A DNA stretch of 64,000 nt from Salinicola socius (lineage in GTDB: Bacteria; Pseudomonadota; Gammaproteobacteria; Pseudomonadales; Halomonadaceae). The notes under the pieces are model-generated. The model did no database searches. It was not told the origin of the DNA and was given only the letters and a program-made list of their open reading frames with translations. Within the stretch, counting starts at the first letter, position 1. The number at the start of each line of letters is the position of its first letter. A program made the position numbers and the translations under genes. Location: assembly GCF_001937195.1 (NCBI RefSeq), contig NZ_MSDO01000009.1:186001-250000 (forward strand). The letters run 5' to 3'. Below, one piece after another: positions 1 to 64,000 of the stretch.

Positions 1-193
1 CGCGCTTGGGGAGGACGCGAACCATGCCGGATGCCGCGAGTTGCTGCAGCGCCTCGCGAATTGGGGTACGCGAACAGTCGAACTCGCGAGCCAATGCTTC
101 CGGGTCCAGTTTATCCCCCGGCGCATACTGACCATCGACGATGGCATCCTCGAGCAGGTCGCGAAGCCGCTGGGCATGCGGGGTGCGGGCCAT
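1..193 (-). CDS. GntR-family transcriptional regulator, N-terminal part (cut by window edge)
   Basis: The reverse strand reads from an ATG at 193 to the window edge and gives about 64 residues of a winged-helix GntR DNA-binding domain, with the conserved stretch CSRTPIREALQQLAASGMV. The ligand-binding part (probably FCD type) lies outside the window. The gene is divergent from malonyl-CoA decarboxylase, the position of MatR-type regulators of malonate operons. Regulation of the operon to its right is inferred from this placement. A perfect 16-bp palindrome lies between the two starts and is a likely binding site. Confidence 0.8.
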   Translation of the reverse strand, partial: MARTPHAQRLRDLLEDAIVDGQYAPGDKLDPEALAREFDCSRTPIREALQQLAASGMVRVLPKR

Positions 194-237
194 ATTAGAC
201 TTTCTCCTATGTTGACACCGGGCGGGTAGCGGCATAA

Positions 238-253
238 CTGTTATATATAACAG
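238..253. promoter_or_regulatory. Perfect 16-bp palindrome, candidate GntR/MatR operator
   Basis: CTGTTATATATAACAG is a perfect dyad in the divergent region between the GntR-type gene and the malonate operon. A second short dyad, TGTTAACA, follows at 268-275. Dimeric GntR regulators bind short AT-rich palindromes of this kind, so an operator role is likely but inferred. Confidence 0.5.
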
Positions 254-395
254 AGCGATGACATGTATGTTAACAGTCGGTTCCCGGATTATCGGATTCC
301 GACGGTCGCATTCCTCCGCCTCGCTCCGTTCAGCGCTTGCCGCTGCCGCCAACTCCGGTAGTGCAGGCTTCAGCCACAGACCCGAGAGGGCCGGC

Positions 396-1754
396 ATGAA
401 CGTCAACATGAATTTTCTGCAGGATCTTCTCTCCAGCATCGGCCGCCGGACACGGGGTCAGCATCTTTCCGGCGGCGAGGGCGCCCCGAGTAGTCTGGCG
501 AGGCTCACGTCGGTATGTGAAACCCTGATGCAGCCCGGTGGCGAGGCATCCCAGATTCTGATCGCCCAGGAGGCACTCGAGCGCTACGCCTCGCTCGGCG
601 ACAGCGATCGTGTCGCTTTTTTCCAGTTGCTGGGGGAGCGCTACGCCGCCGAGCCCGACGCCATCCATCAGGCCTATGCGGCGTACCGTGACAACGGAGA
701 CAACGCCAGTCTGCAGCAGCTGTTTGCAGCCTGTGAGCCACGCCGCCAGCATCTGTTACGTCGGCTCAATCTCTGCCCCGGCGGGACTTACGAGCTGGTC
801 AAGATGCGTGCGGACCTGTTGCGCTGTCTCAAGACCAACCCCGAACTGGCGCCGCTGGATGCCGACTTCGATCATCTCTTCGCGTCCTGGTTCAACCGCG
901 GGTTCCTGGTACTGGAGAGCATCGACTGGAATACGCCGGCGGCGGTGCTGGAAAAGATCATTCATTACGAGGCGGTACACGCGATCGGCGACTGGTCGGA
1001 TCTTCGCCGACGTCTGGACCCCGAGGATCGCCATTGCTACGCCTTCTTCCACCCGGCCACGGGCGACGAGCCGCTGATTTTCGTCGAGGTGGCGCTGTGC
1101 CGCGGTATCCCCAACAACATCCAGACGATTCTCGAAGGGGGCGACGAGGTGCGTCCGGAGGAGGCCGATACGGCCGCCTTCTACAGCATCAGCAACTGTC
1201 AGGCCGGCCTGCGCGGCATCTCGTTCGGCAACTTCCTGATCAAGCAGGTGGTGCAGGAGCTCAAGCGCGAGCTGCCCAATCTCGAAAACTTCGTGACCCT
1301 GTCTCCGGTGCCCGGTTTCGCCAGATGGCTGGCGGACGCGCGCGACAGCGGCGCCTGTCAACTGGCAGATGAAACCGCCAAGGGAGTCGATGAAGGCCGC
1401 TGGCTGGAAGACGCCAGGCTGCGCGACAAGCTCACACCCGAGATACGGGCTTTGGCGGCGCATTATCTGATCGATGCCAAGCGTGACAACGGCCTGCCGC
1501 TGGACCCGGTAGCCCGCTTTCACCTGGGCAACGGGGCCAGTCTGCATCGGCTCAACTGGCCGGGCGACAGCTCCGAGAACGGACGCCGTCAGTCCCACGG
1601 TCTGATGGTCAATTATCTCTACGAGCTCGATCGTATCGAGCAGAATCACGAAGCGTTCAGCCGCGAGGGTACGGTGGTCTGCACCAGCGAGATCCGTCGT
1701 GAGGCCAAGCAGGGGCGTTCGCGCTGCCGCCATGGCTCGCGAACCGATGCCTGA
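396..1754 (+). CDS. matA: Malonyl-CoA decarboxylase
   Basis: Converts malonyl-CoA to acetyl-CoA and CO2, the second step of malonate use. The 452-residue protein has the family's conserved LSPVPGF segment in the middle and the C-terminal HLGNGASLHRLNWPGD and HGLMVNYLYELDRIE segments, which carry the catalytic histidine region of MCD enzymes. The start at 396 is preferred over an upstream in-frame ATG at 258 because GAGAGGG lies 5 bases before it, the protein then has normal family length, and the extra residues look non-coding. It is first in an operon with matB, madL and madM. The leader carries a palindromic candidate operator. Confidence 0.92.
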   Translation: MNVNMNFLQDLLSSIGRRTRGQHLSGGEGAPSSLARLTSVCETLMQPGGEASQILIAQEALERYASLGDSDRVAFFQLLGERYAAEPDAIHQAYAAYRDNGDNASLQQLFAACEPRRQHLLRRLNLCPGGTYELVKMRADLLRCLKTNPELAPLDADFDHLFASWFNRGFLVLESIDWNTPAAVLEKIIHYEAVHAIGDWSDLRRRLDPEDRHCYAFFHPATGDEPLIFVEVALCRGIPNNIQTILEGGDEVRPEEADTAAFYSISNCQAGLRGISFGNFLIKQVVQELKRELPNLENFVTLSPVPGFARWLADARDSGACQLADETAKGVDEGRWLEDARLRDKLTPEIRALAAHYLIDAKRDNGLPLDPVARFHLGNGASLHRLNWPGDSSENGRRQSHGLMVNYLYELDRIEQNHEAFSREGTVVCTSEIRREAKQGRSRCRHGSRTDA

Positions 1755-1790
1755 CCGGCCATGACCGTTTATCAAAGCAGGAGTGGTGGA

Positions 1791-3329
1791 ATGAATCAGA
1801 ATCTGTATCTGCAATTCTCGGGCAATTTCGAGCGCCACCCGGACAAGGTGTTGATCGACACCCCGAGCGGCGAGCGGTATCGCTATCGCGACGTGCTTTC
1901 CACCTCGCGGCGGATGGCAACGGTGCTGCGCGAAAGCGGCGTGGAACCGGGCGATCGCGTCGTGGTTCAGGTCGACAAGAGCCCGCAGGCGATCATGCTG
2001 TATCTCGCCTGTCTGCAGACAGGCGCCGTCTATCTGCCGCTCAACACGGCGTATACCGAAGCGGAAGTCGAGTATTTCCTGACCGACGCCGAGCCTCGGG
2101 TCTATGTCTGTCGGCCGCAGGATCTCGAGATCGCACAGCGACTGGCCGAGCGTTGCGGCGTGGCGGTCGTCGAAAGCCTGGGTGCCGATGTCGATGGTTC
2201 GTTGATGGAACGGGTCGGCAACGCCGAGGAAGATTCTCGTCTCGCCGACCTCGAAGCCAATGACCTGGCCTCGATCCTGTATACCTCCGGCACCACCGGG
2301 CGTTCCAAGGGCGCCATGCTGAGCCACGGCAACCTCGCCGCCAACAGCCAGGCGCTGGCGCAGACCTGGCAATTCACGGCCGACGATCATCTGCTGCACG
2401 CGCTGCCGATTTTCCATACTCATGGACTGTTCGTGGCGTGCAACATCATTCTGACCGTCGGCGCCTCGATGACCTTTCTGCCCAAGCTCGATGCCGAGCA
2501 GCTGCTGGACCTGATGCCGGGGGCGACGGCGCTGATGGGCGTCCCGACGTTCTACACCCGGCTGCTGGCCAGCCCGCGCCTGAACAGGGAGACGACCGCC
2601 AACATGCGACTGTTCGTCTCCGGTTCGGCGCCGCTGCTGGCCGAGACCCATCACGAATTTCACCAACGTACCGGCCACGCCATTCTCGAACGCTACGGCA
2701 TGACAGAAACCAACATGAACACGTCGAACCCCTACGACGGCGAGCGCCGCCCGGGCACGGTCGGCTTCGCGCTGCCGGGTAGCGAAGTGCGCATCACCGA
2801 GCGCGAGAGCGGCAGGACGCTGCCGGCGGGGGAGACGGGGCTGGTGGAAGTTCGCGGGCCCAACGTCTTCCAGGGATATTGGCGCATGCCGGAAAAGACC
2901 GCCTCGGAGTTTCGCGACGACGGCTTTTTCATCACCGGCGATCTCGGGCTGATCGACGACGATGGCTACTTGCATATCGTCGGGCGCGACAAGGATCTGG
3001 TGATCTCCGGCGGCTACAACGTCTATCCCAAGGAGATCGAACAGTGGATCGATGAACTGCCGCAGGTCATGGAATCGGCCGTCATCGGCGTGGCGCATCC
3101 CGATCTCGGCGAAGGGGTAACCGCGGCCGTGGTGCTGAAAGCTGGCGAATCACTGGACGAATCCCAGGTGCTGGCAGCGCTCAAGGACAAGGTCGCGCGC
3201 TACAAGCAGCCCAAGCGGGTGTTCTTCATCGACAGCCTGCCACGCAATGTCATGGGCAAGGTGCAGAAGAACGCGCTGCGAGAACGCTACGCCGATATCT
3301 ATCTCCGTGCCGAAACGGCCAATCCGTAG
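1791..3329 (+). CDS. matB: Malonyl-CoA synthetase (malonate--CoA ligase)
   Basis: Activates malonate with ATP and CoA to malonyl-CoA, the substrate of the decarboxylase upstream. This is a 512-residue ANL-superfamily adenylating enzyme. The ATP-binding loop reads YTSGTTGRSKGA, followed by the YGMTETNMN motif, the TGDLG aspartate, the hinge region GRDKDLVISGGYNVYP and a C-terminal PRNVMGKVQK lysine. The MTETNMN form is typical of MatB rather than of other acyl-CoA ligases. The start at 1791 has AGGAG 7 bases upstream; an ATG at 1761 is in frame but has no good ribosome site. The gene lies 36 bases behind matA. Confidence 0.93.
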   Translation: MNQNLYLQFSGNFERHPDKVLIDTPSGERYRYRDVLSTSRRMATVLRESGVEPGDRVVVQVDKSPQAIMLYLACLQTGAVYLPLNTAYTEAEVEYFLTDAEPRVYVCRPQDLEIAQRLAERCGVAVVESLGADVDGSLMERVGNAEEDSRLADLEANDLASILYTSGTTGRSKGAMLSHGNLAANSQALAQTWQFTADDHLLHALPIFHTHGLFVACNIILTVGASMTFLPKLDAEQLLDLMPGATALMGVPTFYTRLLASPRLNRETTANMRLFVSGSAPLLAETHHEFHQRTGHAILERYGMTETNMNTSNPYDGERRPGTVGFALPGSEVRITERESGRTLPAGETGLVEVRGPNVFQGYWRMPEKTASEFRDDGFFITGDLGLIDDDGYLHIVGRDKDLVISGGYNVYPKEIEQWIDELPQVMESAVIGVAHPDLGEGVTAAVVLKAGESLDESQVLAALKDKVARYKQPKRVFFIDSLPRNVMGKVQKNALRERYADIYLRAETANP

Positions 3330-3351
3330 GCGAAAAGAGGCGATCACCCCC

Positions 3352-3370
3352 GCCGCGTGGGTAACGCGGC
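3352..3370 (+). other. Hairpin between matB and madL
   Basis: GCCGCGT pairs with ACGCGGC around a 5-base loop in the 114-base gap between the enzyme genes and the transporter genes. No T run follows, so it is not a standard terminator. It could stabilise or attenuate the distal message. Confidence 0.3.
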
Positions 3371-3443
3371 ACGACACGCCAAGCTCCGATGACGGGCCTA
3401 AGACATAACCATTCTCTATAACAACGCCCAAGAGGTGATAACG

Positions 3444-3845
3444 ATGGTGATTTACGGTGTAGCACTCCTGGCCGGCTGCATGCTGGCCGGGCTGATCATT
3501 GGCGACGTACTCGGCCAACTGCTGGGGATCGATGCCAACCTGGGTGGTGTGGGTATCGCCATGCTGCTGCTGATCTTCGTGACCGGCTATCTCAAGGATC
3601 GCGGCAGGCTGCCGGAAACGACCGAAAGCGGCATCAATTTCTGGAATGCCATGTACATCCCTATCGTCGTCGCCATGGCGGCGAGCCAGAACGTGGCTGC
3701 CGCCTTCAGCGGTGGCATGGTGGCGATCCTGGCCGGTGTGCTCTCGGTCGTTCTGGGATTGGCGCTGGTACCGGTGCTGACCGGCAAGAAGACCGATGAC
3801 GCGAGTCCGCTCGAGCCGACCCCCACCGCCCCTAGCGGCCACTGA
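3444..3845 (+). CDS. madL: Malonate transporter subunit MadL
   Basis: Small membrane subunit of the two-component malonate carrier. The 133-residue protein is almost entirely hydrophobic, with about four membrane spans and the family-like opening MVIYGVALLAGCMLAGLIIGD. The ATG at 3444 is chosen over a GTG at 3435 because AGAGGTG lies just before it. It is followed 14 bases later by madM, the usual partner, so the two are probably co-translated and act together in the inner membrane. The charged, proline-rich tail looks dispensable. Confidence 0.88.
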   Translation: MVIYGVALLAGCMLAGLIIGDVLGQLLGIDANLGGVGIAMLLLIFVTGYLKDRGRLPETTESGINFWNAMYIPIVVAMAASQNVAAAFSGGMVAILAGVLSVVLGLALVPVLTGKKTDDASPLEPTPTAPSGH

Positions 3846-3859
3846 GCGAGGTATTCGAC

Positions 3860-4621
3860 ATGAACGATTCCATCGTTTCTCTGGTCGACAAGTATCACCT
3901 GATTGCGGCCTTCGCGGTGATCGGTCTCACCATGTACGTGGCCTACTGGCTCAGTCGTCATCTGACCGCCGGGCGACTTCACGGCTCGGCCATCGCGATC
4001 TTCATCGGCCTGGTTCTCGCCTATATCGGCGGCGTGTCGACCGGCGGCAGCAAGGGGCTCTCGGACGTCACGCTGTTCTCCGGACTTGGCTTGATGGGCG
4101 GCGGCATGCTGCGGGATCTGGCGATCATCGCGACCGCGTATGGCGTGCGCTTTCAGGAGATCAAGAAAGCGGGGCTGCGAGGCCTGATCGCGCTGTTCCT
4201 CGGCGTTCTCGTTTCGTTCGTGGCGGGGGCAGCCGTCGCGGTGGGCTTCGGCTATACCGATCCGGTCGACATCACCACCATCGCGGCGGGTGCCGTCACC
4301 TATATCGTCGGGCCGGTGACCGGGGCCACCCTGGGGGCAAGTTCGGAAGTGATCGCGCTGTCGATCGCCGCCGGTCTGGTCAAATCGATTCTGACCATGA
4401 TCGCGACGCCGATGACCGCGAAGCTGATCGGCCTGGACAATCCGCGTTCGGCGATGATCTTCGGCGGTCTGATCGGCACGACCAGCGGTGTCGCGGCGGG
4501 CCTCGCGGCCACCGATGCGCGGCTGGTGCCCTACGGCGCGATGACCGCGACGTTCTACACCGGGCTCGGCATTCTGCTGGCCCCGACGGTGCTGTTCCTG
4601 GCGGTACGAGCGGTGTTCTGA
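3860..4621 (+). CDS. madM: Malonate transporter subunit MadM
   Basis: Large membrane subunit of the MadLM malonate carrier: 253 residues with about seven to eight hydrophobic helices and glycine-rich loops such as IGGVSTGGSKGLSDV. It is last in the matA-matB-madL-madM operon, which couples uptake, activation and decarboxylation of malonate to give acetyl-CoA. Coupling to Na+ or H+ is known for the family but cannot be read from the sequence. An inverted repeat just downstream probably ends the transcript. Confidence 0.9.
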   Translation: MNDSIVSLVDKYHLIAAFAVIGLTMYVAYWLSRHLTAGRLHGSAIAIFIGLVLAYIGGVSTGGSKGLSDVTLFSGLGLMGGGMLRDLAIIATAYGVRFQEIKKAGLRGLIALFLGVLVSFVAGAAVAVGFGYTDPVDITTIAAGAVTYIVGPVTGATLGASSEVIALSIAAGLVKSILTMIATPMTAKLIGLDNPRSAMIFGGLIGTTSGVAAGLAATDARLVPYGAMTATFYTGLGILLAPTVLFLAVRAVF

Positions 4622-4660
4622 TTCCACGCCGTCGAGAGAACTCGCTCGCGGCGCGGGAAT

Positions 4661-4689
4661 CTGACGATCGGCTATCGGCCGATCGTCAG
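4661..4689. terminator. 12-bp hairpin between convergent genes
   Basis: CTGACGATCGGC pairs perfectly with GCCGATCGTCAG around a 5-base loop, between the end of madM and the end of the convergent diguanylate cyclase. It lacks a T run, so termination may be weak or factor-assisted in either direction. Confidence 0.5.
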
Positions 4690-4691
4690 CG

Positions 4692-6059
4692 TTACAGCGT
4701 CGAAAGCGTCGGGTCGTCCTGCGCTTCCGGCCGAGAGGTGGGAACCGGCACGATCGCGACACAGCCCCGGCCGGCCGACTTGGCCTGATAAAGCGCCTGA
4801 TCGATCTCTTCCAGCAGCGCTTCCAGGGTCTGCTGACGATGCTCGCCCACCCCCGCGGAAAAGCTCACCCGGAGCCCGGCGGCACTCAGAGGGCGGTCGA
4901 CCAGTTGCAGTAGCACCCGATTCACCGTGGTCTGCGCCGCGAAGCGATCGATGCCGGGCAGAATCATCAGAAACTCCTCTCCACCCCAGCGAATCAAGGT
5001 GTCGCTGGTACGCAGCACGCCCGCCACGAAATGACTGAATTCCTTCAATATCGTGTCGCCGACCGCGTGGCCGTAACGGTCGTTGATCGCCTTGAAGTGG
5101 TCCAGGTCCAGCATGACAACGGAGATTTTGTCGCCGCAGCGCCTGCTACGTTCCAGCGACTGGCCGAGCATCTCCAGGCCAAATCGACGATTGTGCAATC
5201 CGGTCAGATGGTCGCGCGTTGCCAGGTACTCGAGCCGTCGATTTTTTTCCTGCAGACGACGTTCGACGTCGAGACGCTCTGTGATATCGACGAGAAAGGC
5301 AATGCGTTGGGGTTGGCCCTCTTCATCGTGGCTGACCGTGTCCTCGATGATCACGCTTCGTGTCGATCCATCCTGTAGCCGGACTTCCACGGCTCGGCGC
5401 TGGTTCAGTGCCTCGGGGAAGCCGGAGGCATGATGCTTCTCTGCCTCCGGCTGGTGCCGGGCAGGCAACAGCTTGCGAAAGTGGGCGTTCAGCAGCTCAC
5501 TCTCTGCATAGCCGAAGAACTCGCAGAAGGCGGGGTTGACCAGGCGCAGATAGCCTTCGGCATCGATGATGCACACGCCCATGGCCAGGTTGCCGAGCAT
5601 CTGGCGAAGATGCGGTTGTGTCTGTGACAGCAGACTCGGGGTGTCGTCCACGGCGGTGATCTCGCCGATGGCGACCAGTACGTGAATGGTGTCGTCGGCG
5701 CCGTCCGCCGTTTCCAGCGCTGATACTTTCAGCTGAAGCGACTGCAGTGGCTGCAATGGCTGACGGATGTGGAAACATTGCCACTGCTGCGACGCATTCG
5801 AAGCGCTGGCCATCAAGGCCGGGTGATCGTGGCGTGGGACCGGGCAAAACTGTGCATCGAGCCACTGCCAGGGATCGGTGATGGGTAAACGATCCCCGAT
5901 CTGCAGCCGAGTTTTCGCCGTCTCGTTGGCATCGACCAGCAGTGGCATGCCTGCTTCGAGCCGATAGATCAGCGCGGCAATATTCAAGGTGTCCAGCCCA
6001 TCCGGCGTGGAAGGACTCTCCACGACCTGAGGTGAGGAGGGATTTTTCGAAGCAACCAT
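4692..6059 (-). CDS. PAS-GGDEF diguanylate cyclase
   Basis: Makes the second messenger c-di-GMP from GTP. The 455-residue protein has an N-terminal sensory region of unknown type, a central PAS domain (MGVCIIDAEGYLRLVNPAF) with its PAC tail (FLVDITERLDVERR), a short coiled linker and a C-terminal GGDEF domain starting at DHLTGLHNRR. The active-site loop reads GGEEF, and an RTSD inhibitory site lies five residues before it, so both catalysis and product inhibition are expected. The ATG at 6059 is chosen because the longer in-frame extension upstream looks non-coding and overlaps the neighbouring gene. No membrane spans are obvious, so it is probably cytoplasmic. Confidence 0.88.
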   Translation of the reverse strand: MVASKNPSSPQVVESPSTPDGLDTLNIAALIYRLEAGMPLLVDANETAKTRLQIGDRLPITDPWQWLDAQFCPVPRHDHPALMASASNASQQWQCFHIRQPLQPLQSLQLKVSALETADGADDTIHVLVAIGEITAVDDTPSLLSQTQPHLRQMLGNLAMGVCIIDAEGYLRLVNPAFCEFFGYAESELLNAHFRKLLPARHQPEAEKHHASGFPEALNQRRAVEVRLQDGSTRSVIIEDTVSHDEEGQPQRIAFLVDITERLDVERRLQEKNRRLEYLATRDHLTGLHNRRFGLEMLGQSLERSRRCGDKISVVMLDLDHFKAINDRYGHAVGDTILKEFSHFVAGVLRTSDTLIRWGGEEFLMILPGIDRFAAQTTVNRVLLQLVDRPLSAAGLRVSFSAGVGEHRQQTLEALLEEIDQALYQAKSAGRGCVAIVPVPTSRPEAQDDPTLSTL

Positions 6060-6114
6060 AAGCCAGGATACCGGGGTCAAACGGTGGAAAGAGTTACCGG
6101 AAATGCCGCGATCG

Positions 6115-6891
6115 TCAGTGTTCGCCTCGAACCAGCGCGAAACGAGAATCCGGACAGGCCGGTAGTTGTTCTGCAACCGGTCTGGCAAACCAGTATCCCT
6201 GCTGCCTGGCGATACCATGGCGGTAGAGCCAGCGAGCTTCTTCTATCGTTTCGACGCCCTCGGCCACCAGCGAGATATCGAGCTGGCGTGCCAGGGTAAT
6301 GATGTGGCCCAGAATCCATTGCTGCCGTGGCGCTGAATGGATGCCGCTGACCAGCTGGCGGTCGATTTTCAGCACATCAGGCGTGATATCGATCAGCAGG
6401 TCGAGATTGGCGTGGCCGGTACCGAAATCGTCCAGCGCCGTTTTCATCCCCATCGCCTGGTAGCTGGCAACGATGTTCTGGAGGTGGTGACGATCCTTGA
6501 CGCTTTCGGTTTCGGTAATCTCGAAGCACAGCCGACTGACCGGCCAGCCGACCCGGTTGGCGGCTGCCAGCGTGGCTTGAATGCACGCTTGGGGTTCGTA
6601 GACGGCGTTGGGCAGAAAATTGATCGAAAGAAGACCTTCGGCGCTCAGTTCGTGGGCCATTTCGATCGCCTTGACCCGGCAAGCCTGATCAAAGCGGTAG
6701 AGATTGGAGCCGTCGACCCGGGCCAGTACTGACGCGGCCGATTCGCCTTGGGTTCCTCGCACGAGCGCTTCATAGCCGTAGACACGGCTTTCCTCGATGT
6801 CGACCAGTGGCTGAAATGCCATGGTGAAATCGAAATTCAGCGGTTCATCGCAGCGTCCGCAAACGTTATGGTGTCTGGCGCAACCCGGCAT
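6115..6891 (-). CDS. Stand-alone EAL-domain c-di-GMP phosphodiesterase
   Basis: Hydrolyses c-di-GMP to pGpG. The 258-residue protein is one EAL domain preceded by a short cysteine-rich start (MPGCARHHNVCGRCDEP). Catalytic and metal residues are all present: YEALVR, INFLPN, the EITETE glutamate, ALDDFGTG, LKIDRQ and VAEGVE, ending with QGYWFARP. The start at 6891 gives the usual length of this CxxC-EAL family; a longer in-frame start at 6969 adds residues unlike the family. It lies 55 bases upstream of the diguanylate cyclase on the same strand, so opposing activities are probably co-expressed. Confidence 0.87.
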   Translation of the reverse strand: MPGCARHHNVCGRCDEPLNFDFTMAFQPLVDIEESRVYGYEALVRGTQGESAASVLARVDGSNLYRFDQACRVKAIEMAHELSAEGLLSINFLPNAVYEPQACIQATLAAANRVGWPVSRLCFEITETESVKDRHHLQNIVASYQAMGMKTALDDFGTGHANLDLLIDITPDVLKIDRQLVSGIHSAPRQQWILGHIITLARQLDISLVAEGVETIEEARWLYRHGIARQQGYWFARPVAEQLPACPDSRFALVRGEH

Positions 6892-7071
6892 CGTTGTCCT
6901 CCTTGACGACAAGCACGGTGAGGTTCGTCCTTGCCATCGATGCGCGCCATGGCGTTCTCGACAAGTCAACCAAGCCTAGAATACATGACTGTGCTCGAAT
7001 AGCATCGATTTGAAAGGAAAGTATGAGAAGCGGTGTACGGCACGCCTCCAAACACCGATCCGACGGAATCC

Positions 7072-7770
7072 ATGAAGCCATCTCCGCTGACCCTATTCTG
7101 CCTTGTGGCGATCGCCGCCGGCATCGCCTTCGACAAGGGCATCTGGCAGATTACGCCGGCGTGGAACCCCTTCGCGCCGCTGGTGGTGAGCGACCCGGTG
7201 ACCCCGATCACCCGCTGGAAACTGAAAGCGCTGTCCGGCGATGGTGAGGCGTGTCGAGAAGCCCTGAACACGGCCCCGGATATCGCCTACACCCCGTTGG
7301 CCGATTACACCCCGGCGGCCGGTTGTCCGCTGGAGAATGTGGTGCGGTTGGCACATACGCAGGTCCGATTCAACGCCAGCTTCGTCGCCAGCTGCCCGCT
7401 GGCGCTGGCATGGACCATGTACGAGCGGCACGAGCTGCAGCCGCTGGCTCGGCGGATCTTCGGCGAGCCCGTGTCCCGCGTTCAGCATTACGGCTCTTTC
7501 GCGTGTCGTAATATCTATCACCGCGAGAATGCCCGGCGCAGCGAACACGCCACGGCATCGGCCCTCGATGTTGCGGCTTTTCAACTGGCGGATGGGCGTC
7601 GCATCGGCGTGCTCGAGGATTGGGGCGACGGCGGCGATCTTGGCCGTTTTCTCGAGGAGGCGCAGGCGGGCGCCTGTCGCTATTTCGGTACCACCCTGGG
7701 CCCGGATTACAACGCCGCCCACGCCAACCACTTCCATCTCGGCATGCGCGGCGTCTCGTTCTGCCGTTGA
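7072..7770 (+). CDS. Extensin-like C-terminal domain protein (putative cell-wall protein)
   Basis: The protein (about 232 residues) has an N-terminal hydrophobic anchor (SPLTLFCLVAIAAGIAF) and then an extensin-like C-terminal domain. Conserved pieces include CPLALAW, VQHYGSFACRN, SEHATASALDVAAF and the ending AAHANHFHLGM. The spaced histidines and aspartate (SEH, LDVAAF, HANHFH) resemble the zinc sites of LAS-type peptidoglycan peptidases, so cell-wall hydrolysis is possible but unproven. The start is uncertain: ATG 7072 gives a clean signal anchor, while GTG 7033 is the longer alternative. It appears monocistronic. Confidence 0.75.
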   Translation: MKPSPLTLFCLVAIAAGIAFDKGIWQITPAWNPFAPLVVSDPVTPITRWKLKALSGDGEACREALNTAPDIAYTPLADYTPAAGCPLENVVRLAHTQVRFNASFVASCPLALAWTMYERHELQPLARRIFGEPVSRVQHYGSFACRNIYHRENARRSEHATASALDVAAFQLADGRRIGVLEDWGDGGDLGRFLEEAQAGACRYFGTTLGPDYNAAHANHFHLGMRGVSFCR

Positions 7771-8007
7771 GCTGGCATCCGCGGCTAGCCGCATTATCCT
7801 TCCGCCGAACCGCTTGAGTCGTTCACGCTATCGAGCCAGCCGTATCGTCGATCCCCCGGTTTCCCGTCGTCGCTTGATCATGACAAAAACCGCCAGGAGA
7901 CCTAAGGTTGTCGTAAATCTCGCGCACGCGCATGCCGGAGGCACCATCGACGGCGTGACGTCGGGAGGGCAGCAACACCCGTTCCAGTTATCGACGAGGA
8001 GTGATCC

Positions 8008-8631
8008 ATGCGTTTGACCATCAAAGGTATCGAGGAAGGCAAGCCGATCCCTGCGCCGTTCGCGTTTGCCGTGCCTGATCCCGAGCAGCATATGCGCTTT
8101 AGCGACAACCGTAATCCGGAAGTGCGTTGGCTGGACGCACCGCAGGGAACACAGAGTTTCGTGCTGCTGGTGACCGACCCTGACGTGCCGGGCGTGGCAG
8201 ACGACGTCAACCAGGAGGGCAAGACACTGCCCGCGGAATTGCCGCGCGTCGATTTCTATCACTGGGTTCTGATCGACATTCCCCGCGAGATCAATCTGAT
8301 CGAAGAGGGCGAAATGGCCGATGGCGTGGTGCCCAAGGGCAAGACGCCGGGACAGACCGCCAAGGGCATCAGCGGTATCAACGGCTACACCGGGTTTCTG
8401 GCCGGCGATCCCGACATGGCGGGTGTCTACGGCGGCTACGACGGGCCTTGCCCGCCCTGGAACGACGACGTCATTCATCGCTACACCTTCGGCCTGTTCG
8501 CGCTGGACATCCCCACGCTGGAGCTGGCTGGCGAGTTCACCGGCGAGCAGGCCCGCGAGGCGATGAAGGGCCACGTGCTGGCCGAATCGAGCGTTACCGG
8601 GACCTATACCCTCAATCCGGATCTGCGCTGA
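8008..8631 (+). CDS. YbhB/YbcL family PEBP-like protein
   Basis: A 207-residue member of the phosphatidylethanolamine-binding / Raf-kinase-inhibitor-like family. It shows the TDPDVPG ligand-pocket motif, FYHWVLIDIP and GPCPPWNDDVIHRYTFGLFALD. Bacterial members have no settled biochemical role. The family match is clear but the function is not. GAGGAG precedes the ATG at a good distance. Six bases separate it from the next gene, so the two are probably co-transcribed. Confidence 0.85.
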   Translation: MRLTIKGIEEGKPIPAPFAFAVPDPEQHMRFSDNRNPEVRWLDAPQGTQSFVLLVTDPDVPGVADDVNQEGKTLPAELPRVDFYHWVLIDIPREINLIEEGEMADGVVPKGKTPGQTAKGISGINGYTGFLAGDPDMAGVYGGYDGPCPPWNDDVIHRYTFGLFALDIPTLELAGEFTGEQAREAMKGHVLAESSVTGTYTLNPDLR

Positions 8632-8637
8632 ACCTGC

Positions 8638-8946
8638 ATGACGCCGCCAGATGATGAAGCGATGCGTGGTGCGATACTGGCCATGGCTCGATCACGCGGG
8701 CCCGACAAGACTTTCTGTCCTTCCGAAGTGGCGCGCGAGCTGGCCGCTGAAGCGCAGGAGTCGAAGGCGACATCATCGTCGCAGGGCGATGACTGGCGAG
8801 CGTTGATGACGCCCATACGGGACTGCGCCCGCGTTCTGGCTCGCGAGGGATGCCTGCGCGTGACCCAGCGAGGCCGGGAGCTTTCACCCGACGCCCCCTG
8901 GTGTGGCGCGATTCGCCTGCAACGATGCCCTGACAGCGATGAGTGA
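8638..8946 (+). CDS. DUF3253 family small protein
   Basis: A 102-residue protein matching the DUF3253 pattern: an N-terminal AILAMARSRGPDKTFCPSEVAREL segment and a winged-helix-like DWRALMTPIRDCARVLAREGCLRVTQRG. The fold suggests nucleic-acid binding, but no function is known. It lies directly behind the PEBP-like gene. Its stop overlaps the start of the next gene within ATGAGTGA, which implies translational coupling. Confidence 0.75.
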   Translation: MTPPDDEAMRGAILAMARSRGPDKTFCPSEVARELAAEAQESKATSSSQGDDWRALMTPIRDCARVLAREGCLRVTQRGRELSPDAPWCGAIRLQRCPDSDE

Positions 8947-9463
8947 CGACTCGCGCGCGGTCCGTCGAACCGGCATCGGCATGATGGTGCTGTTCTGGGT
9001 CCTGCTGCTGTTGCTGGCGGGCTGGTGGTTTCGCGGCGTCGAGCAGCAGCGTCGCCACCCCAATACCGAACTGGCCAGCATCGTCGCCGCCGAGCAGACT
9101 CCGGTCACGCTGGTGCGCAACGTCGATGGACACTTCGTCGCCCCGGGCGAAATCGACGGCCATGGCGTGAGGTTTCTGATCGATACCGGGGCCACCTACG
9201 TCTCTCTTTCCCGCTCGCTCGCCGACGCTCTGGGGCTTTCTCGCGGACAGGAAGTCACCTTCGCGACCGCCAACGGCCGGGTGAAAGGCCGGCTGACGAC
9301 GCTCGACAGCGTCAGGCTGGGCGGTCTCATGGCCCGGCAGGTGCCGGGATCGATCCATGCCGGCATCGATGACGATGTCGTGCTGCTGGGCATGAGCTTT
9401 CTGGGACGCTTCGATATCCAGATACGCGGTGACCAGATGATTCTGGGACTGCCCGATCGGTGA
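8939..9463 (+). CDS. Membrane-anchored retropepsin-like aspartic protease (clan AA, TIGR02281 type)
   Basis: The 174-residue protein has one N-terminal membrane helix (MMVLFWVLLLLLAGWWF) and a single-lobe aspartic protease domain with the catalytic motif LIDTGATYVSLS and a later MSFLGRFDI strand. One lobe implies activity as a dimer, with the domain probably periplasmic. The start at 8939 is preferred because it overlaps the preceding stop and places the helix at the N-terminus; an in-frame start at 8903 lies inside the upstream gene. Confidence 0.82.
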   Translation: MSDDSRAVRRTGIGMMVLFWVLLLLLAGWWFRGVEQQRRHPNTELASIVAAEQTPVTLVRNVDGHFVAPGEIDGHGVRFLIDTGATYVSLSRSLADALGLSRGQEVTFATANGRVKGRLTTLDSVRLGGLMARQVPGSIHAGIDDDVVLLGMSFLGRFDIQIRGDQMILGLPDR

Positions 9464-9630
9464 TTGGAATCATGATGGGACGAGCCTGGCCGCTGTGCCC
9501 GCGGCCCTATTCGAGAGTGGGAGCGGCATTCGTCGCGCGGATGAAGCGTCTTGCGAACTTGTTGCCCGATTGGCGGGCAGGATAACGAGCTTCCGCTGAT
9601 GGTCAGCGGTGAACCTTGAGGGAACAAACG

Positions 9631-10167
9631 ATGGTGGCGGGAAATCTTCGGCTGAGCGTGCTGGTGCTGACAATGCTGGTGTTGGCGGGCTGTGAAAGCC
9701 TATCGACGGGATCGTTCCAGATGCCCGATATCTTCGATCGCTCCGACAGCGACGAGGCGGTGGTGAAACGCCAGATTCCCTTCCCGGCGGACGAATATGC
9801 CAGGCTCGAGAAAATCGGAACCTCGGCGGTTCAGGGACGTTTGACCTATCGAACGGCAAACGGCGAGACTCTGGTCGGTTCCGATGAGACGGTTTCCGTG
9901 GCACCGGCGACGCGCTATGCGGCGGAAGCCGCCGACGTGGCGCTTTCGGGTCGCAAGATAGAGCCGGCCGACCCGCGCGCTCGTGAATATACCCACTATG
10001 CCAAGACCGATGATAACGGTTACTTTGTCGTCAGGAACGTGCCGGCGGGCGTGTTCTACGTTGCCGGCAGCGTGCTGCTTCCCGGTGGCGAATCCCGCAG
10101 TCCGATCATCATCAAGCAGATTGAGCTGGGTAAAGGCCAGACAAGGGACGTGGATCTGAGCCGTTGA
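9631..10167 (+). CDS. Lipoprotein of unknown function with a carboxypeptidase-regulatory-like fold
   Basis: The 178-residue protein starts with a lipoprotein signal ending in the lipobox LVLAGC, so it should be lipid-anchored. The C-terminal half (YTHYAKTDDNGYFVVRNVPAGVFYVAG) looks like a beta-sandwich of the transthyretin / CarboxypepD-regulatory type that often displays on the cell surface. No enzymatic motif is visible. GAGGGAAC before the ATG at 9631 fixes the start. It stands 25 bases ahead of the GST gene. Confidence 0.7.
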   Translation: MVAGNLRLSVLVLTMLVLAGCESLSTGSFQMPDIFDRSDSDEAVVKRQIPFPADEYARLEKIGTSAVQGRLTYRTANGETLVGSDETVSVAPATRYAAEAADVALSGRKIEPADPRAREYTHYAKTDDNGYFVVRNVPAGVFYVAGSVLLPGGESRSPIIIKQIELGKGQTRDVDLSR

Positions 10168-10191
10168 ATTCAATGACAGGAGAGTCGAGTC

Positions 10192-10839
10192 GTGCTGACT
10201 ATCTGGGGACGGCGTAGTTCCTATAACGTCCAGAAAGTACTGTGGCTGGCGGATGAGCTGGGGCTCGATTATGCCCACCGACCCGCTGGCGGTGACGAGG
10301 GCGGCCTGGATAGCGAAGAGTTTCTGGCCCTGAACCCGAATGGTCGAATTCCGGTCATTCAGGATGGTGATGTCGCCGTCTGGGAGACCCATGCCATCTT
10401 GCGCTATCTGGCCGCTGAGTACGGCGACGGCGGGTTTCGACGCGCGACGCCTGGCGCGCAGTCGTGGAATGATCGCTGGCTCGACTGGTCGCTCTCCGAG
10501 CTGGAGCCTGCGTTTTTCGGCGGCGTTTTCTGGGGTTTTTATCGTACGCCTGCCGATCAGCATGATGATGCCGCCATCGAGCGCTCCCTGGCTCGCTGCG
10601 ATACTCTCTATCGCCTGCTCGATAGCCAGCTGTCGGGGGCGCCATTTCTGAGCGGCGACACTCTGGGGCTGGCGGATATTCCGGCTGGCACCACCCTCTA
10701 CCGCTATTTCGAACTCGAGATCCCGAGACCGTCGCTGCCCAATGTCGATGCATGGTACCGGCGGCTCGAGTCCCGGCCCGCCTACCGGCGCCATGTGATG
10801 CGTCCCTTCAATGACCTTTATGGACGACTGGCTTATTGA
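10192..10839 (+). CDS. Glutathione S-transferase family protein
   Basis: The 215-residue protein has a thioredoxin-like N-terminal domain (MLTIWGRRSSYNVQKVLWLADELGL, then NPNGRIPVIQD and WETHAILRYLA) and an all-helical C-terminal domain with the LGLADIPAGTTLYRY motif. It should conjugate or use glutathione in the cytoplasm. The substrate cannot be inferred. A serine pair stands where the catalytic Ser/Cys is expected. Translation begins at a GTG with AGGAG 9 bases upstream. Confidence 0.87.
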   Translation: MLTIWGRRSSYNVQKVLWLADELGLDYAHRPAGGDEGGLDSEEFLALNPNGRIPVIQDGDVAVWETHAILRYLAAEYGDGGFRRATPGAQSWNDRWLDWSLSELEPAFFGGVFWGFYRTPADQHDDAAIERSLARCDTLYRLLDSQLSGAPFLSGDTLGLADIPAGTTLYRYFELEIPRPSLPNVDAWYRRLESRPAYRRHVMRPFNDLYGRLAY

Positions 10840-11165
10840 GATTGAAGTGCCGCTCTGAACGCCGATGATTTTCCTCGCGGAGGTCGGCCTGATCATTCCC
10901 TCGGCTGAATTTGCCCATTAACTGCGTAGCCTGTGGGCGATACTGGGTTACAAAAGGAACAATTCGGGTATGATGCAGGTTAGTTCGCCATGAGCTCTGC
11001 TCAGGCGTGGCATCAGGCATGGTGCTGAATGTGATGGTATTTGAAGACATCAAGGCAGTGATGGTGAGTAATATCGACTTGGCACTTGATGCCGCTTGAT
11101 ACCGTCATTCGCTCAATAATAAATCAGGACCGTGGTATGCAGGGTTTCGAGGCCAACTCAAAGGG
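10840..11165. other. Intergenic region upstream of the response-regulator gene
   Basis: About 325 bases without a convincing gene. It probably carries the promoter of the downstream two-component gene. I see no clear RNA, repeat or terminator in it. Confidence 0.4.
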
Positions 11166-11885
11166 ATGGATGACAGCTTGGACAGCACTGCACATCAAGA
11201 TCGCGTATTGATCATCGAAGACGACGAGCGCCTGGCGCATCTGACCCGCGAGTATCTGGAGGCCAATGGCTTTCAGGTTTCGCTCGAGCACGATGGCGCT
11301 CACGGGGTGGAACGCATCGTCGAGGAACAGCCGGATATGGTGATTCTCGACCTGATGCTGCCCGGTGAGGATGGGTTGTCGATCTGCCGTCGGGCGCGCC
11401 CGCATTATGCCGGCCCCATTCTGATGTTGACGGCTCGCACCGACGACATGGATCAGGTTCTGGGCCTGGAGATGGGGGCCGACGATTACGTGCCCAAGCC
11501 GGTTCAGCCCCGGGTGCTTCTGGCACGCATGCGTGCGCTGATGCGCCGTGCCGATAGCCTGGTCTCCACCAGCGGAGCGACACGACTGACGTTCGACAAC
11601 CTGGTCATCGACAGTGCCACCCGCGAGGCCTGGCTGGAAGAAGCACGTATCGACCTCACCAGCGCCGAGTTCGATCTGCTCTGGTTGCTGGCCGACAACG
11701 CCGGTCGGGTGCTGACGCGGGAGGAGATATTCTCCCAGCTGCGTGGCATCAAGTACGATGGGCAGGACCGTTCCATCGACGTGCGGGTTTCTCGCATTCG
11801 ACCCAAGATCGGTGACGACCCCAATCACCCTCATCGTATCAAGACCGTGCGCAGCAAGGGGTATCTGTTCGTGAGGGATAGCTGA
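11166..11885 (+). CDS. OmpR/PhoB-family response regulator, RstA-like
   Basis: A 239-residue two-domain response regulator. The receiver domain has the acidic pocket IIEDDE, the phosphoacceptor aspartate near residue 62 in VILDLMLPGEDG, the threonine in MLTART and the lysine in YVPKPVQPR. The C-terminal winged helix ends in the typical RSIDVRVSRIRPKIGDDPNHPHRIKTVRSKGYLF. The YVPKPVQPRVLLARMRALMRR stretch resembles RstA. The ATG at 11166 sits very close to AAGGG, so a TTG at 11178 is an alternative start. The kinase gene follows after an unusually long gap of nearly 400 bases. Confidence 0.88.
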   Translation: MDDSLDSTAHQDRVLIIEDDERLAHLTREYLEANGFQVSLEHDGAHGVERIVEEQPDMVILDLMLPGEDGLSICRRARPHYAGPILMLTARTDDMDQVLGLEMGADDYVPKPVQPRVLLARMRALMRRADSLVSTSGATRLTFDNLVIDSATREAWLEEARIDLTSAEFDLLWLLADNAGRVLTREEIFSQLRGIKYDGQDRSIDVRVSRIRPKIGDDPNHPHRIKTVRSKGYLFVRDS

Positions 11886-12018
11886 GCCGAAGCGACGTCG
11901 ATGTCGAGTCGCGCCTGGCAGGTCGTTTTATCGGCACTGTCGCTGGCTTCGGTCGATGGCGCTGGTGGCGTTTGTCGCCGGGTTCGACACCTTCGCCGAG
12001 CGCTTTGGACCTTTGTCC

Positions 12019-12058
12019 GAAGCTACGGGTCCTTGTCGGAAGCTTCGGGTCCTTGTCG
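12019..12058 (+). repeat. 20-bp tandem repeat, two copies
   Basis: GAAGCTACGGGTCCTTGTCG is followed directly by the same 20-mer with one change; a third, degenerate copy lies just before. It sits in the 396-base gap between response regulator and kinase, where I see no convincing gene. Slippage duplication is the simplest origin. Confidence 0.6.
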
Positions 12059-12281
12059 AGACTGGCGATGGCTTTCGCGATCACGGCATCGGTCGTTGGC
12101 CCTTGATCCGCCACGTGCTCGCTCGATATCTTCAGAGCATGGCAACGAGGGGCCGGCGTGGCTTCTGACGGTGCCCGGTTCACTCGACCATCCTTCATCG
12201 ATGGATTCAGCCTCCGCCTGACATCGGACGACTCTGACCTTCCGAGCCATTCACGAAGCGGATTGCCGCGCGAGATCCAAC

Positions 12282-13919
12282 ATGCGTCGTTCCTTTACCG
12301 ACAGCACCTTCCTGCGATTCTACGTATCGCTGCTGGCGGCGTTGGTCATCACCTTTGCACTGGTCCTGTTCGGCTTTCTGATGGTCGACAAGGTGCGCCA
12401 GGAACATTACCGGGAGAATCTCGTCAGCGGTCCGCTGGCGCTGCTTTCCGACCTGGTCTCCCGCCAGCCGCTGGTAAAGCGTGATGACTGGCTGGCATCG
12501 ATGGCGTCGACGCTGGGCATGCCACTGGGGTTGTTCAAGCTCGACGACCTATCGCTGAACTACTTCGAGCGCGCTCGATTGCGTGAAAATCGACCGGTGA
12601 TCGAATCGACCGACGATGGCTGGCGATCCCTCTATCAGCTGCCGCACTCCACCTGGGTGCTGGCCGCGCGCATCAACAGTCTCAACGAGATGCAGCTTCG
12701 CGGTATCACCGAAGTGTTGCGTAGCTGGTTGAGCGGTGAGCGGGACGATATTCAGGCTCGTCGGCTCGAACGTGTCAAACGACAGTTCCATATTCCGATC
12801 GGTCTTTACACCTCGCCACCTACCGGGGTCGACCCCATCCAGGCCACGCGTCTGGACGCGGGCGAGGTGGTGGTGCGGCTGGAGACGGGCCTGAGCGCGC
12901 TCTATATTCATGCCCGGGTCGGGCCGGACCGCTGGTTGCGAATCGGCCCGCTGCCCAGTTTCGAATCGATGCCTCTGTCGCTGGCGCTGGCCTTGCTGAT
13001 CATGGTGTTGACGACGCTGGCGGGGGCGATCTATCTCATCGTATGGGGTGTCGAAGGCCGGGTCGGCCGGCTCGAACGCGCCGCCACGCGAATCGCGGCA
13101 GGTCATCTCAACTCGAGAGTGCGAGTAGACAGCAACGACTTCATCGGCCGCCTGGGAATGGCGCTCAACGGCATGGCGGCGCAGGTACAGTCGCTGCTGC
13201 GTAGCCAGCAGGAGATGATTCGTGCCGTCTCCCATGAGCTTCGCACGCCGGTGGCGCGCATCCGTTTCGCGGTGCAGATGCTGGAAGATCTGAGCAAGGA
13301 CGATGTTGCCCAGCGACAGCTGGCGGGCATCGACGAGGATATCGCCGAACTCGATCGGCTGATCGATGAAATTCTCACCTACGCCAAGCTCGACAGCGAG
13401 AATGCCCAGGGGGTGACGCTGCAGACCGAAACCCTCGAGTGCCGCGCGGTAGCCTGGCGAGTACTGGATACCTTGAGCCCGCTGCACCCCCATCTCGAGC
13501 TTGGCGTCGCCGATGGCGAGGAGCTGGAAGTGGAAGCGGAGCCACGCTACCTCCAACGTGCGGTCCAGAACCTCGTCGCCAACGCCTGCCGCCATGCCGA
13601 GAGGCAGGTCCTGGTGACGGTTCATCGAGAACCCAGGGCCGTGCGTATCGATGTCGAGGATGATGGGCCAGGCGTGCCGGAAGAGAAACGCATTGCCATC
13701 TTCAAGCCGTTCGCGCGACTGGACGACAGCCGCACGCGGCGCTCGGGTGGCTACGGCCTGGGGCTCTCCATCGTCCAGAAGATCATGGCCTGGCATGGCG
13801 GTAATGTCGTGGTCGATCGCAGTGAACAACTGGGAGGCGCCCGCTTCAGCCTGCTGTTGCCGCTACATGGTCGGGAGGCGATCCGGCCGCTGACGTTCGA
13901 CGACGAAGAAACGATTTGA
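12282..13919 (+). CDS. Membrane sensor histidine kinase, RstB-like
   Basis: The 545-residue kinase has a first membrane helix near residues 10-35, a periplasmic sensor region of about 190 residues, a second helix (LALALLIMVLTTLAGAIYLIV), a HAMP linker, a HisKA domain with the phosphorylated histidine in SHELRTPVARIRF, and a HATPase domain with NLVANACRHA, DDGPGVPEEKR and GYGLGLSI. The phosphorylation partner is expected to be the response regulator upstream. The stimulus is unknown. The ribosome site before the ATG at 12282 is weak. Confidence 0.88.
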   Translation: MRRSFTDSTFLRFYVSLLAALVITFALVLFGFLMVDKVRQEHYRENLVSGPLALLSDLVSRQPLVKRDDWLASMASTLGMPLGLFKLDDLSLNYFERARLRENRPVIESTDDGWRSLYQLPHSTWVLAARINSLNEMQLRGITEVLRSWLSGERDDIQARRLERVKRQFHIPIGLYTSPPTGVDPIQATRLDAGEVVVRLETGLSALYIHARVGPDRWLRIGPLPSFESMPLSLALALLIMVLTTLAGAIYLIVWGVEGRVGRLERAATRIAAGHLNSRVRVDSNDFIGRLGMALNGMAAQVQSLLRSQQEMIRAVSHELRTPVARIRFAVQMLEDLSKDDVAQRQLAGIDEDIAELDRLIDEILTYAKLDSENAQGVTLQTETLECRAVAWRVLDTLSPLHPHLELGVADGEELEVEAEPRYLQRAVQNLVANACRHAERQVLVTVHREPRAVRIDVEDDGPGVPEEKRIAIFKPFARLDDSRTRRSGGYGLGLSIVQKIMAWHGGNVVVDRSEQLGGARFSLLLPLHGREAIRPLTFDDEETI

Positions 13920-13973
13920 CGCTCTCCCGCCATGATCGGGTGGTCGCGCTTGCGCGCTGCAGTGCGCAAGCGA

Positions 13974-14906
13974 TCAGGCGTCTTCCGATGTGCCGGCCGG
14001 CTTGACGCCACTCAGTACCGCAAACGAGGTATCCCTCGCGGTGCGAATGAAGTCCTCCATCCATGGAAGCTCGAGGTTGTCTTCACGGACTGCCGCATAG
14101 AGGGTGCTCCACACGCCTTCCTTGCCCAGCGGCAGGGCCTTGACGTAGTCCCGCTCCAGATACTCCGTCAGCGCCCAGTTGGGCAGCGCACACACGCCGC
14201 GTCCACTCGCCACCAGCTGCATCATCATTACCGTGAGTTCGGCGCTGCGGATCTCTTGCGGGCGCACGTTGGCCGGGTCGAGAAACTGCGTGAAGACGTC
14301 CAGTCGGGAATGTTCCACCGGATAGACGATGAGCGTTTCTGCAGCCAGATCGGAAGGCTCGACCCAGCTGCGCGTCGCCAGCGGGTGCTGCTTGGAGACG
14401 GCGAGCAGGCCTTCGTAGCGAAACAGTGGCGCATAGTGGACGCCAGGCAGCGGCTCGGGGTTGTCGGTGATGACCAGGTCAAGCACCTCGCGGGTGAGGC
14501 CGGGCAGCAGGTCGAAGTTCTGACCGCTGGGGATATCGACCTCGACCTCGGGCCAGTGATCGCGAAAATGATCGACCGTCGGCATCAGCCACTGGAAGCA
14601 GCTGTGGCACTCGATCGCCATGTGCAGGCGGCCCTGCTCGTGGCCTGCCAGGCGAGCCAGATCCCGTTCCGCCAACCGCAGTTGGGGCAGCACCTGCTCG
14701 GCCAGCGTCAGCAGGCGCTCCCCGGCGCGCGTGAACGATACCGGGCGAGTCTTGCGAGTGAACAGCGGCATGCCGAGCCGCGATTCGAGATCCTTGATCT
14801 GGTGCGACAACGCCGACTGGGTCAGATGAACGCGCTCCGCCGCCTCGACCAGTGAACCGGTGTCGCGCAGGGCAATCAACGTGCGGAGATGACGAAGTTC
14901 GAGCAT
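13974..14906 (-). CDS. metR: LysR-family regulator MetR
   Basis: Homocysteine-responsive activator of methionine synthesis genes. The 310-residue protein has the LysR helix-turn-helix (GSLVEAAERVHLTQSALSHQIKDLE) and the MetR-specific effector domain with IECHSCFQWLMP and YPVEHSRLDVFTQFL. It is divergent from metE, the classic arrangement. The ATG at 14906 matches the usual MetR N-terminus (MLELRHL); a GTG six codons earlier is a possible alternative. A MetR-box-like sequence lies just upstream. The C-terminus is slightly shorter than that of enteric MetR. Confidence 0.92.
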   Translation of the reverse strand: MLELRHLRTLIALRDTGSLVEAAERVHLTQSALSHQIKDLESRLGMPLFTRKTRPVSFTRAGERLLTLAEQVLPQLRLAERDLARLAGHEQGRLHMAIECHSCFQWLMPTVDHFRDHWPEVEVDIPSGQNFDLLPGLTREVLDLVITDNPEPLPGVHYAPLFRYEGLLAVSKQHPLATRSWVEPSDLAAETLIVYPVEHSRLDVFTQFLDPANVRPQEIRSAELTVMMMQLVASGRGVCALPNWALTEYLERDYVKALPLGKEGVWSTLYAAVREDNLELPWMEDFIRTARDTSFAVLSGVKPAGTSEDA

Positions 14907-14910
14907 GCTA

Positions 14911-14923
14911 TGAATGTTGCTCA
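14911..14923. promoter_or_regulatory. MetR-box-like site in the metR-metE divergent promoter
   Basis: TGAATGTTGCTCA matches the known MetR consensus TGAA-N5-TTCA at all but one position. It lies in the 125-base divergent region between metR and metE. A half-site ending in TTCA near 14997 may be a second contact. Confidence 0.45.
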
Positions 14924-15031
14924 CGTTGAGGATTAGATAAACGCGTTTGATTCAGGATGCGTCGCCGGAGAGACTGCCTGCCAGGCAATGATCTGCTTCA
15001 TTCTAACCGCTAACCCTGAGAGACCCTACAC

Positions 15032-17320
15032 ATGACCACCCTGGTGCACACTCTGGGCTATCCGCGTATCGGCGCGCGTCGTGAGTTGAAGAAAGCTGTC
15101 GAAGCGTACTGGAAGGGCGAGCTTGGCCGCGAGGGTCTCGAGCACGAAGGCGCGCGTCTGCGCCAGGCGCATTGGCAGGACCAGGTCGATGCCGGCCTGG
15201 ATGTGGTGACGGTGGGCGACTTTGCGTTCTATGACCAGGTGCTCAACGTTTCCGTGCTGGTCGGCGCCGTGCCGCCCCGTTTCGGGCGCGTCGACGGTGA
15301 GGTGGATCTGGACACCAGCTTTCGCATGGCACGCGGTCGGGCACCCAGTGGTGAGCCGGCCGCCGCCTGCGAGATGACCAAGTATTTCGATACCAACTAC
15401 CACTACCTGGTACCGGAGCTGTATGAGGGCCAGACGTTCCGCATCGCCAGCGAGCGGCTGTTCGAGGAAGTCGCCGAAGCGAAGGCGGCAGGGCATCCGG
15501 TCAAGGTGGCGTTGACCGGGCCGGTCACCTGGCTGTGGCTGGCCAAGTCCAAGAGCGAAGGCCTGGACCGGCTTTCTCTGCTCGACGACCTGGTGTCGAC
15601 CTACGGCCAGATCCTGAGCCGGCTTGCGGACGCTGGCGTGGAGTGGGTCCAGCTGGACGAGCCGGCGCTGGTGCAGGATCTGCCGAGCGCGTGGCAGCGC
15701 GCGTTTGAATCCGCCTACAGCCAGCTGCAGTCGGCTCCGGTAAAACTGCTGGTGGCGAGCTACTTCGGCGGACTCGGCGACAATCTGGGGCTGGCGTTGT
15801 CGCTGCCGGTCGAGGGGCTGCACGTGGATCTGGTGCGCGCACCGCAGCAGTTGGCGACCGTGCTCGATCGCCTGCCGCCCTACAAGGTGCTCTCTCTGGG
15901 AGCCGTCGATGGTCGCAATATCTGGCGGGCCGACCTGAGTCATCTTGTCGCCGAGCTGAGAGATGCCAAGGCTCGCCTGGGCGATCGTTTGTGGCTCGCG
16001 CCTAGCTGCTCGCTGCTCCACGTGCCGGTGGATCTGACCAGCGAAACCCGGCTGGACCCCGAATTGAAGAGCTGGCTGGCATTCGCGCGCCAGAAGCTCG
16101 ATGAGGTCGTGACGCTGGCGCACGTGCTCGATGGCACCGAGACGGCGACGGACCGACAGCGCCTGGAGGATGCCAGTCGAGCCCTGGCCGCGCGGCGCGA
16201 ATCTCAGCGTATTCACAAACCTCAGGTCGCCGAACGTCTGGCCAGGGTCGGTGCCGCCGACACGCGTCGTGGCAACGTCTACACCGCACGGGCGGTGGCG
16301 CAGCGGGAGCGGCTCGGTTTGCCGCTGTTCCCGACGACCTCGATCGGCTCCTTTCCGCAGACGCAGGAGATCCGCACGGCCCGTCGTGACTTCAAGCGAG
16401 GCGAGCTCGACGTCGCCGACTACGAAGCGCGCATGCGGGAAGAGATCGCGCTGGTGGTCGAACGCCAGGCCCAACTCGGGCTCGACGTACCGGTACACGG
16501 CGAGGCCGAGCGTAACGACATGGTCGAGTACTTTGGCGAACAGCTCGACGGTTTTGCCTTTACCCAGAATGGCTGGGTGCAGAGCTACGGTTCCCGCTGT
16601 GTCAAACCGCCGGTGATCTTCGGTGACGTGACGCGTCCTGCCGCGATGACGGTGCGTTGGAGCGAGTACGCCCAATCGCTAACCGACAAGCCGATGAAAG
16701 GCATGCTCACGGGGCCGGTGACCATTCTGCAATGGTCCTTCGTGCGCGACGATCAGCCGCGTGCCACGACCTGTCGCCAGATTGCGCTGGCGCTGCGTGA
16801 CGAAGTCGCCGATCTCGAGCGCGCCGGCATCGCGATCATTCAGATCGACGAACCGGCGCTGCGGGAAGGGCTGCCGCTACGTCAGGCCGAGTGGCAGACG
16901 TATCTGGACTGGGCGGTGGAGTGCTTTCAGCTGAGCGCTGCCGTCGCAGCCGACGAGACCCAGATCCACACTCACATGTGCTACGCCGAATTCAACGACA
17001 TCATCGGTGCCATCGCGGCGATGGATGCCGATGTCATCACCATCGAGACGTCGCGCTCCGACATGGAGCTGCTGGACGCCTTCCAGCACTTCGATTATCC
17101 CAACGAGATCGGACCGGGCGTCTACGACATTCATTCGCCGAACATTCCCGAGCGCGCCTGGATGATCGATCTGATGGCCAAGGCGGCGGAAAAGATTCCC
17201 CCCGAACGGCTCTGGGTCAACCCGGATTGCGGTCTCAAGACTCGCGGTTGGGCAGAAGTGGAACCGGCATTGGCCAACATGGTCGAGGCCGCCCGCGAGT
17301 TGCGCAAGCGCTACGCGTGA
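15032..17320 (+). CDS. metE: Cobalamin-independent methionine synthase (5-methyltetrahydropteroyltriglutamate--homocysteine methyltransferase)
   Basis: Transfers the methyl group of methyltetrahydrofolate to homocysteine to make methionine, without B12. The 762-residue length is typical. The duplicated-barrel architecture is intact: an N-terminal folate half ([23 protein letters not shown]), and a C-terminal half starting near [15 protein letters not shown]. The zinc ligands are visible in [18 protein letters not shown] and [10 protein letters not shown]. Transcription is probably activated by MetR from the divergent region. A strong terminator follows. Confidence 0.97.
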
Positions 17321-17399
17321 GGCGAGTGCCGCGCGACGAACGGCGTGAACGGGGCGTGATCGGTCCCGCCAATACCGCTGGCATGTTAGGCTGAGCGTT

Positions 17400-17430
17400 G
17401 CGCCGCGAGACGATCTCGCGGCGCTTTTTT
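17400..17430 (+). terminator. Rho-independent terminator after metE
   Basis: GCGCCGCGAGA pairs with TCTCGCGGCGC around a 3-base loop and is followed by six T's. It is about 80 bases past the metE stop. Confidence 0.9.
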
Positions 17431-17481
17431 GTGACCTGCCATCCCTGGCGGTCACCGTCCGGGCCGTCGCTGCGCGACGTC

Positions 17482-17505
17482 AAAAATCGCTCCCGGCGAT
17501 TTTTT
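17482..17505. terminator. Second terminator-like hairpin, bidirectional
   Basis: AAAAATCGC pairs with GCGATTTTT around a 5-base loop. The A run and T run make it usable in both directions. It stands just before the next lipoprotein gene. The trailing TTTTTTGTGAC also follows the metE terminator, so the two may derive from one duplicated unit. Confidence 0.6.
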
Positions 17506-17548
17506 GTGACGGCTATTCGTGTTCAGACATCTTTCGGGAATCTTGCTC

Positions 17549-18334
17549 ATGTCCAAAGCGCCTCAGGCTGGCAGAGACCGCCGCGCCCTTCATCGTCATC
17601 CCTCATCGGTTCGCTGGTTGGCCCTGTCGGTCGGCGCGCTTCTGCTCGCGGGCTGTGCCGGTGGTGGTCAGCATCAGAGCAGCGCCACCGCGCCGTCGTC
17701 AGGCCTGGCTGCGCTCAAATCACCGCTGATGCCGAGTGCCTTCTTTGCGGATGGTGGCGATGCCTTCACCGCCTGGCGCTGCACGCCATCTCAGGATCTG
17801 GTGACGACCACGCCCGACGATAGCCGGTTGCGACTATGGACCGCACTGGGTGAAACCGAGCTGCCTCGTGCCGTGGTGGGGGCGGGTTCTCGCTATGAGC
17901 TCGGCGGACTATCGTTCTGGCGCCAAGGACGCGATGCGCGTGTCGAGAGCGACAACGGTCGGCTGGTCTGCACCCTTGCCAGTGAACGCAAGACGGCCAC
18001 GCGCCAGGAACATCCCGACACCATCTTCTATGCCGGTGGCAACGAACCCGGATGGAACGTCTCCCTCGATCGCAACAGCCATTCGTTGACGCTGATATCC
18101 GACTATGGCCAGGCCAAGGACACCTTCGATTATCGGGTCGCCTCGGTAACCAACGGCGGTGATGCTGGCATGGTGCTGGTCAGCGACAGCGGCCGATATC
18201 CCATGGAGCTCGATCTGCGCGCTGGCGCCTGCTTCGACGACATGAGCGGCAGGCCGTGGCCGGTCAAGGTGACGCTGCGTTACGGTGGCCGCGAATTTCA
18301 CGGCTGCGGTCAGGGGGTCGAGGCCCGTGACTGA
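17549..18334 (+). CDS. Lipoprotein with MliC-like domain and COG3650-like domain
   Basis: The 261-residue protein begins with a signal peptide and the lipobox LLLAGC. Residues of about 75-145 (FTAWRCTPSQDL ... RYELGGLSFWRQGRDARVE) resemble MliC, the membrane-bound inhibitor of c-type lysozyme, including the RY..G..FW.QG..A pattern. The C-terminal part (FYAGGNEPGWNVSLDRN ... LRAGACFDDMSGRPWPVKVTLRYGG) matches the COG3650 type of envelope domain. A role in protecting peptidoglycan or sensing envelope state is inferred. It appears monocistronic and lies downstream of two terminators. Confidence 0.75.
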   Translation: MSKAPQAGRDRRALHRHPSSVRWLALSVGALLLAGCAGGGQHQSSATAPSSGLAALKSPLMPSAFFADGGDAFTAWRCTPSQDLVTTTPDDSRLRLWTALGETELPRAVVGAGSRYELGGLSFWRQGRDARVESDNGRLVCTLASERKTATRQEHPDTIFYAGGNEPGWNVSLDRNSHSLTLISDYGQAKDTFDYRVASVTNGGDAGMVLVSDSGRYPMELDLRAGACFDDMSGRPWPVKVTLRYGGREFHGCGQGVEARD

Positions 18335-18350
18335 ATCGCCAGTCAGCGAG

Positions 18351-18404
18351 TGGATGGCATCGAATGGATGGATGGCCTCGAGCGGGTGGATGGCCTCGTG
18401 AGAG
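18351..18404 (+). repeat. 18-bp tandem repeat, three copies
   Basis: Three consecutive 18-base units each begin TGGATGGCMTCG, directly downstream of the lipoprotein stop. No gene is visible in the 222-base gap. Confidence 0.65.
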
Positions 18405-18556
18405 TGAATAGCTGGGGTGATGAGTCGAAATCATCGAATGCTTCGTGCCAATTTTCGCGTTTTTCATTTCAAAAAAGCCAATGAATAATGCGTCCAACAT
18501 CAGCCGGCAAGCGTCGGCATGCTGGTCGATTGGCACCCCCTATTGGAGGCATATTC

Positions 18557-19165
18557 ATGACACAACGCATTCTTCTCATTACCAGCTCCCTTTTCGGCGA
18601 AGGCGGCCAGTCCCGCGCGCTGGCGGAGTCCTTCAAGGCGGCACTGGCCGGGCATGACGTCGAGCTGACCGAGCGCGATGTGGTCGAGCAGGCGTTGCCA
18701 CACCTTACGGGTGCGGAAATGACGAGCTGGATGACCGACCCCGCCGAGCGCAGTGCCGAGCAGACAGAACTGGCGCGGCATTCCGATGCGCTGCTGGCGG
18801 AAATCGAAGCCAATGACGTGCTGGTGCTGGCCGTGCCGCTTTACAACCTGGGGATTCCCAGCCAGTTGAAGGCCTGGTTCGACCGCATCTTGCGCGCCGG
18901 CAAGACTTTCCAGTACACCGCGAACGGCCCGGTCGGGTTGCTCGAAGGCAAGTCCGGCCTGATCCTGGCAGCACGTGGCGGCATGTATGCCGGCTCCGAC
19001 ATGGATTCCCAGACACCGCACCTCAAGCACATGCTGGGACTGATCGGCATCAAGGAGGTACACACGATCTATGCGGAAGGCCTGAACATGGGCGACGAGC
19101 GCAAGCAACAATCCTTGAAGGAAGCCCGGCAGGCGATCGCTCAGTACGTCGAATCGCGGTTCTGA
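18557..19165 (+). CDS. azoR: FMN-dependent NADH-azoreductase
   Basis: A flavodoxin-fold quinone/azo reductase of 202 residues. The N-terminal FMN phosphate loop (ITSSLFGEGGQSRALAESF), the flavin-contact motif VPLYNLGIPSQLKAWFDRI and the RGGMYAG segment are all present. It should reduce quinones and azo compounds by two electrons in the cytoplasm. GGAGG lies 8 bases before the ATG at 18557; an in-frame start at 18488 gives an extension unlike the family. Confidence 0.92.
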   Translation: MTQRILLITSSLFGEGGQSRALAESFKAALAGHDVELTERDVVEQALPHLTGAEMTSWMTDPAERSAEQTELARHSDALLAEIEANDVLVLAVPLYNLGIPSQLKAWFDRILRAGKTFQYTANGPVGLLEGKSGLILAARGGMYAGSDMDSQTPHLKHMLGLIGIKEVHTIYAEGLNMGDERKQQSLKEARQAIAQYVESRF

Positions 19166-19344
19166 TCGATCGGACGACCCTCGGCCGCCAGCCCAGCACG
19201 CCGTTCGAGACTGTCGAGCTCGGGCGGCTTTGCTGTCTGCATTGCGCGGTGGCCGATCGGCTATCGCTGAATCCTGATTCACCGATCGGTGGCCGTGGTC
19301 TACCATAGAGTGGTTCAACACACTGACGAATCAGGAAGATTTCC

Positions 19345-19785
19345 ATGGAATACCTTCACACGATGGTTCGCGTCGCCGACCTCGACGCTTCTCTGCATTT
19401 CTACTGCGATCTGCTGGGTCTGCAGGAAGTGTCGCGCAAGGAGAGCGAGAAGGGGCGTTTCACTCTGGTGTTCCTGGCGACGCCCAACGACACGCCGCGT
19501 GCCAAGGCCGAACAGTCGCCAATGGTCGAACTGACCTACAACTGGGATCCGGAAACCTATACCGGCGGACGCAACTTCGGGCACCTGGCCTATCGCGTCG
19601 ACGACCTCTACGCGCTGTGCGAACAACTGCAGGCGGGGGGTGTCACCATCAACCGTCCTCCTCGGGATGGCCACATGGCCTTCGTCCGTTCGCCGGACGG
19701 CATCTCTATCGAGCTGCTGCAGAAAGGCGACGCGCTCGAACCCAAGGAGCCCTGGGCATCGATGGAAAATACGGGTAGCTGGTAA
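19345..19785 (+). CDS. Glyoxalase I (lactoylglutathione lyase) family protein
   Basis: A 146-residue VOC-fold metalloenzyme. It opens [26 protein letters not shown], with the metal-binding histidine at position 5. The remaining ligand positions fall in [17 protein letters not shown] and SIELLQK. It should isomerise the methylglyoxal-glutathione hemithioacetal to lactoylglutathione. AGGAAG precedes the ATG. The TspO gene follows after 5 bases, so they are likely co-transcribed. Confidence 0.88.
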
Positions 19786-19790
19786 GCGCC

Positions 19791-20264
19791 GTGAATCGTT
19801 CGATCTTACTCTTCTTCGGGTGGCTGTTGCTGGTGGCGATTGCCGCCAGCAGCGGTATTCTGGCTCCGCCGGGTGAGTGGTATGCCGCGCTCGCCAAACC
19901 GCCGCTGACGCCACCTGACTGGCTGTTTCCTGCCGCCTGGACGCTGCTCTATCTGATGATGGCGGTGGCGGCCTGGAAGGTCACCCTGATCGTGCCGCGC
20001 GACGAGCGCCGGGGGGCGTTGACGCCTTTCGTGCTGCAGCTGATCGCCAACGGTCTGTGGTCGTGGCTGTTCTTCGCGGCGCACTGGATGCTGATCGGCT
20101 TGCTCGATCTGTTGCTGATGTGGGGGCTGATCGTGTGGACGATCGTGACGTTCTGGCGCCATTCCCGGTCTGCTGCCGGATTGCTCGTGCCCTATCTGGT
20201 GTGGGTCAGTTTCGCCGCCTATCTCAATGCGTCGCTGCTGATCCTCAACTCGCCTTGGGGCTGA
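19791..20264 (+). CDS. tspO: TspO/MBR family tryptophan-rich sensory protein
   Basis: A 157-residue five-helix membrane protein of the translocator/porphyrin-binding family. The conserved segments WYAALAKPPLTPPDWLFPAAWTLLYLMMAVAAW and ANGLWSWLFFAAHW are present, as is the closing YLVWVSFAAYLNASLLILN. Bacterial homologues bind porphyrins and respond to oxygen or stress. It starts at a GTG only 5 bases after the glyoxalase stop. Confidence 0.9.
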   Translation: MNRSILLFFGWLLLVAIAASSGILAPPGEWYAALAKPPLTPPDWLFPAAWTLLYLMMAVAAWKVTLIVPRDERRGALTPFVLQLIANGLWSWLFFAAHWMLIGLLDLLLMWGLIVWTIVTFWRHSRSAAGLLVPYLVWVSFAAYLNASLLILNSPWG

Positions 20265-20316
20265 TGGCTCGAGCCACGGCGATGAACGACGTCTCTTCGA
20301 AAGCCAAGGAGGGCTC

Positions 20317-21003
20317 ATGATGCGGCAGGCTAAACCGCTTCCCGCCGATATCGAAGACGCGATGCGTCGAGAAGCGGTCGATCTCGAGCGGCTGGATCGC
20401 GAGATCTATCGTCAGTTCGATCGAGATCCGCTGACACCCATCGTCGGCCTGGGCCCCCGCGCGGCGAAGCTCGCCGTCTTCGGGCGCGATCCCGGCAGGA
20501 AGGAGGTCGAGATCGGGTTGCCGTTCGTCGGCGCCGGCGGACAGAAGGTTCGGGACGCGCTCTATCGTCACCGTCACGGGCGTCCGTTGCCGGACTTCGA
20601 GGCATCACTGTCGGTGGGCGAAGATCTGTTCTGGATCAACACCGTTCCCTACAAACCGCTCGGCAACAAGGCCTGGTCGATGGCGGTGAAACGGCGTTTC
20701 CAGCCGCTGGTGGCAGCGCTGCTGATGCGGCAGTGGAGCGGCGATCAGATCATCACGCTGGGGCGCGAAGCATTTTTCTGGTTCGGAATCGGCCAGACGA
20801 AAGAGATCCGCGACGCACTCGAAGCCTTCTGGTCCCGGGACGATCGTTTCAGCGTGACGCACGTGACCGAGCTGACACTCGACGACGGCGAGCGCAAGCG
20901 CTTCGTCCTCGCACCTCTGCCACACCCATCGCCACTCAATCAGCGCTGGTTCAAGCGCTTTCCCGAGTTGCTGGATCGGCGCCTGTCGACGCTCGACGTC
21001 TGA
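20317..21003 (+). CDS. Uracil-DNA glycosylase superfamily protein
   Basis: A 228-residue protein of the UDG fold. The water-activating loop is FGRDPGRKEVEIGLPFVGAGGQ, the middle motif is WINTVPYKPLGNK, and the leucine-loop segment is LPHPSPLNQRW. It probably removes uracil or other bases from DNA. Cysteines for the iron-sulfur cluster of families 4 and 5 are not evident, so the subfamily is unclear. AAGGAGG precedes the start; ATG 20317 and ATG 20320 are both possible, and the latter has better spacing. Confidence 0.75.
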   Translation: MMRQAKPLPADIEDAMRREAVDLERLDREIYRQFDRDPLTPIVGLGPRAAKLAVFGRDPGRKEVEIGLPFVGAGGQKVRDALYRHRHGRPLPDFEASLSVGEDLFWINTVPYKPLGNKAWSMAVKRRFQPLVAALLMRQWSGDQIITLGREAFFWFGIGQTKEIRDALEAFWSRDDRFSVTHVTELTLDDGERKRFVLAPLPHPSPLNQRWFKRFPELLDRRLSTLDV

Positions 21004-21022
21004 GACGGCCGATCCCCGGGGT

Positions 21023-21424
21023 TCAGTCCGGACGGGCCGCCATGCGCCCGCTACCCAGAAACATGATCGCAAGTGCGCCGAACAGATACATACCCTGGAG
21101 TTCCAGCGTCCAGCCGCCCTGACCGTTGAGTGTCCACAACTGGCCCATGTGGACGAGAATCAGTGCCACGATCATGTTTGCCGCCATCAACAGCCCGCCG
21201 ATACGAGCTTGCCAACCGACGATCGCCATCAACGGGGCGACGATCTCACCGATGAGTACGCCATAGGCGACGAACGACGGCAGGCCCATTCCCGACAAGT
21301 GCTGAGCGATGCCGTTGAGGCTGGTGGGGTCCATCAGCTTGCTGATGCCATGAAGCAGAATCAGGACGCCGACACACAGGCGTAGCAACAGCTTGCCGAG
21401 ATCTTCATTGTGCAGGAAGCGCAT
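21023..21424 (-). CDS. DoxX family membrane protein
   Basis: A 133-residue four-helix inner-membrane protein with the family pattern LLRLCVGVLILLHGISKLMDP near the start and LMAANMIVALILVH in the third helix. The family is linked to respiratory or redox stress roles, but a specific activity cannot be assigned. It is convergent with the UDG-like gene, with 19 bases between stops. Confidence 0.82.
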   Translation of the reverse strand: MRFLHNEDLGKLLLRLCVGVLILLHGISKLMDPTSLNGIAQHLSGMGLPSFVAYGVLIGEIVAPLMAIVGWQARIGGLLMAANMIVALILVHMGQLWTLNGQGGWTLELQGMYLFGALAIMFLGSGRMAARPD

Positions 21425-21525
21425 TAGCAGAGTTCCGTATCGTTCAGGTTCCGGTGCCGGTTCGGCGCACTCAGGCTACCAGAACTGGCGTTCTTTTCAT
21501 GGGGCAAATATTCGCGGCTTGATTT

Positions 21526-21541
21526 GTAGTCCCAGGACTAC
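21526..21541. promoter_or_regulatory. Inverted repeat upstream of the diguanylate cyclase gene
   Basis: GTAGTCC and GGACTAC flank a 2-base centre, about 150 bases upstream of the cyclase start in the divergent region with doxX. A regulator site is possible; no known regulator is indicated. Confidence 0.3.
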
Positions 21542-21693
21542 ACGATCGATATCTGTTATTACAATGTTGTTTTTTGTCAAAACCGGCGATACTCGGTCTT
21601 TGATTTCCGCCCGGCTGATCGACGCTTTCATGGAGCCAGCCCGGGAACCGCTCTCGAAAACGGGTCATATCCCAACACAATAACGAGTCGCAC

Positions 21694-22854
21694 ATGCGGA
21701 GCCTGTTCTTTGCTATTCGGCAGAAATGTACCGAGCTCTGGCGAAGGTGTACCAAGGCGCCCGACGCTCTTGCTGCGGAGCGCCGACGCAGCTTCGAGAT
21801 CATGGCCGAGATCTATCTGCTGGCATTCTGTCTTCAGGCGGCCGTGGCGCCGCTGATGTTTCTCGTCGATCGCCCGCTGCTCGGCGGACTCAATCTGCTC
21901 TGCCTGGCGGCTTATGTGGTGGCTCTGGTGCTGCATCACCGGCTTTTCGTGGCCACTGCCCTGACGATAAAGCTTTGCACGTTTCTCGTCTTCGTCATCG
22001 TCGGGGTGGCCGTTGCCGCCAATCAAACCAGCTTGATCTACTATCTGCTGTTTGCCGAAGTCGAGCTGATGCTGGCCGATCTCCGGCGCCGCACCAAGAT
22101 TCTGGTCACCGCCTGCCTGATCGCGATCACGCTCGGCGTACTCCATCTGCCACCGCTGCACGGCACGGATGCGACGTCATCGGCGGTGGATACGATGCTC
22201 TCCGACCTGGGACTGGCGCTTGTCTTCGTCATGCTCTGCGTGGTGATTCTTCGCATGCTGGCGATCACCGATCACCATGAACATCGCTATCGCAGCGATG
22301 CCATGTACGACTCGCTGACGCGGGTGCTCAACCGGCGTGCCATCTTCGAACGGGCTTCCGTCCATTGGCGGACGCAGCGCGATTTCGCCGTCGTGCTGGT
22401 AGATGCCGATCACTTCAAGGAGATCAATGACAATCATGGTCATACGACGGGCGATGCGGTGCTCTACCATCTCGCCACCCTGTTGCGGGAATCGCTACGC
22501 GGTGAAGATAGCGTCGGCCGGGTAGGCGGGGAGGAGTTTCTGCTGCTGCTCCCTGACGCAGGAAAAAGCGACAGCATTGCGGCTGCCACGCGCATCCGCG
22601 ACTCGCTGGCGAACCATCCCTGCCGCCTCGATAAGGTCGAGCTATCGGTGACGCTGTCGATGGGGATCGCGACTTCCGATGAGGGGCTGCATCTGCGGGA
22701 TCTGATCGAGCTGGCTGACAGACGCCTTTACGCGGCCAAGTCCGCCGGACGTGACCAGGTGGTGGCCGAGGGCTATCTGGATACCGCCGCATCTCGCAAT
22801 GCGCAGCGTCTGGCTCAGGGCGTCGAACGTGCGCTGGAGACCGACGAGGCGTAG
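21694..22854 (+). CDS. Membrane-bound GGDEF diguanylate cyclase
   Basis: The 386-residue protein has about six membrane helices in its first 190 residues, with no recognisable sensor domain, then a GGDEF domain from DSLTRVLNRRAIFERA. The active site reads RVGGEEF and an RGED inhibitory site precedes it by five residues, so it should synthesise c-di-GMP with product inhibition. This is the second cyclase of the window. It appears monocistronic. Confidence 0.88.
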   Translation: MRSLFFAIRQKCTELWRRCTKAPDALAAERRRSFEIMAEIYLLAFCLQAAVAPLMFLVDRPLLGGLNLLCLAAYVVALVLHHRLFVATALTIKLCTFLVFVIVGVAVAANQTSLIYYLLFAEVELMLADLRRRTKILVTACLIAITLGVLHLPPLHGTDATSSAVDTMLSDLGLALVFVMLCVVILRMLAITDHHEHRYRSDAMYDSLTRVLNRRAIFERASVHWRTQRDFAVVLVDADHFKEINDNHGHTTGDAVLYHLATLLRESLRGEDSVGRVGGEEFLLLLPDAGKSDSIAAATRIRDSLANHPCRLDKVELSVTLSMGIATSDEGLHLRDLIELADRRLYAAKSAGRDQVVAEGYLDTAASRNAQRLAQGVERALETDEA

Positions 22855-22898
22855 ATTTTCCGACAATCTTGCACCCGCGGCGAGCCTGGTTCACGGGC

Positions 22899-23606
22899 TC
22901 AACGGGCCAGGGGCAGACGTGACAGGCAACGCTGGACGAACCTCGTCATGCCGCCAGCCACCGGGGTGCAGAGGACCCACGGCAGGGCGAGCAGCGCAAT
23001 GCTGAGCGCACCCATGTAGACGTCGCTGAACCAGTGCGCGCCAACCATGATGCGGGGAGCGCTCAACAGCAGTACGAAGGCAACGCTCCAGCCGGCGGTA
23101 CGCCGATCGGCGAAGCGCAGCATGAAGCCGGCGAAGATCATCAGCATCAAACCGTGATCGCCGGGAAAGCTGTTCGAAGCGCTATCCTTGGTCGGAATCG
23201 AGACGATATCGGTCAGATGGGCCGCGTGTGCGAAGAAACGCGTCGGACTGGGGTGGCCGTAGGTAATCGCCTTGTTGGTCACCACTGCGATCACCCCGGC
23301 TGTCAGCAGCATGGTCACGCCGATGCCGAGCCAGCGCCGCCATCGATCAGGCCGCGGATCGCGGCGCATGGCCACACTGAACAGTACGCCCATCACGGCA
23401 AATGACGCCGCGTCGAAGAAGCGCGTATTGAGCAGTGCCAGCACGTCATCCCATAGTCCGTTGTCCGGCGTTATCCACTGATTGAAAGTCCAGAAGATCC
23501 GATCATCCAGATCGGTCCAGGGCAGCCCGTGGGGCAGGGCCCAGCTCAGCAACAGGATCAGTCCGGTCAGGTTGAAGCCTAGCAAACGTTTCCATTGCAC
23601 TTTCAT
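22899..23606 (-). CDS. PAP2-family membrane phosphatase
   Basis: A 235-residue polytopic inner-membrane protein with the three phosphatase motifs: KAITYGHPSPTRFF, SFPGDHG and RIMVGAHWFSDV, carrying the catalytic histidines. It should act on lipid phosphates such as undecaprenyl pyrophosphate, phosphatidic acid or lipid A. It resembles LpxT-like members, but the substrate cannot be fixed from sequence. Confidence 0.83.
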   Translation of the reverse strand: MKVQWKRLLGFNLTGLILLLSWALPHGLPWTDLDDRIFWTFNQWITPDNGLWDDVLALLNTRFFDAASFAVMGVLFSVAMRRDPRPDRWRRWLGIGVTMLLTAGVIAVVTNKAITYGHPSPTRFFAHAAHLTDIVSIPTKDSASNSFPGDHGLMLMIFAGFMLRFADRRTAGWSVAFVLLLSAPRIMVGAHWFSDVYMGALSIALLALPWVLCTPVAGGMTRFVQRCLSRLPLAR

Positions 23607-23704
23607 GGGTCACTCGCAGGGTGAATCGTCTGCGAGCATTATAATTTAAGCGATTCATAAGGAACAGTGTTTGATAACTGATTCCGAGTACCAGCGTGCA
23701 AAAC

Positions 23705-23733
23705 GCCTCCACGGCCTGGGCCGGTGGAGGCGC
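23705..23733 (-). terminator. Terminator downstream of valS
   Basis: CGCCTCCAC and GTGGAGGCG form a GC-rich hairpin. On the minus strand it is followed by TTTT. It lies about 90 bases past the valS stop. Confidence 0.7.
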
Positions 23734-23822
23734 TTGTCCCGCTCCCCGCCACGCCGACATCGACGCGCTATCCAGTCCGGCGTGATATCGGGTGTGGCGC
23801 GGTGTCCATCCTGTCGCGGCGC

Positions 23823-26672
<2,850 letters not shown>

Positions 26673-26859
26673 GGCGGCTATCGGGCTCGGCAATGAGTGG
26701 CGACGACACGCGGCACACCCGGCTTGCGAGGGGCGAGGTGCGGCGTAGCGAAAATGGCGGGGATTATACCCTTTGGCGGCAGGCGGCGTCATGGCGGGAG
26801 TCCGCCGGACTCTATTTGGCGGCACCGTTGCGAAACGTTGGCGAGCGCAGCCACTTTTG

Positions 26860-27038
26860 CTAGGAAACGCTGAATGAATCGACGAGCGGAGTAAAACGCA
26901 AGGCGTACGGAGCACAGGAACCGGAGCCTAGGGGTGTAGGTGAGGATTCCTATCGGACCGGCGCCCCCGGCACCGCACAACGAAGCGATTTGCCGGGGAC
27001 GCCGAGTTCGCGCAGACATTTATGCAGTGTTTCCCTAG
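26860..27038. mobile_element. MITE-like element with imperfect terminal inverted repeats
   Basis: A 179-base segment between valS and holC is bounded by CTAGG-type ends that are inverted copies of each other. The left end reads CTAGGAAACGCTGAATGAAT; the right end, on the other strand, reads CTAGGGAAACACTGCATAAA. CTAG at both borders would fit a target duplication of the IS5 type. No transposase is inside. The right end supplies the stop codon of holC. The IS-family link is an inference. Confidence 0.5.
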
Positions 27039-27460
27039 AGCTTGTGCGCCTCGACCCGATACCCCCGGTCCTTGTAGGTCTTCCAGCAGGCGCGCTTGGT
27101 GCGCAGCACGTCCTGGTGCTGGTTGATGATCTCGGCGACACGCTCCAGGCGCGAGAACCACTCGGGGATCTCGTCGTTCAGATTGAGCATCGCCTGTACG
27201 CCGGGCTCCGGTACGGCTTCCCAGCCGATCGTCACTGGCGGTGGCGGATCCATGGCATCGCCCGCGACGCGATGCGGGACGTAGCTCTCCTCTCGGAACG
27301 TCCACAACAGTTCGTCGAGTTCGCGAGCCATGGTTTCGTCCTGGGTGTGGATATGCAGCTGATAACCCTTGCGATAGATCGTCTCCGCCAGTCGGCAGGC
27401 GAAGGTCAGCCGGGCTTCCAGCGTGGTATCGGGCAGGATGTAGAAATCGACTTTGGTCAT
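27035..27460 (-). CDS. holC: DNA polymerase III chi subunit
   Basis: Chi links the clamp loader to SSB. The 141-residue protein shows the family features: MTKVDFYILPDTTLEARLTFACRLAE, the Rossmann-like core with HIHTQDETMARELDELLWTF, and the VEIIN-like segment VAEIINQHQDVLRTKRACWKTYKDRGY. It is upstream of valS on the same strand, with a MITE-like insertion between them. The TAG stop lies inside the end repeat of that element, so the last residues could have been altered by the insertion. Confidence 0.92.
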   Translation of the reverse strand: MTKVDFYILPDTTLEARLTFACRLAETIYRKGYQLHIHTQDETMARELDELLWTFREESYVPHRVAGDAMDPPPPVTIGWEAVPEPGVQAMLNLNDEIPEWFSRLERVAEIINQHQDVLRTKRACWKTYKDRGYRVEAHKL

Positions 27461-27529
27461 GACATTCCGTTGATGGAGAGCTTCGGGCCAGGGTTACGAG
27501 TTACCAATGTTACCCGACTCGATACCGAG

Positions 27530-27680
27530 CGAGATGAGGGGTCTCAAGCGAACCCGAGCGATTGCGCGAGCTAGCCTCAGGCAAGGCGAATCCAGCCAAG
27601 CGAGCGCAGTCGAGGGTTCTTCAATGAGCATCGCGAAGCTGGATTCAGCATCTCGTCACTGAGTCGGCGCCAATCGCTCG
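27530..27680. repeat. Interleaved inverted repeats between holC and the SDR gene
   Basis: Three pairs are visible: CGAGATG (27530-27536) with CATCTCG (27650-27656), CGAGCGATTG (27556-27565) with CAATCGCTCG (27671-27680), and GAATCCAGC (27589-27597) with GCTGGATTC (27639-27647). The outer two pairs cross, giving a pseudoknot-like order. This may be a dispersed intergenic repeat or a structured RNA. Confidence 0.45.
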
Positions 27681-27697
27681 CGCAGGCCCGACCTCTC

Positions 27698-28438
27698 TTA
27701 AACGCCGCCGTCGATGTCGATGAGTGCACCCGTCGTGAACCCCGCCTCGGCCAGCCACAGAATGCCGTTGGCGATCTCCTCCGGCTCGCCGATGCGACCC
27801 ATCGGGATCACCGAGCCGGCGATGTCGGGCTTGTCAGGGTTGCCGCCGCTGGCATGAATGGTGGTGCGGATGACGCCGGGCCGGATGGTGTTGACGCGAA
27901 TGCCTTCGCCGGCGACTTCCTTCGAAAGCCCCTCGGTCATGGTATCGATGGCGCCCTTGGAGGCGGCGTAGTCGACGTATTCCCCCGAGCCGCCGAGGTG
28001 GGAGGCCGCATAGCCGACGTTGACGATGGCACCGCCGTTGCCGCCGTGCCTGGTGGACATGCGCTTGATCGCTTCGCGGGCGCAGATGAATGGGCCGACG
28101 ACGTTGATCTTCATCATCCGATCGATGCGCTCGAAGCTCATTTCGTCGACGCGGCTGATCTGGTCGACGATGCCGGCGTTGTTGACCAGAACGTCGACCC
28201 GGCCCAGCTCGCGGTCGACGGTCTCGAACATGGCAACGATGGCGGCTTCATCGACGACGTCCGCCTGGATCGCGATCGCGCGACCGCCGTCGGCTTCGAT
28301 CTCGGCGACCACCTTGTCGGCGGAGGCCTTGTCGCTGCGATAGTTGACGGCCACGGCATAGCCTTTCTGGGCGGCCATGATGGCGGTGGCGGCGCCGATG
28401 CCGCGGCCGGCGCCGGTAATGATCATCACGGGTTTCAT
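27698..28438 (-). CDS. SDR-family NAD(P)-dependent oxidoreductase
   Basis: A 246-residue short-chain dehydrogenase. It has the cofactor loop TGAGRGIGAATA, the NNAG motif, and the catalytic YVDYAASKGAID segment with tyrosine and lysine. The ending FTTGALIDIDGGV is typical of the glucose/3-oxoacyl reductase-like branch. The substrate is unknown. The ATG at 28438 has AGGAGG 5 bases upstream; a longer start at 28456 would include the ribosome site. It is downstream of ilvE on the same strand, but 190 bases away. Confidence 0.87.
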   Translation of the reverse strand: MKPVMIITGAGRGIGAATAIMAAQKGYAVAVNYRSDKASADKVVAEIEADGGRAIAIQADVVDEAAIVAMFETVDRELGRVDVLVNNAGIVDQISRVDEMSFERIDRMMKINVVGPFICAREAIKRMSTRHGGNGGAIVNVGYAASHLGGSGEYVDYAASKGAIDTMTEGLSKEVAGEGIRVNTIRPGVIRTTIHASGGNPDKPDIAGSVIPMGRIGEPEEIANGILWLAEAGFTTGALIDIDGGV

Positions 28439-28601
28439 CACATCCTCCTTTCGCAAATGGATCGTCGAACTCTCGAGACGAAGCGACCGCCGGTGGGCGG
28501 TCGTTTCGGGTCTACGATCTGAGGCTCGACGTGTGGCACGGTGTCAGCGTAGGACGAAATCTTTCCCTTCGCACCGGGCCTATCGCATCAGTCAGATTGC
28601 C

Positions 28602-28657
28602 TCAGGCCGATTGCATCGGGTCAGTCGCGTCAGGCCAGTTGCATCAGCCAGCCGCGA
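28602..28657. repeat. 28-bp imperfect tandem repeat overlapping the ilvE 3' end
   Basis: TCAGGCC-RRTTGCATC occurs at 28602 and again at 28630. The second copy starts exactly at the ilvE stop codon and runs into coding sequence, so the gene's end appears to have been duplicated into the spacer. Confidence 0.5.
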
Positions 28658-29730
28658 GTGTCTTCGCTGCGGCCGTACTGGATGTCCAGCAGGCGCTTGC
28701 GCAGCTTGGCGCTGACCGCTTCGCCTTCGATCGGCGGCGTGACGATGCGGTCGCTTTCGGTCACCAGCTGGCCGATCTGGGTGATGACGGCGGCGGTACC
28801 GCAGGCGAACACCTCGACGATGTCGCCGTTGGCAACGCCGTCACGCCATTCGTCGATGCTGATCGGTCGCTCTTCCGGCGTGAGGCCGGCATCGCGGGCC
28901 AGCTCCAGGATGGAATCGCGGGTAACACCTTCCAGAATCGTGCCGGTCAGCGCCGGCGTGACCAGACGACCATCGCGATAGACGAAGAACAGGTTCATGC
29001 CGCCCAGCTCTTCGATCCACTTGTTCTCCGCCGCATCGAGAAACGCGACCTGATCGCAACCATGGCTTTCGGCCTCGGCCTGAGCCAGCAGCGACGCGGC
29101 GTAATTGCCACCGCACTTGGCGAAACCGGTGCCGCCGGGCGCGGCGCGGTTGTAGTGCTGGGAGAGCCAGATCGAGACCGGCTTGCCGCCGCCCTTGAAG
29201 TAGGCCGCAGCCGGCGAGGCGATAAGATAGTAGTCGACTTCGGCCGCCGGCTTGACGCCCAGCGACTTGCCATTGCCGATCATGAACGGGCGCAGGTAGA
29301 GACTGCACTCCTCGGCCTCGTTCTTCGGCGTCGGGACCCAGTCGACATCCTGGGCAACCAGCGTCTTGAGCGATCCGAGGAAAGTCTCGTCGTCGAGTTC
29401 CGGCAGGGCGAGGCGACGGGCGGAGGCGCGGAAGCGTGCCGCGTTCTTCTCCGGGCGGAAGGTCCAGACCGAGCCATCGGCGTGACGGTAGGCCTTGATA
29501 CCTTCGAAGATCTCCTGACCGTAATGCAGCACTGGAGACGCCGGGTCGATCAGCAGCGGCCCGTAAGGGCGAATCTCGCCGCGCTGCCAGCCGCCGGCCC
29601 TGGTCCAGCGTACGTGCACCATGTGGTCGGTGAAGTAGCGGCCGAAGCCCGGGTTGGCAAGAATCTCGTTGCGTAGAGCGGCATCGAGCGGATTGGATGC
29701 AAGGCGGGCTTCGAAACCTGAAGTGGACAC
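28630..29730 (-). CDS. ilvE: Branched-chain amino acid aminotransferase
   Basis: Transaminates the 2-keto precursors of valine, leucine and isoleucine with glutamate, using PLP. The 366-residue fold-type IV enzyme is of the longer, eukaryote-like (class II) BCAT type. It carries LHYGQEIFEGIKAYR, SLYLRPFMIGN, the region around PGGTGFAKCGGNYAASLLAQ with the PLP lysine, and EELGGMNLFFVY. Translation starts at a GTG at 29730 with AGGAG just upstream; a far upstream in-frame ATG at 29847 is ignored because the added stretch looks non-coding. Confidence 0.93.
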   Translation of the reverse strand: MSTSGFEARLASNPLDAALRNEILANPGFGRYFTDHMVHVRWTRAGGWQRGEIRPYGPLLIDPASPVLHYGQEIFEGIKAYRHADGSVWTFRPEKNAARFRASARRLALPELDDETFLGSLKTLVAQDVDWVPTPKNEAEECSLYLRPFMIGNGKSLGVKPAAEVDYYLIASPAAAYFKGGGKPVSIWLSQHYNRAAPGGTGFAKCGGNYAASLLAQAEAESHGCDQVAFLDAAENKWIEELGGMNLFFVYRDGRLVTPALTGTILEGVTRDSILELARDAGLTPEERPISIDEWRDGVANGDIVEVFACGTAAVITQIGQLVTESDRIVTPPIEGEAVSAKLRKRLLDIQYGRSEDTRGWLMQLA

Positions 29731-29920
29731 TGCGACTTCTCCTGACAGTCCATGCTGCCTGACGACTCGAGCGGGACGCCAGGCGGTCGATGACTTCGGT
29801 AGGGAACTGCCCGGATCACCGGGCAGCGGACAGATTGAAATTAGCATGCAAAGCGTTGGCTGCGAAGAGGGCGCCCGGGCTTATCCTTCGACGCCCTGCG
29901 CGCAGTCTTTCTGCACTGAT

Positions 29921-29980
29921 GGCTTGGCCTGTCCAGATTGACGGCTTGGCCTGTCCAGATTGACGGCTTGGGCTCTCTGT
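29921..29980. repeat. 22-bp tandem repeat downstream of pepA
   Basis: Two perfect copies of GGCTTGGCCTGTCCAGATTG plus AC lie head to tail (29921-29942 and 29943-29964), with a partial third copy after them. They sit between the pepA stop and the ilvE promoter region. Confidence 0.65.
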
Positions 29981-29985
29981 ACGGA

Positions 29986-31503
29986 TCAGGCTTCCGGCGT
30001 CACCACCAATTCGCTCTCGCGATCCAGCAGGTAGCGGGTCAGCAGGCCTACCGGGCGACCGGTGGCGCCTTTCTGCTTGCCGCTGTCCCAGCCGGTGCCG
30101 GCGATATCGAGGTGTGCCCATGGATACTTGTCGGCGAAGCGTGACAGGAAGCAGGCGGCGGTGATGCTGCCGGCCGGCCGGCCGCCGATATTGGCGAGAT
30201 CGGCGAAGTTGGAGTCCAGCTGCTGCTGGTAGTCATCCCACAGCGGCATGTGCCAGGCGCGATCCCAGGAGGCCTCGCCGGCTTCGAGCAGGTCCAGCGC
30301 GAGATCGTCGTCGTTGGAGAACAGCCCGCTGGCATGATCGCCCAGCGCGATGACGCACGCGCCGGTGAGCGTGGCGACATCGACGACGCTGGCCGGCTCG
30401 AAACGCTCGGCGTAGGTCAATGCATCGCACAGCACCAGACGTCCCTCGGCGTCGGTATTGAGAATCTCGACCGTCAGCCCCTTTAGCGTGGTGACGATGT
30501 CGCCCGGCTTGATCGCGCGACCGTCCGGCATGTTCTCGGCGCTGGCAACGATCGCCACCACGTTGAGCTTCGGTTTCAGGGCGATCACGCTTTTCATGGC
30601 GCCGAATACGCTGGCGGCACCACACATGTCGAATTTCATCTCGTCCATGCCGGCACCGGCCTTGAGCGAAATGCCGCCGGTGTCGAAGGTGATACCCTTG
30701 CCGACCAGCACGTGAGGCGACTCTTCGGCGTTGTCCGCGCCCTGGTACTTCATCACGATCAGCTTGGAGGGCTCCGCGCTGCCTCGGCCCACGGCCAGCA
30801 GCGAGTGGGCACCGAGCGCCTCGAGCTCGGCTTCGTCGAGAATCTCGACATCCAGCGAGCCGGCGGATTCCGCCGCCATCGTCTCGGCCTGATTGGCCAG
30901 ATAGGTCGGGGTGCAGATGTTGCCGGGCAGGTTGCCCAGCGTACGGGCCAGGTTGACCCCATCGCCCAGTGCCGCACCGATGCGGGCTCCGGCCTTGGCG
31001 CTATCGGCCTGGTTCGTCTCGCTGACCAGCAGTTCGATCGTGCGCAGCTGCGGGGCCGGAGACTGCGTCGACTTGCATTGGGTGAAGCGATAGACGGCGC
31101 GGGTCGCCGATTCCAGGGTCATCTGCGCGTTCCAGGCGACGTCGCGATCCTCGACCTCGGCGTCCGCGAAGGCGACGGCGGCGCTGTCGACCGGCAGTTT
31201 GGCGAGCGTGGTGAAAGCGGCGTCCAGCGACTTGCGCAGGGCGCCTTCATTGAAGGTTTCGCGCTTGCCCAGGCCGACCAGCAGCAGTCGCTCGGCGGCG
31301 AGGCCCGGCGCGAACGGGATCAACTGGACATTGGCCAGCTCCGGGGTGAAATCGCCGCGCTCGACCAGTTGTGCGATCAAGCGCTCGCTGGCGTCATCCA
31401 GCTTGGCAGCGGCGGACAGCAGATCGCCATCCTGAAACAGCGGTACCACGAGGCAGGCTGTCTCGACCTTGGCCGGATTGACGGTCAGTACGGAAAATTC
31501 CAT
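29986..31503 (-). CDS. pepA: Leucyl aminopeptidase (M17)
   Basis: Removes N-terminal residues from peptides; PepA also serves as a DNA-binding protein in enteric bacteria. The 505-residue length is normal. The C-terminal catalytic domain is intact: VGKGITFDTGGISLK with metal-binding residues, MCGAASVFGAM, and the signature NTDAEGRLVLCDALTY. The start at 31503 (MEFSVLTVNPAKVE) is the family start. It is divergent from lptF, as in many gammaproteobacteria. Confidence 0.96.
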   Translation of the reverse strand: MEFSVLTVNPAKVETACLVVPLFQDGDLLSAAAKLDDASERLIAQLVERGDFTPELANVQLIPFAPGLAAERLLLVGLGKRETFNEGALRKSLDAAFTTLAKLPVDSAAVAFADAEVEDRDVAWNAQMTLESATRAVYRFTQCKSTQSPAPQLRTIELLVSETNQADSAKAGARIGAALGDGVNLARTLGNLPGNICTPTYLANQAETMAAESAGSLDVEILDEAELEALGAHSLLAVGRGSAEPSKLIVMKYQGADNAEESPHVLVGKGITFDTGGISLKAGAGMDEMKFDMCGAASVFGAMKSVIALKPKLNVVAIVASAENMPDGRAIKPGDIVTTLKGLTVEILNTDAEGRLVLCDALTYAERFEPASVVDVATLTGACVIALGDHASGLFSNDDDLALDLLEAGEASWDRAWHMPLWDDYQQQLDSNFADLANIGGRPAGSITAACFLSRFADKYPWAHLDIAGTGWDSGKQKGATGRPVGLLTRYLLDRESELVVTPEA

Positions 31504-31854
31504 GTCGTCTCCAATGAACGATTGAGCGGACAAGCCTGTCGGTAACAAGACAAGCGAGTGGTGATTCAGGATAATGGCGCCGAACGAATCTGCGCGGCAA
31601 TGACGGTTGGCGCCTGAATGGGTACCGAAAATGGGTACCAAAATTGAACTCGAAGGCCCAAACTCGCTGCCGCCGACGAAAGGCCCATCGATGCGGCCAG
31701 TCTACGCAAAGCCGAAGCGCGTTGCACAAACCGTATCGCCGCCAGGGCGCCTCGGCGGCAACGGGGTAACGATCCACGCCGTCGGAGGGCGTGGCCGACG
31801 AGGCCGGTCGCGGCAGGAAGCCAAATCAGGTGTAGATGTTGCCAGGAGTTGAGT
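31504..31854. promoter_or_regulatory. pepA-lptF divergent promoter region
   Basis: About 350 bases without a gene. It contains two direct copies of ATGGGTACC (31618 and 31631, 13 bases apart) and a GC-rich hairpin near 31738-31762. Both flanking operons must start from here. I cannot assign exact promoters. Confidence 0.5.
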
Positions 31855-32934
31855 TTGATCGTATTCCGCTATTTGACACGCGAGATTCTGCTGACGATGT
31901 CGGCAGTGGCAGGCGTGCTGCTGCTGGTGATCATGGGCAGTCGTTTCATCCGCTACTTCACCGATGCGGCTCAGGGCGAGCTTCCGCTCAGCGCGCTGGG
32001 CACGTTGATGCTCTTTCACATGCCGAGCTTTCTGGAGCTGGTGCTGCCGCTGTCGTTCTTCCTGGCGATCCTGCTTGCCTACGGTCAGCTCTATCTCAAC
32101 AGCGAGATCACGGTGCTGGTGGCCTGCGGGATCAGCCCCAATCGGCTACTGCAGGTCACGTTGCTGCCGGCGACGCTCATCGCCGTGCTGGTCGGAGTGT
32201 GTAGCCTGTGGCTGACGCCCGCCGGTGCCGCGCACAACGAGCGCCTGATCGACGAACAGCAGAGCCGGCTCGACTTTTCGCTGCTGACACCCGGGCGCTT
32301 CCAGGATTTCGGCGATGACCGAACCGCCTATACCCAATCGCTCAGCAGCGACAATTCCCGCATGCAGGGCGTGTTCATCAGCGAATACCAGAGCGGTGGC
32401 GATGGTTCGCCGCAGCAGGTGGTGACGCGAGCCGAGAGCGGCTATCAAACCACCGATCCCGATACCGGCAGCCGCTATCTGGTGCTCGAGAACGGTCAAC
32501 GCTACAGCGTCGATCCCGGCAGCCGGGTGGCGGAGAAGCTGGTATTCGGCAGCTACGGGGTGCGCCTGGCAACCGACGAGCCCACCGAACTCGACCAGGA
32601 TAGCGAGTTGATGACCACGCCCGCGCTGATCGCCGATGGCGACGACGACTCCATGGCGCAACTGCAGTGGCGGCTATCGATGCCGTTGATGATTCCCATC
32701 CTGACGCTGCTGGCGCTGCCGCTGTCGCGGGTCAATCCGCGCCAGGGCCGTTTCGCCAAACTGCTGCCGGCGATCTTTCTGCATGTCAGCTATCTCAGCC
32801 TGCTGCTGGCGGCGCAGGACGCGATCGCGCGGGGCAGCCTGCCGGCGAGCATCGGCATGTGGCCGATTCACGCGGTTTATCTCGTGCTCGGTCTGTTCCT
32901 GCTGCGACGCGACCAGACGCAGGGAGGCCGCTGA
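31855..32934 (+). CDS. lptF: LPS export ABC transporter permease LptF
   Basis: Inner-membrane permease that, with LptG and the LptB ATPase, pulls lipopolysaccharide out of the membrane. The 359-residue protein has N-terminal helices around VFRYLTREILLTMSAVAGVLLLVIMGSRFIRYF, a large periplasmic beta-jellyroll and C-terminal helices (MPLMIPILTLLALPLSRVNPRQGRF). Initiation is assigned to TTG 31855, 6 bases after AGGAG; the TTG at 31849 would be too close to that site. The stop overlaps the lptG start. Confidence 0.94.
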   Translation: MIVFRYLTREILLTMSAVAGVLLLVIMGSRFIRYFTDAAQGELPLSALGTLMLFHMPSFLELVLPLSFFLAILLAYGQLYLNSEITVLVACGISPNRLLQVTLLPATLIAVLVGVCSLWLTPAGAAHNERLIDEQQSRLDFSLLTPGRFQDFGDDRTAYTQSLSSDNSRMQGVFISEYQSGGDGSPQQVVTRAESGYQTTDPDTGSRYLVLENGQRYSVDPGSRVAEKLVFGSYGVRLATDEPTELDQDSELMTTPALIADGDDDSMAQLQWRLSMPLMIPILTLLALPLSRVNPRQGRFAKLLPAIFLHVSYLSLLLAAQDAIARGSLPASIGMWPIHAVYLVLGLFLLRRDQTQGGR

Positions 32935-33998
32935 TGCTGATCGATCGTCTCGACCGTTACATCGCCCGCAGCGTGCTGGGCGCGATGCTGGTCGTTCAGG
33001 TCATGGTGCTGGGACTGGATCTGGTGATCTCCTACATCAACGACCTGGGGGATGTCTCCGGCAACTACACCGCCCTGGACGTGCTGATCTATCTGATCAT
33101 GCGGCTGCCTTGGCGGTTCTACGAATACGCGCCGGTGGCGGTGCTGATCGGTGCACTGGTCGGGCTGGGATCGATGGCGTCCAGCAACGAATTGACGGTG
33201 ATGCGGGCGTCCGGCCGTTCGTTGGGCCGGATCCTGCTGGGCGTGCTCAAGCCGCTGGTGCTGGTGATCCTGATCACCATGGCGATCGGGGAGTTCGTCG
33301 GGCCGGCCACCGAGCAGCGGGCCGAAGCGTGGCGGCTGGAACAGTCCGAGGGCTCGGATGCAGTGCTGTCTCATCGAGGCGGCTGGCAGCGAGAGGGCGA
33401 CAACTTCTATCGCTTCGGCACGATTCGCGCCGACGATACCTTGATCAACGTCACCTGGTACCGGTTCGACGGTCAGCAGCTGGTCGAGGCCACCCAGGCG
33501 GCCCGCGCCGTCTGGAACGACGGCAGCTGGACGTTGGAAGATGTCGAGGTGACCCATTTCGAGGATGGCAGGACGAGTGCCGAAACGTTGCCCACCGAGA
33601 CCTGGGAAACTGCGCTGACGCCTTCGCAGCTCAATCGACTGCTGCGACCGCTGGACAGCCAGCCGATGAGAAGTCTGTGGCGCTATGCCGATTATCTGCA
33701 GGCCCAGGGACAGGAAGCGACGCAGCCACTGCTCTATTTCTGGCAGAAGAGTCTGCTTCCGGTGACGCTGGCCGGGCTGGTGCTACTGGCCGCCTCGTTC
33801 GTGTTCGGCCCGCTGCGCAGCGTGGCGGCGGGAACGCGAATCTTCTACGGCGTGATCGTCGGCCTGACCTTCAAGTACCTGCAGGATCTGTTGGCGCCGG
33901 CGTCGGTGCTGTTCGGCTTTTCGCCTTCGCTGGCGGTGGTGGTGCCGACGGCCACCTGCTATCTGCTGGGCTTCTGGCTGCTGCGCCGTACCGGCTGA
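32934..33998 (+). CDS. lptG: LPS export ABC transporter permease LptG
   Basis: The partner permease of LptF: 354 residues with the start MLIDRLDRYIARSVLGAML, two N-terminal helix pairs, a periplasmic jellyroll with EGDNFYRFGTIRADDTLINVTWYRFD, and a C-terminal membrane part with FGPLRSVAAGTRIFYGVIVG. The ATG shares one base with the lptF TGA, so translation is coupled. A terminator lies about 185 bases downstream. Confidence 0.94.
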   Translation: MLIDRLDRYIARSVLGAMLVVQVMVLGLDLVISYINDLGDVSGNYTALDVLIYLIMRLPWRFYEYAPVAVLIGALVGLGSMASSNELTVMRASGRSLGRILLGVLKPLVLVILITMAIGEFVGPATEQRAEAWRLEQSEGSDAVLSHRGGWQREGDNFYRFGTIRADDTLINVTWYRFDGQQLVEATQAARAVWNDGSWTLEDVEVTHFEDGRTSAETLPTETWETALTPSQLNRLLRPLDSQPMRSLWRYADYLQAQGQEATQPLLYFWQKSLLPVTLAGLVLLAASFVFGPLRSVAAGTRIFYGVIVGLTFKYLQDLLAPASVLFGFSPSLAVVVPTATCYLLGFWLLRRTG

Positions 33999-34182
33999 GA
34001 GCCTGGCTACAATCTGCTGCACGTCGGCCAAACAGGGTTGAAAGCACTATCGGAATGCTCATTTAGCCCCAGGTAGACTCGTGCGCGAGCCCGGTCCTTT
34101 CCTCAAGTGTTTTCGCCTCGTTTGGCTCTAGCTCGCCAGGTCGTGGCCAGGTTCTGACCGACATCATGACAGTGGATCACCG

Positions 34183-34216
34183 AAACGCCGCGACCCGAAA
34201 GGGGCGCGGCGTTTTC
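34183..34216 (+). terminator. Terminator downstream of lptFG
   Basis: AAACGCCGCG pairs with CGCGGCGTTT and encloses a second CCC-GAAA-GGG hairpin. Four T's end the structure. Confidence 0.8.
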
Positions 34217-34317
34217 GTCTCCGCAGGTCGAAGGTCCCGGCGCGAGCTCAGGTTCCGTTAAGCCACCGACGAGTATTCTCGGCGAGATGATTGTGATTCC
34301 GGGTTGAAATTGCCTAT

Positions 34318-34336
34318 GCGAATCATTTACATTTGC
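34318..34336. promoter_or_regulatory. Fur-box-like site upstream of bfd
   Basis: GCGAATCATTTACATTTGC is a 19-base imperfect palindrome of the same shape as gammaproteobacterial Fur boxes, 27 bases before the bfd start. bfd is commonly iron-regulated, which supports the assignment. Confidence 0.5.
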
Positions 34337-34362
34337 TATCTCGTTACCAGTGAGGCTCTTCC

Positions 34363-34566
34363 GTGTACGTCTGTCTCTGTGTAGGGGTCACCGACCGCGA
34401 TATCGCAAATGCCGTTTCGGACGGCGCTCGCAGCTGGCGCGAAGTGCGCGAGACGACCGGCTGTGCCGGCCAGTGCGGCAAGTGTGCCTGCACCGGCAAG
34501 AGCGTCATGCGCGAGGCGATCAGTCAGGAATTGACGATGGATCTGGATCTCGCCTACGCGGTCTGA
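34363..34566 (+). CDS. bfd: Bacterioferritin-associated ferredoxin
   Basis: A 67-residue [2Fe-2S] protein that passes electrons to bacterioferritin to release stored iron. The four ligands Cys4, Cys6, Cys38 and Cys41 are present in VCLCVG and GCAGQCGKCAC. Translation starts at a GTG with GAGG 7 bases upstream. A Fur-like box precedes it, and the bacterioferritin gene follows about 325 bases downstream. Confidence 0.92.
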   Translation: MYVCLCVGVTDRDIANAVSDGARSWREVRETTGCAGQCGKCACTGKSVMREAISQELTMDLDLAYAV

Positions 34567-34676
34567 GCCGGGTTCTCGCGCTCGGCGCCGTGCTTCCCAT
34601 TGATTCCGCTTGGTTTCCACGTTGGCTGCGACGCCAGGAGTCGTCATTCGATAGCGCGATTCGTTATCAGCCGTGT

Positions 34677-34705
34677 TCTCATCTGCCAATCGATTGCAGA
34701 TGAGA
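34677..34705. terminator. Hairpin between bfd and bfr
   Basis: TCTCATCTGC pairs with GCAGATGAGA around a 9-base, partly self-complementary loop. No T run follows. It may separate bfd from bfr expression or act as a regulatory site. The rest of the 324-base gap shows no gene. Confidence 0.45.
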
Positions 34706-34890
34706 GTGTGTCGTAACCTACTGTAATACTTGTTATTTATTCTTCCCCTGAGGGATACTGCCGCTATCGGATCGACGCTGCCAGTTGTGGTAGCGTGATT
34801 CATGCGGGAGTGCGTGGCCAAGCGTGCCTCCCATCGCCGACTATCAATCACTCGATCCCAGTGGCTCGAGGCAGTGAGGAGAACACGACA

Positions 34891-35373
34891 ATGAAAGGCG
34901 ACGCCAAGGTCATTTCCTATCTCAATACGGTGCTCGGCAACGAGCTGGTCGCGATCAACCAGTACTTCCTGCACAGCAAGATGTACAAGGACTGGGGATT
35001 CAGCGTGCTGGCCAAGTGGGAGTACGAAGAATCGATCGAAGAGATGCAGCATGCCGACCGGCTGATCGAGCGCATCCTGTTCCTGGAAGGTATTCCCAAT
35101 CTGCAGGATCTCGGCAAGCTCAACATCGGCGAGAACTGCCAGGAGATGCTCCAGAGCGATCTCAAGATCGAGCACAAGGCCCGGGCCGACCTGCAGGAAG
35201 CGATCCCCTACTGTGAATCCGTCCGCGATTACGTCAGTCGCGATCTGTTCATCAAGATCCTCGACGACGAAGAAGAGCACATCGACAAGCTGGAAGCGGA
35301 GCTGGGCCTGATCGACAAGGTCGGCATCCAGAACTACCTGCAGAAGCACATGTTCACGACAGAAAAAGAGTAA
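34891..35373 (+). CDS. bfr: Bacterioferritin
   Basis: Heme-containing ferritin that stores iron in a 24-subunit shell. The 160-residue length is typical. Ferroxidase ligands Glu18, Glu51 and His54 are present, as are the later DDEEEH residues, and Met52 is the heme ligand. The ATG at 34891 has GAGGAG upstream and gives the canonical [12 protein letters not shown] start. Together with bfd it forms an iron store and release pair. A strong bidirectional terminator follows. Confidence 0.95.
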
Positions 35374-35465
35374 TCCGCCAGCGGTTGGCGAATGCGCAAC
35401 CGTTGCTGTCGTCAACGACAGGCGCTGGTAGCGATAAGCGCCGATAACGAAAAGCTTCGATAACG

Positions 35466-35506
35466 AAAAGCCCCGATGTCAGCTCGAGCCGACATCGGGG
35501 CTTTTT
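35466..35506. terminator. Bidirectional terminator between bfr and purK
   Basis: AAAAGCCCCGATGTC pairs perfectly with GACATCGGGGCTTTT around a 10-base loop, giving a T run in both directions. Two 16-base-spaced copies of CGATAACGAAAAGC lead into it. Confidence 0.92.
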
Positions 35507-35534
35507 TCGCGCACTCGCTGCGGGTGTCTCGAAC

Positions 35535-36626
35535 TCAACCCAGATCGTTGACCAGCAGCGCCTCGACGGCCGCGATGCGGGTTTTCAGTGTCTCGTCGTC
35601 GCTGGCCAGCACGGTGATATGGCCGATCTTGCGGCCTGGCCGGGGCGCCTTGCCGTAGTCGTGCCAGCGGGTGCCGGGCAGGGCGAGCACGGCGTCGCGC
35701 GCGGGGAAGGCGCCGATCACGTTGAGCATCGCGCACGGCGCCAGGCGGTCGGTCTCGCCCAGCGGCAGCCCGGCGATAGCGCGCACGTGGTTCTCGAACT
35801 GGCTGGTCACCGCGCCTTCGATGCTCCAGTGGCCCGAGTTGTGAACCCGCGGCGCGATCTCGTTGGCCAGCAGGCCGGCGGCGGTGACGAAGAACTCGAA
35901 CGCCATCACCCCGACATAGTCGAGCTCGTTCATGACCCGGCTGGCGTAATCTTCCGCCTGCGCCTGCAGCGGGTGGGAAGCCTGCGGCACCGAGCAGTGC
36001 AGAATGCCCTGGCGGTGCTCGTTGCGGACCACCGGCCAGTGTCGGATCTCGCCATCGCGACCGCGCACGGCGATCACCGAAATTTCATGGTCGAAATCGA
36101 TGAAGCCTTCGAGAATCAGCGGCACGCCGCCCAGCTCGTCGAACGTCCCGGCGACGTCTTCCGGCCCGCGCAGCACTTTCTGGCCCTTGCCGTCGTAGCC
36201 CATGGTGCGGGTCTTGATCACCACCGGCAGACCGATTTCGCTCACCGCGGTATCGATATCGGTCTGGCTGTCGATCCGGGCGATCGGCGGTACATCGATA
36301 TCCAGCGCGCGAAACAGTGATTTCTCCAGCCAGCGGTCCCGCGCCGTAGCCAGCGCCGAGGCGGGCGGAAACGCCGGGCGCTGCTCGGCCAGACGCTCGA
36401 CGGCTTCGGCCGGCACGTTCTCGAATTCGAAGGTGATGGCGTCGCAGGTCGCGGTCAGCGTGTTCAGCGCTTCCGGATCCTGCCAGTCCGCCTGGAGATG
36501 CTCGCCGTGCGCAGCGGCACACGGCTCGCTGCCGGGATCGAGGAAGGTAAAGCGTATGTCCAGCGGGGCGCCGGCCTGGGCGAGCATGCGCCCGAGCTGA
36601 CCGCCGCCGACGATGCCGATTCGCAT
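35535..36626 (-). CDS. purK: N5-carboxyaminoimidazole ribonucleotide synthase
   Basis: ATP-grasp enzyme that carboxylates AIR to N5-CAIR in purine synthesis. The 363-residue protein starts MRIGIVGGGQLGRMLAQA and has the ATP-grasp pieces VIKTRTMGYDGKGQ and LILEGFIDFDHEISVIAVR, then NEIAPRVHNSGHWSIEGAVTSQFENHVRAI. Its start follows the purE stop by two bases, so purE-purK is a coupled operon. Confidence 0.95.
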   Translation of the reverse strand: MRIGIVGGGQLGRMLAQAGAPLDIRFTFLDPGSEPCAAAHGEHLQADWQDPEALNTLTATCDAITFEFENVPAEAVERLAEQRPAFPPASALATARDRWLEKSLFRALDIDVPPIARIDSQTDIDTAVSEIGLPVVIKTRTMGYDGKGQKVLRGPEDVAGTFDELGGVPLILEGFIDFDHEISVIAVRGRDGEIRHWPVVRNEHRQGILHCSVPQASHPLQAQAEDYASRVMNELDYVGVMAFEFFVTAAGLLANEIAPRVHNSGHWSIEGAVTSQFENHVRAIAGLPLGETDRLAPCAMLNVIGAFPARDAVLALPGTRWHDYGKAPRPGRKIGHITVLASDDETLKTRIAAVEALLVNDLG

Positions 36627-36628
36627 GG

Positions 36629-37129
36629 TCACTCCTGGTCTTCGGGTCGAGGATCGGGGTTGTCGAGCACCTTGCGCGTCTGCTCGGCGCGGTAGGCTTC
36701 CAGCGCTTCGCGGATGCGCTCGTCGTGATTGGCCAGCATGGCGGCGGCGAGCAGGGCGGCGTTGATCGCCCCGGCGCGGCCGATCGCCAGCGTCGCGGTA
36801 GGAATGCCGGCCGGCATCTGGACGATGGAGAGCAGCGAATCGACCCCCGAAAGGGTGCTCGACTTGACCGGCACGCCGAGTACCGGCAGCCGCGTCTTGG
36901 CGGCACACATGCCCGGCAGATGCGCGGCGCCACCGGCGCCGGCGATGATCACTTCCAGGCCACGGTCGGCGGCGGTCTCGGCGTATTCGAACAGCAGATC
37001 CGGCGTGCGGTGGGCGGAGACCACCTTGGTTTCATGCTCGATACCCAGCTTTTCCAGGGTCTCGACGGTATGGCAGAGAGTCGACCAGTCCGACTTAGAG
37101 CCCATGATCACGCCGACGCGTACGCTCAT
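36629..37129 (-). CDS. purE: N5-CAIR mutase (PurE class I)
   Basis: Converts N5-CAIR to CAIR, the step after PurK. The 166-residue protein carries [19 protein letters not shown] and the glycine-rich [13 protein letters not shown] with the catalytic histidine. GGAGGAAGC stands directly before the ATG at 37129, which rules out the longer start at 37177. It is first in the purEK operon. Confidence 0.95.
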
Positions 37130-37287
37130 GCTTCCTCCCGTGGGAAATGATTCGCCGGCCCTTGTTGTGGATATCATCGTGTGGATTGTCGGGCCGTCGT
37201 TTGGAAAGCAGCGAATTGTACGGGAATCCGGAGAATCGATCAGCCGTAAAATCTTTCTTGCAGGAAACCGTAGTCCGCCGACGGCAC

Positions 37288-37518
37288 TTAGCGGAACGCC
37301 TTCTCCAGCGCGAACCGCGACACCGGTTCGTCACTGACGCTGACCTGCTCGCAGAACATGGCGAGCGGGCGCACCCACAAGCCATAGTCGCCGTAGAGCG
37401 CGCGGTAGACGACCAGCCACTCCTCGGTCTCGCTGTGCTGGGCCACGTCCAGCACCTCGTAGAGCTGGCCCTTGTAATGGCGATAGATGCCCGGCACCGG
37501 CTTGTGGTGTTCACTCAT
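37288..37518 (-). CDS. DUF1653 domain protein
   Basis: A 76-residue protein with the family pattern [48 protein letters not shown]. Its role is unknown; members are small SH3-like beta proteins. The ATG overlaps the tcdA stop (ATGA), so translation is coupled in the truC-tcdA-DUF1653 operon. Confidence 0.85.
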
Positions 37519-38474
37519 GACGAACTCTCCTGAGTCTCGACTGGCGTTTCGGTCGCGGCGGCTGTTTCTTCCGTCGAGATTGTCCGTGCCGTTGTGCTCG
37601 GCTCTGACGTACCAGTTTCCGTGTTCGGCTCTGCCGTCACTGATGCTGTTGCACTTTCGGCCGCTCGCCTGGCCTTGTCGGCCAACCGGGTCAGCACGCG
37701 GCCGGCGGCGACGAAACCGAAGGTGCCGGTGACCACGCTGACCGCACCGAAGCCGGCGGCGCAGTCGAGCCGAGTCGCCTGGCCCGGCGTCGGCTTCTGC
37801 AGGCAGACCTCGCCATCGTCGCCGGGGTAGACCAGCTGCTCGTCCGAATAGACGCACTCGACACCGAAGCGTCGCTTGGGATTGCGCGAGAAGCCGTGAT
37901 CGCGGCGCAGTTTCGAGCGCACCTTGGCCAGCAGCGGGTCGTGCTCGGTGCGGGTGAGATCGGCCACGTGCACGCGGGTCGGGTCGCTCTGGCCGCCCGC
38001 GCCGCCGGTCACGGTGATCGGCAGCTTGCGCCGGTTGCAGTAGTGGATCAGGGCCGCCTTGGCACCGACGTGGTCGATGGCGTCGACCACGTGATCGGCA
38101 TCGGCCGGAATCCGCTCGGCGAGATTGGTCGGCGTGATGAAAGCCGCGTCGGCGTGTATCTCGATACCTGGCCAGATCGCGCGGCAGCGCTCGGCCAGCA
38201 CCTCGACCTTGGGCTTGCCGATCTGGCCGTCCAGCGCGTGAAGCTGACGATTGACGTTGGAAACGCAGACATCGTCCAGATCGATCAGGGTCAGCTTGCC
38301 GATGCCGGAGCGTGCCAGCGCTTCGGCACTCCAGCTGCCGACGCCGCCCACGCCGATCACGACCACATGCGCGCGGCGAAACGCGTTGGCCGCACGGGTG
38401 CCGTAGAGCCGGCGGATGCCGCCGAAGCGGAAATCGTAGTCGTCGTTGTCTCGAGTCGCAGTCAATTCGGTCAT
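37515..38474 (-). CDS. tcdA: tRNA threonylcarbamoyladenosine dehydratase
   Basis: E1-like enzyme that cyclises t6A to ct6A in tRNA, using ATP. The 319-residue protein has FGGIRRLYG, the nucleotide loop VVIGVGGVGSWSAEALARSGIG, DLDDVCVSNVNRQLHA, and GGAGGQSDPTRV. The last 45 or so residues are a low-complexity Ser/Thr/Glu tail not typical of the family. The start at 38474 is the canonical MTE-like start. It lies 10 bases behind truC, which supports a shared tRNA-modification operon. Confidence 0.92.
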   Translation of the reverse strand: MTELTATRDNDDYDFRFGGIRRLYGTRAANAFRRAHVVVIGVGGVGSWSAEALARSGIGKLTLIDLDDVCVSNVNRQLHALDGQIGKPKVEVLAERCRAIWPGIEIHADAAFITPTNLAERIPADADHVVDAIDHVGAKAALIHYCNRRKLPITVTGGAGGQSDPTRVHVADLTRTEHDPLLAKVRSKLRRDHGFSRNPKRRFGVECVYSDEQLVYPGDDGEVCLQKPTPGQATRLDCAAGFGAVSVVTGTFGFVAAGRVLTRLADKARRAAESATASVTAEPNTETGTSEPSTTARTISTEETAAATETPVETQESSS

Positions 38475-38484
38475 GGGCTCTCGA

Positions 38485-39303
38485 TCATAAAGGGATGTCG
38501 ATCGGTTCGGCAGCCTCAGCAGCGCTGGCGCCATCTTCCCACCGGGCACCGTTCTGCGTCAGATGCGCCTGCCAGCCGAACCGCGTGAGCAGGTCGGAAA
38601 AAGAGTCATCGGGAGCCGCTTCCAGCGTCAGCTGACGGCCCTCGAACGGGTGGCGGAACTGCAGCGTGACCGCCGACAGCAGCAGATGCGGGCACTCCAG
38701 GTGATCGCGGAAGTAGCGATTGTGAATGCCCTTGCCGTGCTTGGCATCATTGATGATCGGATGCCCGCAGTGCGCCAGATGGCGTCGAATCTGATGGCGC
38801 CGACCGGTTTCCGGCCGCGCTTCCATCAGCGAATAGCGCGAGTGCGGATAGCGATCGATCGCCACCGGAATCTCCACCGTCGCCAGCCGCCGGAAGTGGG
38901 TCAGCGCCGGATGCGCCGGCATTTCCGCCTTGGGCCGAATGCCGTCTTCCTCGCGCAAGGGCGCATCGACGCTGATCGCCTCCGGACCCCAGCCACGGAC
39001 CACGGCCAGATAGCGTTTGGTCACCCGATGCTCGGCAAATGCCAGGGTCAGTGCGGCGGCCGCTTCGCTGTCCAGCGCGAACAGCAGGACGCCACCGGTT
39101 GGGCGATCCAGCCGATGAGCCGGATAGACGTGCTGGCCGATCTGATCGCGTAGCGTCTGTAGCACGAAGCGGGTTTCCCCGCGGGCCAGCGCCGTACGAT
39201 GGACCAGCATCCCCGGCGGTTTCACGACGGCGATCAGGCGCGCGTCGCGATAGATCACCGCCAGCGGCGCAACAGGCGCGGTTGTGGCAAGCGTCGCGAT
39301 CAT
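38485..39303 (-). CDS. truC: tRNA pseudouridine(65) synthase TruC-like
   Basis: RluA-family pseudouridine synthase. The 272-residue protein has the catalytic HRLDRPTGGVLLFAL motif with its aspartate, ARPETGRRHQIRRHLAHCGHPIINDAKHGKG, and the TruC-like absence of an S4 domain. It begins close to a KPPGMLVHR motif. It is first in an operon with tcdA, another tRNA modifier. The substrate position is inferred from family resemblance. Confidence 0.88.
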   Translation of the reverse strand: MIATLATTAPVAPLAVIYRDARLIAVVKPPGMLVHRTALARGETRFVLQTLRDQIGQHVYPAHRLDRPTGGVLLFALDSEAAAALTLAFAEHRVTKRYLAVVRGWGPEAISVDAPLREEDGIRPKAEMPAHPALTHFRRLATVEIPVAIDRYPHSRYSLMEARPETGRRHQIRRHLAHCGHPIINDAKHGKGIHNRYFRDHLECPHLLLSAVTLQFRHPFEGRQLTLEAAPDDSFSDLLTRFGWQAHLTQNGARWEDGASAAEAAEPIDIPL

Positions 39304-39362
39304 GGATTGGCCAGGGAAGTCGGGTAGAGCGCTATTGTCGGGGCTGACGCGGGCGATCTCAA

Positions 39363-39404
39363 GGGCCGGGCATCAGGGCCGGGCATCAGGGCTGGGCATC
39401 AGGG
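39363..39404. repeat. 13-bp tandem repeat, three copies plus a partial
   Basis: GGGCCGGGCATCA is repeated at 39363, 39376 and 39389 (the last with one change), followed by a partial fourth. It sits in the divergent gap between truC and the sirtuin gene and could affect promoter spacing. Confidence 0.7.
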
Positions 39405-39459
39405 CTGAGTAAGGCTAGCCTCGGGATTGCAAACGAACCACCGGAATGAGCCTGCGTCC

Positions 39460-40188
39460 ATGAGTGATATCGATTTCCCGCATCTGGTCGTGCTGACCGG
39501 TGCCGGCATCAGTGCCGAAAGCGGTCTCAAGACCTTTCGCGATGGCGATGGCCTGTGGGAGAACCACCACGTCGAGGATGTCGCCACGCCGCAAGCCTGG
39601 GCGCGAGATCCGCAAACCGTGCTGCGCTTCTACGACGAACGCCGCGAGCAGACCCGCCGGGCGCAGCCGAACGCCGCGCATCGGGCACTGGCCGAACTCG
39701 AGGCGGCAGGATTTCGGGTCAGCGTGGTCACCCAGAATATCGACGATCTGCACGAGCGCGCCGGTTCCCGCCATGTGCTGCACCTGCACGGCGAGATTCG
39801 GCTGGCGCGATCGTCCGTCGACGCCAATCTGCGCTACCCGGTGGATGAGACCTCGACGAACGGCACCATCGCGCTCGGCGATCTGTGTGACAAGGGCAGC
39901 CAGCTGCGCCCGGACGTGGTCTGGTTCGGCGAGGCCGTGCCGCGTTATGCAGAAGCCTGCGACATCGTCGCCGATGCCGATGCGCTGCTGGTCGTCGGCA
40001 CGTCGCTGGCGGTGATGCCCGCCGCGCTGCTGTTGGAACAGGCACCGTTCGATGCGCCGTGCTGGCTGGTCGACCCTCACGCGCGCGAGCTGGCGCCTGC
40101 CGGCGTCAGTCCCATCGCCGAGCCGGCCAGCCGCGGCGTGCCCACACTCGTCGCCCGCTGGCGAACGCAGGGTGGTTTTTCCGACTGA
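39460..40188 (+). CDS. cobB: Sir2-family NAD-dependent protein deacylase without zinc site
   Basis: Removes acyl groups from lysines using NAD. The 242-residue protein has GAGISAESGLKTFRD, the QNIDDLH motif and the catalytic histidine in HLHGEI. The FYDERR segment carries the Tyr/Arg pair seen in desuccinylating class III sirtuins. The four zinc cysteines are missing: the region after LHGEI reads RLARSSVDANLRYP and only one cysteine follows (LCDKGSQLRP). The start at 39460 is preferred over a TTG at 39427. Confidence 0.85.
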   Translation: MSDIDFPHLVVLTGAGISAESGLKTFRDGDGLWENHHVEDVATPQAWARDPQTVLRFYDERREQTRRAQPNAAHRALAELEAAGFRVSVVTQNIDDLHERAGSRHVLHLHGEIRLARSSVDANLRYPVDETSTNGTIALGDLCDKGSQLRPDVVWFGEAVPRYAEACDIVADADALLVVGTSLAVMPAALLLEQAPFDAPCWLVDPHARELAPAGVSPIAEPASRGVPTLVARWRTQGGFSD

Positions 40189-40390
40189 CGCGGTGACATT
40201 CTTGACCGGCCACCGTGTCCTGCGCCGCTTCCTGCCTTTTGCCTATTTAGTCGAGGCCCGTGGTGCGGCAAAATAGCGCGCCCGGTCGCTCTCGGATCCG
40301 CTTTGGTGTCCGGTTCGACCCCAACAGAGCCGCTCGAGCGGCCCCGGTTCGCCAGATCGGCAAGCCAGACTCTCGCTAGGACACATCATC

Positions 40391-41344
40391 ATGTTTGAAC
40401 GCATCAACCGGCTGTTCCCGGTCTGGGCCGTTTTGCTGGCCGTCATCGCAGCCTTCGAGCCGCAGTTGTTCGTCGGGCTGAAGGCGGATATCACGACCCT
40501 GCTCGTGGTGATCATGTTCGCCATGGGGCTGACGCTTAGCCGCGAGGATTTTGCCCGGGTGGTCAAGGCGCCCAAGCCGATCGCTGTCGGTGTCGTGCTG
40601 CAGTTCCTGATCATGCCGGCCGCCGCGCTGCTGGTGTCGCGCTTGCTGGGGCTGAGCCCGGAGCTGACCACCGGCATGATCCTGGTCGGCGCCACCGCCG
40701 GCGGCACGTCTTCCAACGTGATGACCTGGCTGTCCGGCGGTCACGTGGCGCTCTCGGTATCGATGACCATGGTTTCCACCGTCATCTCCGTCGTCGCCAC
40801 GCCGTTCATCACCTGGCTGCTGGTCGGCCAGAGCATCGACGTGCCGGTCGTCGGCATGCTCCTGAGCATCGCCAAGCTGGTCATTGCCCCGATTGCGCTT
40901 GGCGTGATCGTGCATCACCTGCTGGGCGCGCGGATCCGCAAGATCGAGTCGGCCCTGGCGACGCTGGCCATGGCCGCCATCGTGTTGATCATCGCCATCG
41001 TCGTCGCGCTCAACGCCGGCAATCTGGCAACGCTGGGCCCGATCGTGGCGATTGCGGTCATCGCCCATAACAGCATCGGCCTCGCCGCCGGCTACTGGCT
41101 GAGCCGCGCACTGGGCTTCGATATTCGCACCGCGCGCACTATCGCGTTCGAGGTCGGCCTGCAGAACTCCGGCCTGGCGGTCACCCTCGCCAATCAGTTC
41201 TTCACCGCCGGTGCCGCGCTGCCGGGCGCGCTGTTCTCGGTCTGGCACAATGTCTCCGGTTCGCTGCTGGCGGGTTACTGGAAGCAGCGCGGCGTTCCCG
41301 CCAAAGGCGCGACGCCGCAAGCCAGCGAGAGCATCGGCCGCTGA
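40391..41344 (+). CDS. Bile acid:sodium symporter (BASS) family transporter
   Basis: A 317-residue protein with about nine to ten membrane helices. Family signatures include MFAMGLTLSREDF, the sodium-site stretch GATAGGTSSNVMTWLSGG and EVGLQNSGLAVTLANQFF. Bacterial members carry organic anions such as pantoate or 2-keto acids with Na+. The substrate here is unknown. It is flanked by its own spacer on both sides. Confidence 0.9.
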   Translation: MFERINRLFPVWAVLLAVIAAFEPQLFVGLKADITTLLVVIMFAMGLTLSREDFARVVKAPKPIAVGVVLQFLIMPAAALLVSRLLGLSPELTTGMILVGATAGGTSSNVMTWLSGGHVALSVSMTMVSTVISVVATPFITWLLVGQSIDVPVVGMLLSIAKLVIAPIALGVIVHHLLGARIRKIESALATLAMAAIVLIIAIVVALNAGNLATLGPIVAIAVIAHNSIGLAAGYWLSRALGFDIRTARTIAFEVGLQNSGLAVTLANQFFTAGAALPGALFSVWHNVSGSLLAGYWKQRGVPAKGATPQASESIGR

Positions 41345-41439
41345 GATAACGTCAGATGTTGTCTCAATTCCGGCGTCAGCAAGGCGGGGCGTAGTGCTAG
41401 AATGCGCGCCCCGCTTTTTGTGCCCGAGATAGCCGATCC

Positions 41440-42246
41440 ATGCGTGATGATGCCGAACTGACGATCGAACCCCGGTCGTCGAGCGAGACCCAACAGCCGA
41501 GTGCCGACGCTCGGCGCGACGCGGCTGGAGAAGACGCGAACCCGCCGCGCCGTGAGTTCAAGGCGCGGGGCAGCTTCGTCGAACGCTGCGACGGCTGTCG
41601 TCTGCCGGTGCTCAACTGCCTCTGTCCGTATCGGGTAACGGCGACGAGCGACGCCCAGGTATGGCTGCTGACGCATCCCTACGAGCACAACAAGCCTACC
41701 AACACCGGGCGCCTGATCGCCGATGTGCTGCCGCTGACCCAGACCTTCACCTGGTATCGCACCGCACCGGAGGCGCGCCTGCTCGAACTGCTGGCGGACC
41801 GGCGCTACGTGCCGTTCGTGGTTTTTCCCGATGACCAGCCGGACTATCAGCATCGCGTGGTCGACGAGCGTGCGGTGATCGGCGCCAAGCAGGATGGCTT
41901 CATCCCGGTGTTCATCCTGATCGATGGCACCTGGCGTCAGGCGCGGCGGATCTTCCGCAAGAGCCCGTATCTGGATGGCCTGCCGGTGCTGCCGCTGCAT
42001 ACGGATCGATTGACGCGCTACCGGCTGCGCAAGCCGGCTTCCGCCTCGCACCTCTGCACTGCCGAAGTCGCCGCCGAACTACTGCGCAAGACGGGGGATG
42101 TCACCGCCGCCAGTGTGCTGGACGACTACTTCGACGCCTTCAACGAGAGCTACGCCGCGAGCCGCTTCTATCACAAGCTCGAAAAGCCCAACGCCGCCAT
42201 GCAGCGTCTGCTCGACCGGCGAGCCACCGGTTCCACCTACGCCTGA
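41440..42246 (+). CDS. tapT: DTW-domain tRNA-uridine aminocarboxypropyltransferase
   Basis: Makes acp3U in the variable loop of tRNA, using SAM. The 268-residue protein has the zinc-binding start CDGCRLPVLNCLC, the THPYEHNKPTNTGRL segment and the name-giving DGTW in ILIDGTWRQARRI, followed by RKPASASHLCTAE. The N-terminal 40 residues are charged and probably disordered. Gene symbol given by family resemblance. Confidence 0.87.
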   Translation: MRDDAELTIEPRSSSETQQPSADARRDAAGEDANPPRREFKARGSFVERCDGCRLPVLNCLCPYRVTATSDAQVWLLTHPYEHNKPTNTGRLIADVLPLTQTFTWYRTAPEARLLELLADRRYVPFVVFPDDQPDYQHRVVDERAVIGAKQDGFIPVFILIDGTWRQARRIFRKSPYLDGLPVLPLHTDRLTRYRLRKPASASHLCTAEVAAELLRKTGDVTAASVLDDYFDAFNESYAASRFYHKLEKPNAAMQRLLDRRATGSTYA

Positions 42247-42417
42247 ATCGGGCTGACCGTTCTTTCCGGGACTAGGACCGAGACGGCCGAGTTCTGGCCT
42301 CTGATCCTCCTGCCCGCGGTGCTGACGTGGCGGGGCGGCAGACGGCTGTCGTTATTTTTCTCGTGGCCTTTTCCGTCGCCTTTTCCCGTGGCATGCAGGA
42401 ATGCGAGGATTGATAAG

Positions 42418-42438
42418 TTGTTATGATATAACGTATTG
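42418..42438. promoter_or_regulatory. Zur-box-like operator upstream of zinT
   Basis: The 21-base site contains GTTATGATATAAC, close to the known proteobacterial Zur core GTTATANTATAAC, and lies 50 bases before the zinT start. It matches the site upstream of rpmE2 at 16 of 21 positions. Confidence 0.65.
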
Positions 42439-42488
42439 TGTCGTTGGCAGGTAAGCCCATACGTGAGTCAGAAACAGAGAATCAATCG

Positions 42489-43178
42489 ATGAAATTATTA
42501 TCAGCGCAGAGCGCGGGCGTGGTGGCGATCGGTTTGTTGGCGATGGGGAGCTGGCAGACGGCGCTCGCGGCGGACCATGATCATGATCACGACCATGAGC
42601 ACGGCGATCACGGACACAGCCATGCACACGGCCACGATCACGACCAGGATATCCACGCAGGCTACTTCGACGACGACCAGGTCGAGGATCGACAGCTCTC
42701 CGACTGGGCAGGGGAGTGGCAGTCCGTCTATCCCTATCTTCAGGACGGCACCCTCGACGAGGTATTCGCCCACAAGGCCGAGCACGGCGACAAGAGCGCA
42801 GACGAGTACAAGAGCTATTACGAAGAGGGTTATAGGACCGACGTCGATCGCATCGTGATCGACGGCGACGAGGTCACCTTCTATGAAGGGGACGAAGCGC
42901 ATACCGGCGAGTACGCCTACGACGGCTACGAGATACTGACCTACAAGGCCGGCAACCGTGGCGTGCGCTATATCTTCGAGCGGGAAGGTGGCGACGAAGA
43001 CGCCCCGCAGTACTTCCAGTTCAGCGACCACGCCATCGCGCCCACCGATGCGGATCACTACCACCTCTACATGGGCGATGACCGCGAGGCGCTGCTCGAG
43101 GAAGTCGTCAACTGGCCGACCTACTACCCTTCGGAGCTGAGCGGTGAGGAAGTCGCCGAGGAGATGATGGCGCACTGA
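42489..43178 (+). CDS. zinT: ZinT-family periplasmic zinc-binding protein
   Basis: Periplasmic zinc chaperone that helps ZnuA-dependent uptake under zinc shortage. The 229-residue protein has a signal peptide ending near ALAA, then a strongly histidine-rich segment (about residues 30-55, alternating H and D), and a ZinT/YodA lipocalin-like domain from LSDWAGEWQSVYPYLQDGTLDEVF to the C-terminal DHYHLYMGDD. The ATG at 42489 is chosen because it gives the signal peptide; a GTG at 42438 is in frame but overlaps the Zur-like site. Confidence 0.92.
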   Translation: MKLLSAQSAGVVAIGLLAMGSWQTALAADHDHDHDHEHGDHGHSHAHGHDHDQDIHAGYFDDDQVEDRQLSDWAGEWQSVYPYLQDGTLDEVFAHKAEHGDKSADEYKSYYEEGYRTDVDRIVIDGDEVTFYEGDEAHTGEYAYDGYEILTYKAGNRGVRYIFEREGGDEDAPQYFQFSDHAIAPTDADHYHLYMGDDREALLEEVVNWPTYYPSELSGEEVAEEMMAH

Positions 43179-43234
43179 TCGTCATTTCGGGCCTCGCATC
43201 CGAGGCCCGAGCAATGTTATCTTCTGCGCCGTGC

Positions 43235-43311
43235 GCCCGAATAGCTCAATTGGATAGAGTACCGGCCTTCGAAGCCGTGGGTTGCAGGTTCGAGTCCTGC
43301 TTCGGGCGCCA
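43235..43311 (+). tRNA. tRNA-Arg (anticodon TCG)
   Basis: A 77-base cloverleaf. The acceptor stem GCCCGAA pairs with TTCGGGC, followed by GCCA with CCA encoded. The D-arm is GCTC/GAGT, the anticodon loop is CTTCGAA with anticodon TCG (reads CGA, Arg), and the T-arm is GCAGG-TTCGAGT-CCTGC. The first pair of the anticodon stem is a C-T mismatch. Its 3' half serves as the insertion site of the element that follows. Confidence 0.93.
43293..43305 (+). repeat. attL core (tRNA-Arg T-arm and acceptor)
   Basis: AGTCCTGCTTCGG inside the tRNA 3' end recurs exactly at 57628-57640. This is the usual attachment position for P4-type tyrosine integrases. Confidence 0.7.
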
Positions 43312-43475
43312 GATCGACTTCCTAAGCGTTCCAAGATGTTCCAATAAAGCGCTGAAACGGCTAGGTTTTTAGAGAATTTTCTTCCTCGCTATTCCTCAGA
43401 ATTCCTACCCAATCTGGCATACAACCGGTATAGTTTCTGGCCTATTGTCTGTTCGAATAGGGTCGCTATACCCGC

Positions 43476-44672
43476 ATGCCGCTAACTGCCCGAAAGATCG
43501 AATCAACCAAACCCGCGGACAAGGTGATAACCCTTTCCGATGGATCGGGACTAGAACTCAGGATCACGCCCAACGGCAAGCGAGGCTGGCGCTTTCGTTA
43601 CGTCCGTCCTGACGGTTCTAGACGCCGCAACATGATCAGTCTCGGGGTCTACCCAACCATTACGCTCGCCAGGGCGCGAGAGCTTGCGCTGGACATCCGC
43701 CGGCAGCTCGTCGATGGCATCGACCCAGCCGAGCACCGTAAGGCCGAGAAGGAGCAAGAGCGAAACCCCCACGCCCACACTTTCCGCGTGATCGCCCAGG
43801 AATGGCATGCTGGAAAGGCTCAGCAGTGGAAGGAGTCATCTCGTCGCACCCAGGGGAGCTGGGCCGCCCTCGAGCGCCACGTGTTTCCCTTCGTCGGTGA
43901 CAAAGGGATGGACGAGATCACGCCAATGGAATGGCTGGAGCTACTGCGCCGGCTGGAGCGAGAGGGCAAGCACGAACAGAAGCGAAAGGTGCATTTCTTT
44001 TGCCGTGACGTGTACCGGCTCGCCGTGGTGACCGGCAGGGCAGCCAATAACCCGCTCAACGACCTCGCTGTGGCGCTGGTACGGGGTAAGTCGAAGCACA
44101 TGGCTCATCTCGACGCCGACGAGCTGCCTGAACTTATTCAGGCCATCGACGCCTACACGGGTAACGAACTGGTCAAGCATGGGCTCAAGCTGCTGCTGCT
44201 GACGGCGGTGCGCCCTGGCGAGCTAAGGCTGGCCAAGTGGGAAGAATTCGACTTCAACAAGGCCGTTTGGACGATTCCCGCCGACCGGATGAAGATGGGG
44301 CGTCAGCACCGTGTTCCGCTACCACGCCAGGCGATGGCCACCCTGCGCCAGATGCAACGGATCTCCGGCCATTACCCGCACCTGTTCCCCAGTCGCAATG
44401 ACGCCACCAAGATCATGTCAAACATGACCTTCAGCATGGCGCTCAAGCGAATGGGCTTCGAAGGCCGGCACGTGCCCCACGGAACACGACACACCGTTGC
44501 AACCGGGCTCAAGGAGGCTGGATTCCCCGGCGAGTGGATCGAGATGCAGCTTTCCCACAAGTTGCCAGGGATCCAGGGTGTATATACGCACGCAGAGCAT
44601 ATGGCTGCGGAGCAAAGGCCTAAAATGATGCAGGCATGGGCTGATCTTGTCTTTGATCAAGGGCTAATATAA
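43476..44672 (+). CDS. int: P4-type tyrosine integrase
   Basis: A 398-residue site-specific recombinase with the DUF4102 arm-binding start (LTARKIESTKPADKVITLSDGSGLELRI), a SAM-like core-binding domain and a catalytic domain. Catalytic residues are visible: Arg in TAVRPGELRLAKW, Lys in DRMKMGRQHRVPL, His/Arg in HGTRHTVATGL, His in QLSHK and Tyr in GVYTHAEH. It reads away from the tRNA and starts about 165 bases from it, the standard position. Intact and probably functional. Confidence 0.94.
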   Translation: MPLTARKIESTKPADKVITLSDGSGLELRITPNGKRGWRFRYVRPDGSRRRNMISLGVYPTITLARARELALDIRRQLVDGIDPAEHRKAEKEQERNPHAHTFRVIAQEWHAGKAQQWKESSRRTQGSWAALERHVFPFVGDKGMDEITPMEWLELLRRLEREGKHEQKRKVHFFCRDVYRLAVVTGRAANNPLNDLAVALVRGKSKHMAHLDADELPELIQAIDAYTGNELVKHGLKLLLLTAVRPGELRLAKWEEFDFNKAVWTIPADRMKMGRQHRVPLPRQAMATLRQMQRISGHYPHLFPSRNDATKIMSNMTFSMALKRMGFEGRHVPHGTRHTVATGLKEAGFPGEWIEMQLSHKLPGIQGVYTHAEHMAAEQRPKMMQAWADLVFDQGLI

Positions 44673-44683
44673 GTGAGTGAGTT

Positions 44684-46240
44684 ATGGCAAGGGACAATTT
44701 TTCAAAAGCTACAATTGATCGATTAGCGAAAAGAGTATCTTTTCGCTGTTCAAACCCTGACTGCAGAGTGCCAACAAGTGGACCGAATGAAAATCCTGAT
44801 AAAATCACTAATATTGGCGTCGCAGCCCATATAAATGCCGCCTCGCCAGGTGGTCCGAGATTTGACGCTAGTATGAGTCAAAGTGAGAGAAAAAACATCA
44901 AAAATGGAATATGGTTATGCGCTCACTGCGCTAAGAAAATTGATGATGATCCGGTTTTTTACACTCAATGCAAGATTGTGCGATGGAAAGAAACAGCTGA
45001 ATCGTCGGCAAGAAATGAAATTGGAAAACGTTTGCCCAAAACCAGTGATAGCACTGACCTGCTCGCCGCCGCGTTTTCTGGCATGCCTCTTAATAAAATT
45101 GGTAATGCTATTAAAAATGTCCATACTGCTCAGGAAAAGTTTCTGTCCAGCTTGGATCCCAGGTTTTCAGTCACTTCAGAATATTATGAGGATGCCACAA
45201 AATATAGGCTTGATGCAGTTGAAAAGGGGTTTGGTATAAATTTCAAGTTCAACTTCAAGGATAGGCCAGATCTAAGAGATGATCTAAGAGGTTTTTATAG
45301 GCAAGGTAGGCCGGTATCAATTCCTAGTGAGCTAGTAGAAGTCGAAGGGTCTAATTTGTTTGAGCATATATTTAGTGAGCAAGGTGAGTTAAATATAGTG
45401 CCTCAAGGTCATTCGGCAAAATTGAAGATGTGGCTGGCGGGAAACGACGTCGACGATTTTTTCCAGATTGATGACTTGGATGGTCACGTTTATATAGGCT
45501 CAGAAGAAGCCATGTTTAGAGGAGAATGTTTTGGCGGTTTGTTGAGTGTTGAGCATAGCAATATAAGCCGACAGTTGCAGGGGGCATTGAATTACACATT
45601 GAGTTTGGATATAACCAAGTGGGACCATGTCGAACTTCTTAAGCTCCCCTACTTTAATAAGCTAAAGGAGCTGGTGGAAAAAATCGTTGATGGCTGGAAT
45701 GTTTTATTTTCTCTCGAAATAAAAGGGGATGTAGTTTACAAGAGTAATCCTGTGGTTATTTCAGGTGATGAGTATTGGAGGGCTGCCTTGGATCATTTTA
45801 ATTATATTTCTTCCGCTAAAACCATATCATCCTTGTTGGGTGTCGATATCGCCCATGATTCAAATTATGTATGCGCCGGCCTCAGTGCGCTTAAAGTTAA
45901 GGAGGTCGCGGACATTATATCTGGATCCAAGGCTGTAAAGTTTTCGGATCTGACTGATTTTCCTGAGTTGTCTCTCACAGTCGATAGTCCAGATGAGGTG
46001 AAAAAAGTTTTTGGGAACCAGCAGGGACCTCAAGAAATAGTTTCCGAGATAGCTGGTAAGTCAATAGAAATCTTTGGCAGGAAAATATCTTTGCCAAAGG
46101 AGGTCTGCAGGTTTAAAGGGGTCGGTTTGAGTTTTAGTAAGCCACTCGATCTGTTAGAAATTGGAGACCGTATACAGATTGTTTTGAAACCGATGTTGCC
46201 CGACCAGGAGTTTGAGCGCTACTTTTTAGGCTATGAGTGA
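44684..46240 (+). CDS. HNH-like domain protein with large unknown C-terminal domain (putative defence effector)
   Basis: A 518-residue protein, AT-rich compared with the island backbone. The N-terminal 110 residues form a zinc-binding HNH-like domain: FRCSNPDCRVPTSGP, NIGVAAHINAASPGGPR, NGIWLCAHCAKKIDDDP and a final VRWKE. This module is common at the N-terminus of bacterial anti-phage effectors. The remaining 400 residues match nothing I recognise; they look alpha/beta with no membrane segment and probably bear the sensing function. It sits directly behind the integrase, a frequent cargo slot. Defence is an inference. Confidence 0.6.
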   Translation: MARDNFSKATIDRLAKRVSFRCSNPDCRVPTSGPNENPDKITNIGVAAHINAASPGGPRFDASMSQSERKNIKNGIWLCAHCAKKIDDDPVFYTQCKIVRWKETAESSARNEIGKRLPKTSDSTDLLAAAFSGMPLNKIGNAIKNVHTAQEKFLSSLDPRFSVTSEYYEDATKYRLDAVEKGFGINFKFNFKDRPDLRDDLRGFYRQGRPVSIPSELVEVEGSNLFEHIFSEQGELNIVPQGHSAKLKMWLAGNDVDDFFQIDDLDGHVYIGSEEAMFRGECFGGLLSVEHSNISRQLQGALNYTLSLDITKWDHVELLKLPYFNKLKELVEKIVDGWNVLFSLEIKGDVVYKSNPVVISGDEYWRAALDHFNYISSAKTISSLLGVDIAHDSNYVCAGLSALKVKEVADIISGSKAVKFSDLTDFPELSLTVDSPDEVKKVFGNQQGPQEIVSEIAGKSIEIFGRKISLPKEVCRFKGVGLSFSKPLDLLEIGDRIQIVLKPMLPDQEFERYFLGYE

Positions 46241-46500
46241 TTTTTTAATTAGCAGCGTGGGTAGGAGTAAGAAGGTTGATTTCGTGATAGTAATATATAA
46301 TGCATTGTAGCAGGGAATGAATACATTCAACTGAATGTTTGTTTCATCTTAGCGCCTAAGCTCCCAGTGACTTTATATCTACCTAGGCTCTGAGCCCGAA
46401 CGGTAGGACTAGCCTGGTCATTAGAAAAATTTAACGCTCAGCGTCTCTCAGAATCAAACGAGCTAGCACTGATCGCACAGCGACACCGTCTTACAGTACA

Positions 46501-46533
46501 GCCGCAGCCCTCATCGAGGGCTGCGGCTTTTTT
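46501..46533 (+). terminator. Rho-independent terminator
   Basis: GCCGCAGCCCTC pairs with GAGGGCTGCGGC around a 3-base loop and is followed by six T's. It isolates the integrase/HNH unit from the alpA unit. The rest of the 450-base gap shows no gene, apart from a short TGTCCT/AGGACA dyad near 46638-46663. Confidence 0.9.
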
Positions 46534-46689
46534 GTGGGCGATTCCGGGTTGAGACGGTTAGTTCGGGCGAGCTTGTGAAGGTGAGTTTTACAACGCAGAT
46601 CGCTCGAAGTCCTCATTCGCCCCCGGCAAGCTATCCCTGTCCTGAGCGACAACGCCAGGACACGCAATGGAAGCCACCGAGGAACCATC

Positions 46690-46989
46690 ATGGCCAACGT
46701 CTCATCGACAGCCGCCCCATACCGCCAGGTCGAGCGCATCGAACTCGGCAACCGCCTGTTGCGCCGCCGCGACGTGGAGCTCAAGACCGGCAAGAGCCGA
46801 TCCGCGATCTATGCCGGCGTCAGCAACGGCACCTTTCCGGCACCGGTGCCGATTGGTGAGAAGAGCGTCGCCTGGCTTGAGGAGGAGGTGGATAGCTGGA
46901 TCGCCGCCCGACTCGCCGAGCGCAACCGCACCCTGGCCGGCCGCCAGATTCACCACTTCGCCAACAACGCCCAGGAGGCCCGCGCATGA
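46690..46989 (+). CDS. alpA: AlpA-family phage transcriptional regulator
   Basis: A 99-residue MerR-like helix-turn-helix protein: LLRRRDVELKTGKSRSAIYAGVSNGTFPAPVPIGEKSVAWLEEEVDSWIAARLAER is the AlpA pattern. In P4-like elements such proteins control integrase/excision and replication genes. GAGGAACC precedes the ATG. The stop overlaps the next start (ATGA). Confidence 0.88.
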   Translation: MANVSSTAAPYRQVERIELGNRLLRRRDVELKTGKSRSAIYAGVSNGTFPAPVPIGEKSVAWLEEEVDSWIAARLAERNRTLAGRQIHHFANNAQEARA

Positions 46990-47246
46990 AACGTTTCACA
47001 CTGACCGTGGGCGCGCAGTCGCTCAACTTCACCGAAGAAGATATCCCGGCACTGGACGAGGCGCTGAACGTCGCCACCAACCGGGCCGGCCGCGAAGTGG
47101 TCCGCCATAGCGCCAGCGGCACCCGCGTGGCGGTACTGATGGAGCGCAACGGTAGCGGCGGCAAGCATTCCTCGCTGCCCCGCGATCCCAATACCGTCCT
47201 GATGCGCGATCAGTATCGCGGCCCGACGCTCGAGACCGACTGCTAG
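46986..47246 (+). CDS. Hypothetical protein of P4-like element
   Basis: An 86-residue protein, MKRFTLTVGAQSLNFTEEDIPALDEAL at the start. No known domain is visible and no membrane segment. Translational overlap with alpA (ATGA) shows that it belongs to the same unit. It could be a small DNA-binding or regulatory protein. Confidence 0.6.
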   Translation: MKRFTLTVGAQSLNFTEEDIPALDEALNVATNRAGREVVRHSASGTRVAVLMERNGSGGKHSSLPRDPNTVLMRDQYRGPTLETDC

Positions 47247-47555
47247 ACCGCCCGCACTCTCCGACCTAATCCGACTCGATTCACACAGCCGCTCGACGTT
47301 CACGCCGAGGGGAATAGGGAGGCTTTGTGCCTACGAAACGCGAAAACCCCGGTCAGCGTGGGGCTGCCGGGGCTCTCAAAGACACTCATAGCAATGACGA
47401 TCCTAGCAAAATCCGGCGCGGTGTCACGCCCCGACACACGCCGATTTGCCGGGGGCTGACGCTCGCCATTCGCCATCCTTTGGCCGGGGAGGGCTTGCGC
47501 CTTCCTAAAGGGTCCGGCTACGATGCTCGCGTTACGGCAAAATCCGTAACCGGGC

Positions 47556-47578
47556 GTGAGAACCCGAGTTCAAATAGG
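47556..47578 (+). promoter_or_regulatory. seqA-like target of the antisense RNA
   Basis: GTGAGAA, CCG and TCAAATAGG lie here in the order needed to pair with the antisense segment at 47674-47694, which would give about 19 base pairs with one mismatch and a small bulge. A terminator-like hairpin follows at once. This mirrors seqA of the P4 immunity region. Confidence 0.6.
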
Positions 47579-47585
47579 CGCAGCA

Positions 47586-47614
47586 GCGCCCCTACCTTTG
47601 CAGGCGCTTTTTTT
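47586..47614 (+). terminator. Terminator within the immunity leader
   Basis: GCGCC pairs with GGCGC across a 12-base loop and seven T's follow. It lies between seqA-like and the antisense RNA, where P4 uses premature termination for immunity. Confidence 0.65.
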
Positions 47615-47639
47615 GTGCCCGCAAAGCGTCGTTATGGCG

Positions 47640-47700
47640 GCTGTGCGTGGGCGGGCTCCGGCCCGGCCGGTTTCCTATTTGACCGGTTTCTCACCCCGCG
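47640..47700 (+). ncRNA. C4/CI-type antisense RNA (P1/P4 immunity RNA family)
   Basis: The antisense blocks CCTATTTGA (47674-47682) and TTCTCAC (47688-47694) are complementary to repeated blocks upstream (47556-47578) and downstream (47720-47757). CCTATTTGA is shown in the loop of a CCGGT/ACCGG hairpin. The downstream target covers the ribosome site of the gene at 47768. This is the architecture of phage P1 c4 and P4 CI RNA. Ends are approximate; the RNA is probably processed from a longer leader. Confidence 0.6.
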
Positions 47701-47719
47701 TACAGTCGCCACCCATCGT

Positions 47720-47759
47720 GTGAGAACGATTGGTGGTGACTCCTTGAATCAAATAGGAG
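47720..47759 (+). promoter_or_regulatory. seqC-like target covering the ribosome-binding site
   Basis: GTGAGAA (47720-47726) and TCAAATAGGAG (47749-47759) repeat the upstream blocks. The second includes AGGAG, the ribosome site of the ATG at 47768, so pairing with the antisense RNA would block translation. Confidence 0.6.
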
Positions 47760-47767
47760 CCTCACCC

Positions 47768-48007
47768 ATGGCAGAACACGCCCCCCGTGCGTCCGCACGA
47801 TCCGCTATCCCTCCGAATCAGATCGCTACCGCCGTCATCGGCGCCAAGCTGATCGCTTTTCGCGTCAATCGTCGTCCCGATCAACTCGCCCATCTGCTGG
47901 GTATGACCCGCATGGCCGCCGAGCTGGGCGCGATCACGCCGGAAGAACGACAGCAGTTCCTGGCCGATCTCGACGACCTGATGGCCGAGGAGATGCGTCA
48001 TGGATAA
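47768..48007 (+). CDS. Small protein controlled by the C4-like RNA (Kil/Icd position)
   Basis: A 79-residue protein beginning MAEHAPRASARSAIPPNQIATAVIG. The frame is open from 47327, but the upstream part is the structured RNA leader, and AGGAG 8 bases before 47768 fixes the start. It holds the position of P4 kil or icd genes, which inhibit host functions when immunity fails. No domain can be recognised. It overlaps the next gene by 8 bases. Confidence 0.55.
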   Translation: MAEHAPRASARSAIPPNQIATAVIGAKLIAFRVNRRPDQLAHLLGMTRMAAELGAITPEERQQFLADLDDLMAEEMRHG

Positions 48008-48317
48008 GCGCCTCGAGCAAGCCAACTGCCTGACCGAGACCGAGTGCCTGCTGATCGATCCGCGCACCGACCGCGAGACGTTGCTGGACAACGCGGAGAT
48101 GCGCCTCGACGCGATCAAGGATCTGATGTTCACGCTCTCGACCATGAACGGCCGGGACAACGATCTGACCTCGGTGGATCTCTCCAATCTGGCCATGGTG
48201 TCGCGGTTCCTCGTCGGCGACGCTTGCGACTTATTGGCAGCGGCGCGTCAGCGCGACCTGGATGCACGTGCGGCAGCGCATCGGCAGACTATCAAGGGAG
48301 GCGCTGGCCATGTCTGA
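48000..48317 (+). CDS. Hypothetical protein of P4-like element
   Basis: A 105-residue, mainly helical protein (MDKRLEQANCLTETECLLIDP). It overlaps the gene before and the primase gene after, so it is part of one translationally coupled operon. No domain recognised. Confidence 0.6.
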   Translation: MDKRLEQANCLTETECLLIDPRTDRETLLDNAEMRLDAIKDLMFTLSTMNGRDNDLTSVDLSNLAMVSRFLVGDACDLLAAARQRDLDARAAAHRQTIKGGAGHV

Positions 48318-49347
48318 AGTCGTCGCCAAGATCCAGCGCGTGTCCCGCGCCTCACTGGCTTACGCCGAAACCCTGACCCGTGAGTGGCTGCCACAAGGCA
48401 GCCGCCAGGGCAGCGAGTGGGTGGCCCGCAACGTCGCCCGCGGCGACCGCGCCAGCGGCTCGTTCGGCGTCTCGCTCGTCACCGGCAAGTGGAACGACTT
48501 TGCCGACCGCAACGCCCACGGTGGCGATCTGGTGTCGCTTTACAGCTACCTGTTCGGCTGCCGGCAGGTCGACGCCGCCATGGCGATCGATCGACGCCTG
48601 GGGCTGGGCGTGTTCCGCTGGGGGGCAGCTCCCGTAACTCCCGCAGCTGAACATTCGCCCGGCTCACACGCACCGGATGCCACCGACGAGGCACACCGCC
48701 AACGGCTGGAAAGTCTCGCCGCCGAAAAGGCCCTCGCTCGCCAGGAAGCGGCGGCCCGGGCTCGCACGGTGTGGGACGCCGCCAGGGCGGCCAGCGCCAC
48801 CCATCCCTATCTCATGAGTCGGGGCGTTCCGGCCTTTGGCCTGCGCCAGTGCCGGCGCGGCTGGCTGCTGGTGCCGCTCTGCGCTCAGGGCGAGCTGGTC
48901 AACCTGCAATGGATCCTGCCCAACGGCAAAAAGCGCTTCCTCAAGGGCGGGCAAGTCCAGGGGGCTTACTCGCTGATCGGTGAGCCCGTCGCCGGTGGCC
49001 GGCTGTTCATCTGCGAAGGCTGGGCGACCGGGGCGACCCTGCATCGCCTTACCGGCGACCCGGTGGCGTGCGCCATGAATGCCGGCAACCTGCGCGCCGT
49101 TGCCGAGACCATGCGCGCTGCGCTCAATGGCTCGCTGGATATCGTCATTGCCGGTGACGACGACCGCCAGACGGCCGGCAACCCGGGACGGCAGGCGGCC
49201 AACGATGCCGCGCTGGCCGTGGGCGCGATGGTGCTCTATCCCAAGTGGCCGGAAGGCTGCCCCGACGATCTGACCGACTTCAACGACCTGTATCGCTGGC
49301 ATCGTGCCCGACTCGATGCCGAACCGGTGGGAGGTGATCATGAGTGA
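48310..49347 (+). CDS. Toprim-domain primase-like protein
   Basis: A 345-residue protein with an N-terminal region of the P4-type primase class (FADRNAHGGDLVSLYSYLFG, then HPYLMSRGVPAFGLRQ) and a Toprim domain with LFICEGWATGATLHRLTG and the acidic IVIAGDDDRQ motif. It should synthesise primers for replication of the element. GGGAGG lies 8 bases before the ATG at 48310. It is followed with overlap by the DUF927 gene; together they replace the single alpha protein of P4. Confidence 0.85.
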   Translation: MSEVVAKIQRVSRASLAYAETLTREWLPQGSRQGSEWVARNVARGDRASGSFGVSLVTGKWNDFADRNAHGGDLVSLYSYLFGCRQVDAAMAIDRRLGLGVFRWGAAPVTPAAEHSPGSHAPDATDEAHRQRLESLAAEKALARQEAAARARTVWDAARAASATHPYLMSRGVPAFGLRQCRRGWLLVPLCAQGELVNLQWILPNGKKRFLKGGQVQGAYSLIGEPVAGGRLFICEGWATGATLHRLTGDPVACAMNAGNLRAVAETMRAALNGSLDIVIAGDDDRQTAGNPGRQAANDAALAVGAMVLYPKWPEGCPDDLTDFNDLYRWHRARLDAEPVGGDHE

Positions 49348-51115
49348 GTCACAGCCCCATCTGACCGTGGTCGGTGAGCCGGCCGCGCCGGAGCGCATCG
49401 GCATCGCCCGGCCTGGCTTCGAGGTCTACGCCGGCCCGACTACCGTCGACGGCCGCGTATTCCGCGCCGGCGTCTGGTATCACGGCATCAAGCAGACCAG
49501 CCCGGACGAACCGGGACAGCCATTCGATCTGTGGGTGTGCGGTCCGCTTCACGTCACCGCCGAAACCGTCGACAGCGATGACGGCAGCATCGGCCGGCTG
49601 TTGAAGTTCCAGCACCGGGGCCGGGAGCGCGAATGCGTCATCCCCATGGAAGCGCTGGCCGGGAAGGGCGAGGACGTGTTGAAAACCCTGATGCGCCAGG
49701 GGCTCGTCATCGAGTACCACCACCGCAAACACGTGCCGGCCTATATCGCCAGCCACCACACGCCCCAGGTGGTGCTGGACACGATCACCCGCCCCGGCTG
49801 GCATGAGCGCAGCGGCGCGTTCGTGCTGCCCAACCGGATCATCGGCAGCGACCGCGTGCGTTTTCACAGTTCCGGCCGGGAAGCGCGGATCTTCGACACC
49901 CTGGGCACGCTCGAGGGCTGGCAAAGCGAGATCGCCGAGCCGTGCCTGGGCAACCCGGTGCTGATCCTGTCGGTGTGCTGCGCCCTGGCTGGCCCGCTGC
50001 TCAAGAAGGTGGGCGTCAACGGCGGCGGGGTGCATCTGGTGGGTGACTCCTCCAGCGGTAAATCGCTCGCCCAGGACATCGCCGCCACCGTGTGGGGGCC
50101 GGCGGATCGCTTCAAGGTCTCCTGGGACATGTCCGGGGGCGGTGTCGAGATCGAAGCTTCGTCGCGTAACGACACGGTGATGATCAACGACGAGATGAGC
50201 CGCGCCAGCCCCAAGCAGATCCAGGGCCACGCCTACGCCATCGCCAACGGCACCGGCAAGGGCACCATGACCCGGGAACGGGAAGGGCGGCCCAAGAACT
50301 ACTGGCGCTTGCTCGCGCTCTCCAGTGGCGAGCGCTCGCTGGCCGATCATGCCGCCATGGCGGGCAACACCGCTCACGCCGGCGCGGAACTGCGCATGGT
50401 CGATATCAACGCCGGTACGCGGAAATACCGCGCCTTCGATGACGTCCACGGCACCAACGGCGAAGCCTTCCACCGTACCCTGACCGGGGCGGCCGGGCGC
50501 CACTATGGCCATGTCGGTCCCGCGCTGGTCGAGAAGCTGCTCGAGGACGAGATCGCCGATGGCCTGACGTGGCGCTTCGGCGAGATCCGCAAGGCGTTCA
50601 ACGTCTCGAGCTCCCAGGCGGGACGGGTGGCGGATCGCTTCGCGGTGATGGCGCTGGCCGGTGAGCTGGCCAGCGACTGCGGCATCCTGCCCTGGCCAGC
50701 CGGGACATCGACCGACGCCTGTCGGCTGCTGTTCGCCGAATGGCTGGCCACCATCGGTGACGGTAACGCCGAGGATCGCCAGATCCTCTCTGCGCTGTCC
50801 GACTTCATCGCCCTGCACGGGGATAGCCGGTTCTCGAGCATCCACGCCCAGTTCGCCGATCCCAACGTGCGCCACCGCGCCGGTTACTTCGAGATCGAGG
50901 GCGACAAGCGCTTCTACCTGTTCAACCGCGCCGCGATTACCGAGGCCGCCGAGGGCTACAGCCGTGCCCGGATCCTGCGCACGCTGGGGCAGCACGACGT
51001 GCTGGCCAAGATGGACGAAGGCCGCAAGCAGAAGAAATACCGCCTGCCAGGGGGAGGGATGGGGCGGTTCTTCGTCATCGATCCCGAGCGACTCGACCCG
51101 GAGGGCGGATCCTGA
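49340..51115 (+). CDS. DUF927 helicase-like replication protein
   Basis: A 591-residue P-loop protein. DUF927 spans about residues 25-300 and contains the Walker A loop GDSSSGKS at about 235-242, and a DTVMINDEMSR acidic segment near 275. The C-terminal part resembles a DNA-binding module of primase/helicases. It probably unwinds DNA at the element's origin. The ATG at 49340 has GGGAGG upstream and overlaps the primase stop; its own stop overlaps the next start. Confidence 0.85.
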   Translation: MSESQPHLTVVGEPAAPERIGIARPGFEVYAGPTTVDGRVFRAGVWYHGIKQTSPDEPGQPFDLWVCGPLHVTAETVDSDDGSIGRLLKFQHRGRERECVIPMEALAGKGEDVLKTLMRQGLVIEYHHRKHVPAYIASHHTPQVVLDTITRPGWHERSGAFVLPNRIIGSDRVRFHSSGREARIFDTLGTLEGWQSEIAEPCLGNPVLILSVCCALAGPLLKKVGVNGGGVHLVGDSSSGKSLAQDIAATVWGPADRFKVSWDMSGGGVEIEASSRNDTVMINDEMSRASPKQIQGHAYAIANGTGKGTMTREREGRPKNYWRLLALSSGERSLADHAAMAGNTAHAGAELRMVDINAGTRKYRAFDDVHGTNGEAFHRTLTGAAGRHYGHVGPALVEKLLEDEIADGLTWRFGEIRKAFNVSSSQAGRVADRFAVMALAGELASDCGILPWPAGTSTDACRLLFAEWLATIGDGNAEDRQILSALSDFIALHGDSRFSSIHAQFADPNVRHRAGYFEIEGDKRFYLFNRAAITEAAEGYSRARILRTLGQHDVLAKMDEGRKQKKYRLPGGGMGRFFVIDPERLDPEGGS

Positions 51116-52107
51116 TGCGACCCGACAGCGCCCCGCACGTCCAAAACGTGCCGACCGAGGCAGACCCAAACCAACACCCGCCGGGCGGCATGACCGCCGC
51201 CCGGAAGAAAGCCGACGCCAACGCCGATACCGCCAACACCGTGACCCAGGAGCCAACCCGCATGACCACGCCGACCGAGAACAGCCAGGAAACCCAAGCC
51301 CGCACCCAACCGACCGGAGAGACTGCCGCCATGACAACCGCCCGCCACATGATCGCCCACGCCAAGCAGCGCACGACCTATCTGGCCAAGCGCGACACGC
51401 TCAAGACCCTGACCGAACGCCTCGAGCGCTACCGCAAGGGGGCGGCCGCTGCCCGGGAAGAAGCCGAGACCAGCGACAAGCGCTGGCGCGAACTGCTGCG
51501 CGAGAACCACGGCGACGTCACCAAGGAGATCCGGCAGCTCAAGCGTGCCGTCGGTGACAATCGCGAGACCGCCGAGGAACTGGAGGCGATGGCCACCGAA
51601 CTGACCGACGAGTATGAATCCCGTCAGATCGAGGTGATTACAGCGCGCACTGCCTACCGGGACGCTCGACAGAAAGCCTGGGATATCGAGGTCGAGACCG
51701 AGTTCGATCATGCTCTGGCTGCAATGAGCGCCACACCCGAAGGCCAGCGCCTGCTGTCTGCCATGCGCCTGATGCAGCGCAAGAGCGAGCGCGATGTGAT
51801 GGTCGATCCGTCCTACGGCGATGGTCAGTACGGAAACTTCCCCACCGAGGAACGCCGACGCGTGGATGCCGAGATCGAACGACGCTTCCCCCGCCGGCTG
51901 GTCGAGGGGCTGGCGAAGCAGCGGCAAGCCCAGGGAGTGGATGCCACCACACCACTCGACAGCCTCGAGGCACTGCAACCGGTGGCCGAACTGGCCTGCG
52001 AGCAAGGCTACGATGGTCCACGTACGGCTATGCAAGCCGATTTCGCTAGGCGCCGCCGCCAGATCGACGCCGCCCAGGGCACCGGGAGCGAACAACGCCG
52101 CGCCTGA
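51115..52107 (+). CDS. Coiled-coil protein of unknown function, last gene of the replication operon
   Basis: A 330-residue protein. The first 75 residues are polar and Pro/Thr/Ala-rich, and the next 140 are highly charged coiled coil (residues about 85-200, RWRELLRENHGDVTKEIRQLKRAVG). The ATG shares one base with the DUF927 stop. Its shape recalls the P4 Psu anti-termination/capsid protein, but similarity is too weak to claim. A strong terminator follows. Confidence 0.6.
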   Translation: MRPDSAPHVQNVPTEADPNQHPPGGMTAARKKADANADTANTVTQEPTRMTTPTENSQETQARTQPTGETAAMTTARHMIAHAKQRTTYLAKRDTLKTLTERLERYRKGAAAAREEAETSDKRWRELLRENHGDVTKEIRQLKRAVGDNRETAEELEAMATELTDEYESRQIEVITARTAYRDARQKAWDIEVETEFDHALAAMSATPEGQRLLSAMRLMQRKSERDVMVDPSYGDGQYGNFPTEERRRVDAEIERRFPRRLVEGLAKQRQAQGVDATTPLDSLEALQPVAELACEQGYDGPRTAMQADFARRRRQIDAAQGTGSEQRRA

Positions 52108-52134
52108 CTCCTCGATCCATTGTCACCATCCAAC

Positions 52135-52161
52135 AAAGCCCCGCCGAGTGCGGGGCTTTTT
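52135..52161 (+). terminator. Terminator of the replication operon
   Basis: AAAGCCCCG pairs with CGGGGCTTT around a 7-base loop, with a five-T run, directly after the coiled-coil gene. Confidence 0.9.
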
Positions 52162-52340
52162 CGTGCGCGGACGGCCTCGCCCGACGTCCCCAATAGCTCC
52201 AGCGCAATGACCCAACCCCGAAACCCATTCGCTCGCCAGGAGAAAGGGAACTTGCCTAATCCTATGATCGCTGGCATCCGACACGTTCGAGGAGGGAATC
52301 AGGAACGTCTGAGTCAATTCTCACAGGAACCTCAAAAATA

Positions 52341-52574
52341 GTGGGAACACCGGGAACAGTGGGAACACCGCGCTACAACCCGCATGGTTGAGCGGTTCCC
52401 TTGTTCCCAGTATGGAGTGTGTAAACGGGAACAAGTGGGTACAACAATGGGTACGGGTGTCGTCTGACACTGAGAGAGGGTGATTCTGTTCCCACTGTTC
52501 CCAAAACCGGGAACGGTGTACCCATCCTGTAACCTGCATGGTTGAGCCTTGTTCCCGGTGTTCCCACTGTTCCC
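52341..52574. repeat. Iteron-rich putative replication origin
   Basis: Twelve copies of GGGAAC or its complement GTTCCC occur within 234 bases: five on the plus strand and seven on the minus. GGGTAC variants and two perfect copies of GCATGGTTGAGC (52382 and 52536) flank the centre. This resembles the iteron-type ori/crr of P4, which lies beside the alpha gene. No gene is present between 52162 and 52745. Confidence 0.65.
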
Positions 52575-52745
52575 ACTAAAAAATCACGTGTGTAATAACG
52601 CATTGGGGAGATGAGAAACGTTATCGACTGTGATGTGATGCCGAATTGCATAATCATGCGGCTGAGCATTCGCCCCCTGGCGAGCGAATGGGGTTCGTCG
52701 CGTCTACTCTGAATCTATTCGAAGACGAGCACGGCAGGGGGAGCG

Positions 52746-53630
52746 ATGTTCGAGGGATTTCAGCTGGAGACGGTGGAGCTGTCCGAGGCCACGTTGAGGG
52801 TGCGGCATGGCGGATCAGGGCCGCCGGTTTTGCTGTTGCATGGTCATCCCCGAACCCACATGACCTGGCATCGAGTCGCGCCGCTCCTCGCTGCTCACCA
52901 CACCGTCGTCTGCCCTGACCTTAGAGGCTTCGGTGAGTCTTCCAAGCCTGCCGACACACCCGATCACTTCGGATCGTCCAAACGCGCCAAGGCGCGGGAC
53001 TGTGTCGAGCTGATGCGGCACCTCGGCTTCGACCGTTTCTCCATAGTTGGCCACGACCGAGGCAGCTACACGGCCTTTCGCACGGCGATGGATTACCCCG
53101 AGGCTATCGAACAAGCCGTTATGCTCGACGGTGTGCCGGTTCTCGAGGCGCTGGAACGTTGCGATGCGCGTTTCGCTACCGAGTGGTGGCACTGGTTCTT
53201 CTTCGCGCAGCCGGAGAAGCCGGAGCGGGCCATCCTGGCCGATCCGGATGCCTGGTATGGCGGCGATCCCGAAGCGATGGGGGAGGCGTCGTTCGCTGAC
53301 TTCAAGAGAGCCATTCACGATCCGGCTACCGTCCACGGGATGATCGAGGATTACCGCGCCGGCCTGAGCGTGGATCACCTACACGACCGCGAAGACCGCA
53401 AGCAAGGTAGGCGGGTCGACTGCCCGGCCATGGTGCTGTGGTCGCTACGTGATGACCTGGAACGGCTCTATGGGGACGTGTTGGCGGTATGGCGACCCTG
53501 GACGACGTCGGTAGTGGGGCATGGGCTCGACTGCGGCCACCATATGGCTGAGGAAGCGCCGGAGGCGTTGGCCAGTGCGCTCCTCGACTTCTTGCGTGGG
53601 GATATCGATTCCGCGTCATTCACAACATGA
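52746..53630 (+). CDS. Alpha/beta hydrolase, fluoroacetate-dehalogenase-like
   Basis: A 294-residue alpha/beta hydrolase with HGHPRTHMTWHRVAPLLA, DLRGFGESSKP and the nucleophile elbow GHDRGS, in which Asp is the nucleophile as in haloacetate dehalogenases. WWHWFFF supplies the halide-binding His/Trp, DYRAG a tyrosine, and GHGLDCGHH the catalytic histidine. One of the two arginines that anchor the carboxylate (the second one of DRGGR in the known enzyme) is Tyr here, so the substrate may differ. A GGGGGAG lies close before the ATG. It ends with a 15-base overlap with the convergent exporter. Confidence 0.8.
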   Translation: MFEGFQLETVELSEATLRVRHGGSGPPVLLLHGHPRTHMTWHRVAPLLAAHHTVVCPDLRGFGESSKPADTPDHFGSSKRAKARDCVELMRHLGFDRFSIVGHDRGSYTAFRTAMDYPEAIEQAVMLDGVPVLEALERCDARFATEWWHWFFFAQPEKPERAILADPDAWYGGDPEAMGEASFADFKRAIHDPATVHGMIEDYRAGLSVDHLHDREDRKQGRRVDCPAMVLWSLRDDLERLYGDVLAVWRPWTTSVVGHGLDCGHHMAEEAPEALASALLDFLRGDIDSASFTT

Positions 53631-54317
53631 CGAACGGGACTTGCAGCAGGTCTCGTCATCCGACCTGTCAGGGGGAATCGAAGGCTCACTTGCCTTGTCT
53701 CGATCCGTGCTTCGCCACGCCACCATTGCTTCGGTCGAGACCTGCCAAGCCGAATGCAGGAAGAGCGCCGCGATGGCCAGACCGACCACCACATCGGGCC
53801 AGACCGTACCGGTCACGCCAACGGCTATTGCAGCTAGCACTACGCTGGTATTCGCGATGAGATCATTGCGCGAACAGAGCCAGGTCGAACGCATGTTGAG
53901 ATCCGCCGAGCGATAGCGCAGCAGCATGATGAAACAGACCGTGTTGGCGGCCAGCGCCAGCATACCCATGATCCCCATCGCGCCGGCCTCGGGCACGCTG
54001 CCGACCACGCTCTTGTGGATCGCCTCGGCAATGACCGCTAGACCGAATACGAACATGAACAGGCTCTTGATCAGCGCTGCGCCGGCTCGCGTTCGATCAC
54101 TTCGGTTCAGCGCGTATAGCGTCAGCACGTAGACGGTGGCGTCGCCGAACATATCGAGCGAGTCCGCCAGTAGCGCCGTCGATCCGATCAGCCAACCCGC
54201 CACGAACTCGATCACGAACATCGAGCCGTTGATACCGAGTACCCAATACAGCATCTTGGCCTGCGCGCCCCGTAATTGCGCCAGCTCGCCAGCCTTGTTC
54301 TCGCAGCAGGAATCCAT
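53616..54317 (-). CDS. Cation diffusion facilitator (CDF) metal transporter
   Basis: A 233-residue membrane protein with about five to six helices. It carries cysteine pairs at both ends (MDSCCE; TCCKSRSSCCE) and the family motif ALLADSLDMFGDATVY in the second helix. A DxxxD pair stands where HxxxD is usual, and the fifth helix has CSRNDLIAN, so specificity may favour a thiophilic metal. It should export the metal from the cytoplasm. The gene is divergent from a MerR regulator with a typical long-spacer promoter. Sequence alone cannot tell zinc, cadmium or lead. Confidence 0.83.
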   Translation of the reverse strand: MDSCCENKAGELAQLRGAQAKMLYWVLGINGSMFVIEFVAGWLIGSTALLADSLDMFGDATVYVLTLYALNRSDRTRAGAALIKSLFMFVFGLAVIAEAIHKSVVGSVPEAGAMGIMGMLALAANTVCFIMLLRYRSADLNMRSTWLCSRNDLIANTSVVLAAIAVGVTGTVWPDVVVGLAIAALFLHSAWQVSTEAMVAWRSTDRDKASEPSIPPDRSDDETCCKSRSSCCE

Positions 54318-54352
54318 GCCAGTGCCTCCTCGAATGATTGGCTGATAGCATG

Positions 54353-54377
54353 AAGGTTCTAGCCGCTATAGGGTCAA
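54353..54377 (-). promoter_or_regulatory. MerR-type operator/promoter of the metal exporter
   Basis: Reading the minus strand: TTGACC as -35, then CCTATAGCGGCTAGAACC as the dyad, with a -10-like hexamer about 19 bases on. This is the elongated-spacer form that MerR regulators untwist upon metal binding. Confidence 0.65.
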
Positions 54378-54382
54378 GCATC

Positions 54383-54781
54383 ATGGAGTCCCGGATAACC
54401 ATCGGTCAGCTTGCCAAGGCCACCGACACCAAGGCGGTGACCATCCGTTATTACGAAAGCGCGGGGCTACTCTCGCCGGTGACCAGAACGGAGGGTGGCT
54501 ATCGCCTCTACACGGATCGTGAGCGGGATCGCCTGATCTTTATCAAGCGCGCGCGTCACTTGGGCCTGAGCCTGGAGGACGTCAAATCTTTGCTTGGGCT
54601 CGCCGATGACGAAAACGCACCGTGCCGAAAGGTCGATTCGATCATCCACGAGCAACTGGAGCGGGTCAGGTCGAGGCTGAAGGACCTACGGCAACTGGAA
54701 CGGGAGCTCGACCGGCTCGAGCAATGCTGCCAGGCGGACACGGTGGCCGACTGCAAAATCATCGAGTCGCTCTCGCGGTGA
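54383..54781 (+). CDS. MerR-family metal-responsive regulator (CadR/PbrR/ZntR-like)
   Basis: A 132-residue regulator with the MerR helix-turn-helix (ITIGQLAKATDTKAVTIRYYE) and a long dimerisation helix. Metal-binding cysteines stand at 81, 115, 116 and 124, the arrangement of divalent-metal sensors of the ZntR/CadR/PbrR group. The ATG at 54383 gives the normal MESRITIGQ start; a longer start at 54338 would cover the operator. It is divergent from the CDF exporter, which it should activate. Confidence 0.9.
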   Translation: MESRITIGQLAKATDTKAVTIRYYESAGLLSPVTRTEGGYRLYTDRERDRLIFIKRARHLGLSLEDVKSLLGLADDENAPCRKVDSIIHEQLERVRSRLKDLRQLERELDRLEQCCQADTVADCKIIESLSR

Positions 54782-55271
54782 CAGCAGCGAGTCGGTGGCC
54801 ACGTCACTGTGGCCACCATCCGGCGCTTATCTCGCCGCAACCTGCCGGCGCGCTGTCGACTCCCCGCCCCGCCTGCGCGCTAAATGGGTCGGTTTTGTTG
54901 CAGCGTTGCAGAGGGCGCCAAGCCGCGCCAGCGCTGGGGCGAAGAGGCGATTTGGCTTCATGAAAAACGATGCGGAATGATGCGTTTTGCAGACTATCCG
55001 ACGAAAGGCGGGAGGCGGTGGATAGAGAAGCGAAACAGAATGTGGCAGATTGATATGGAAGGTATCTCTAAGAGGTTCGAGAGGCCCGCCGTGTTCCGCG
55101 TCAAGGCATATATGTAGCAAAGAAAGGAAGTTAGTCGTCATTGTTATGTAGCAATATGTATCAGGGCCTAAGCTAAACTTGATCGTTGAGTTTTTATAAA
55201 AATACTAAACGCGCAAGCTAGTTTAAGTGGAAAGGCAAGCCTGCCGCCCGATACCTATCAAGGGGTAAAGG
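54782..55271. other. Non-coding stretch after the regulator
   Basis: About 490 bases with no convincing gene. A hairpin follows merR at 54794-54817 (GGTGGCCAC/GTGGCCACC, 6-base loop, no T run). Base composition falls sharply after about 55120, marking the border between GC-rich metal cargo and AT-rich nuclease cargo. Short open frames here lack family features. Confidence 0.5.
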
Positions 55272-55898
55272 ATGAGTACGCAGATATGCGCAATATGCGG
55301 AGAACGTGATGGAGTTACTAGAGACCATGTGCCACCAAAGGCAATTTTTCCTAAACCTCGTCCAGAAAATTTGGTCACTGTACCTGCATGCCTAGAGTGC
55401 AATAATGGAGCGTCAGATGACGATGACCTGTTCAAAGTTTTTTTGAGCATGCAGGCGGCTAGTAACAGTGAAATAGCTCGGAGGCTGTTTCAAGAAAAGA
55501 CGGCCAGAACATTAGAAAGAAATCAGGTTTTGCTTTCCGCAATTATGGAAGAAAGTAGAGAAGTGCAGGTCGTGATTAATCAAGGGTGGGTGGAAACAAG
55601 AACAGGTGTACTTTGGAATTCTAAAGCACATGACGCTGTTATCGAGAGAACGATGCGAGGACTATATTTTCACCATTCTGGATCACATGTACCAAAGGGT
55701 TCGAATCTGTCCGTACAGTGGTTGAGGGGCATTCCTGAAGAAATAGAAGTCAACCTAGATTCTTTTAATACGGTTGTGATTGGTGACGATCAAGTGACCT
55801 ATAAATACATGATAAATGAAGATGATTCCAGATATTCGCTATGGTTGTTTGATTTTTATGGGGCTCATTGGGCAAGTGGACACACTTCACCATCATGA
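55272..55898 (+). CDS. HNH endonuclease-like protein
   Basis: A 208-residue AT-rich gene product. The N-terminal 50 residues carry a zinc-ribbon HNH core: CAICGERDGVTRDHVPPKAIF and VPACLECNNGASDDDD. The rest is unrecognised. It likely cuts nucleic acid. It starts at an ATG preceded by GGGGTAAAGG. The stop codon TGA sits on the first base of an attC-like sequence, as in integron gene cassettes. A defence role is likely but inferred. Confidence 0.65.
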   Translation: MSTQICAICGERDGVTRDHVPPKAIFPKPRPENLVTVPACLECNNGASDDDDLFKVFLSMQAASNSEIARRLFQEKTARTLERNQVLLSAIMEESREVQVVINQGWVETRTGVLWNSKAHDAVIERTMRGLYFHHSGSHVPKGSNLSVQWLRGIPEEIEVNLDSFNTVVIGDDQVTYKYMINEDDSRYSLWLFDFYGAHWASGHTSPS

Positions 55899-55957
55899 CC
55901 TAATTAAGGCGCGAATCGGGCGTGGCTTTGGCATGCGCGGCTAATACAACGTTAGGT
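55898..55957. other. attC-like (integron cassette recombination site-like) sequence
   Basis: ACCTAAT (55898-55904) and GTTAGGT (55951-55957) have the form of the terminal RYYYAAC/GTTRRRY boxes with one deviation. Inner TTAAGGCGCG and CGCGGCTAA pair imperfectly, giving a 60-base folded site directly behind the HNH stop. Confidence 0.35.
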
Positions 55958-55980
55958 TCTAAAATTTACGAGTAAATTTC

Positions 55981-56880
55981 ATGTTCGAAGATTTTGACTT
56001 TTCTGCTTTAGACTCCGGTGAATTCAAGGAAGATTCAGTCCGAGAAGAGATTATTGCCCCCATTCTGAAGAAGCTTGGCTTTATGGCATATGGGGGTAAT
56101 AGGATTCAACGCAGTAAAAATTTGATCCATCCGTATGTAATGATAGGATCTAAGAAGCACAAAATTCATATTGTTCCCGATTATACCCTTTACGTAGATG
56201 ATGAGCCAGTCGCCGTAATTGAAGCTAAAGGGCCAGCGCAGCCTATACTTTTATCTGAGCATGTTGAGCAAACTTACAGCTACGCTATTCATCCAGATGT
56301 CAGAGTTGATTACTATGGTTTGTGCAATGGTAGGGAGTGGATTCTCTATGATGTTGCCCGCTGGGAGCCGGTGTTGAGAATATCTGTACCTGATATTGAC
56401 AAGCAATGGGGCATCTTTGAGCAAAAAATGCTTCCCAAGTTTTTGAAAAATCCACAGCTTCAGGGGTTCATGCCTGACTTGGGACTGGCTATGAAAAAGA
56501 TGGGTCTTCTAGCTGGAGTTCAGCATTTTCCGTTGCATAACCTTCAAGTGCTCATGAAAGCAGATGATAATCTTTACGTAGCCAATGCGACAACTGCTAT
56601 CGGTGAAACGGAATACTTTGTTACTTTCGATTTTAGCGAAGAAAAATGCCAGAAGTTGGTATCTATGCTTCCCGAGGAAGTAGCAGAGGCTATACGTTCA
56701 GCTTTAAGAAGAGCACCGTTTCAAGCAATTTTGGACGGCAGGGTTATCGCATCTGTGACTGGTGCTTTCGGTGAGGTCACACCTGGGGCGTATGAAGAGT
56801 TCATTCCACTTGTGGTGAGCGATATTATGTCCGCTAAATATGACCCAAGCGTTGAGATGCGCCCATATGAGCCATCGTAA
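55981..56880 (+). CDS. HsdR N-terminal-like PD-(D/E)xK nuclease-domain protein
   Basis: A 299-residue AT-rich gene product. Residues about 15-130 resemble the nuclease domain of type I restriction subunit R: EDSVREEIIAPILKKLGF, PDYTLYVDDEPVAVIEAKGPAQ with the catalytic D...ExK, and YYGLCNGREWILYD. No helicase part follows; the C-terminal 150 residues are unknown. Probably part of a small defence system or a solitary nuclease. It stands 82 bases behind the HNH gene, separated by the attC-like site. Confidence 0.65.
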   Translation: MFEDFDFSALDSGEFKEDSVREEIIAPILKKLGFMAYGGNRIQRSKNLIHPYVMIGSKKHKIHIVPDYTLYVDDEPVAVIEAKGPAQPILLSEHVEQTYSYAIHPDVRVDYYGLCNGREWILYDVARWEPVLRISVPDIDKQWGIFEQKMLPKFLKNPQLQGFMPDLGLAMKKMGLLAGVQHFPLHNLQVLMKADDNLYVANATTAIGETEYFVTFDFSEEKCQKLVSMLPEEVAEAIRSALRRAPFQAILDGRVIASVTGAFGEVTPGAYEEFIPLVVSDIMSAKYDPSVEMRPYEPS

Positions 56881-57627
56881 GTTTATGATGACGTGGCCTA
56901 ATGCGGTGTTCCATTCGACCAGAAATCGCTGTGCGCTTTTAGTCGACGGGGCGCTAACGGCCGTAACTATTCTCACCGAATCAGTATCTAAATAGGGGGG
57001 GTGTAAGCTTGCTTGATTGCTTAGAAAATAGATAGATGATAATGACGCAGAGATTCTAGATTGTCGGCGCAACATAGTTTCGCTGATAATTATGCAGTCA
57101 TAGGTATCCCCTATCCAGCCGCAAATAGATATAGGAGTTGTTATCTAGTCGAAAATATAACTTTGATAACTGTATTCGTCATTTGATCAAGAGTGTTCAA
57201 TTTTTACTGTTCAATATTCAGGTCATGCTCATGAGTTCGAGGAGTGCCTCGGGGTTGTCCAAACGTCTTAACCGACGATGACCTCATGAAACACAATCAA
57301 AAGGCGGAAATTACCGTGAAAGCTATAAGAAGAAGCATTTGCATATGGTCACACTAGTGAAACGTTTTCCGAGATAGAAAATCGATGCAAGCATAGCGAC
57401 GGTCACCACATTGCGTTTCAGGCTCTATTTTACCGAACGCGCGTACTGCGAGCGTTACACCAGCACTGACTCGACGTCCATTTATGGCCGTAAGCCGCCT
57501 TGAGGCAAACTGTCGTATAGGGGCAGGTATGATCCTTCGAATGCACCCCATGGCATATCCAGTGGTATACATTTTCGTTACGTTGTTTATTAACCTTTTG
57601 TTAAACATATGCTTAGGACATTTTTAT
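56881..57627. other. AT-rich non-coding right edge of the island
   Basis: About 750 bases without a gene I can support. Possible remnants of a second cassette site near 56905 (GGCCTAATGCGGTG) are too degenerate to assign. The stretch ends at the attR repeat. Confidence 0.5.
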
Positions 57628-57640
57628 AGTCCTGCTTCGG
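57628..57640 (+). repeat. attR repeat of the tRNA-Arg 3' end
   Basis: AGTCCTGCTTCGG, identical to 43293-43305 in the tRNA gene. It lies 3 bases from the end of the pirin gene, where base composition returns to core level. The following bases (TCCTC) do not continue the tRNA sequence. Confidence 0.65.
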
Positions 57641-57643
57641 TCC

Positions 57644-58591
57644 TCAATCACCCACCTTCCAAGGAATCGGCGGCGGCATAATTCTCTTGCCATCAAACCC
57701 CGGCACGTCGCCGAAGCGTTCGCTGCCTGCTTCCCAGGCTTTCTGAGCCTCGGCGATCTCGGCTTTGCTGTGACCGACGAAGTTCCACCAGATAAAGATG
57801 TCTTCGTTCAGCGGTTCGCCGCCGAGCAGCAGAATGCGAGTATCGCGTTCCAACGTGAGCGTGATTTCGTCGAGCCCGCTGCCGAGATAGGCCATTTCGT
57901 CTGCTTCGAAGTGGTCGCGTTCGATGGTCAGGCGGCCTTCCAGCACGAGAACGCCATATTCGAAGTCTGAACGTAACGGAAACTGGCAGCGTGCGGTACC
58001 GGTGCTGACGATATCCAGCCCGACCAGCGGTGAGAATGCGAGCGTGGGTGCCTGGTGGCCGCCGAATTCGCCGATCAACAGGGTGATGTCGACGTCCTGT
58101 TCGGACCAGCGCGGCAGATCGGGGTAGTGGTCGAAGCGTGGCTGAGTATGGCGTTCGGCGTGGGGCAGGGCGATCCACAGTTGGGCGGCGTGGAGTTGGC
58201 CGGATTCGGGCACCGATTCTTCGGTGTGGGCGATCCCACGGCCTGCGGTCATCAGGTTGAGTTCGCCGGGGCGGATGCGCTGTGCGCTGCCGAGGCTGTC
58301 ACGATGCATGACTTCGCCGGCCAGCATCCAGGTGAAAGTCTGCAGACCGATATGCGGGTGAGGGCCGACACGCATGCCGCCTGCGTCGCTGGTGAAGGTG
58401 GCCGGGCCAGCGTGATCGAGAAAACACCAGGCGCCGACGAGCCGGCGGCCTCTTTGAGGCAGGAGGCGATTGACCGGAATGCCGCCGACATCCGCCGTGC
58501 GGGCATTGAGGTGCTGGATCAGGCGTTGGCCGCCTTCGACGGGGCACTCTCGGGAATCGTAGAGGCGAGAATGATGCTCTGTATTGCTCAT
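57644..58591 (-). CDS. Pirin family protein
   Basis: A 315-residue double cupin. The metal site of the N-terminal cupin is seen in VGPHPHIGLQTFTWMLAGEVMHRDSLG and AGRGIAHTEES. The C-terminal pirin domain includes YGVLVLEGRLTI. Bacterial pirins act as quercetinase-like dioxygenases or redox-linked regulators. It is the last gene of a pirin-YcaC-pirin run, and its stop is immediately beside the island's right end. The gene itself looks intact. Confidence 0.88.
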   Translation of the reverse strand: MSNTEHHSRLYDSRECPVEGGQRLIQHLNARTADVGGIPVNRLLPQRGRRLVGAWCFLDHAGPATFTSDAGGMRVGPHPHIGLQTFTWMLAGEVMHRDSLGSAQRIRPGELNLMTAGRGIAHTEESVPESGQLHAAQLWIALPHAERHTQPRFDHYPDLPRWSEQDVDITLLIGEFGGHQAPTLAFSPLVGLDIVSTGTARCQFPLRSDFEYGVLVLEGRLTIERDHFEADEMAYLGSGLDEITLTLERDTRILLLGGEPLNEDIFIWWNFVGHSKAEIAEAQKAWEAGSERFGDVPGFDGKRIMPPPIPWKVGD

Positions 58592-58665
58592 GTGCGGCCT
58601 CCTGAGCGAGACGAGGGCTGCCGCACCGAGCGGATCGGTGGCGGCAGCGCTGATGCGTTTATCGT

Positions 58666-59289
58666 TTAGCTTTTCAGCGTCGCGTCGCGGCTCTGAATCA
58701 GGTTCGAGTAGTGGGGCAGGTGTCGGGTGAGAATACCGCCAAAGCCTTCGATGTCGTTACGCCAGTCGCGATGCAGTTCGCCAGCGACCGAGAACCAGTT
58801 CATCAACTGGACACCGGCCTGAGACATGCGGCTCCATGCGGCGTCGCGCACGGTCGTATTGAAGGTGCCCGAAGCATCGGTGACCACGAAGACGTCGTAG
58901 CCCGCTTCACGCGCGGCCAGTGCCGGGAAGGCGACGCAGACATCGGTCACCACGCCGGCGATCAGCAACTGTTTCTTGCCGGTGTCCTTGATCGCCTGAA
59001 CGAAGTCTTCGTTATCCCAGGCGTTGATCTGGCCGGGGCGGGCGATGTAGGGCGCGTCGGGGAATTTCTCTTTCAGTTCCGGCACCAGCGGGCCGTTGGG
59101 GCCGTCCTCGAAGCTGGTGGTGAGAATCGTCGGCAGGTTGAAGAACTCGGCGATGTCGGCAAGCGCCATCACGTTGTTCTTGAACTCGTCGGGGCCGAAG
59201 TCGCGAACCAGCGTTAGCAGGCCGGCCTGATGATCGATCATCAGCACGGCGACGTCGTTCTTGTCGAGTCTCTGGTAGGAATAGGCCAT
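58666..59289 (-). CDS. YcaC-like isochorismatase-family hydrolase
   Basis: A 207-residue cysteine hydrolase. The catalytic triad is visible as Asp in VLMIDHQAGLL, Lys in the middle region and Cys in IAGVVTDVCVAFPALAARE. WSRMSQAGVQLMNWFSVAGELHRDW is typical of YcaC. The substrate is unknown. The ATG at 59289 has AGGAG 8 bases upstream. It lies between two pirin genes on the same strand and is probably co-transcribed with them. Confidence 0.88.
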   Translation of the reverse strand: MAYSYQRLDKNDVAVLMIDHQAGLLTLVRDFGPDEFKNNVMALADIAEFFNLPTILTTSFEDGPNGPLVPELKEKFPDAPYIARPGQINAWDNEDFVQAIKDTGKKQLLIAGVVTDVCVAFPALAAREAGYDVFVVTDASGTFNTTVRDAAWSRMSQAGVQLMNWFSVAGELHRDWRNDIEGFGGILTRHLPHYSNLIQSRDATLKS

Positions 59290-59397
59290 CACGCATCTCC
59301 TTCTATCTTGGGAAAGAGCGGAATACCAGGCTCGGTATTCCGCTGGGCATCAAGCGATACTGGCAAGTCCAGATCGTCCCGGCATCGCTCGAACCCT

Positions 59398-60279
59398 TCA
59401 CGACACCGTGTCGACTTGTTCTGCTTGAAACTGCCCGGCCTGGAATCGGCGCATCGAATCTTCGATCTCTTCGCTAGAGTTCATGACGAACGGCCCGTAC
59501 CCGACGACAGGCTCATCGATGGGCTCGCCGGTCAGCACCAGCAGCTTGGCTGCGTTATTGGCTTCGATCAGGATCTCGCGGCCCGCTCGCTCAAACAGGG
59601 CAAGCTCGGCATCCCGGGCGATCTCGGTGCCGTTGAGCTGCACGGTGCCGCTGAGCACGACGATCATCGTGGTGTGGTCTTCCGGCACGCCGAGCGTGGT
59701 AGAGCCGCCCTGGTTCAGACGCAGATCCCACACGTTTATCGGGCTGAAGGTCTGTGCCGGGCCGCTCGCGCCGGCGTATTCCCCGGCGATCACCGCGAGT
59801 TGACCGGCGCCTTCGGCCAGTTCTACGCGCGGTATCTCCGCGGCCTTGAGCGACTGATAGCCAGGGGGAACCGATTTGTTCGTGGCCGCCAGATTCACCC
59901 ACAGCTGGACGACCTCGAAACGCCCGCCGCGCTCGGTGAAGGCCGGGGAGTGAAACTCCTCATGGACGATGCCGTTGCCGGCCGTCATCCACTGCACGTC
60001 TCCCGGGCCGATGATGCCGCCGCTGCCGGTGGAATCCCGATGCTCGACTTCGCCTTCATAGACGATGGTCACGGTCTCGAAGCCGCGATGCGGATGCGCG
60101 CCGACGCCGCGTGGCTTGGTCGCCGGGGTGAAGTCCTTCGGCCCGGCGTAGTCGAGCATCAGAAACGGCGTGACGTGATGCGCGCCCATGCGGTCGTAGG
60201 TGAACAGGGAGCGCACGGGGAAGCCGTTGCCGACCCAGTGGGCGCGAGGCGCGGAGTAGATACCCGTGATGTTTTTCAT
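59398..60279 (-). CDS. Pirin family protein
   Basis: A 293-residue double cupin with the metal ligands in VGAHPHRGFETVTIVYEGEVEHRDSTG and AGNGIVHEEFH. It shares this architecture with the pirin at 57644 but is only distantly related. GGGAGGG precedes the ATG at 60279. It is first in the pirin-YcaC-pirin run and divergent from the LysR regulator. Confidence 0.9.
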   Translation of the reverse strand: MKNITGIYSAPRAHWVGNGFPVRSLFTYDRMGAHHVTPFLMLDYAGPKDFTPATKPRGVGAHPHRGFETVTIVYEGEVEHRDSTGSGGIIGPGDVQWMTAGNGIVHEEFHSPAFTERGGRFEVVQLWVNLAATNKSVPPGYQSLKAAEIPRVELAEGAGQLAVIAGEYAGASGPAQTFSPINVWDLRLNQGGSTTLGVPEDHTTMIVVLSGTVQLNGTEIARDAELALFERAGREILIEANNAAKLLVLTGEPIDEPVVGYGPFVMNSSEEIEDSMRRFQAGQFQAEQVDTVS

Positions 60280-60426
60280 TCTGCCCTCCCGCCGATCGCT
60301 CGGCTTTGATTGATGAATGGAGCTTATTGACAGGACGAAGGGGCGATAAGATGGCAATAGATCAACGCTGCGTCTTATATATAGAACGATCTCATTCAGG
60401 AGCGATCGTGTTCAGGGAGCGTGGAC

Positions 60427-61359
60427 ATGCAGGATCTCAACGACCTCTACTACTTCGTCCAGGTGGTCGAACACGGTGGCTTCGCCCCGGCGAGCCGGGC
60501 GATCGGGGTGCCGAAGTCCAAGCTGAGCCGGCGCGTGGCCGAACTCGAAACCCGTATCGGCGTACGCTTGATTCATCGCAGTACGCGTAGTCTCGCCGTT
60601 ACCGATCTGGGGCGTGCCTATTACGATCACTGTGCGGCCATGGTGGTGGAGGCCGAGGCGGCACAGGAGACGATCGACCGTTCGATCGCCGAGCCCCAGG
60701 GCCTGGTGCGCGTTAGCTGCCCGCCGGGCTTGCTGTGCTTCATCGTCGGGGACCTGCTCACCCAGTTCATGGCGATGCATCCGCAGGTTCGAATCGAACT
60801 GGAGGCGAGCGGTCGGCGGGTCGATGTGGTGCGTGAAGGGTTCGACCTGGCCATTCGGGTGAGATTTCCGCCGATCGAGGACAGCGACCTCAGCCAGCGC
60901 CTGCTGTCGCGCAGCCCGCAGCGTCTGATGGCGTCACCGGCGCTGTTCGAGCGTTTCTCCCAACCGAGCGTGCCGGGGGATCTCAACGGCTTGCCGTCGC
61001 TCGATTGGGAACGGCCGGGCGCGAGTCATACTTGGTGTCTGGAGGGGCCGGATGAGGTGAGTACGCGTATCGATCACCGGCCACGACTGGTTACCGATGA
61101 TCTGGTGACGTTGCGACGCGCGGCGCTGGCGGGGCTCGGGATCGTGCAACTGCCGATGCTGGTGGCCGGGCCCGATATCGCCAAGGGCCGGCTCGTCGAT
61201 GTGCTGCCGGACTGGGCGCCACGCGACGGCGTGGTGCAGGCGGTATTCCCCTCGCGACGCGGCTTGTTGCCGGCGGTACGCTCGCTGATCGATTTTCTGG
61301 CCGACAACTTTGGGCAGGAGGATTTCATGACGGATGTCGGCTCGGCGCATCAAGAGTGA
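60427..61359 (+). CDS. LysR-family transcriptional regulator
   Basis: A 310-residue regulator with the LysR helix-turn-helix (GGFAPASRAIGVPKSKLSRRVAELE) and a periplasmic-binding-like effector domain. Divergent placement suggests that it controls the pirin gene cluster; the 147-base gap has AT-rich stretches (TTATATATAGA) suitable for binding. The effector is unknown. The ATG at 60427 has AGGGAG 7 bases before it. Confidence 0.9.
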   Translation: MQDLNDLYYFVQVVEHGGFAPASRAIGVPKSKLSRRVAELETRIGVRLIHRSTRSLAVTDLGRAYYDHCAAMVVEAEAAQETIDRSIAEPQGLVRVSCPPGLLCFIVGDLLTQFMAMHPQVRIELEASGRRVDVVREGFDLAIRVRFPPIEDSDLSQRLLSRSPQRLMASPALFERFSQPSVPGDLNGLPSLDWERPGASHTWCLEGPDEVSTRIDHRPRLVTDDLVTLRRAALAGLGIVQLPMLVAGPDIAKGRLVDVLPDWAPRDGVVQAVFPSRRGLLPAVRSLIDFLADNFGQEDFMTDVGSAHQE

Positions 61360-61402
61360 CGGTAAGTAGGCTAGGGGAAAATCAGAAACGAGAGGTGAAC
61401 GC

Positions 61403-61813
61403 ATGCACGACGCCATCACGATCAGCCTCACTGTCGAGTGCCCGTGGCAGTCTGTCTATGAAGCCTTCTGGCGGCCGGAGGCCTTTCCTCTATGGGCTTC
61501 CGGGCTCAGCCAACCCCGGCTCAGCCAACAGGGCGAGCGTTGGCTGGCGAAGGGGCCAGAAGGATCCGTCCTGATTCGTTTTACGGGCCACAATCCTTAC
61601 GGCGTCATGGATCATTGGGTCGAGCTGGCGTCGGGCGAGGTGGTCTACGTGCCGTTGCGGATCATCGCCAACGATGGCGGGGCGGAAGTTCAGCTGACCC
61701 TCTTCCGACGACCCGGCATGGACGAGGCAGCATTCGAGCGGGATACCGATTGGGTTCGCCAGGATCTGCTTGCGCTTAAAACGCTCTCCGAAACATCGAT
61801 CTCGTCAGGCTAG
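61403..61813 (+). CDS. SRPBCC family protein
   Basis: A 136-residue START-like ligand-binding protein: ISLTVECPWQSVYEAFWRPEAFPLWASGL, then PYGVMDHWVEL. Members bind hydrophobic ligands; no specific role is known here. It lies 43 bases behind the LysR gene on the same strand. Confidence 0.75.
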   Translation: MHDAITISLTVECPWQSVYEAFWRPEAFPLWASGLSQPRLSQQGERWLAKGPEGSVLIRFTGHNPYGVMDHWVELASGEVVYVPLRIIANDGGAEVQLTLFRRPGMDEAAFERDTDWVRQDLLALKTLSETSISSG

Positions 61814-61868
61814 CGTTGGCGGGGGCTCGGCAAGGGCAGGATTGCCAGCTCCTGGGACGCGGCACACA

Positions 61869-62216
61869 CTTTCTATTCCTATCTATCTGACCGCGCGAGC
61901 TCACTTCCAGGCGATCAATATCTCCTTCACCTTATCGAGCCTGATCATGGCGCTGGGCCTGGCGAAGCTTGGCCTGATGACGGTCGAATCGATCTGGATG
62001 TCGCTGGCGGGGTTGGTCCCGGTTTACGTCGGCACTCGGCTTGGCGGCATCGTGCGCCAGCGAATGGATGCCGAGACCCTCCGCAAGATAGTGCTGCTGA
62101 TGCTGATCGTTTTCGGTGTGGTGCTGGTCGGCAAAACCGCACTGGCCTGGTTTGGGCACCGCATCCGGTGGCTGAAAGGCGGATATCGCCCAAGGCGAGC
62201 GTCGTTGCGGGCATAG
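61869..62216 (+). pseudogene. TauE/SafE sulfite-exporter family, C-terminal remnant
   Basis: The translation INISFTLSSLIMALGLAKLGLMTVESIWMSLAGLVPVYVGTRLGGIVRQRMDAETLRKIVLLMLIVFGVVLVGKT matches the last three helices of a TauE/SafE permease. The first five or so helices are absent, and no start or ribosome site of normal form precedes it. It is a truncated relic. (Motif positions: 61914-62144.). Confidence 0.65.
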
Positions 62217-62569
62217 CGCCAGGCGGGCCCAGCGCGGTGCGCGACCTCCCAAGCTATCGATCGCGCCTGGCAGGGCGGGGGATATCGGCATGCGGGCTGC
62301 GAAACCAGGGAAGAGAGGCTATGATCTCTGTGTGGGCAAAATCCGGTCTGCCGATCGGATGGAAAGTTTTTAGCTTTCCGATGAACACGGGGGTTGACTC
62401 ACTGCCGGTGAGAGAGCAAACTGAATGCCTAGTTGGTTAGCAAGTCGCATATTGTCAGTTGCACTCGAATCATTCGGTAGCCTGGTTATATCCCCTTGTT
62501 TTACCCACTATATCGGGTAGCACCCGGCAATCGTAATTAAGCGTTAAGCGCATTAAAGGAATTCGTAAC
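62217..62569 (+). promoter_or_regulatory. Leader/promoter region of the cold-shock gene
   Basis: About 350 bases without a gene. It holds a hairpin near 62351-62384 (GGAAAG/CTTTCC with flanking pairs) and the AT-rich stretch expected of a long cold-shock 5' leader. AAGGAATT stands just before the ATG. I could not place a promoter with confidence. Confidence 0.4.
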
Positions 62570-62773
62570 ATGGCAACTGGCACAGTTAAGTGGTTCAACG
62601 ACACTAAAGGCTTTGGCTTCATTTCTCCGGCAGACGGTGGCGACGACCTGTTCGCACACTTCTCCGAGATCCAAGCCGACGGCTTCAAGTCTCTGCAGGA
62701 CGGTCAGGAAGTTTCTTTCGACGTCACTCAGGGCAAAAAAGGTCTTCAGGCTGCTAACATCAAGCCGCTCTAA
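62570..62773 (+). CDS. Cold-shock protein (CspA family)
   Basis: A 67-residue OB-fold RNA chaperone: [20 protein letters not shown] carries RNP1 (KGFGFI), and [10 protein letters not shown] is RNP2. It melts RNA structure at low temperature. It has an own terminator and is monocistronic. Confidence 0.95.
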
Positions 62774-62816
62774 GACTTTCGGTAGATCCTTCGCCCCAGG
62801 GCGATAGAGATTCCAG

Positions 62817-62851
62817 CACCAAGGCCCGCTAACGCGGGCCTTGGTGTTTTT
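62817..62851 (+). terminator. Terminator of the cold-shock gene
   Basis: CACCAAGGCCCGC pairs perfectly with GCGGGCCTTGGTG around TAAC, followed by five T's. Confidence 0.93.
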
Positions 62852-62878
62852 GCGCGTCAATAAATAAGTTCCAAACGA

Positions 62879-62909
62879 AACGCGCCGGCATCGATGATGC
62901 CGGCGCGTT
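62879..62909 (-). terminator. Terminator of rpmE2
   Basis: AACGCGCCGGCATC pairs perfectly with GATGCCGGCGCGTT around a 3-base loop, 37 bases past the rpmE2 stop on the minus strand. The following T run is interrupted. Confidence 0.75.
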
Positions 62910-62945
62910 GTCGTGGGTTTCGCTCTCGCTTTCGTGAATCCCGCT

Positions 62946-63209
62946 TCAGCTGTTGCGGCGCGCTGCGATACTGCCGAAACGACGCTTGAACTGTGCGGCA
63001 CGGCCTTCGGTGCCGACTTCGCGCTGCTTGCCGGTGTAGAACGGGTGCGACGCCGAGGAAATGTCCAGTTGAACGAGAGGGTAGGTGTTGCCGTCTTCCC
63101 ACTCGATGGTTTCATCCGACGTCATGGTCGAGCCGATCTTGAAATACTCGTTGACGCTGGTGTCGTGGAAGATGACCTGACGATAGGCGGGGTGGATGCC
63201 TTCTTTCAT
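62946..63209 (-). CDS. rpmE2: 50S ribosomal protein L31 type B (zinc-independent)
   Basis: An 87-residue L31 of the long B type: [23 protein letters not shown] at the start and [24 protein letters not shown] later. It lacks the CxxC zinc ligands of the A type, so it can replace L31 in ribosomes when zinc is scarce. A Zur-like operator lies 24 bases before the ATG, consistent with that role. Confidence 0.94.
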
Positions 63210-63232
63210 GGGGAAGCTCCTTTTGGTTAATT

Positions 63233-63253
63233 TTGTTATGTTATTACATAATT
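63233..63253. promoter_or_regulatory. Zur-box-like operator upstream of rpmE2
   Basis: The 21-base site contains TTATGTTATTACATAA, an inverted repeat. It agrees with the zinT site (42418-42438) at 16 of 21 positions when both are read on the plus strand. Confidence 0.65.
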
Positions 63254-63368
63254 GACGGTTGGCGCAATCCGCCAGATCTTATCTGCCGAACGCGACCTTG
63301 CCCCTGTGCGAAGAGATTCGGCATCCGTTATCATCGCGTATCCTCTTTCTGCCAGATAACGATTCTAC

Positions 63369-63674
63369 ATGCACAACCTCTACATTCCCGTCGTCGCCAT
63401 TCTGGTGGCTTTCGCCATCATCTTCGGCGGGCAGGCCGTCTTGGACAGCCAGGTCGATGATGACATCGAGTCGTTGATTCTGCGGCAACTCGATGTCGAG
63501 GGCGACATCGAGTTGCAGGCAACCAAAGAAGTTCAGAAAGGCTACGGTGTGTGCGGGCTGTATCAGGTCGTCGGTCAGGACCAAGGCGCGCTGCCTTTCT
63601 ACTATAGCAAGGTCAACGAGCGCGTAACGCTGGACGCCGAATCCGAGCGATATCGGCGTCACTGCGATAGCTGA
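63369..63674 (+). CDS. Small membrane-anchored protein of unknown function
   Basis: A 101-residue protein. Residues 5-25 form one membrane helix or signal anchor (LYIPVVAILVAFAIIFGGQAVL), followed by an acidic soluble part with two cysteines (YGVCGLYQVV and RRHCDS) that could pair in the periplasm. It resembles small envelope proteins of Halomonadaceae in shape only. Confidence 0.6.
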   Translation: MHNLYIPVVAILVAFAIIFGGQAVLDSQVDDDIESLILRQLDVEGDIELQATKEVQKGYGVCGLYQVVGQDQGALPFYYSKVNERVTLDAESERYRRHCDS

Positions 63675-63686
63675 GCGGGAGCTTGG

Positions 63687-63965
63687 TCAAATCTGTCGGA
63701 ATCGGTCGATGCGCTCGCGAATGGCGTTTTCGGGGCCGATGAGGCTCTGCAGATCCGATTCGGTCAGGCCGATGTTCTCATGACCGCGTACGATCGATGT
63801 GTAGTTTTCCCCTTCCCGGATCGCTTCCTCGACCAGCAGCGAAAGCTCCTTGCGATCATGAAGCGAGGCTGGATCGTAGCTCTGGCGCGAACGCTGAAAC
63901 TGGTTGGCCTGCTCTCTGCGACAACGTTGCAGCAAACTGTCGGTGATGAACGGTGTGCTTTTCAT
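63687..63965 (-). CDS. Hypothetical protein
   Basis: A 92-residue, polar, mainly helical protein (MKSTPFITDSLLQRCRREQANQ). No domain or membrane segment recognised. It is convergent with the preceding small gene, with 12 bases between stops. The remaining 35 bases of the window hold nothing I can support. Confidence 0.55.
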   Translation of the reverse strand: MKSTPFITDSLLQRCRREQANQFQRSRQSYDPASLHDRKELSLLVEEAIREGENYTSIVRGHENIGLTESDLQSLIGPENAIRERIDRFRQI

Positions 63966-64000
63966 GGGCCGTATTCCTCCATCGGCGAAATCCCTCTTGA

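Follow-up and report, generated by a model that had tools for sequence, protein, structure and literature searches.

The 64,000 nt stretch of Salinicola socius DNA analysed here (the window) contains a locus that, judged by its sequence, is a C4/CI-type antisense RNA with two targets, a kind of system that is already known. In this salt-loving bacterium, the C4 RNA very probably holds a P4-like phage satellite in the repressed state, and there is little doubt that the locus would act as the immunity switch of the satellite.

Direct reading of the sequence finds two ordered blocks, a (GTGAGAA) and b (TCAAATAGG), each present twice (Table 1), exactly as an earlier note on this DNA had reported for positions 47556-47578 and 47720-47757. 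The note further held that each block has one complement between the two target copies, which is the case: CCTATTTGA, the complement of b, lies at 47674-47682, and TTCTCAC, the complement of a, at 47688-47694. The predicted fold agrees with its placement of CCTATTTGA in a hairpin loop (that of the second hairpin), whereas TTCTCAC falls in an unpaired junction and not in a loop. The second target enters a Shine-Dalgarno sequence (AGGAG, 47755-47759) that stands 8 bases before the ATG at 47768, so that it does include the ribosome site of this gene, and a terminator-like hairpin with a run of seven T residues (47586-47614) follows the first target; both had been noticed earlier. The 5′ arm of this terminator can also pair with GGCGC at 47577-47581, which begins with the two bases that end the first target.

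Table 1. Features of the satellite element and of its immunity locus, in window coordinates.
Feature	Coordinates	Strand	Basis
tRNA-Arg (TCG), likely integration site, element left end	43235..43311	+	ARAGORN
Tyrosine integrase	43476..44672	+	Pfam PF00589, PF13356, PF22022
AlpA-family regulator	46690..46989	+	PF05930 (E 2.5e-17)
Putative promoter, TTGCGC, 18 bases, TACGAT	47495..47524	+	7/12 consensus matches; usual distance before first target
isrK-like short leader RNA with first target and its terminator	47531..47614	+	RF01394, 50.4 bits (cut-off 50)
First target, block a1 (GTGAGAA), predicted hairpin loop	47556..47562	+	Sequence, fold
First target, block b1 (TCAAATAGG)	47570..47578	+	Sequence
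Predicted antiterminator hairpin GGCGC-AGCA-GCGCC; first GG is end of b1	47577..47590	+	Folding with and without b1 covered; competing arms in homologous loci
Predicted intrinsic terminator GCGCC...GGCGC-T7, exclusive with antiterminator	47586..47614	+	Sequence, folding
C4 antisense RNA; b′ CCTATTTGA in loop (47674-47682), a′ TTCTCAC in junction (47688-47694)	47630..47716	+	RF01695, 84.2 bits; fold
Second target, block a2 (GTGAGAA)	47720..47726	+	Sequence
Second target, block b2 (TCAAATAGG, 47749-47757), into Shine-Dalgarno AGGAG	47749..47759	+	Sequence; start codon 3′ of b2 in homologues
79-aa first gene of presumed operon	47768..48007	+	phrog_6684 (E 2.1e-6)
105-aa gene	48000..48317	+	Weak phrog_6327 (E 0.032)
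Toprim DNA primase	48310..49347	+	PF13362 (8e-13); phrog_2249 (1.3e-61)
DUF927 replicative helicase-like protein	49304..51115	+	PF06048 (4.5e-65); phrog_1139 (1.4e-71)
Psu-like (perhaps Sid-like) protein, 330 aa	51115..52107	+	phrog_6165, Psu-like (6.5e-14); P4 Sid chain 7jw1_E (E 0.027)

The covariance-model search that the note had proposed as a check gives a clear match: the Rfam C4 model (RF01695) aligns over its full length (1-87) with 84.2 bits against a cut-off of 45 (E 4.3e-15). The matched RNA has a predicted folding energy of -53.9 kcal/mol (z = -5.8), which none of 200 shuffles equalled, and it folds like the family: a long stem encloses two hairpins, the second of which presents b′ in its loop, while a′ occupies the junction. 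The same model matches the own regions of phage P4 (74.9 bits) and P1 (68.8 bits), where the order is also seqA-antisense-seqC, so that the comparison with P1 c4 and P4 CI in the note was well chosen. In particular, the P4 CI RNA shares with the window the order of first target, terminator, antisense RNA and second target, as well as the GTGAGAA of block a; in contrast, block b differs (TTCACAGG in P4, TCAAATAGG in the window), as do host and cargo, and because of this difference in block b P4 immunity is predicted not to act on the window element. In both, the C4 and isrK models exceed their cut-offs and the c4-a1b1 model falls just under; its near miss in the window (RF03163, 47518-47570, 45.3 bits against 46.7) is not telling, because the leader of P4 itself also falls short (44.1 bits). 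P1 and P7 c4 have the same fold and the same plan, in which a′ and b′ face a1b1 and a2b2. The c4 RNA of P1 controls the icd/ant operon, whereas that of the window precedes a presumed operon with replication genes. Parts of PMC5320573 describe the roles of the C4 blocks and a 4-base difference between P1 and P7, and cite a P1/P7 C4 RNA whose 5′ end is cut by RNase P and whose mature length is about 77 bases; the C4 RNA and its upstream target (RF01695 and RF03163) are both tabulated in a section of Weinberg et al. 2010 (PMC2864571).

The isrK model (RF01394) passes only marginally in the window (50.4 bits against a cut-off of 50). It is improbable that this isrK-like leader RNA (47531-47614), and not the C4 RNA, is the main actor and, as a product of early termination, activates the operon, either in trans on the read-through RNA or as a sponge for C4. 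The short RNA does carry a full copy of both blocks, and, according to portions of PMC4825925 that also describe P4 CI, seqA and seqC, the IsrK RNA of Gifsy-1 activates translation of the read-through RNA in Salmonella and could inactivate STnc1160, a stable RNA processed from downstream of IsrK. Gifsy-1 IsrK resembles the window locus as a short leader RNA that runs to an intrinsic terminator and is followed by a processed RNA; it differs in its target, since IsrK controls an antirepressor and, by way of this, an antiterminator protein, in place of the presumed replication operon of the window. However, the isrK match is marginal while the C4 match is far stronger, and, because the P4 leader scores higher with the isrK model (60.8 bits), the match mostly denotes a P4-like leader; both readings can be true.

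The C4 locus lies within a P4-like element of about 9.4 kb that contains a tRNA-Arg, an integrase, AlpA, a primase, a helicase and a Psu-like protein. Within this satellite gene set, the integrase, AlpA, primase and helicase are clear, and the Psu-like protein is assigned from a single PHROG match; no Pfam model exceeded its cut-off for the 330-aa Psu-like protein, nor any Pfam or NCBIfam model for the 79-aa gene. Psu and Sid themselves aside, no virion proteins were found among the searched reading frames of the element. One tRNA-Arg stands to the left of the element genes in all eight relatives scanned. At the other end, three relatives were aligned with the window; two of them (L119 and L123) cease aligning at about 52690, from which the length of about 9.4 kb follows, while the third (L122) continues past this position because the same host gene apparently follows. 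A candidate attachment repeat at 57629 (an 18-base match with 3 mismatches) was rejected as the right end, since L119 and L123 diverge at about 52690. Just before the right end (about 52340-52590), repeated GTTCCCAC- and GTGGGAAC-type motifs, which are nearly identical in the three aligned relatives, are likely a replication origin with iterons. Further, a 518-aa cargo gene lies between the integrase and AlpA (44684-46240); over roughly the first 115 residues its product resembles PDC-M68A (E 9e-24) and HNH-type effector endonucleases of the PADLOC defence library, and it may be an anti-phage gene. The 330-aa protein (51115-52107) has 30 to 95% identity to the window's copy across Salinicola elements, a spread that might reflect a changing set of helpers.

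A search with the primase found 35 loci in named genomes, the closest being that of S. halophyticus with 94% identity, and a pattern search found a C4 RNA before the primase in 30 of them; the genera are Salinicola, Kushneria, Larsenimonas, Halotalea, Billgrantia, Vreelandella, Halovibrio, Halomonas and Pseudomonas. The corresponding scan of viral_contigs returned 9 distant loci, in which the pattern search found no convincing C4. The Pseudomonas satellite prophage phiAH14b has AlpA, a C4 RNA (89 bits), a primase and a helicase in the same order as the window, with different blocks (a′ CCGTCAA, b′ CCTTTTGCC). It is reported, in PMC4936722, to be an inducible satellite packaged by a helper phage. 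Its complete C4 system (L115:3957-4043, KU708005.1), with the same plan as in the window, lies within a stretch annotated as a hypothetical gene, and a text search of PMC4936722 returned no occurrence of 'antisense' or 'non-coding RNA'.

From this architecture we infer how the window locus would be transcribed and its RNA processed, and how repression, immunity and the attenuator would follow. In the integrated state, the putative promoter at about 47495-47524 would produce a steady transcript whose leader spans both targets with the C4 RNA between them; cut out of this leader, the C4 RNA would pair with both target copies through its loop (b′) and its junction (a′). At the second target, C4 would cover the ribosome site of the 47768 gene, silencing the replication operon (the small genes, primase, helicase and Psu-like protein) and favouring early termination. 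At the first target, it would remove the 5′ arm of the antiterminator, allowing the terminator to form, and this termination would limit both the synthesis of C4 itself and the operon. Superinfection immunity would result, since a satellite that arrives with the same block pair would be shut down likewise. A kil/icd/ant-type role for the first operon gene is only putative, and its product has no recognised function.

Of 201 host-family genomes, 86 have C4 RNAs; in a sample of 369 genomes from the class, the number is 24 (the window's genome is in both samples). The family set comprises 111 places, from which 101 loci were obtained after one (L113, below the cut-off) was left unparsed and 9 near-identical ones were removed; subsets of 79, 96 and 98 of these loci were used for the fold, promoter and arm tests. 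The class-wide set comprises 56 places, of which 43 were retrieved, 40 were read by a cruder parse and 37 had a readable terminator. Across the family loci, the blocks are kept as pairs and their sequences are not fixed, which bears out the conservation of paired blocks in homologous elements. In particular, b′ has at least 7 consecutive pairs (G-U allowed) with the upstream target in 98, with the downstream target in 96 and with both in 93 of the 101 loci, compared with both-sided pairing in 7.5% of 2941 swapped combinations of loci with different loops; one b target is absent or short in the other 8. Counting exact pairs only, at least 7 are found for a′ in 100 of 101 loci on each side (16-18% when swapped), and for b′ in 77 upstream and 88 downstream (7-9% when swapped). 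Moreover, an ATG, GTG or TTG begins 4 to 11 bases after b2 in 91 of 93 homologous loci. The class-wide numbers are 24 of 40 for b and 27 of 40 for a on both sides, counts from the crude parse that are uncorrected for misread loops and whose shortfall arises partly because the parse took several loops wrongly.

The upstream b pairing is shorter (8.2 versus 9.0 pairs) and weaker (-11.1 versus -12.8 kcal/mol, p = 3.5e-12) than the downstream one, which, we think, mostly reflects the extra A of the Shine-Dalgarno sequence downstream. A wobble bias at the upstream target was considered and rejected: G-U pairs are richer upstream in 14 loci, richer downstream in 12 and equal in 67 (p = 0.85). As to the promoter, a sigma-70-like site with at least 9 of 12 consensus matches precedes the first target, at a fairly fixed distance, in 38 of 96 homologous loci compared with 2% of shuffles, and both hexamers are largely kept across an alignment of 11 loci; a standard promoter scan returned no site before the first target in the window.

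The first target is likely a C4-gated attenuator step, according to model calculations of the leader's fold. The GGCGC at 47577-47581 can pair with GCGCC at 47586-47590 to form an antiterminator, and the same GCGCC can pair with GGCGC at 47603-47607 to form the terminator that precedes the T7 run. In the window, the terminator is predicted with a probability of 0.04 when b1 is free and of 0.99 when it is covered. Across the 79 family loci of the fold test, which were selected for three exactly readable arms, the mean increases from 0.44 to 0.90 with b1 covered and is 0.41 when blocks further upstream are covered; the terminator probability rises by more than 0.2 in 54 loci and falls by more than 0.2 in 3 when b1 is covered, and it rises in 7 of 79 when the further-upstream blocks are. 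When the transcript is cut short just past the second arm, the antiterminator forms with a mean predicted probability of 0.95. Of the family loci, 89 of 98 can form a competing helix of at least 5 exact pairs, as can 25 of 37 class-wide loci; about 7% of shuffles do so. This threshold replaced an earlier null of at least 3 pairs, which was reached in 98 of 101 loci (98 family loci and 3 phages), because 70% of shuffles passed it as well. The class-wide loci, several of which come from one genome and are thus not all independent, include 25 without the GGCGC/GCGCC strand, and 13 of these have a competing helix (6.5% of shuffles) through other strands such as AGGCG, GAGCG, AAGCG, TGGCG and GAGAGC. 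P1 has the same competing plan with TGCGG, and its predicted fold switches when b1 is covered. Termination that depends on C4/CI is an idea with precedent: Briani et al. reportedly described, in 2000, an antisense-dependent terminator, t1, before cI in P4.

The calculations do not behave in the same way everywhere. In P4 and phiAH14b, the best fold holds the terminator without b1 being covered; the same preference is seen in 36 of the 79 family loci, and 3 of 101 family loci have no T-run at the terminator position. In view of these cases, the attenuator may be confined to nascent transcripts or to a subset of the loci. It is also conceivable, if rather unlikely, that C4 acts only at the second target, on the ribosome site, and that the terminator works constitutively, the overlap between b1 and the antiterminator arm being a by-product. 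P4 and phiAH14b do reach the terminator fold unaided; further, the GG at b1 could be a mere effect of sharing one loop, because the second target needs this GG as its Shine-Dalgarno sequence. For the IsrK system, passages of PMC4825925 point both ways: they suggest that the C4-like STnc1160 may, like CI, modulate the IsrK terminator, and they report that constitutive STnc1160 strengthened the IsrK growth arrest, which argues against simple C4-driven termination there. However, loop sharing leaves unexplained why the adjoining bases complement the terminator arm as frequently as they do in both surveys, and competing arms occur also with different arm sequences. The C4-gated attenuator yields a testable prediction, namely that C4 controls termination at the first target; in a limited literature search, no C4/CI leader was described as having an antiterminator hairpin, which is no proof that none has been published.

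The blocks would specify a two-part address. The note's suggestion that the block sequences may be private to this element had to be given up: GTGAGAA is also P4's, and both window blocks occur together in Salinicola halophyticus, Vreelandella songnenensis, Halomonas ventosae and H. olivaria. S. lusitanus has the window's b with another a, and P4 and a number of others have its a with another b; the 30 of 35 named-genome loci whose C4 RNA was found by pattern entered this comparison. The 101 family loci contain about 70 block pairs, namely 76 by exact blocks, a slight overcount because a few equal blocks were read one base apart, and 69 groups by mutual recognition. At least two a partners are found for 13 of the 50 b blocks, and two of these 13 have five each. 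Different block pairs are frequent among elements whose primases are 97-99% identical; for the 27 element pairs with primase identities of at least 90%, a is common to 12, b to 4 and both to 3. Since a and b blocks are found in so many different pairings, satellites may be able to switch their immunity group fast; the limited literature search found no description of block recombination on this scale in C4/CI loci.

The same comparisons bear on the possibility that the locus is a decayed remnant, or a regulator of other RNAs recruited by the host, as sections of PMC5320573 propose for Acinetobacter baumannii C4-like RNAs, which have variable block regions and proposed host targets. Such a fate is very improbable here: both targets are intact and the operon genes open in the window, the blocks change together with their targets across loci, and the same blocks are found in the L119 element, whose primase is 94% identical.

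An immunity switch, as preferred here, predicts which satellites of Salinicola, Kushneria, Vreelandella and Halomonas should be mutually exclusive, and this is testable now that the identity of the locus is fixed and its predicted immunity group named. Avoidance of shared blocks within a genome is not evident: co-resident elements have identical block pairs in 3 of 36 pairs, all in one genome, and elements of different genomes in 61 of 5959; outside that one genome, none of 21 co-resident pairs is identical compared with the same 61 of 5959, a comparison without power. With a loose recognition rule, 11 of 36 co-resident pairs recognize each other compared with 5.7%, and 8 of the 11 come from that same genome. 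One genome (G022) has six C4 loci (L027, L036 and L037 among them), three of which have an identical RNA, a situation that does not follow from simple superinfection immunity. No downstream b block was found at one of the three (L037).

The chances are about even that antisense-gated attenuation, with a two-part address and a dual-role CC, is a general property of C4/CI loci, that satellites can switch immunity groups fast, and that the loci constitute natural orthogonal RNA switches. The nearly invariant CC of the C4 loop would cover the GG of the Shine-Dalgarno sequence at the second target and would take the GG of the antiterminator arm at the first, and the other loop and junction bases may be free to change provided that the three sites change together. 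If the attenuator is true, it would account for a loop that is highly variable except for its CC, and it would provide many natural, mutually blind RNA regulators; the loci make it tractable to examine how three interleaved sites change together without loss of function. The results suggest that the antiterminator overlap and the extent of block recombination are the parts that go beyond the known C4/CI system and are worth testing.

Further C4 RNAs were seen in other contexts. The window's genome has a second one on another contig (C89, L002:1501-1587; 73.9 bits) with different blocks, where the c4-a1b1 model passes with 50.8 bits; the gene behind it matches phage antirepressor families and is perhaps in a prophage, and this RNA is predicted not to cross-react with the window locus. 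In another genome (G461, contig C9, 1700-3092; L177), four C4 RNAs, each with a terminator before it, follow one another within 1.4 kb, and the genome has two more places elsewhere; the series is perhaps an array of immunity RNAs.
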